This document shows positions 1 to 27,551 of a stretch of DNA of 27,551 nt, one piece after another; position 1 is the first letter of the stretch; every line of letters begins with the position of its first letter. A program made the translations under genes and the position numbers. Source of the DNA: a bacterium (GTDB taxonomy: Bacteria; B130-G9). The stretch lies in the NCBI GenBank assembly GCA_021160245.1, contig JAGHCW010000013.1:1-27551 (forward strand), given 5' to 3'. The notes below the pieces were generated by a model. The model was not told the DNA's origin and did no database searches. It saw nothing but the letters and a program-made list of their open reading frames with translations.

Positions 1-1
1 C

Positions 2-322
2 CTCTTGATCGATCAGACGGAGACCATTTCACTAAGCGAGATTGACGCCGAGATGCTGCTTGTCTCTTGGCTTTCGGAGCTGCTCTGGCATTTCGACACA
101 AATCTTATGGTTCCGACTACTTATGGTCTCAGTATTGAGGAGGCGTGTTGCTCAGATGGCCAGGGACCGGGGGAGGCGTCGCTTGAGGCTAAGGTCGGCT
201 TTGTGCGACTCACTGATCTGGACTTGTCTCCAACGACCGACGTAAAGGCCGTAACGATGCACAACCTCGCGATCAAGCGCGAGCGGGGCATGCTTAGCGT
301 TCGGGTGCTTTTGGATGTGTAG
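2..322 (+). CDS. Archease, C-terminal part (5' end outside the window)
   Basis: The reading frame is open from the first base, so the gene starts upstream of the window; the TTG at 5 is internal and not a start. About 106 residues remain. The pattern fits the archease family: a helix rich in Leu/Trp followed by HFDTN, then an acidic GEASLEAK stretch, the VKAVTMHNL strand, and a C-terminal VLLDV ending. The near-terminal Asp of that ending is typical of the family and belongs to its metal site. Archeases are small cytoplasmic proteins that activate the RNA ligase RtcB in tRNA splicing and RNA repair. An rtcB gene may lie just upstream, but this cannot be seen. The missing N-terminus should hold the remaining metal ligands. 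Confidence 0.85.
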   Translation, partial: LLIDQTETISLSEIDAEMLLVSWLSELLWHFDTNLMVPTTYGLSIEEACCSDGQGPGEASLEAKVGFVRLTDLDLSPTTDVKAVTMHNLAIKRERGMLSVRVLLDV

Positions 323-457
323 GTAATTCAAACCTGCAAGCCACTCAAACCGAACGAGGGCTTTGCGTGAATATCCTTGATAACATAATATAGAATCTGC
401 GCTCGGAAATACCTCAAGGGCCAGTTTCCGTTTTGCGAACACTTGGCTGATTGGGTC

Positions 458-602
458 TGACCTCAGATTGTGGTAATCCACGAAGAGACTGGATAAGTTT
501 TTCTCATTCGTGGCCATTCGTGTCACTCGTGGTTCTATAGATTCGAATAACGGCGGCGGCAATACAAAAACAACCGCAGAGACTACCTACAATCTGAGGT
601 CA
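458..602. repeat. MITE-like element with 14-bp terminal inverted repeats
   Basis: TGACCTCAGATTGT at 458-471 is the exact reverse complement of ACAATCTGAGGTCA at 589-602. Allowing one inserted base, the match continues for about four more bases inward. The 117-bp interior contains three tandem near-copies of CATTCGTGG, and CCACGAA (478-484) facing TTCGTGG (507-513). No transposase is encoded and no clear target-site duplication flanks it. A non-autonomous mobile element or a dispersed intergenic repeat is the likely reading. A single copy cannot prove mobility. Confidence 0.5.
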
Positions 603-621
603 ACTCCGCTGATTTGTGGTC

Positions 622-650
622 TTGACAGATAACCGTCAAGGCAGGACAAT
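622..650 (+). promoter_or_regulatory. Sigma-70-type promoter for the 3107-aa gene, with overlapping dyad
   Basis: A perfect -35 hexamer TTGACA (622-627) is separated by 17 bp from GACAAT (645-650), which matches four of six -10 consensus bases. The predicted start near 657 gives a leader of about 90 nt. The dyad CTTGAC-N8-GTCAAG (621-640) overlaps the -35 box and could be an operator. Confidence 0.5.
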
Positions 651-746
651 TCAGGCGTTTTGGTCTAATAAGTTATGCCGCAATTGTATTCTGGGCACGG
701 TCTTGTTTGAGAGGTTTACCCGAAAATCGAGCTGAGGAGAGCAATC

Positions 747-3700
747 ATGTCGAATGCGGGACGTTTTATTCAAGTATTATTGGTTGTTTTTGTAGTCGCC
801 ATTTGCGCTGCGGCGCCAGTCCGAGCCTCCATTAACTATCTCTTGGAGCTTGATGTTGACGATAATAAATATACCAACCCTATGCCGCAGAGTCCGCTGA
901 AAGGCTATCGTATCGAGGGCCAGTGGTTCTCGCAGGCGGTGGTCAGCATCGATCTTGATGAGCCGGACGAGGTCTGTTCATTTCGCGTGTGGAGCGACCA
1001 GCACGAATACACGACTGAGGCGACCTCGGACGCGTTCGGAACTTGCTTTTTCGAGTTCACGGTTCAGTATTCGGGCGGCCAGACGCAGTATCACTATCAA
1101 GCCGAGTCGGCAGGAGAATCCACGACTCAGCGAGATTTCACCGTCCTGCCGCAGTCGGCCTATGATTTCTCCGGCAATGGCATCAGCTGGGTCAATGCCC
1201 AAAGCAGCATCGCCTCGCTTCCGGCGGTCATCACGGTCTCGCTAAACGCTGAGCTCGATACCGAATCGCCAACTGTGCAGCTCATCGGCGCCGGCGAGCT
1301 GACCAACTTCACGCTCCAGGGCCAGAAGGTGGGAGGCTTATATCAGTTCACGCTCAACGCAGGGCGGATACCGGACGATGATTACGAGATGCAGGTCTAT
1401 GCCCAAGGGAACAATGCCGCCACGACCTCACCAAAGCGAAGCATCAGTGTGGCCACTGGGGACGAGGACCCATACTCAAGCATGCCCGATGTCTATAACA
1501 TAACGGCCAAGCGAGTGGGAAAGGCTACCGCGATCTATAACGTTACGAACATTAGCGCCAACTACAAGACCCAGACGCGAGGCGCGCAATATCAGGTTTT
1601 CGACCTCGATTACCGCCTCGAGCCGCTGACAACAGTCTGCACGTTTGGGGCCGTTGCAAGCGAGACTCGGCTTGGAGTTGACGTAGAAGTTCGAGCGCTC
1701 TCGGCGGCTGGGACCGTTCTTGACGAGCACTCGCTGAATGCGGATTTCTACGCCGGCGTTGCTAACCATTTCTCATTCGAGATAGAGGAGTCCGGCCCAA
1801 CCGAGATTGCGCGCGTGGAGATATATATTGGTGGCGAGCTGCGCGTTTGGACGGATTGGGTTGACATCAGGCTGGAATCGGGCGTTGAGGGGAAGTATTA
1901 TACCGGCGGAGGCGTTGAGGGCAAGAGCGGCGTCTCCACTTCGCTGCTTAAGCCTGATATTCAGGTCTGTGCTGAGGCTGGCGGTGGCGCAGGCTTGGGG
2001 GCTGGCGTTGGACCGTACGGAAGCGCTTCTGTCTCATTCAACATCCCATTCACAGGCGATCCCAATGCTGGAGGCGATGTCTCGAGCTCCACGAACTTCA
2101 ATTTCGGGGTCCAGGCGATCACTGGCCTGGGAATAACCGTCTCGGCGCCCTGGAACGGCTCGCCCATGTCGGTCAGTTTCGGGCTTTCAGTCGGGCTTGA
2201 TGCTGATGTGAGCTGTTCTGTTACCCAGAACGTATGTCGCAAATGGGACCTTGCCCCACCCGGCGGCAACCCGAATACTGACCATCCGGATGAGAACTAT
2301 AGCTTCTCAAATGCCCTCGTTGTCCCCCAGCGGACAGTTGAGTCGCTTCGCCTGCTTGCCGTCAGTCGAGGCTTTTCGAATCTCCTAGATTATTGTGATT
2401 ATCTTGACCTCAAGTACTCGTTGCTGGATGAACTCAATAGCTGGCCGCGCGACATCAAATTGCCGGACGACACCGCAGACGCCGTGATGGCCGCGATGTT
2501 CAACCTGGACACCATGGCGGCCGAGCTCAGGACGCGGCGCCTCGCAATCATTGGCGAGATGCGTGATGTGATTCGAACGAACGTCTTAGGCACGGGTTTC
2601 TGGCTTGGCTGCGCCAACATGATAGCCGAGCTGACGCGTCTCCCGGTTGACCTCATTGATGTTGATGAGATGCCGCATGGGAACTTGCTCGTGATTCCGT
2701 CAGGCGGCCTTGTTGGGCTTGACAATAGCACCGAGTTCAAGATGAAGCTCGCCGATTTCGTCAACGGCGGCGGGACGATTCTCTGTTTTGACCAGCAACA
2801 TGGCAGCGACTATCATATTCACCCGGGTGAGGCGCTTGGTGGTTACGGGTGGGCAGAGGAGACGTCGTGCTTCAGCGCCTCATTATATCTCTCCACATAT
2901 CATCAGGTGCTCAGTGGGTTCACGAGCCAGACACTTAATTCGAGCGTTGATGGCTATTTCACGGAGCTTCCCTCCGACACGAGCGTCCTTCTGAGGAGAA
3001 CGACGACCGGTCAGCCGGAGATGATAGCGTATCCTTTCGGTCAGGGGCTAGTCTTTGCTCTCTGCAGCTATGACGACTGGTCAGGGCTGTGGTCGTGGGA
3101 CACGGAGACACTAGTGCGCGACACGGTCGTTTGGAGCCAACTGGCCGTTGAGCTTCCGGAATTCCGCGGTGACGATGTCCCAAGTCTGGAGGCTCCTATT
3201 GTGAATAACAGCTCACAAACCGCAACACGAGCGCACTTCCTCATTTATGGGCCTTTCTGGTACACAACTGAAGAGAAGGATTACAGCATCAATCTTGCGC
3301 CCGGTTCTGACTCCTCTGTCCATTGGGTCCCGGACAATTGGTTTACAGCTGTTGCGCCGAAAGGGATATGGCACGCTCATTACGAGCTGTTTGATGCCCA
3401 AGACAGCCTCATTCAACCCGAGGCATTCTCGTGCAACTTCGTTGTGAGCGCCCCACCCGAGTCGCTCACTGACCCCGAGCTGGCGATCAACACAACGTAC
3501 CCCTTTGAGAAGTATCTTCACAACACTTATGCGCCCATAACCGTCCATGTTTACAACAACAGCGAGACCCCACGCCACGTAAGGGTTGACTACCCCAATT
3601 CGGGCGGCGGGACCCTATCACAGGAGCTCGATGTTCCAGCAAGTTCAGAGGCTAGCTTTGACTTCGACTACCTAATGACGCGAACAGGGGAGATGATGGT

Positions 3701-6700
3701 GCAGCTCTATGAGAACAATGAGTTCGTGACGCGTCACGTATTCATGCTGCACTGCGTCAATCCATCTGCTGAGGTTACAATTCAGCCCGATAAATCGAGC
3801 TATGTACTCGGTGACCCCATAAGCGCGACCATCAACCTCGTAAACACCTGTGGCGTCTCGTTCACATGCACGGTCGAGGCAGTAATAATTGCGCCGAACG
3901 GAAATACATGGGGCTCAAGTTCGGAGGACATACTTGTCCCTGCTGGCGGTTCAGAAGTGGCGAGCGTGAGCGGCAACATCCCCATCGATGGCCCATCCGG
4001 CACAGCCTCCGTTAGGGTCAGGCTAATGCACGAGGACAAGAGACTCGTGATCAAATCTGAGTCAATCATTGTCGGCGATTCGCCGCTCTCGTTCACAAGC
4101 TCAATCCCCGCCACACTTGTCCCGGGAGGGGCCGCAGCTATAGGCGTGCACATACAGAACAATAGCAGCCTGCTTGACGTTTCCGGGGGCAGTCTTGTCC
4201 TAAGAGTATTCAACCCGGACGACACGTTGAACATCGAATTTCCGCCGGCCAGCTATGATGTGCCGAAGGGTGAGACGCGGACCGTTGAGTTCAACCTTAA
4301 CCCCGTCCCAGAGCCAACGTTCGGGACCTATACATTTGAATTTACGGCGAGCGATTCATTCGCGGATACGCGGTGGCACGAGGCAGTCAATTGCCTCGCC
4401 TCGTTCTCCGTGGAGACCGGTGAGCAGAATTACGGCGTCGGTCAGCAGGTCGAGATCGAGTCGCATATTCACAACTCGGGAGGGTTCGAGCAACAGTATC
4501 AAGTGAGTTGTTCCGTGCCGGACATCGGTTACAGTTCGCAGCAGTCGGTCTCGGTTATCCCCGGAGCGGATCAGGTCATTCGCTTCACAACAGAGGGATT
4601 GCCCCAATCGATAAGCGGAGGCGCGCACACGGTCGGCGTTGACTTTACGCTCTTTGGCGCCAGCGCCATATCCAAGCAGACAACATTCAACGTACCCCCG
4701 GGCGGGCTGCAACTCGATGTGCTGGACACAAGCGTCTCGGCTGGCGAGAGCATCGTTGTCAAGATCACAAATGCGGGTGGCAGCAACGCTGAGGTAACCT
4801 GCGACATGCAACTATATCGAGGCGCGAGTGTTGCCTACGAAAGCGCGGGGCAAACGACTTCGCTTGCGCCGCTTGGGTTTGACTATCTCTACTTCGCGGT
4901 TCCGGCCGACGCGTTGTCATGCTCCTATATTCTGTCCGCTGATGGGTTCGATTCTGCCTCCGGGGCCGCCGGTCAGACGAGTAGAGCGATTGAAATAGAC
5001 GGGCTTACCCCGGGGCTTGCAGTCAATACTGACATGCCGGCGTATCAAACGGGTGAGAGTGTATCTGCCGAAGCGCTGATTGCGAATGACGGCGCCTCGT
5101 TCAGGGGTTCCCTGCATCTTCAAGTTGTGCGTTCGGGAGCGCCCGGCGAGCTCTGGGTTGTCGCATCGGCCGACCCCATCTCAGGCCAACCACCGTTGAC
5201 CGTTCACTTTGACATGGAGGTCAGCGGCGGAAACGCGCCATACGAGTACCTCTGGGATTTCGGTGACGGTGCGGGATCAAGCAACGAGAAGAGCCATGAC
5301 TATGTCTATAATTCCGCGGGGAGATTCACAGTTACTGCATATATCTCGGACAGTTACGGCGCGATAGCCTCAGATACGCTTGAGATAAATATCGGCGGAA
5401 TCGACTGGCCACAAAGCCGCCGCGACCACAAGAAATCTGGATTGAGCACTGTGGTCGGGCCAACCACGGACAATGTTCGCTGGTCACGCGAGTTCTCAGG
5501 CGACGCGGATGATTCGCCGGTTATCGGAAACGGGGGTATCTATCTATTTGATAGCTACCAGATCCTCGCTCTTCACCAAGACGGTTCTATCTGGTGGTCA
5601 TATAGTCCAACCGAGTATTCGCTGCGTATGTCGCCCTGCCTCGCAGCAGATGGCGATGTTTATGGGGCATTTGGAGGTTATCTGCACACAGAGCTCCATA
5701 GACTTAGCCCGGAGGGCGAATTTCGGTGGTCGTCCGATGTTCCAGGGACGGGCGATATCACGCAGCTGACCGTCAGTCCCTCTGGGGATGTGCTCTTCGC
5801 CTTTAGCGAACCCCCAAGTCTGTGCGCGATGAGATCGGACGGCTCGCTCAGATTCGAGACTGACCTGCCAGGTTTCCCAATCGGCTCGACAGCGTGCGAC
5901 GATTCGGGCAATATCTACAACACGATATTAGAGACTGAGGGCGATGCGGATGTCATTTCCCACACAGCGGACGGGACATTTCGATGGAACTACGTAGCTA
6001 CCGCCAACATGATGTTCCTTGGTGGGCCTGCCGTGTCAGACGATGGCTCTGTCATAGCTGCGGCAAGCGGCGCTCGCAACGAGTTTGAGCTCTACTCCCT
6101 GAATCCATCCACGGGGGATCTCCAGTGGAGCTATGTTGGGACGGGTGATCCGGTATCTGGGACCTCATTCGCCGAGGATGGAACTATTTATTTTGTTGCC
6201 GATGATCTTCTGTATTCAATCGAGCCCGGGGGCGCTCTCAATTGGAGTGTGCAGCTGAACGACGCTCTGTCCTCCTTTTCGGGCGTCATTGTCGATGCGG
6301 ACGAGAAGATCTACATCCTGACTGCCGACGGGGTTGAGTGTTACGATTCGGCAGGCGTATCCGTCTTCAGGCTTGAGACAGGCCATACATTCATCTCGAC
6401 CGTTCCCAGATTGGCGCTCACCGCAGATGGTGGCCTCGTAACCACATCTCTGTTAGGGATTGGGGGACTTGCGGACCCATCCGTCTTCTATATTGCCGAT
6501 CCAACGAAGAAGGACGCCAAAGAAAGTCGGAATGGCCCAATTTGGGAGAAAAATGTCGCGGTCTCGGTTCCAGAGGACGGCACACTTGATGTATCTGAAA
6601 ACGTCGGCGCCCTTGCTTCAGGTCAATATCGGCTACTCGGCGGTCTATGTAATTCGAATGGGCAGACGCTATCGAGCGATGGTTACTCATTCGAGGTATT

Positions 6701-9700
6701 CGGTGGGGACATCCTCGCCCTATCGCTAAATACAGACGCAGACAGTTACGTTCCGGGCGATGTCATCTCGGCCTTCGGGACGGTTGTCAACTATACCGAC
6801 GAGGCGCGCGATGGTCTCTTTGTGACGGTCTCCGCGGCAGGCGTTGAGCTCTATCGCTCAGGGACGTTTAGCCTCGCGCCCGGGGACGACTATAGCTATA
6901 GCGCGAGCTTCGCAGCGCCTGGGCTGGGCGAGATCTCGCTTTCTGCAGCATGTGCAGAGGCGACCGCTGAGAAGACCATCACGATTGAGGCGCCAGCCGT
7001 ATCGGATATGCTCATTGCGCCGAGCGAGGTCGGGGATGATCCGTTCCAGATTGCGATCATGCTAGTAAACTCCAGTCCCGACCTTACGGCAAATGTCACA
7101 ATTGACAAGGGCAGCGACCACATCAATGTCCAGATTCCGCCGCTGGACACCCAGAGCGTTGAATGGTCGGATCAGATAAGCGCCGACAGGTCATATACTA
7201 TAGTTGTGTCTGGTGACTTTGAGACGACGCACAATTTCACAGTAACTTATGGGCCGAATGTCACGGTCAATATCCCGGATGGCGAGGCATATCTTGCCCC
7301 GGCAGCCTCTATCGAGGTGGCCTTTGAGAACACGTCTAGTTGGCAAGCAAGCGTCGAGACGAACTTCAAGTTGGACGACCCGTCTGGCACACCGGTCGGG
7401 AACCGTATGGTCTCGCTCGAGGTGCCCAAGAACTCAACCATTACCGAGACGCTGACGTTCGATGGGCTCCAGGCTGGGGATTATGCGCTCTCATACAGCA
7501 ATCGCTTCGAGGTCGGATCGCAGACGATCAACGTTGTATCCGGACGGAGTGTCATTCTGAGCGCGACCCCGGGTGGGTATAGCGATGGGAGCATTCCGGT
7601 CGAGGTCGTCGTCGAGAATACGGGGGCGGCGGAGGCGGCCGGGAATCTAACTATCACAAGCGATTTCTATAATGCCCAGCAAGCTTTGACCGTAGAGGCA
7701 GGCGCCACCGAGACATTGACATTCGAGATCAATGTAATTGGCGCCCCGCTTGGGAGTCACACATTGACGGTGTCGTTTGGTGGAACAGGCGCTCCGCTTG
7801 CGACAACGGACGTCCCTCTCGTCCTTGACGCGACGCCGATCATCACGCCGCCAGACGCTCAGGATGTGCTCGCTGGCCAGGCCGTTAGCCTTGTCTTTGA
7901 CATCGCCAACGCCGGCAATGTGGGCGCGGACTTTGAGTTTCGGTTCGAGTGGGGTGACGTTGCCGACGTGACGCTGAACCACTGGCTGGAACCGGCTGAG
8001 GAGCATCAGTTCGATGTGGCATTCACGGTTGCGGCCGATCTCGCGGGTGGGTCCTATACAGCAATCTATGACGTGGGTGGCGTCGTCGGTTACCTGACGA
8101 TGACCGTAACAGGGGTCGATATATCAGTCGCGCTCTCACTCGATAAGGCAACGTATCAGGAGGGTGAGACCGCCCAATTGACATTCAACATCGCCTCAAA
8201 CGAGCCGCTTGCGAATGGTATCCCTCTCTATGGCGCCGCCAAATTCACTGACTACGATGAACAGCAGGATTTCACGCTAGCTGACACGAATCAGCTTGTC
8301 TTCTCGGTTCCGGTGACGTTTACGCGAGGCAATCGGATCGACGTTGGGATACACGATGCTGGCGGGGGCCGCTCGATATATCTGAACACAGTATATATTG
8401 AGGAGGCAAAGACCGATCACCTAACACTTTACACCGACAAGCAGGTTTATGCTCAGGGCGAAACTGTCAGCGCGACGGTCGAGACGTCCCTTTCCGGGCT
8501 GCTTTACGTATCGGCGCCGGGCTATTCCGCGCAACATGCTCTCAGCGGGGCAAACATCAACTTCGACTTTGCGCTGCCTGACTCGCTTCCCATCGGGACC
8601 CATTCGATAAACTATGAGATCCGTGATTGCGGCTGCGATGAGCAGGGCGTTGCTCACTCATACTCATTCGATGTTGCAGGGCCTTTTGTCCGCATAATTG
8701 ATGCCGTGCTTGATGAGACGTCCTATACCCCGGGCGATACAATAACGGCGGTTTTGAGGGTTGCATCCAATGTCGAGGCGGATATTCGGGCGGTTGCGAT
8801 GCTCACAGCCCCGTATGGTAGCAGCTACCGGCTGGGGTCAGACGAGGTGCGCGTGGCGACCGACGATCAGAATCTATTCACCGTGTCGGGCGAGCTCTTC
8901 ACATCCTCGCTTGGGGTTCACAAGATCGAGTTTATATTATGCGACGCGAGCGACGAGTCCATCGTTCATTCGACAGCCAGCGAGCATTTTGACGTTGGTG
9001 ACGCGAATCTCATCTCAGTATCGACCGATGCGGCGAGTTATCCGTCCGAGGCGGAGAATGTCATGCTTACGGTGAAGGTCTTTGCCACGAATTCCGCAAG
9101 TTCTAGAAGATTCAATGAGAGTCAGCTCTTTGCACTCGCCGGATTTGAGTCGGATTGCACATCATCTGAGGGCAGTGGGGCGAAAGCGCCTGTTGATGCG
9201 ATGATAGAACTTCGGCTTGATGGCTTATTGATTACGGCGCTTGATCTGACGCTTGGCGCCGGGGACAACGTCTTCTCAGGTTCTATCGGCGCTTGGCCTT
9301 CTGGCGCCCATACAGCAGAGGTCAAGCTGATAGTTGACTCGCTGAGCGCGACCAAGAGTTGCTCGTTCGCGGTTCAGGACACAACGCCACCTGTCGCGAT
9401 AGACAACCTCATCGCTCGCTATGGCGCCCAGGGGACGGAGCTAGAACTAGTCTGGTCTGCGCCAGAAGACGCCATCTCACAAACTGCCTGCAAGTACTAT
9501 CATTTGAAAGCTGGATTCGAGCCGATAGCCGAGGGCAATTGGGACGTCGCTTTCCCGCTAGCCGTCGGTTTCATGCCATCCGAGCCCGGAACTTTTGAGC
9601 AACTGGTCGTGAATGTCCCAATTCCGGGGGCGAACATATTCTTCGCAATCCGCTCTGAGGACCAGTCGGGCAACTTGTCTGCCGTGTCGAATAGCCCGTC

Positions 9701-10070
9701 CCACATCGTCGCCTCGGAGCTACCCGCGACGGCAAAGATATATGCGAACTCGGCAGCACTTGTGAATGGCGATAGGCTGCTTGTTACGTGCAATCAAGAT
9801 AATCCGGGCGAGGCGCGTCGTTGCGACCTTTACATCGCGGCGGCAGTCGGCGAGTCGTTGCTCTTTTATCCCTCATGGGGCGGCGATTGGGTCTGCACGT
9901 CTGTGAGTCTCCCAGCATATAGCAATCAAGAGGGCATAGTGGTGCTCGACGTTACCGTCGCCTCATGGATTCCGAGTGGGGACATCACGTTCTTTGCGGC
10001 GTTCACCGAGCCGGACAGTCTCGATGTCCTGGGCGAGATATCGATGGTGACAGTACGGGTCGCGCCTTAG
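747..10070 (+). CDS. Giant secreted multidomain protein (3107 aa; Ig-like/MG2-like, GATase-like, PKD, PQQ-propeller)
   Basis: This is an exported protein of unknown function. A signal peptide with cleavage near VRA|S (residues 27-28) opens it. In order I see: an N-terminal beta-rich region; a Gly/Ala/Ser-rich stretch (about 382-500) ending in two Cys; a class-I glutamine-amidotransferase-like fold (about 600-805; LLVIPSGG, VNGGGTILCFD); and Ig-like repeats. A PKD domain follows (about 1472-1550; YLWDFGDG), then a PQQ-type beta-propeller (about 1554-1920; WPQSRRDHKKSG). More Ig-like repeats follow, then a fibronectin-III-like domain (about 2878-2985) and a beta-rich C-terminal domain with LLFYPSWGGDW. 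Many Ig-like units open with a Y-x-x-G-[DE] motif as in CARDB/MG2 domains. The ATG at 747 has GAGGAGA six bases upstream. No transmembrane anchor, PEP-CTERM or T9SS tail is evident. A role as adhesin or surface scaffold is inference only. Confidence 0.85.
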   Translation: MSNAGRFIQVLLVVFVVAICAAAPVRASINYLLELDVDDNKYTNPMPQSPLKGYRIEGQWFSQAVVSIDLDEPDEVCSFRVWSDQHEYTTEATSDAFGTCFFEFTVQYSGGQTQYHYQAESAGESTTQRDFTVLPQSAYDFSGNGISWVNAQSSIASLPAVITVSLNAELDTESPTVQLIGAGELTNFTLQGQKVGGLYQFTLNAGRIPDDDYEMQVYAQGNNAATTSPKRSISVATGDEDPYSSMPDVYNITAKRVGKATAIYNVTNISANYKTQTRGAQYQVFDLDYRLEPLTTVCTFGAVASETRLGVDVEVRALSAAGTVLDEHSLNADFYAGVANHFSFEIEESGPTEIARVEIYIGGELRVWTDWVDIRLESGVEGKYYTGGGVEGKSGVSTSLLKPDIQVCAEAGGGAGLGAGVGPYGSASVSFNIPFTGDPNAGGDVSSSTNFNFGVQAITGLGITVSAPWNGSPMSVSFGLSVGLDADVSCSVTQNVCRKWDLAPPGGNPNTDHPDENYSFSNALVVPQRTVESLRLLAVSRGFSNLLDYCDYLDLKYSLLDELNSWPRDIKLPDDTADAVMAAMFNLDTMAAELRTRRLAIIGEMRDVIRTNVLGTGFWLGCANMIAELTRLPVDLIDVDEMPHGNLLVIPSGGLVGLDNSTEFKMKLADFVNGGGTILCFDQQHGSDYHIHPGEALGGYGWAEETSCFSASLYLSTYHQVLSGFTSQTLNSSVDGYFTELPSDTSVLLRRTTTGQPEMIAYPFGQGLVFALCSYDDWSGLWSWDTETLVRDTVVWSQLAVELPEFRGDDVPSLEAPIVNNSSQTATRAHFLIYGPFWYTTEEKDYSINLAPGSDSSVHWVPDNWFTAVAPKGIWHAHYELFDAQDSLIQPEAFSCNFVVSAPPESLTDPELAINTTYPFEKYLHNTYAPITVHVYNNSETPRHVRVDYPNSGGGTLSQELDVPASSEASFDFDYLMTRTGEMMVQLYENNEFVTRHVFMLHCVNPSAEVTIQPDKSSYVLGDPISATINLVNTCGVSFTCTVEAVIIAPNGNTWGSSSEDILVPAGGSEVASVSGNIPIDGPSGTASVRVRLMHEDKRLVIKSESIIVGDSPLSFTSSIPATLVPGGAAAIGVHIQNNSSLLDVSGGSLVLRVFNPDDTLNIEFPPASYDVPKGETRTVEFNLNPVPEPTFGTYTFEFTASDSFADTRWHEAVNCLASFSVETGEQNYGVGQQVEIESHIHNSGGFEQQYQVSCSVPDIGYSSQQSVSVIPGADQVIRFTTEGLPQSISGGAHTVGVDFTLFGASAISKQTTFNVPPGGLQLDVLDTSVSAGESIVVKITNAGGSNAEVTCDMQLYRGASVAYESAGQTTSLAPLGFDYLYFAVPADALSCSYILSADGFDSASGAAGQTSRAIEIDGLTPGLAVNTDMPAYQTGESVSAEALIANDGASFRGSLHLQVVRSGAPGELWVVASADPISGQPPLTVHFDMEVSGGNAPYEYLWDFGDGAGSSNEKSHDYVYNSAGRFTVTAYISDSYGAIASDTLEINIGGIDWPQSRRDHKKSGLSTVVGPTTDNVRWSREFSGDADDSPVIGNGGIYLFDSYQILALHQDGSIWWSYSPTEYSLRMSPCLAADGDVYGAFGGYLHTELHRLSPEGEFRWSSDVPGTGDITQLTVSPSGDVLFAFSEPPSLCAMRSDGSLRFETDLPGFPIGSTACDDSGNIYNTILETEGDADVISHTADGTFRWNYVATANMMFLGGPAVSDDGSVIAAASGARNEFELYSLNPSTGDLQWSYVGTGDPVSGTSFAEDGTIYFVADDLLYSIEPGGALNWSVQLNDALSSFSGVIVDADEKIYILTADGVECYDSAGVSVFRLETGHTFISTVPRLALTADGGLVTTSLLGIGGLADPSVFYIADPTKKDAKESRNGPIWEKNVAVSVPEDGTLDVSENVGALASGQYRLLGGLCNSNGQTLSSDGYSFEVFGGDILALSLNTDADSYVPGDVISAFGTVVNYTDEARDGLFVTVSAAGVELYRSGTFSLAPGDDYSYSASFAAPGLGEISLSAACAEATAEKTITIEAPAVSDMLIAPSEVGDDPFQIAIMLVNSSPDLTANVTIDKGSDHINVQIPPLDTQSVEWSDQISADRSYTIVVSGDFETTHNFTVTYGPNVTVNIPDGEAYLAPAASIEVAFENTSSWQASVETNFKLDDPSGTPVGNRMVSLEVPKNSTITETLTFDGLQAGDYALSYSNRFEVGSQTINVVSGRSVILSATPGGYSDGSIPVEVVVENTGAAEAAGNLTITSDFYNAQQALTVEAGATETLTFEINVIGAPLGSHTLTVSFGGTGAPLATTDVPLVLDATPIITPPDAQDVLAGQAVSLVFDIANAGNVGADFEFRFEWGDVADVTLNHWLEPAEEHQFDVAFTVAADLAGGSYTAIYDVGGVVGYLTMTVTGVDISVALSLDKATYQEGETAQLTFNIASNEPLANGIPLYGAAKFTDYDEQQDFTLADTNQLVFSVPVTFTRGNRIDVGIHDAGGGRSIYLNTVYIEEAKTDHLTLYTDKQVYAQGETVSATVETSLSGLLYVSAPGYSAQHALSGANINFDFALPDSLPIGTHSINYEIRDCGCDEQGVAHSYSFDVAGPFVRIIDAVLDETSYTPGDTITAVLRVASNVEADIRAVAMLTAPYGSSYRLGSDEVRVATDDQNLFTVSGELFTSSLGVHKIEFILCDASDESIVHSTASEHFDVGDANLISVSTDAASYPSEAENVMLTVKVFATNSASSRRFNESQLFALAGFESDCTSSEGSGAKAPVDAMIELRLDGLLITALDLTLGAGDNVFSGSIGAWPSGAHTAEVKLIVDSLSATKSCSFAVQDTTPPVAIDNLIARYGAQGTELELVWSAPEDAISQTACKYYHLKAGFEPIAEGNWDVAFPLAVGFMPSEPGTFEQLVVNVPIPGANIFFAIRSEDQSGNLSAVSNSPSHIVASELPATAKIYANSAALVNGDRLLVTCNQDNPGEARRCDLYIAAAVGESLLFYPSWGGDWVCTSVSLPAYSNQEGIVVLDVTVASWIPSGDITFFAAFTEPDSLDVLGEISMVTVRVAP

Positions 10071-10104
10071 AGCGCTTTTGGGGCAAAACTATAGACCTAT
10101 GGGG

Positions 10105-10132
10105 CCGGGGCAATCCTGTGGGGCTGCCCCGG
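10105..10132. terminator. Hairpin after the 3107-aa gene
   Basis: CCGGGGCA (10105-10112) pairs perfectly with TGCCCCGG (10125-10132) around a 12-nt loop, 34 nt past the stop codon. Only three T follow, so intrinsic termination would be weak. It may instead be a dispersed palindromic repeat. Confidence 0.4.
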
Positions 10133-10222
10133 TTTGGTCATCGCACAGGTTAAATCGAGGGGCTGTATCGCGTGATCAAGGCAGTTGACTAGACGAATTA
10201 CGACGTAATCCTATTTTACTAA

Positions 10223-10271
10223 TTGTCCCATAAGGGACAACGGTCGCTCGAATCTGTCCCAAATGGGACAG
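10223..10271. promoter_or_regulatory. Two tandem TGTCCC-N4-GGGACA dyads, likely activator sites
   Basis: TTGTCCC-ATAA-GGGACAA (10223-10240) and CTGTCCC-AAAT-GGGACAG (10254-10271) are each perfect 7-bp inverted repeats. Their centres are 31 bp apart, which is three helical turns, so both sit on the same DNA face. They lie about 81 and 112 bp before the predicted sigma-54 start, the usual place for enhancer-binding-protein sites. The cognate regulator is not in this window. Confidence 0.6.
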
Positions 10272-10316
10272 TGAATCACATCAGAAATGGGGGATGCACA
10301 AATCATTTGACGTAAC

Positions 10317-10333
10317 CGGATCGATTTCTGCAA
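10317..10333 (+). promoter_or_regulatory. Sigma-54 (-24/-12) promoter candidate for the protease gene
   Basis: CGGATCGATTTCTGCAA has the invariant GG (10318-10319) and GC (10330-10331) at the required 10-bp gap. Eight of the twelve consensus positions of TGGCACG-N4-TTGCA agree. Transcription would start near 10343, leaving a 74-nt leader. The paired dyads upstream strengthen the call. Confidence 0.45.
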
Positions 10334-10416
10334 AGTATAGATAACGCTGAATGCCACGCCCGGCCAGTGAATTGGAAGTTGATGCATTACACATCTAACT
10401 TTGGAGGTCTCCGGAT

Positions 10417-13400
10417 ATGGTATCGCGTCTTTCTGTGGTTCCCCTATCTTCAATAGCCATTATGTTGCTTACGCTTCTTCTGCCGCAAGCTGCTGCAAGC
10501 GCGGCCGAGATAGCAATTTCGTTATCACCAAGAGCTCTTCGTGGGACGTCGCCATTGGTCGTGGATGGAGCGTTCACGTTCGATGAGCTCGAGGCGGCGC
10601 GGATTTCTCTTGATGGCGGTCCGGCTGAGCCCGTTTGCCCACAACACTGCGATGCTCGGGCAAAGTCTGGCTCTCTGCAAGAGGGCTGCCCGGACCTCTC
10701 GCTGCTTTTCAGATTCAGCGTTTCGGACTCTGTGAATCTGCTTGATGCGGCATACAAGCTCAGCAATCTGCCGGGGGTTGAGTGGGCGGAGGCCCTGCTT
10801 GACTATCCGCGCGCACAAGAACCGCCCGCATACTTCTCGAGTAATCTTCCAGAGCCTGAGCCGGTAATCGGCCTCGAATCAACCGAAGATTATATTGTTC
10901 CAAATGACCCGTATTTCCCTCTTCAGGGCTCGCTGATGCACATGCGATTCCCAGAGGCGTGGGCAATTTCGACAGGTTCGACACAGGTTGTTATCTGCTC
11001 AATCGATGGCGGCTTCACGGATGCGCACGAGGACCTCGTCGGCGCAATGTGGGATAATCCGGAGGAGGCAAACGGTCCAAGCGACAGCAATGGCTATATT
11101 GGCGACATTCACGGTTGGAACTTCCCTGCCGATACGCCCTTCGTCTATGACGATTTCCACCCGGGCGCCGGACACGGAGTCAATTGTACGTCGGTCTATG
11201 CTGCTCGGGGCAACAACGGCATCGGCATGGCTGGGATGCTGTGGGATGCGACGGTGATGGTGACGATACGGGATTGGACTGATGTCGTGCTGGATGGCGC
11301 AAAGAGCGCGGTTTATGCGGCGGACAATGGGGCAAGAATCGCCCACATGGCGGCGGGTAGCATCTATAGCAAGACTGGGAAGTCAATGATACGTTATTCA
11401 CGGTCAAGGGGGCTTCTTATATACGGCGCCGCGGGCAACGAGGGAGACTTCTCGCCTCGTTATCCAGTAGCGTATCGTGATATTGTCGCGGTGGCTGGCG
11501 TTGACAGGAATGACGTGCCGATGGGCACAAACTACGGCTATTGGACAGGCGCCTCGGCTTCCCTCGATAACGAGCAGTGTATTACTTGCAGTCCCGGCAA
11601 TGTATATGGTCACGGCGGGGGGACGTCGATCGCCAATCCATACGCGGCTGGCGTTGCGGCTTTAACGCTTTCTATCCATCAGGACTGGGACCCTGATCTG
11701 CTCGAGGCGCATATTCGGGCGACTTCCGTGCCGACGGACCCCTTTAGCGTGAATATAGCCGGCGAGATAAATAGATATGAGATTGGTCCTCGCGTTGACG
11801 CTTACAGGGCGCTCTCTACCGAGCCCAGGATTGAGTTCATGCCCAAGTTCTGGCTACTCGAGGAGCTCTCAACAAGCCTGCCGGATGATAGGCAGTTTGT
11901 GCTGACGCTTGCGCTCGAAAACACTTGGAAGGCGGCTGTCAACGTGCAGATGTCGCTGTCGTGCAATGACCCGTTCGTCTCAATTGCGGGCGATACTTGC
12001 GATTTGGGGGAAATGCGTCCGCTTCAGGTCTTGAGCGGGCCGGCGCCTTTCGTCATCTCCGTCTCGCCCGACTGTCCGGCCAATCACAGCTGCGCGCTGA
12101 CGCTTTGGGTCAACGCTGACAGTCTTGATGAGCCGCAGACCTTTGCGCTTGATGTAGTGCTCAATCGCGGCATGTCCGGGCGATGTGGATGGCCAAGTGA
12201 GCAGCTTGATCCTCATCTCTATCCACCGATGCGGGCGGATCTCAATGGCGACGGAGTCCCTGAGATTATCTGTCCAACGAGCGTGGCTTGCTACGCATAT
12301 TCAATAGATGGCGAGAAAATCGATGAGATACCAGTTGTCTATGGCTCCAACGCGCCAGCTATAGTCGATTTGGATGGAGATCTTGCGGATGAGATCATCT
12401 TCCTCGACCCATACCACCGCGTTCATGTTTTCGACGACGACCTCGGCATTATGACGCTGACGGATGAGAGGACATGGAGCGCGCTTTCCGGCCATTATCG
12501 AAGCTGCGCAGGTCACGTCTCGACGGCGAATCTGTGCGGCAACGCCGGTCGGCAGATACTCATCAAGAGCATGAATCTCGACAATCCTATGGGGACACCC
12601 GTGCTGGCGGCGCTCAACATGGATGGAAGCTTCGTCGATGGATTTCCCATTGACTACTTTGTGCAGTCAAGAAACATCGCGGCTGCCGACCTCGACGGTG
12701 ACGGCATTGATGAGGTCGCCTTCTTTGCGTCCGGCGCCTTTTACGTCATTGACAATCAAGGCGAGGTTCTCCCTGGCTGGCCTTTTGCGGTTGATGGATT
12801 TGAATTCAATCCAAAGGGGGCGGAGATCATGGTTTCCGCCGGAGACCTGGATGGTAATGGCGAACAGGAGATACTTGGGACTCTGGGTGATACGCGCGTC
12901 TTCGCCTTTAAGATCGACGGCAGCCTGATGCCCGGCTGGCCGTTTGAAGGCGGCAATTCTCTGTTCGAGGCCCATCCCGTGCTCGCCGATGTAAACGGCG
13001 ACGGGGCCTGCGAGATCATTCTAGTTGAGATGGCGCCTCAGCACGACGTGCAGCTGCACAGGACCGGTGGCATCATTCATGTGATTGACAGCTCAGGTAA
13101 AGAACTGCCGGGCTGGCCGCTTGATACTGGCATTTACTACCTCCAGCCGCCAATTGCGTGCGACATAAATGGAGATGGAAAGCAGAATATCCTGATAACG
13201 AATAGTCGAGGCGTCTTTGCCTATGACGAGGCCGGGCAAGTCCTTCCCGGCTGGCCAATCATCGTAGCGCCTCGTGCGCTGGGCATTTACTCGTATTCCC
13301 AATTGACAATCGACGATTTCGACGAGGACGGGACGCTCGACATCGGTATTCCTATGGAGGGGCGGTACTTCATATTCAAACTCGATGGAGTTGACGCGGG

Positions 13401-14619
13401 TTCCGCTCAGTGGGGTTACAAGGGCGGCTCCGCGGACATGCGCTACTCCCCGGTCGGTGTCCAAAAGGCGCCGTCGATTACTATTTATCCCGAGGAGAGA
13501 AGACTATTCGCGGGCATGGACACGCTCTTGGCTGATATTCGGATAGCAAATCCAGGCGAGGAGAGAACCGTCGTCGCAAGCGCGTGGATTGAGGCGCTGG
13601 GGCAGAGGTTCTATCTGCCGACTTTCTCAGAAGAGGAGCAGAGGTTCACTATCACACTGCCGGAACATTCCGTGATCGATCTGCCGGGAATAGTCAATGT
13701 TCCGATTCCGGATGACCTGCCGGCGATGGATATAACAATCGTGGCAGAGCTTATTGATGATTCGAGCGACGAGATTCTCTCCTCGCCATCAACCTCAGCG
13801 CATATCGAGCGATATATCGGGCCGGCGGGCGGAATTGTCGTTGAGGGATTGAAGAACGCAAGCTGGCAGACATTTTCATACATGGGGTCTCCTTCCAGTT
13901 TCGAGCCAACTCCGCTCTGGGTTTTTGATGACGGCGCTACATCAAGCGTACATAGCCCTGGGCATCTCTTTGAGTCGCCCGGTGAGCACCTGCTGGGACT
14001 TATCCTGACTGACGAGCGAGGCGGCCAGTTTCTTGCTACGGCATCAACGTTCGTCATGGAACAGGCTGGCTCATGTCCGGACGACATGACAAGTATGGGC
14101 ACATTCTGCATAGACCGGTTTGAGGCTTCTCGACCTGATGCAACTGCTTACGATTTCGGCGTCGAATCCGGGCCCGCGATGTCAGTGCAAGGGGTTTTGC
14201 CCTGGCAGCCGGCCTTCGCTCCTGAGGCCAACCTAGCCTGCTCGCTCGCCGGCAAGCGACTCTGCACTCAGGATGAATGGCAAGCAGCTTGCACGGGCAG
14301 CTTCGGCCCCCTTGGATTCGAGTATCCGTACGGAAATGTGTGGGAGAGATATGCTTGCAGCGATTTCTATACTTGGATGGACAGCGTAACCATCACCGGG
14401 AAATGCAGTCGCTGTGTCTCGCGCGCCGGCGCTTATGACATGGTCGGGAATGTCCGTGAGCTCGTGACGGATTCGAGGGGAATCCCCGTCGCCGTGCTGG
14501 GCGGGTCAACATACGATGATCCCAAGTACCCGAACTGCCAGACGAGCCAGAGTCTCGAGTTGGAGCCTTGGGGCAGAGTTCTTGCTTATGGCTTCAGGTG
14601 CTGCAAGGATTCGGACTGA
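10417..14619 (+). CDS. Secreted subtilisin-family (S8) protease with FG-GAP propeller, PKD-like and FGE-like domains (1400 aa)
   Basis: This looks like an exported, catalytically competent serine protease. The signal peptide ends near ASA|AE (residues 29-30). A propeptide-like segment with LPGVEWAEA precedes the S8 domain (about 165-460). The triad is Asp197 (SIDGG), His253 (GHG) and Ser404 (GTSIANP), with oxyanion Asn341 (AAGNEG). About seven FG-GAP/VCBS repeats follow (about 607-970); they carry calcium-loop motifs such as DLDGDGIDE and recurring LPGWP, suggesting a beta-propeller. An Ig-like region and a PKD-like domain (about 1147-1214) come next. The last part (about 1219-1400) resembles the formylglycine-generating-enzyme fold (YDMVGNVREL, GFRCC), but the catalytic Cys pair is not apparent, so it is probably a binding module. 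ATG 10417 has GGAGG nine bases upstream. The substrate is unknown; the adjacent giant protein is a candidate by position only. Confidence 0.88.
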   Translation: MVSRLSVVPLSSIAIMLLTLLLPQAAASAAEIAISLSPRALRGTSPLVVDGAFTFDELEAARISLDGGPAEPVCPQHCDARAKSGSLQEGCPDLSLLFRFSVSDSVNLLDAAYKLSNLPGVEWAEALLDYPRAQEPPAYFSSNLPEPEPVIGLESTEDYIVPNDPYFPLQGSLMHMRFPEAWAISTGSTQVVICSIDGGFTDAHEDLVGAMWDNPEEANGPSDSNGYIGDIHGWNFPADTPFVYDDFHPGAGHGVNCTSVYAARGNNGIGMAGMLWDATVMVTIRDWTDVVLDGAKSAVYAADNGARIAHMAAGSIYSKTGKSMIRYSRSRGLLIYGAAGNEGDFSPRYPVAYRDIVAVAGVDRNDVPMGTNYGYWTGASASLDNEQCITCSPGNVYGHGGGTSIANPYAAGVAALTLSIHQDWDPDLLEAHIRATSVPTDPFSVNIAGEINRYEIGPRVDAYRALSTEPRIEFMPKFWLLEELSTSLPDDRQFVLTLALENTWKAAVNVQMSLSCNDPFVSIAGDTCDLGEMRPLQVLSGPAPFVISVSPDCPANHSCALTLWVNADSLDEPQTFALDVVLNRGMSGRCGWPSEQLDPHLYPPMRADLNGDGVPEIICPTSVACYAYSIDGEKIDEIPVVYGSNAPAIVDLDGDLADEIIFLDPYHRVHVFDDDLGIMTLTDERTWSALSGHYRSCAGHVSTANLCGNAGRQILIKSMNLDNPMGTPVLAALNMDGSFVDGFPIDYFVQSRNIAAADLDGDGIDEVAFFASGAFYVIDNQGEVLPGWPFAVDGFEFNPKGAEIMVSAGDLDGNGEQEILGTLGDTRVFAFKIDGSLMPGWPFEGGNSLFEAHPVLADVNGDGACEIILVEMAPQHDVQLHRTGGIIHVIDSSGKELPGWPLDTGIYYLQPPIACDINGDGKQNILITNSRGVFAYDEAGQVLPGWPIIVAPRALGIYSYSQLTIDDFDEDGTLDIGIPMEGRYFIFKLDGVDAGSAQWGYKGGSADMRYSPVGVQKAPSITIYPEERRLFAGMDTLLADIRIANPGEERTVVASAWIEALGQRFYLPTFSEEEQRFTITLPEHSVIDLPGIVNVPIPDDLPAMDITIVAELIDDSSDEILSSPSTSAHIERYIGPAGGIVVEGLKNASWQTFSYMGSPSSFEPTPLWVFDDGATSSVHSPGHLFESPGEHLLGLILTDERGGQFLATASTFVMEQAGSCPDDMTSMGTFCIDRFEASRPDATAYDFGVESGPAMSVQGVLPWQPAFAPEANLACSLAGKRLCTQDEWQAACTGSFGPLGFEYPYGNVWERYACSDFYTWMDSVTITGKCSRCVSRAGAYDMVGNVRELVTDSRGIPVAVLGGSTYDDPKYPNCQTSQSLELEPWGRVLAYGFRCCKDSD

Positions 14620-14623
14620 TGCT

Positions 14624-14637
14624 GGGGCGGCTGCCCC
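14624..14637. terminator. Short G/C hairpin just after the protease gene
   Basis: GGGGC (14624-14628) pairs with GCCCC (14633-14637) around a GGCT loop, five bases after the stop codon. There is no T tract. The GCTGCCCC core also occurs in the hairpin at 10105-10132 after the preceding gene. Confidence 0.3.
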
Positions 14638-14697
14638 CGGATATTGAAGTGTAGGGCCTGCTTTCCGAGGCTGTCCAATAAGTTGCATTTGCTGTTT

Positions 14698-14761
14698 TGT
14701 AGGGGCGGGGCTTGTCTCCGCCCATCTATATATTTGGGCAGCCACAAGGCCTGCCCCTACA
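14698..14761. repeat. 64-bp cruciform-type palindromic repeat
   Basis: The outer arms TGTAGGGGC (14698-14706) and GCCCCTACA (14753-14761) are perfect complements. Each half also folds on itself: GGGCGG with CCGCCC on the left, GGGCAG (14736-14741) with CTGCCC (14751-14756) on the right. An A/T-rich centre TCTATATATT lies between. This double-hairpin layout is that of REP/BIME-like dispersed intergenic repeats. It could also stop transcription from the protease gene. Confidence 0.65.
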
Positions 14762-14843
14762 TATAGTATGACCTACCGATTTCTCGGACTGCAGATTTCT
14801 TCTGTTATGCGCGCAAACAGTGTGTTAGTCTCTTTGGGGATTT

Positions 14844-14852
14844 TGGTATAAT
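14844..14852 (+). promoter_or_regulatory. Extended -10 promoter for the signalling gene
   Basis: A perfect TATAAT (14847-14852) is preceded by TGG (14844-14846), the TGn extension. No good -35 box is visible, as is usual for extended -10 promoters. The predicted start near 14859 lies only about seven bases before the Shine-Dalgarno GGGGAGGA (14866-14873). Confidence 0.55.
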
Positions 14853-14879
14853 CCGCATTGAGCATGGGGAGGATGACTT

Positions 14880-16523
14880 GTGAGATGCGCGTCCAAGGAT
14901 GAAGAGAGTCGGGCTAACAAAGTTCTGGTCGCGGATGGGGACAGCCTCGTTCGGGATCGGCTGCTGCATGCGCTGACCGAAGAGGGTTTCAAGGTCTTAC
15001 TCGCTGAGAATTCCGAGCAAACACTGACTCTGATGGACGATGACGTGGATGTGGCGTTGCTCGACATCGGACTGCCCGGTAGTGGCGGGCTTCGCTGCAT
15101 GGAGTTGCTCCGTCGGGATTTTGCCCATATCGAGGCCATAATCATAACCGCAAGTGGCGCCATTGAGGATGCGGTTGAGGCGATGAGGCGCGGCGCTTAT
15201 GATTATTTGACGAAGCCGCTGAATATCACAGAACTTATCGCCCTTCTGCAGCGGTCTGTGGAGAAATCTGAGCAGTCGAGGCTTCTTGCTTCGACAACAG
15301 CGGACTTGGCAGCGGCTCGTGATCGAGAGATATCAACGGCATCAAGGATCCAGAAGACTCTACTTATGAGTTCGCCGCCGGACGGATTGTTCGGTGTTGA
15401 AATCGCCTTGAGAATGATACCCACGATGAAAGTAGATGGCGATTTCTGCGAGTTTTCCAAATATGGCTCACGGGTCTTTGACATTCTGATTGGTGATGTG
15501 ATGGGAAAAGGGGTGCCGGCAGCTCTCCTTGCCGCTGCCACCAAAAGCGAGTATTTTCGTGTTTTGTGTAAGCTCCATTCTTCTCTGGGACGGGATGAGT
15601 TACCGGAGCTTGAGGCGATAGTCTCGGCGCTTGATGCGGAGCTTGTCAATGAGCTGGTTGAGCTTGAGAGCTTTGTAACGCTCTGTTTGGCGAGGTTCCA
15701 TCTCCAGTCTCGGGTATTCGATCTGATTGATTGTGGGCACACCAAGACGGTTCAGTTCCGCAAGAGCGCCGGCAGATGTGTTTCGCATCAAGGGGAGAAT
15801 GTCCCACTCGGATTCACGACGCAGGAGTTGTATCGGCGGATTTCGGACACATTCGATGTCGGCGATCTTTTTGTCTTTTACTCGGACGGCGTGATTGAGG
15901 TGGAGGGGATTGATGGCGAGGGTTTCGGGCTTGAGCGTCTTATGCACTTCATCGAAGGCGTTTCGATGCTGGCGCCTGAGGAGATTGTTGAGAGCCTTAT
16001 TGGGCATCTTCGAGAGTTCTCGGGCTCAGAGTGTTTTCGAGACGACGTAACCTGTGTTGTCATTAAGATTATGGAGTTGCCTCCGGAAGATCTGATCGCT
16101 CGGGAGAGCATGGAGATCAAGAGTGATCTGCAAGAGTTGGCCGGGGTCCGGGAATTTACTCGCGCAGCTTGCGAGAAAGCGCTATTAGAAGGCGATGCTA
16201 TAACCGATGTGATATTAGCCGTCAATGAGGCTTTGACCAATATCGTTAGGCATGCTTTTGATCCGGATGAGGATGAGAAGATCAATATCGAATTCGATGC
16301 GCTCATGGACAAAGTCGTTGTTCGACTGCGTCATTGCGGAAGGCCATTTCGCCCGGTGCAGGTTACACTGCCGAGAGTGGATTCCTATCAGGAAGGAGGG
16401 TACGGTCTCCATATCATCAAGGAGAGTCTGGACAAGGTGAGCTATATTCAAGAGAGTCGCGGGCGAAACTGTGTCTGCATGGAGAAGCGCCGGACAACGC
16501 AGAACATGAAGAAGAAGAATTGA
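14880..16523 (+). CDS. Response regulator with PP2C (SpoIIE-type) phosphatase and HATPase kinase domains (HsbR/CrsR-like)
   Basis: This 547-aa cytoplasmic protein combines three partner-switching activities. The receiver (about 14-130) has the phospho-acceptor Asp62 (LLDIGLPG) and a TKPL lysine; the acidic pair reads Asp19-Gly20, so one metal-site acid is replaced. The PP2C/SpoIIE domain (about 150-395) keeps Asp186 and Asp188 (VDGDF), Asp206 (GDVMGKG), Asp336 (YSDG) and Asp388-Asp389 (RDDVTC). The C-terminal RsbW-like ATPase domain (about 410-540) has the N-box VNEALTNIVRHAF and a GYGLHII motif. HsbR and CrsR of gamma-proteobacteria have the same domain order and act on a STAS antagonist. 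The STAS protein gene is 203 bp downstream. GTG 14880 is chosen because GGGGAGGA lies six bases before it. Which sigma or anti-sigma factor is the output is unknown. Confidence 0.85.
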   Translation: MRCASKDEESRANKVLVADGDSLVRDRLLHALTEEGFKVLLAENSEQTLTLMDDDVDVALLDIGLPGSGGLRCMELLRRDFAHIEAIIITASGAIEDAVEAMRRGAYDYLTKPLNITELIALLQRSVEKSEQSRLLASTTADLAAARDREISTASRIQKTLLMSSPPDGLFGVEIALRMIPTMKVDGDFCEFSKYGSRVFDILIGDVMGKGVPAALLAAATKSEYFRVLCKLHSSLGRDELPELEAIVSALDAELVNELVELESFVTLCLARFHLQSRVFDLIDCGHTKTVQFRKSAGRCVSHQGENVPLGFTTQELYRRISDTFDVGDLFVFYSDGVIEVEGIDGEGFGLERLMHFIEGVSMLAPEEIVESLIGHLREFSGSECFRDDVTCVVIKIMELPPEDLIARESMEIKSDLQELAGVREFTRAACEKALLEGDAITDVILAVNEALTNIVRHAFDPDEDEKINIEFDALMDKVVVRLRHCGRPFRPVQVTLPRVDSYQEGGYGLHIIKESLDKVSYIQESRGRNCVCMEKRRTTQNMKKKN

Positions 16524-16726
16524 CGAGACTTGCAGGATAGAGGATGAATTGGGCGTAGAGTTTCCATTCCAGCTTACCGATATGTACTTGATATGTGAAC
16601 TCCACCCGGCAGTTAGAGACGCGTTAAGAGTATTTAGCTTTAAGTACCAGACGAGGTGACAATTGCTGGACAGAGAATTGGGCTTTATGACATTTGTGAG
16701 GCAACATTAACAGGGAGTCGAACGGT

Positions 16727-17065
16727 ATGGAACTTCACGTAGAGAAAACTGATGGAGTATCAGTTGTAACGGTCCCGGGAGAGTCGCTCGATGCGGCCAA
16801 TGTTGGGGAGTTTAAAAGAGGCATGGCGCCAATTCTCAAAGACAGCTCAAAGGTCGTGCTCAACATAGAGAATCTGAAGTTCGTTGATAGCTCCGGGTTG
16901 GGGTCATTCTTGTCCTGCTTGAGGTCTCTGAATGAGGCGGGCGGGGACATGAAGATAAGTGGTCTGACGAGACCCGTGAAGTCACTTTTTGAGCTGATAA
17001 GGATGCATCGGATATGCGACGTTTATGAAACATCTGGAGAGGCTGTCAAGGCTTTCGAGCCGTAG
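16727..17065 (+). CDS. STAS-domain anti-sigma factor antagonist (112 aa)
   Basis: This is a single STAS domain of the SpoIIAA/RsbV type, of normal length. The signature FVDSSGLGSF places the regulatory phosphoserine at Ser55 (or its neighbour Ser56). When dephosphorylated by a PP2C protein, family members bind an anti-sigma kinase and release its partner; the kinase inactivates them by phosphorylation. The upstream receiver-PP2C-HATPase protein carries both opposing activities and is the obvious partner. ATG 16727 follows AGGGAG (16712-16717) by nine bases. The 203-bp gap upstream suggests it may have its own promoter, but no strong one is visible. Confidence 0.88.
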   Translation: MELHVEKTDGVSVVTVPGESLDAANVGEFKRGMAPILKDSSKVVLNIENLKFVDSSGLGSFLSCLRSLNEAGGDMKISGLTRPVKSLFELIRMHRICDVYETSGEAVKAFEP

Positions 17066-17091
17066 CTATTCAGCTTGGATCGGCTCAGAAC

Positions 17092-17132
17092 CTCGAGGCG
17101 CCAGATGCCCGATGTTATCTGGTCGCCTTGAG
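17092..17132 (+). terminator. Stable 15-bp hairpin downstream of the STAS gene
   Basis: CTCGAGGCGCCAGAT (17092-17106) pairs with ATCTGG-TCGCCTTGAG (17117-17132) with one G-U pair and one bulged T, around a 10-nt loop. It begins 27 nt after the STAS stop. No T tract follows, so it may stabilise the mRNA 3' end or aid factor-dependent termination rather than act as a classical terminator. Confidence 0.4.
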
Positions 17133-17304
17133 TGTGATGGCGCCCGAGGCTTCTTGCGACCACCGCCACAGGAAGAACTTGGCGCGTTTTCCTCTCCTTG
17201 CGGTGGGAAAGGAAGCATCTGCTCGTTCTTTGCCGGAGACGGATAAGGAAAGTGCCTTTGCTCTCAACACGACGTCAGAATACTTGAGTAAATGAGGAGT
17301 CATT

Positions 17305-19740
17305 ATGAACGCATCTTCACTTGAGCGGTCTATTCGCCGGCATGTTAAATACTCTTTGGCGAAGACTTTTGGGGAGGCAAACGCAAGAGACCTCTATTGG
17401 GCCACATCATTGGCAGTCCGAGACCTGCTCGTTGACGGTATGTTGAAGACGAGGCTTCGATATGCCAAGGCGGGCGCCAAACGGGTTTATTACCTGTCAG
17501 CAGAGTTCCTTATGGGAAGAGCCTTGGGCAACAATTTAATCAATATGAGACTTTACGACGTTTGCAGCCAGGCGCTCAAGAATTTAGGGGCAAGACTGGA
17601 AGATGTGGAGGAGAGCGAGTCCGACGCCGCTCTCGGGAATGGTGGACTTGGTCGGCTGGCGGCCTGCTTTCTCGACTCTCTGGCGACGCTTGACATGCCC
17701 GGATATGGCTACGGTATCAACTACGAGTACGGCCTCTTCAAGCAAGAGATAAGCAACGGCTATCAGAAGGAGAAGCCTGACAGCTGGCTCTCGTTCAAAA
17801 CACCGTGGGAGCTGGAACGCATCGGTAAGGCGTGCCCTGTGCCAATCTATGGCCGGGTCGAGAACTACCCGGGGAAGGACGGCGCCGACAACCCTATGTG
17901 GCTTGACTGGAAGCTGATCGTTGGGGTCCCGTACGACATGCCAATTGTGGGTTATGGCGGTCAAACCGTGAATTGCCTGCGACTTTACTCAGCTCGCGCC
18001 TCACATGATTTCGACATGCGTATTTTCAATGACGGCGACTACCTCAAGGCTGTGGAGCAGAAGATATCATCGGAGACAATCTCAAAAGTTCTCTATCCGT
18101 CGGATTCCAAGGCCGAGGGCCGGGAGCTTCGCTTGATCCAAGAGTATTTTCTCGTCTCTTGCGCAATCCGGGACATAGTCCGAAGATATGAGATCAGCAA
18201 TAGTCCCTTCGAGAAATTCCCTCTCAAGGTCGCCGTCCAGCTTAACGACACTCATCCATCGCTTGCGGTGGTGGAGTTGATGCGGGTATTTGTTGACGAG
18301 AAAGCACTTTCGTGGGAAAGGGCTTGGGAGATCACTCAGGCGAGCATGGCATATACAAACCATACTCTGATGTCTGAGGCGCTTGAGAAATGGCCTGTAG
18401 ATCTAGTTGAGCGCGTTCTGCCTCGTCATCTTCAGATCATTTACGAGATCAATCGACGTTTCCTGGACAACATTGCGAAGGTCTATCCGGGGGACGACAT
18501 GAAGATTCAAAGGACCTCAATCGTCGAGGAGGGCGAAGAGAGGCAGGTTCGAATGGCGAATCTCGCGACAATAGGAAGCCATTCAGTCAACGGTGTCTCT
18601 GTGCTTCATTCTGAGCTCGTCAAGACGACTCTTTTCCCCGATTTCTATGATCTGTGGCCAGAAAAATTCAACAACAAGACCAACGGGATTACGCCTCGTA
18701 GGTGGCTGGCACTGGCTAACCCCGATCTTGCGGGTCTTGTATCCGATACGATCGGTGATGCTTGGGTATGGGATCTCGATTGCCTGAAACAGCTGGAGGC
18801 CCACGCCGATGATGCGGATTTTCAGGAGCAGTTTGCTCAAGTCAAGCGTTCGAACAAGAAGAAGCTTGCTAAGATCATAAGTGACACGGCTGCTGTAACT
18901 GTTGATCCATCATCGCTCTTTGATGTTCAAGCGAAGCGGATTCACGAGTACAAGCGGCAGCTTTTGAACGTCATGCACATCATCCACGAGTATCTGCGAT
19001 TAACTGAGGACAATGAACAACCTAGCTCTCCCCGCACCTACATATTCGCCGGAAAGGCGGCGCCGGGTTATTGGGCGGCAAAGCAGATCATCAAGCTCAT
19101 AAACAACGTAGGCAAAGTGATCAACCGAGACGAGAAGGCGAATGAATTCATGCGGGTGGCATTCATCCCAGACTATCGGGTTACGTTGGCCGAGCGGATA
19201 ATTCCCGCAACCGATCTCTCTGAGCAGATCTCGACGGCCGGCACTGAGGCGTCGGGAACCGGAAATATGAAGTTCGCCTTGAACGGGGCCTTGACTATGG
19301 GAACACTTGACGGCGCGAATATTGAGATAATGGAGGAGGTTGGCGAGGAGAATATCTTCATCTTCGGGCTGAAAACGGAGGAGATAGCCAAGATGAATGA
19401 GCTGGGCTCATATCATCCTCGCGAGCATTATGAGGGAAATGAGAGCGTGCGGAGAGTCCTTGATGCCTTGAAATCCAATCTATTCTGCCCGAATGAGCCA
19501 GCCCTATTTGAATGGATATTCCACGCGATGCTTGAGGGCGGAGATGGCTATTTCCACCTTGCGGACCTACCCTCATATCTTGAGGCCCAGGCCAAGGCGA
19601 ACGATGATTTTGCCAATCAGAATCTATGGCGCCGTAAGGCCATCTTGAATGTCGCCCGGATAGGCAAGTTCTCCAGCGACCGAACTATTCGCGAGTACGC
19701 CGAGGATATATGGGACATAAAGAGCATCCCGAGCGGATAG
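17305..19740 (+). CDS. glgP: Glycogen/maltodextrin phosphorylase
   Basis: This is a cytoplasmic PLP-dependent GT35 enzyme that releases glucose-1-phosphate from glycogen or maltodextrins using phosphate. Its 811 residues match the full-length family (about 800-815). It carries the N-terminal signature NGGLGRLAACFLDS (near 112-125), VQLNDTHPSLAVVEL, RIHEYKRQLLN (near 545), and EASGTGNMKF with the PLP Schiff-base lysine at 656, followed by TLDGANIEI. No long N-terminal insert like that of plant plastidial forms is present. ATG 17305 follows GAGGAG (17294-17299) by five bases. No other glycogen gene is in the window, so its grouping with the partner-switching pair upstream may be incidental. Glycogen and maltodextrin specificity cannot be separated here. 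Confidence 0.95.
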   Translation: MNASSLERSIRRHVKYSLAKTFGEANARDLYWATSLAVRDLLVDGMLKTRLRYAKAGAKRVYYLSAEFLMGRALGNNLINMRLYDVCSQALKNLGARLEDVEESESDAALGNGGLGRLAACFLDSLATLDMPGYGYGINYEYGLFKQEISNGYQKEKPDSWLSFKTPWELERIGKACPVPIYGRVENYPGKDGADNPMWLDWKLIVGVPYDMPIVGYGGQTVNCLRLYSARASHDFDMRIFNDGDYLKAVEQKISSETISKVLYPSDSKAEGRELRLIQEYFLVSCAIRDIVRRYEISNSPFEKFPLKVAVQLNDTHPSLAVVELMRVFVDEKALSWERAWEITQASMAYTNHTLMSEALEKWPVDLVERVLPRHLQIIYEINRRFLDNIAKVYPGDDMKIQRTSIVEEGEERQVRMANLATIGSHSVNGVSVLHSELVKTTLFPDFYDLWPEKFNNKTNGITPRRWLALANPDLAGLVSDTIGDAWVWDLDCLKQLEAHADDADFQEQFAQVKRSNKKKLAKIISDTAAVTVDPSSLFDVQAKRIHEYKRQLLNVMHIIHEYLRLTEDNEQPSSPRTYIFAGKAAPGYWAAKQIIKLINNVGKVINRDEKANEFMRVAFIPDYRVTLAERIIPATDLSEQISTAGTEASGTGNMKFALNGALTMGTLDGANIEIMEEVGEENIFIFGLKTEEIAKMNELGSYHPREHYEGNESVRRVLDALKSNLFCPNEPALFEWIFHAMLEGGDGYFHLADLPSYLEAQAKANDDFANQNLWRRKAILNVARIGKFSSDRTIREYAEDIWDIKSIPSG

Positions 19741-19860
19741 GGGCGACCTAAGCAATGGCGGCTTAAGAATGCGAGGTGCGATTAGCCTAGCAATCTGCCC
19801 AAGCAAGTAAATCAATCAAGGACTGCGAATGCCAATGCTGAGAACATCTGTGGAGACTAC

Positions 19861-20211
19861 ATGACCGGAGAAGAGCGCCCGTGGGGTCATTTTGACGTAC
19901 TAATTGAGGATGCTGACTACAAGGTTAAGCGAGTTGTTGTGAAACCCGGAGCCCGATTGAGCCTCCAGCTTCATCAATTCAGGGCCGAGCATTGGTATTT
20001 GGTTGCCGGCTCAGCCGTGGCGACTATAGGTAACGATGAGATTTCGCTTCGGGAAGGCCAATCAGTTGACATCCCGCGCGAGGCGAAGCACCGCATAAAA
20101 TGCGTCAGCGATGAGTCTCTCGTTTTCATTGAGGTTCAGCGAGGCGAGAGCGTTGAAGAGGACGATATCATTCGTTTTGAGGACGACTATGGGAGGACTA
20201 AGGGAGTATAG
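19861..20211 (+). CDS. Cupin protein, mannose-6-phosphate isomerase type II-like
   Basis: This 116-aa single-domain cupin matches the C-terminal isomerase domain of bifunctional ManC/AlgA proteins, here standing alone. It opens with RPWGHFDVL, typical of that domain. Cupin motif 1 (PGARLSLQLHQFRAEHW) supplies the likely metal ligands Gln36, His38 and Glu43, and motif 2 gives His77 (PREAKHRI). The family pattern HHHRAEHW is altered to HQFRAEHW, but the ligand positions are kept. It probably interconverts mannose-6-phosphate and fructose-6-phosphate, feeding GDP-mannose synthesis; a related sugar substrate is possible. ATG 19861 has GGAGA four bases upstream. The membrane glycosyltransferase gene starts 72 bp downstream, so the two may be co-transcribed. 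Confidence 0.75.
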   Translation: MTGEERPWGHFDVLIEDADYKVKRVVVKPGARLSLQLHQFRAEHWYLVAGSAVATIGNDEISLREGQSVDIPREAKHRIKCVSDESLVFIEVQRGESVEEDDIIRFEDDYGRTKGV

Positions 20212-20283
20212 AGCCCGGTCCCGTGCTCGTGGCGCCATCAGAGCGCTAAAGGTGGCCGCATGCTGTTGATAAGGAGACAATCG

Positions 20284-21777
20284 ATGATCTTGTCAGAAAG
20301 CAAGCGATGGGACGGCCTCGCAATACCCGGGCTTTGGGTCATACTGATTGCCGGCGTTGTCATCAGGTTGGGCATCTATATTCACAATAGAAGCCTCTGG
20401 CAAGATGAGGCGGCGCTTGCCGCGAACATTGTCGGTCATTCGTGGGGACATCTTCTTGGGCGACTTGACTACAAGCAGGTAGCGCCTCCGCTCTTTTTGC
20501 TCCTTTCCAAATTGGTCTATCAGCTCATAGGACATCTTGAGTACTCGTTGAGACTGCTGCCGCTGCTCGTAAACTGCGCCAGCCTCTATCTCATCTCACG
20601 AATACTGCTCAGACTGGCCTCCCCTTCCATCGCCGCGATGACGCTCTCGTTGTGCGCCTTTGGCTATCCCTACATTGATTGGGCCACGAATTTCAAGCAT
20701 TACTCGTCGGACCTGTTCTGTGCTCTCCTTATTGTCCTCGCAGTTTTCCATTGGCAGAAAGCCTCAGATAGAACGCGATGCTTTCTGGCAATTTCGCTTC
20801 CGCTTTTGCTGTGGCTTTCATATACATCGGGATTCTTACTCGTCGGCTTAGTATTTTCTGTTTTTGTTTGGAGCAGGAAAGAGCCATCACTTGGAAGGGC
20901 CCGGCCGCTCCTATTGTTGATTGGGTCCCTCGTTGTCAACGCCGCATTTCTATATGCGATTGTCGCACGGCACAGTCTAGGTCACAGCTTCATGCTTTCG
21001 TTCTGGGCAAAGGGATTTCCGCGGCCTCCGCTTGTGGCTTGGTTCGCCCAAAACCTCTTTGGTCTATTCGGCGCGCCCTGCCGGCTCTTCTATGGCCCTG
21101 CGCTGGCCTTTGCTATCTGCCTTTTCGGTTTTCTGAGGATTTTGAGGAAGCAATCGCCGGCAATTGCTCATCTTATGGCAGGGACCCTGGTTGCGGCAAT
21201 AATCGCCAGCTTCCTGCGCGTCTATCCTTTTTTTGGGGGTCGGCTTACCGCATACTGGTCGCCTCTTGCGCTATTGATGTTCGCAGCTTGCTTCGATGGC
21301 CTCGAACGAGATATGCCGCGTTCCGTCTTTCGCACGGGCGCGCTCTATATGGCCCTTTCGATTGCCGTCATATCGGCCGCAATGACGCTCTGCGCAAGCC
21401 CCTCTCTCATATCTCGTGAGGAGATGAGAGACGTCGGCAAGCGACTCGAGATGACCATTGACGCATCGACGCCCGTCTTCACGACTCGAGCTGCATCGGC
21501 CGCATTTGAAATCTATGGAGAACCGCTCATTGGACGAAAAGCCATAAAGCTGAAAAGTCATCTCCTTGATGCGCGCGACTTCGCCCAAACCTGGCGCCGC
21601 TCGGGGGCCCCTCAGAAGTTCTGGCTGATCATCTCCTCGTCTGACTTCGATGACTACCGGGCTTTTTGGGCCAGCGTTGGGCAGTATTGCGAGGTGGTTG
21701 ATGTGATCAAAGAGGCCCGCAGCGCCGCCGTCCTATACGTTGTTCATAGGGACGCGACGAGGCGGCGCAGTGAGTAA
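20284..21777 (+). CDS. Multi-pass membrane glycosyltransferase, GT39/ArnT-like
   Basis: This 497-aa protein has about eleven hydrophobic segments. The first periplasmic loop carries SLWQDEAALA, with the Asp41-Glu42 pair that marks the GT39/PMT fold, followed by DYKQVAPPLFLLL. Such enzymes transfer a sugar from a polyprenyl-phosphate carrier to a protein, lipid or glycan on the outer face of the inner membrane. A soluble C-terminal tail of about 110 residues follows the last helix. An in-frame ATG lies at 20260, but ATG 20284 has AAGGAG (20271-20276) at seven bases, so I prefer it. Donor and acceptor are unknown. It converges with the minus-strand kinase gene, leaving only 30 bp between stop codons and no clear terminator. 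Confidence 0.75.
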   Translation: MILSESKRWDGLAIPGLWVILIAGVVIRLGIYIHNRSLWQDEAALAANIVGHSWGHLLGRLDYKQVAPPLFLLLSKLVYQLIGHLEYSLRLLPLLVNCASLYLISRILLRLASPSIAAMTLSLCAFGYPYIDWATNFKHYSSDLFCALLIVLAVFHWQKASDRTRCFLAISLPLLLWLSYTSGFLLVGLVFSVFVWSRKEPSLGRARPLLLLIGSLVVNAAFLYAIVARHSLGHSFMLSFWAKGFPRPPLVAWFAQNLFGLFGAPCRLFYGPALAFAICLFGFLRILRKQSPAIAHLMAGTLVAAIIASFLRVYPFFGGRLTAYWSPLALLMFAACFDGLERDMPRSVFRTGALYMALSIAVISAAMTLCASPSLISREEMRDVGKRLEMTIDASTPVFTTRAASAAFEIYGEPLIGRKAIKLKSHLLDARDFAQTWRRSGAPQKFWLIISSSDFDDYRAFWASVGQYCEVVDVIKEARSAAVLYVVHRDATRRRSE

Positions 21778-21807
21778 AAAGTCTCCGATCCCCTTTTCCG
21801 GCGAGAA

Positions 21808-22893
21808 TCACTCAATGAAGCTGAGCCACCGCGTCAACAAATTCTTAAGATCGGTCAGACCGACACTATGGCTGGCAGCCGATATAGCGCTTTCGATCGC
21901 GGGAGCGATGAACGCCGAATACTCGGAGTTCCTGTTCTCTGCGGCCTGATAGGAATAAGTCCCGGCGGCTTTGAGACACCTTTGAACGACTGAAGCGTCA
22001 ATAGACCTGCTTACGCCTAATTGACGCAGCTTGGCGCGGAATGCAGGCGACACAAGGCCCATGTAGTGGTCGATGAGCTCTTGCCTCATCTCCTGCCTCA
22101 ATGTGACATAGGGATCGAATAAAAGGGATACTATGTCATAGGTGATTGGCCCGAGGCGAGCATCCTGAAAGTCGATGATACAAAGCCGGTCGTTTTTGAT
22201 CATTAAGTTGCGGGAATGATAGTCGCGATGGGTGAATACCATTGGCTGCCTCATCATCTCCCGGCAGATAATTGGGAACGATGTGGCGAAAATCTCTCTT
22301 TCATCAGGCCTCGGCTCTCGCTTGAATGCAAGTCTTGTGAAGTTCTCAACGAAGAAGTCCAGCTCCCACAGGAATCGCTTTTCAGTGAATGAGTAGCTGT
22401 GGGCGAGGCAGCTCCTAAACGATTCTGCGGTCGGGAACTGCATACTAATGAGACTGCTAATGGCCTTTCTATACGTATCGACGAGAACGCGGTCGGACAT
22501 CTCCGGCGCAAGCTCACAGAATCGTGCATCTCCCAGGTCCTCGATCAGCAGAAAGCCAAGATCGTAAATGGCGATATAGTTCTTCGGAATGGGCACAGCA
22601 CACGATTCGAGATAGCCGGCAATATCCAAGATTGCTCGGGCGTATCTCGCCGCGCCTCCCGGGGGCAGCAGCATGGCGACAATTGCGCTCTCACACTCAT
22701 CGGGCAAGGCGAGAATCCCTGAATGGACGGCATCTATTTCAAGGCACGCATTGACGAAGTCCCGAGCATTGCCCGGCTCAGCAAATCGCAACCTGAAGTA
22801 GCGCCTCGTTGATACATCGCCCTTTAGCTTGGAGACGTCTATGTTGGGTGAGCGAGAGAGAAGCGTTTCGAGGAAATCTGGGTACTCGCTCAT
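21808..22893 (-). CDS. APH-fold sugar kinase, AmgK-like (N-acetylmuramate/N-acetylglucosamine kinase type)
   Basis: This 361-aa cytoplasmic kinase-like protein belongs to the aminoglycoside/choline phosphotransferase superfamily. The N-lobe has STRRYFRL, characteristic of the AmgK group, and LLIEDLGD at the hinge. The catalytic loop THRDYHSRNLM gives Asp224 and Asn229, and IIDFQDAR gives the metal ligand Asp241, followed by GPITYDIVSLL. AmgK phosphorylates MurNAc or GlcNAc at the anomeric carbon in cell-wall recycling. Its usual partner MurU, a nucleotidyltransferase, is not next to it here, so the substrate stays open. A gene for HU lies upstream on the same strand across a 208-bp gap. Confidence 0.7.
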   Translation of the reverse strand: MSEYPDFLETLLSRSPNIDVSKLKGDVSTRRYFRLRFAEPGNARDFVNACLEIDAVHSGILALPDECESAIVAMLLPPGGAARYARAILDIAGYLESCAVPIPKNYIAIYDLGFLLIEDLGDARFCELAPEMSDRVLVDTYRKAISSLISMQFPTAESFRSCLAHSYSFTEKRFLWELDFFVENFTRLAFKREPRPDEREIFATSFPIICREMMRQPMVFTHRDYHSRNLMIKNDRLCIIDFQDARLGPITYDIVSLLFDPYVTLRQEMRQELIDHYMGLVSPAFRAKLRQLGVSRSIDASVVQRCLKAAGTYSYQAAENRNSEYSAFIAPAIESAISAASHSVGLTDLKNLLTRWLSFIE

Positions 22894-23101
22894 CGGTTAG
22901 TCGAACCTGCAACCTGCATATAATGAAGCAGACGATTGACTGCGGGCATCGTTAGCTGGCCGGAGTTTGCAGCTGCTGTGCCATTTGCTGCTGCAACGTC
23001 TGTTGAGCAAATGCAAACCTGGCGACGCCTGGAGTATGTGTCCAAAACGCCGCCAAGCTCTTCTACTACGTGCAATGAATAGAATACAGAAATTCTTTCG
23101 A

Positions 23102-23374
23102 CTAGTTCAAAGCCTCCTGCAGCTTTGATCCGGCCTTGAACTTCGCCTTCTTTGATGCAGGAATCGTCATCGGCTTCTTGGTGTTTGGATTGAAGCCCTT
23201 GCGCGGCTTTTGCTCCTTCACCATAAAGGTCCCGAATCCAATGAACGTCACCTTGTCATTCTCTCGTAGTGTGTCGATGATACCGTCCAGCAAAGCAGTC
23301 AGCGCTAAATCAGCCTGAGCTTTGGTTATATCGGCCTCGGTTGCCATCAGGTTCACGGCGTCCTTTCGGTTCAT
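23102..23374 (-). CDS. hup: HU-family nucleoid DNA-binding protein
   Basis: This 90-aa protein matches HU in length and layout. N-terminal helices (TKAQADLALTALLDGI) lead to FIGFGTFMVKEQ, then the DNA-binding beta arm KGFNPNTKKPMTIPASK, in which the Pro within TIPA would intercalate at DNA kinks, and a final AGSKLQEALN helix. HU dimers bend and compact DNA. Two adjacent ATGs exist (23377 and 23374). The strong Shine-Dalgarno AGGAGG (23387-23382 on the minus strand) lies seven bases before the second and four before the first, so 23374 is preferred and also gives the usual MNRKD-type start. Its leader is about 120 nt and contains a perfect 19-bp palindrome. Confidence 0.95.
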   Translation of the reverse strand: MNRKDAVNLMATEADITKAQADLALTALLDGIIDTLRENDKVTFIGFGTFMVKEQKPRKGFNPNTKKPMTIPASKKAKFKAGSKLQEALN

Positions 23375-23431
23375 CATCTCACCTCCTCCCGTCTGGGTTT
23401 CTTATTTTAAGGATGTTTCCCCGACTCCATA

Positions 23432-23450
23432 CAGAATCCAATGGATTCTG
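23432..23450. promoter_or_regulatory. Perfect 19-bp palindrome in the HU leader
   Basis: CAGAATCCA-A-TGGATTCTG is a perfect inverted repeat of 9 bp arms around one base. It lies between the predicted HU promoter and the HU start, and upstream of the divergent flippase gene. A dimeric repressor site is plausible. In RNA it would form a short hairpin. Confidence 0.5.
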
Positions 23451-23500
23451 CCTGTCGCACAGCCCCAAAAAAATACAACGCACCTGCTTTCGATAAGTGG

Positions 23501-23529
23501 AAACTACCTTGAGTTGGAAATCGAGTCAA
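23501..23529 (-). promoter_or_regulatory. Sigma-70-type promoter for HU
   Basis: On the minus strand TTGACT (23529-23524) is followed after 17 bp by TAGTTT (23506-23501). The -35 matches five of six consensus bases, the -10 only three. Transcription would start near 23494. Confidence 0.4.
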
Positions 23530-23668
23530 GCCCCTACTGCATATAAATAGGCGATTCTGATGCAATTTAAGAGATAAAGGCGGCTGTCTCTGCAAATTCG
23601 TAATCCGCAAAGGCCCAATAACTGCGATACTATTGCATTATTCTCTCACATACTCTAGTTTTAACAAC

Positions 23669-25144
23669 ATGAATATGACACAGAGAATCGCCAGAAATTT
23701 CATGGCCATCGTCCTGGGCGAGGCGATCGGCAAGATAGTTGCCTTTTTTGCAGTAACGATATTCCTCGCAAACTACCTGACAAATGCGCCCTTTGGGTCA
23801 TATAGCATAGTCATCTCCTTCACCGCATTCTTCATGCTATTCGCTTCGTTTGGGTTGGACCAAATCATTGTCAGGGAGCTATCAAGGACGCCAGAGCTGA
23901 GGGAATCCATCATCGGTTCAGCTCTTTTTGTGAAAGCTGTCCTCTCTGTGATAGCTTTTGGTCTCACGAATCTGCTCATCGCCCCTCTCGGCTATCTGTT
24001 CAGTTTCTCCTCAACTGTCAATATCTTGGCGCGAATTGCGTCGTTTGGCCTATTGCTCTCACCGTTCTCGGTCTTTGGCGCAGTTCTTCATTTCAGAATG
24101 AGGCTAGACTTGAGGAGCCTCGCGACGGTTCTCGCTAGAGTTCTGGGCGCTTCCGCCATAGTCTGGCTGATTATTGTAGGCGCCTCGTTGGAGTGGTTTA
24201 TCATCGCCGGTGTGCTTGTGGGAGTTCCGGGGGTGCTGATCGGTTTGCCGGAGGCAGCTTTGCTTTACTGTTTTTATAGGAGGGGCGGGCGAGTGAGACT
24301 CAAGGTTGAGCCTCGTATGTGCCTGAGGCTGCTTAGGGAATCGCTGCCTATTGCCGTCTGTGCCCTGTTCATCATGACTTATGCTCGGATAGATCAATTG
24401 ATGCTTCAGGGAATGCTGAAGAGGGAGGCCCTTGTCGGCATATACGGCGTCGCGGTCCGGTATGCCGAGGTGTTGCGAATAGTCCCCTTGGCGTTCATTG
24501 CATCGGTCTTCCCGGCGCTGTGCCGACTGCATGAGCGCAATGTCAGGTCATTTGAGGATGTGTATTCGCGCTCCTTCAAGTACATGAACATGGTCTGCAT
24601 TCCGGTCGCATTTGCCGGTATCGTGCTATCCAAGCCTGCTATCGCGCTTTTCAATCCGGAGTATCCCGAATCTGCCCCGGTGTTGACTGTCCTATTATTC
24701 GCTGAGGTATTTGTCTTTCTCGGCATTGTCAACAACAGGCTCTTGATCTCATCTGGCCGTCAAACGCTCGATTATGTTTTCACAGGGAGCTCAGCTCTTA
24801 TCAACGTGGCACTCAACCTATTGCTGATTGGACACTATGGGCTGATCGGCGCGGCAATTGCGTCTCTTATAGCATACGCGATCGGCCCGATTATTGGTAT
24901 TTTTATTCCATTCACGAGGCCGTTTTCTCGCCGCATGTTCACTACATCTGTGCGGCCTTTTGCGGCGTCGATTGCAATGCTTGCTGCTCTCTGGCTTTCG
25001 TTGGATTCACTTGGCCTCATCGGTTCATCCGCTCTGGGTATTCTCGTATATCTCGTGGCGCTTGTTGCCAGCCGAGGCGTTGACCGGAGCGACTTGGGGC
25101 TTGTTAAGAAACTTCTGGGCAAAGAAACGACCAGAGACGGGTGA
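23669..25144 (+). CDS. Polysaccharide flippase, Wzx/MOP superfamily
   Basis: This 491-aa integral membrane protein has about twelve to fourteen hydrophobic helices. It fits the polysaccharide-biosynthesis branch of the MOP exporters: an amphipathic RNFMAIVLGEAIGK start, FASFGLDQIIVRELSR after the second helix, YARIDQLMLQGML in the middle, and NNRLLISSGRQ later. Such proteins flip undecaprenyl-linked glycan units across the inner membrane. The frame is open from a TTG at 23633, but homologues usually begin close to MNMTQRIARNF, so ATG 23669 is chosen; ATG 23675 is also possible. No clear Shine-Dalgarno precedes either. It is divergent from HU. No other glycan-assembly gene is adjacent, though a GT39-like transferase lies about 2 kb upstream. 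Confidence 0.85.
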   Translation: MNMTQRIARNFMAIVLGEAIGKIVAFFAVTIFLANYLTNAPFGSYSIVISFTAFFMLFASFGLDQIIVRELSRTPELRESIIGSALFVKAVLSVIAFGLTNLLIAPLGYLFSFSSTVNILARIASFGLLLSPFSVFGAVLHFRMRLDLRSLATVLARVLGASAIVWLIIVGASLEWFIIAGVLVGVPGVLIGLPEAALLYCFYRRGGRVRLKVEPRMCLRLLRESLPIAVCALFIMTYARIDQLMLQGMLKREALVGIYGVAVRYAEVLRIVPLAFIASVFPALCRLHERNVRSFEDVYSRSFKYMNMVCIPVAFAGIVLSKPAIALFNPEYPESAPVLTVLLFAEVFVFLGIVNNRLLISSGRQTLDYVFTGSSALINVALNLLLIGHYGLIGAAIASLIAYAIGPIIGIFIPFTRPFSRRMFTTSVRPFAASIAMLAALWLSLDSLGLIGSSALGILVYLVALVASRGVDRSDLGLVKKLLGKETTRDG

Positions 25145-25338
25145 CGGTCGTGCGCTCACATTGTCCCGAGCATCATCAAGGCTGCGACGGTACTGCGAGC
25201 CAGTGATTTAATCCTGTGCCCTAGATTTAACAGCATGGTCGTGCGCCACATGCGGCTGCTGGCGCTCAAGTTGTTGACAGACCCTCCACTTTGCTGGCAA
25301 GATTTGAGATCGAATTAAGGTCAATATGGAGGTTAGCT

Positions 25339-26580
25339 GTGGGCAAGGACGAGGCGGCGGAGCGCTTAGCGGACTTCATTCGAGAAATGCTGCCAGAATC
25401 AATCAGTAAGGGCCTTGGACAAAAGAATAGCGCAGAGGACATTCGGAATCATCTCTCTGGCATATTCTCAGAGAATGAGCAGCTCCAGATTAAGGTGGGA
25501 AGGCTGTCGGAGCTCATCGAGATCGGCTATATGCTTTCGGGTGAGGTCAGACTCGACAACCTGCTTCTCTTGATACTTGAAAAAAGCAAAAGGCTGATGA
25601 ACGCAGAGAGAAGCACGATTTATCTGGTTGATAAAGAGCGCGAGAGACTGCGCTCGATTATCGCCACAGACCTCGAGATAATTAGGATAGAGCTGCCGAT
25701 AGACCAGGGTATCACAGGCGCCTGCGCCCAAAGCGGCAAGATCATCAATACCCCGGACCCCTATTCAGACTCGCGCTTCGACAAAAAAGTTGACATCGAG
25801 ACGGGCTATGTAACCAAGAACATGTTGACCGCCCCGCTATGGGACAAACACAACAAAGTGATAGGCGTCATGCAGGTCTTGAACAAGAGAGAGGGGACTT
25901 TCGACAAAGAGGACGAACGCCTGATAACACTCCTCGGTTCCTTCGCCTCGGTCTCGCTTGAGAATGCTCTCTTATATGAGGCGCAGGAGAAGATGCTTGA
26001 GATGTTTTTTGAGAGTCTCGCCGCGGCCATCGACGCTAAGGACCCGTACACGGCGGGCCATTCAGCCCGTGTAACGGAAATATCGGTCGGCATTGCTGAG
26101 GAGATGGGCATTGGCGGCAACGAATTGCGAGAACTTCGCTATGCCGGGCTACTCCATGACATAGGCAAGATTGGCGTCCGCGACAGCGTCCTCGGCAAGC
26201 CGGGGCGCCTTGATGAGGCGGAAATGCATCATATCCAGGACCATGCGCATCAGACATTTGAGATACTTCGACGCATCCCGTTCACGGAGAGTCTTGCCCG
26301 CATTCCGGACATTGCGTCACATCATCACGAGAAAGTATCAGGGAAGGGCTATCCTGATGGATTGGTTTGGGAAGAAGTGCCGCTTGGTTCACGAATCATC
26401 TGCGTTGCGGATGTTTTCGACGCAGTAACGTCAAACAGGCCCTACCGCGACCCAATGCCATTCGATAAGGCCATGAGCCTTGTGGAGAAAGGCGCGGGGG
26501 AGGATTTTGATCCGGAGGTCGTCGTCGCATTCAAGCGATATGCCGAGAGGGTGCTGAGAGGGAAGATGAGTGCCGAGTAA
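25339..26580 (+). CDS. GAF-HD-GYP protein, probable cyclic-di-GMP phosphodiesterase
   Basis: The protein has 413 residues with the GTG start used here. An N-terminal helical region leads to a GAF sensor domain (about 72-214), then a helical linker and an HD-GYP domain (about 218-410). The key residues are present: His273-Asp274 (LLHDIGKIGV), the His328-His329-His330-Glu331 run, and GYP at 337-339 (GKGYPDG). These fit hydrolysis of c-di-GMP by a metal centre. The GAF ligand is unknown. A TTG at 25291 would add 16 residues, but GTG 25339 has GGAGG (25328-25332) six bases before it. A TTGACA at 25274-25279 could be its -35 box, which would also exclude the TTG. The gene overlaps the transporter gene downstream by 11 bp. 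Confidence 0.88.
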   Translation: MGKDEAAERLADFIREMLPESISKGLGQKNSAEDIRNHLSGIFSENEQLQIKVGRLSELIEIGYMLSGEVRLDNLLLLILEKSKRLMNAERSTIYLVDKERERLRSIIATDLEIIRIELPIDQGITGACAQSGKIINTPDPYSDSRFDKKVDIETGYVTKNMLTAPLWDKHNKVIGVMQVLNKREGTFDKEDERLITLLGSFASVSLENALLYEAQEKMLEMFFESLAAAIDAKDPYTAGHSARVTEISVGIAEEMGIGGNELRELRYAGLLHDIGKIGVRDSVLGKPGRLDEAEMHHIQDHAHQTFEILRRIPFTESLARIPDIASHHHEKVSGKGYPDGLVWEEVPLGSRIICVADVFDAVTSNRPYRDPMPFDKAMSLVEKGAGEDFDPEVVVAFKRYAERVLRGKMSAE

Positions 26581-27316
26581 GGCCAACGAGCTTTTCAGGA
26601 TGTGGACCAATACACGGATGATCGTCCTGACCGCCGTTGTCGCCGCCCTGTATGTATGCATACTCATTCCATTCAAGGTCTTTCCCATTATCCCTGGATG
26701 GACGGAGTTCAGGCCAGCGGTTCTGGTACCGCTTCTTGGGTCTCTTCTCTTTGGTCCGGCGGCCGCATGGGGCGCTGCTATGGGGAACGTGGTCGGCGAT
26801 GTATTTGGCGGCATGTTCGGTATCGCAAGCATTTTCGGCTTTGTGGGGAATTTTTTACTTGGCTTCCTTCCCTACAAGCTGCGAGAAAACATCTCTACTA
26901 GAAATCAAGGAGAGTCCAAGTACGCCGTCATGGCCCTAGTAGGTGTCATTGCCTCAGTTGCCTGTGCTACGTTCATCGCTTGGGGAGTTGATCTCTTGGG
27001 CTTCATGCCCTTCCCGGTCTTGGCCGGGGCGATCAGCATCAACAACTCAGTTTTTGCTTTGCTATATCCAACCCTCTTTTTCTTACTCTACCATCGCATC
27101 AAGAGGATGGGGCTTCTTTACACCCAAGTGCTCCCCTCATATCAGCCCAGGGCTGGCTCGCTTAGACGGCTCATAGGCTTGTTTCTAGTGATCGGAGGCA
27201 CAGCAGGCGCTCTTTTATTGGGGCTCATTCTCAATGCCGCTGGTGCAGGCGACAGCATCAAGTTCATCGTTGCCCCCTTCTGCGCGGCGATTGTCGCCGG
27301 CTGCCTGATGTTGTGA
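26570..27316 (+). CDS. ECF transporter S component (substrate unknown)
   Basis: This 248-aa membrane protein has the look of an energy-coupling-factor substrate-binding subunit: a first helix MIVLTAVVAALYVC, then FRPAVLVPLLGSLLFGP and AAMGNVVGDVFGG. S components bind a vitamin or similar micronutrient and dock on an ATPase/EcfT module. The ATPase gene directly downstream supports the call. At 248 residues it is longer than most S components (about 180-200), with two extra hydrophobic C-terminal segments. GTG 26570 lies inside the end of the HD-GYP gene (GTGCCGAGTAA), with GAGGG seven bases upstream, implying translational coupling. The motif recalls QueT-type proteins, but I cannot assign the substrate. 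Confidence 0.75.
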   Translation: MPSKANELFRMWTNTRMIVLTAVVAALYVCILIPFKVFPIIPGWTEFRPAVLVPLLGSLLFGPAAAWGAAMGNVVGDVFGGMFGIASIFGFVGNFLLGFLPYKLRENISTRNQGESKYAVMALVGVIASVACATFIAWGVDLLGFMPFPVLAGAISINNSVFALLYPTLFFLLYHRIKRMGLLYTQVLPSYQPRAGSLRRLIGLFLVIGGTAGALLLGLILNAAGAGDSIKFIVAPFCAAIVAGCLML

Positions 27317-27326
27317 GCCGGAACTA

Positions 27327-27551
27327 ATGGCTGATCCCTCGAACCCGATTGCAGATAGGGCATCTGATTTGGCAATCGAAGCGCGCGACCTATCGGTGCG
27401 TTATCAGGACGCCGAAAGCGCCGCAATCGAGGGCCTCGATTTTGCTCAGGAGAGCGGCCATGCAGTTGCGATTGTGGGCCATACGGGGGCGGGCAAATCG
27501 ACTTTCCTAAAATGCCTCAATGGCTTGATTCCCCAATTCCAGCGGGCGGAG
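27327..27551 (+). CDS. ECF transporter ATPase (EcfA), N-terminal fragment cut by the window end
   Basis: An ATG at 27327, ten bases after the S-component stop, opens a frame that runs to the window end (75 codons). It contains the ABC-ATPase start (AIEARDLSVRYQD), the Walker A motif GHTGAGKST, and KCLNGLIPQF, which is characteristic of ECF-type ATPases. It should energise uptake through the adjacent S component. The Q-loop, signature and Walker B motifs lie outside the window. A second ATPase and an EcfT gene may follow. Confidence 0.88.
   Translation, partial: MADPSNPIADRASDLAIEARDLSVRYQDAESAAIEGLDFAQESGHAVAIVGHTGAGKSTFLKCLNGLIPQFQRAE

Follow-up and report, generated by a model that had tools for sequence, protein, structure and literature searches.

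Paired TGTCCC-N4-GGGACA dyads as candidate sigma-54 enhancer sites for a regulon of mostly secreted proteins in a genome very probably of Candidatus Coatesbacteria

Two perfect TGTCCC-N4-GGGACA dyads, 31 bp apart, stand ahead of a subtilase gene in the window (the whole stretch of DNA analysed, 27,551 nucleotides), and the question raised by this locus is what binds them and which promoter they serve. The genome is very probably that of a member of Candidatus Coatesbacteria. The first-pass annotation had read the dyads as paired sites for a sigma-54 enhancer-binding protein driving the secreted protease, and had proposed that the motif could define a whole regulon of secreted proteins. Both dyads are present as described (Table 1), differ from each other only in their central bases and lie inside the 346-bp intergenic gap between a secreted-type gene of 3107 aa (end 10070) and the subtilase gene (start 10417). 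Matches to the motif with up to two mismatches number seven in the window, against 0.99 in shuffles. The reading preferred here, with a probability of about 0.78, is that the dyads would constitute a double UAS for a dimeric NtrC-family enhancer-binding protein, most likely the orphan response regulator of contig C53, acting at sigma-54 promoters.

Table 1. Coordinates of the features discussed; plain numbers are window positions and L numbers are loci.
Feature	Location	Strand	Basis and remarks
Distal dyad TGTCCCATAAGGGACA	10224-10239	.	Sequence; perfect; partner at 10255, 31 bp away
Proximal dyad TGTCCCAAATGGGACA	10255-10270	.	Sequence; perfect; same letters as the reported TspR UAS (Acidithiobacillus caldus)
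Candidate -24/-12 element CGGATCGATTTCTGCA	10317-10332	+	GG 10318-10319, GC 10330-10331; weak match, scoring at chance level
Transcription start predicted by the first-pass annotation from CGGATCGATTTCTGCA	10343	+	Arithmetic alone
Ribosome-binding site GGAGGT	10403-10408	+	Sequence
Downstream gene, presumed target	10417-14619	+	1400-aa protein; signal peptide, subtilase (S8) domain, FG-GAP repeats, FGE-sulfatase domain
Sigma-54-like site TGGCACAGCAGCTGCA	22968-22983	-	75 bp before gene 21808-22893 (-)
Five dyad pairs of the window genome	C21, C45, C52, C76 (window), C115		C52: one partner with one mismatch
Predicted target, window genome	Window		Subtilase gene
Predicted target, window genome	L007		Secreted protein, N-terminal domain repeated
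Predicted target, window genome	L008		Small secreted protein, then two TPR proteins; site orthologous to L053 (G001)
Predicted target, window genome	L009		90-aa protein MYFRVVVECGHIGAGKS...; site kept in L051, L054 and L061 (alignment A1)
Predicted target, window genome	L006		Short transcript, possible ORF of about 90 aa
Small protein gene	L009:935-1207	-	
Small protein gene	L051:7326-7601	+	
Small protein gene	L054:7862-8137	+	
Small protein gene	L061:4708-4842	+	
Apparently non-coding stretch	L051:9500-9716	-	About 190 nt; contains GTTCGCCCCGATGA
Apparently non-coding stretch	L060:1490-1703	-	As above
Apparently non-coding stretch	L055:2300-2500	+	As above

Dyad pairs in the genome and its relatives

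The occurrence of the motif was evaluated in the 3.43-Mb assembly that holds the window (G000) and in three relatives (G001, G002 and G003; C numbers denote contigs). Nine perfect dyads were found in the assembly against about 0.2 expected, and all nine fall into five pairs, so that a chance origin can be set aside. The two dyads of a pair are 32 bp apart in four cases and 31 bp apart in the window. Perfect pairs were present in three of the 193 genomes of the relatives search, all three in one family, that of the window genome, and when one or two mismatches were allowed, 32-bp pairs were found in all three relatives. Of the 15 family sites, 14 keep the 32-bp spacing, and sequence conservation is restricted to the dyads and does not extend to the intervening and flanking bases. 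As a measure of rarity, 395 Desulfobacterota genomes yielded one perfect pair, which was already known. Among the matches listed in a scan of public genomes, many pairs occurred at 27–28, 33, 37–38 and about 50 bp without sigma-54 promoters, and tandem TGTCCC dyads alone are therefore not diagnostic.

A separate observation concerns many contigs of JAISLW01 and WRGA01 (L109 and others; a Planctomycetaceae and an Azobacteroides MAG), which among the matches listed carry TGTCCC dyads in tandem with a period of about 50 bp, probably a different repeat element.

Sigma-54 promoters and predicted targets

The rpoN gene, for which the first-pass annotation had proposed a check, is present in the genome (PF00309 match, E 3e-16, contig C176), and the scan for dyad pairs ahead of sigma-54 promoters that it had also proposed revealed a TGGCAC-N5-TGC promoter 96–170 bp downstream at 13 of the 15 family pairs. 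The distance from dyad to -24 box was 169 or 170 bp at seven family sites, non-orthologous genes included. The single dyads of L056 and L059 (G002) are likewise situated upstream of strong promoters. The pairs without a clear promoter are those of the window and of L052 (G001); a candidate for the latter, obtained with a first promoter score, failed on the PWM. Because the PWM was built from the same 13 regulon promoters, the exact consensus TGGCAC-N6-TGCW was counted as an independent check; 26 copies were found in the genome, and three of the five pairs have a copy within 200 bp, against 0.008 expected (P about 7e-8). Since paired sites, promoters, rpoN and mostly secreted targets coincide, the earlier idea of a sigma-54 regulon holds at the level of the regulon, which is real as judged from sequence.

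The predicted targets, whose signal peptides were assessed by eye, are mostly secreted, as had been suggested, with the addition of a small conserved protein and an RNA. The small protein and its site were found in four of four genomes, the sole target common to all, and the protein begins M(Y/F)F(K/R)VVVECGH(V/I)GAGKS...; searches of Pfam, NCBIfam and Foldseek returned nothing significant for it, the best Foldseek matches being mostly ribosomal proteins, and its AlphaFold model (pLDDT 69) displayed a beta-beta-alpha-beta-alpha order. The operon of secreted and TPR proteins, with its site, is common to G000 and G001, and G002 has two more secreted proteins, with sites, that are homologues of the L007 protein. 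In G001, G002 and G003, one site each precedes a conserved, apparently non-coding stretch with a strong terminal hairpin (with poly-T in L055) and no Rfam match, which has the look of a Coatesbacteria small RNA under sigma-54 control. No sox genes were recognised among the ORFs read by eye at the five target loci of G000, and no PEP-CTERM match was listed for the subtilase in a scan covering part of the targets.

At the window itself the promoter is less clear. The first-pass annotation had placed the dyads at about -81 and -112 relative to a start predicted from a GG-N10-GC element, and this element, CGGATCGATTTCTGCA, is literally present, fits the arithmetic and is the best PWM match between the dyads and the start codon. 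Its score was nevertheless -0.3, against 16.7–28.8 for the 13 regulon promoters (10.9–27.6 for the other promoters on leave-one-out scoring), and chance would supply 0.6 matches of that quality over the 127 positions from dyad to start codon. For this reason the start near 10343 was treated as unproven, and it is from position that we infer the driving of the protease by the window pair through CGGATCGATTTCTGCA. The distance from dyad to putative -24 element is 46 bp, compared with 96–170 bp at the 13 family sites with a clear promoter, and with its 31-bp dyad spacing the window is an atypical member of an otherwise well-supported predicted regulon. The pair would activate the subtilase gene, for which there is at best a weak candidate promoter.

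These features give some weight to an alternative that is compatible with the regulon explanation, namely that the two dyads of the window survive as a relic or act as an enhancer from afar, bound by the regulator but without a working sigma-54 promoter at 10317, the protease being transcribed otherwise or weakly. The chance-level score and the two unusual distances are what this alternative would lead one to expect, whereas both dyads are intact in the intergenic region, which argues for selection on them, and CGGATCGATTTCTGCA has the invariant GG and GC, correctly spaced, with CTGC at its -12 core much as in other regulon promoters; a scan of the window plus strand for sigma-70-like promoters, moreover, found none that could serve instead. 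The alternative is put somewhat below even odds.

Elsewhere in the window, the best sigma-54-like site is TGGCACAGCAGCTGCA on the minus strand (Table 1), with no dyads close by.

The candidate regulator

Eight NtrC-family proteins were found in the genome, on C53, C63, C177, C86, C210, C200, C165 and C2. The C53 protein (452 aa, encoded at C53:1613-2971 on the minus strand) presents complete receiver, AAA+ and Fis-type HTH domains, a GSYTGA loop (a variant of GAFTGA) and the recognition helix RKQLRTKM. In each of the four genomes its gene is an orphan that adjoins a pyrF-like gene and no kinase. The G002 orthologue reads RRQLRTRM, and the dyads of G002 are also the least perfect. No dyad was found at the gene of the C53 regulator in Coatesbacteria, so its assignment rests on HTH similarity and on a cross-phylum association. 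By sequence comparison, the C53 protein fits as the orphan NtrC-type activator that the first-pass annotation had envisaged, and it is most likely the activator for the dyads. Two others, on C86 (L028) and C200 (L030), and their orthologues are unusually long reading frames (1823 and 1203 aa) combining TPR-like repeats and a GAF-like region with a sigma-54 activator domain.

Among the matches listed in the public-genome scan, out-group pairs with sigma-54 promoters were found in Desulfobulbaceae (L129), Nitrospiraceae (L214) and Nitrospirae (L151), three genomes first chosen for having both pair and promoter. In L129, a perfect pair lies between divergent sigma-54 promoters, one of which faces an operon of a histidine kinase and an RKQLRTKM regulator (C-terminal end NQSKAAALLGISRKQLRTKMKNYDL). 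The best Coatesbacteria match of this regulator, over its full length and for the HTH alone, was the C53 orthologue group (NQTTTAQFLKMTRKQLRTKMKHYEL), with 47–49% identity, and a tblastn search of plasmids with it returned only generic AtoC/ZraR-type relatives. The other two out-group genomes with the pair (G194 and G195) also encode an RKQLRTKM regulator; this helix is uncommon in the two phyla (6 of 395 Desulfobacterota and 26 of 198 Nitrospirota genomes). An independent test set comprised 25 Nitrospirota loci (388 kb) picked solely for RKQLRTKM, with G194 excluded. It yielded six perfect dyads, whereas the 119 permuted half-sites averaged 0.03 (maximum 2). All six had the 4-bp gap, and gaps of 0–3 or 5–10 gave none; with up to one mismatch, the count was 15 against 1.45 (maximum 9). 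The loci are phylogenetically related and their effective number is lower, a dependence that the permuted and gap controls share. Strong TGGCA-N6-TTGC elements lie about 50–120 bp from many of these dyads, and control loci of regulators with other helices contained no near-dyads in 92 kb and one in 112 kb. As far as these sequence comparisons extend, the RKQLRTKM-type HTH is associated with the TGTCCC-N4-GGGACA dyad across phyla.

The out-group RKQLRTKM loci have genes for TauE/SafE permeases and molybdopterin oxidoreductases nearby, which would be compatible with a role in sulfur metabolism. In four loci (L265, L267, L270 and L271), the RKQLRTKM regulator has recurring neighbours: a Phosphonate-bd-type periplasmic protein, a kinase, a molybdopterin oxidoreductase, a 4Fe-4S protein and a TauE/SafE permease that carries an additional N-terminal domain. 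Outside Coatesbacteria, this neighbourhood resembles a system for sensing sulfur compounds. The possibility that the regulator is the same as D. vulgaris DVU0110/DVUA0057, which bind the promoter of a TSUP permease, was considered and set aside, their motif being given only in a figure.

An enhancer for another NtrC-family activator of the same genome would suit the presence of seven further such proteins, most with orthologues in the relatives, and the lack of dyads adjoining any NtrC-family gene of G000, C53 included. This is improbable, however, as only the C53 group shares RKQLRTKM with regulators whose loci are dyad-enriched, and the loci around other types of regulator show no such enrichment. 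Less likely still is the binding of a repressor or other non-sigma-54 regulator: short perfect palindromes are typical of repressor operators too, but the paired sites lie 96–170 bp upstream of the promoters with no overlap, and these are of sigma-54 type at 13 of 15 pairs. The sequence is, besides, that of the TspR activator site (PMC6335251). A dispersed repeat (REP/BIME-like), RNA hairpin or terminator is hardly credible, for although inverted repeats do recur intergenically and, among the matches listed, tandem dyads at other spacings occur in several unrelated genomes, the window and four loci gave no Rfam match, the window plus strand gave no terminator, and the few copies are conserved in the dyads only and nearly always promoter-linked.

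NtrC-family activators form dimers that oligomerise on phosphorylation and reach the sigma-54 polymerase through looping. For the double UAS and C53 regulator preferred here, we infer a similar course, in which two C53 dimers would occupy the dyads on a single face of the DNA, some three helical turns from each other, and would oligomerise once the receiver is phosphorylated, and looping would bring the oligomer to the sigma-54 RNA polymerase at the -24/-12 promoter, where the polymerase would be remodelled. For a phylum that lacks cultured members and on whose functions next to nothing has been published, this provides a concrete regulon, an operator and a candidate regulator. Connecting a recognition helix of eight residues with one DNA site in several phyla would make regulon prediction possible wherever RKQLRTKM occurs.

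Comparison with known systems

The NtrC enhancer at glnAp2 and the NifA UAS are arranged in a similar way, as two palindromes that each bind a dimer and are separated by about three turns ahead of a -24/-12 promoter, and the NifA site TGT-N10-ACA formally matches the outer bases of TGTCCC-N4-GGGACA. Unlike these, the dyads described here have fixed inner CCC/GGG, and the C53 regulator scores under the equivalog cut-offs for both NtrC (456 against 558.6 bits) and NifA (386.8 against 528.9 bits).

The closest match for the site is found in Acidithiobacillus caldus, where phosphorylated TspR, the sigma-54-dependent response regulator of the TspS/TspR two-component system, is reported to bind the UAS TGTCCCAAATGGGACA and so activate the sox-II cluster (review, PMC6335251). 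This UAS is letter for letter the proximal dyad of the window, and both systems combine a sigma-54 promoter with an activator of receiver, AAA+ and HTH_8 domains. The site type is, by this identity, that of the TspR UAS, and the regulator is a possible member of the TspR family. The targets of TspR are thiosulfate oxidation genes linked to the system, whereas those predicted here are mostly secreted proteins, the sites are paired at 31–32 bp and no kinase gene adjoins that of the candidate regulator. Since the proximal dyad equals the TspR site, a known type of sigma-54 enhancer appears to serve an exported-protein regulon and not sulfur genes. The RKQLRTKM regulators of Nitrospirota and Desulfobacterota share with C53 the dyad, the sigma-54 promoters and about 47–50% identity over the full length, but they have sulfur-type genes around them, together with a partner kinase and, in some cases, a periplasmic protein of the Phosphonate-bd type, and not secreted surface proteins. 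It is conceivable, at not quite even odds, that a TspR-type activator, sulfur-linked in other phyla, lost its linked kinase in Candidatus Coatesbacteria and was rewired to exported proteins, a small conserved protein and a small RNA, with a nearly rigid geometry (32 bp between dyads; 169–170 bp to the promoter at 7 of 15 sites). If true, a sigma-54 activator kept its DNA site while its targets moved from sulfur metabolism to the cell surface.

The PrsR/PrsK PEP-CTERM regulon likewise combines an NtrC-family regulator and sigma-54 promoters with exported-protein genes (PMC1569441; DVUA0057 in D. vulgaris, PMC3333781), and resembles the present case in having one regulator, many unlinked targets and long upstream regions. 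It differs in that the C53 regulator reaches 402.8 bits against the TIGR02915 cut-off of 502.6, and that the text on the search for PrsR sites names TTTACA and not TGTCCC (PMC1569441). The regulon is a variant with precedents, TspR for its site and PrsR for the control of exported-protein genes (PMC1569441).
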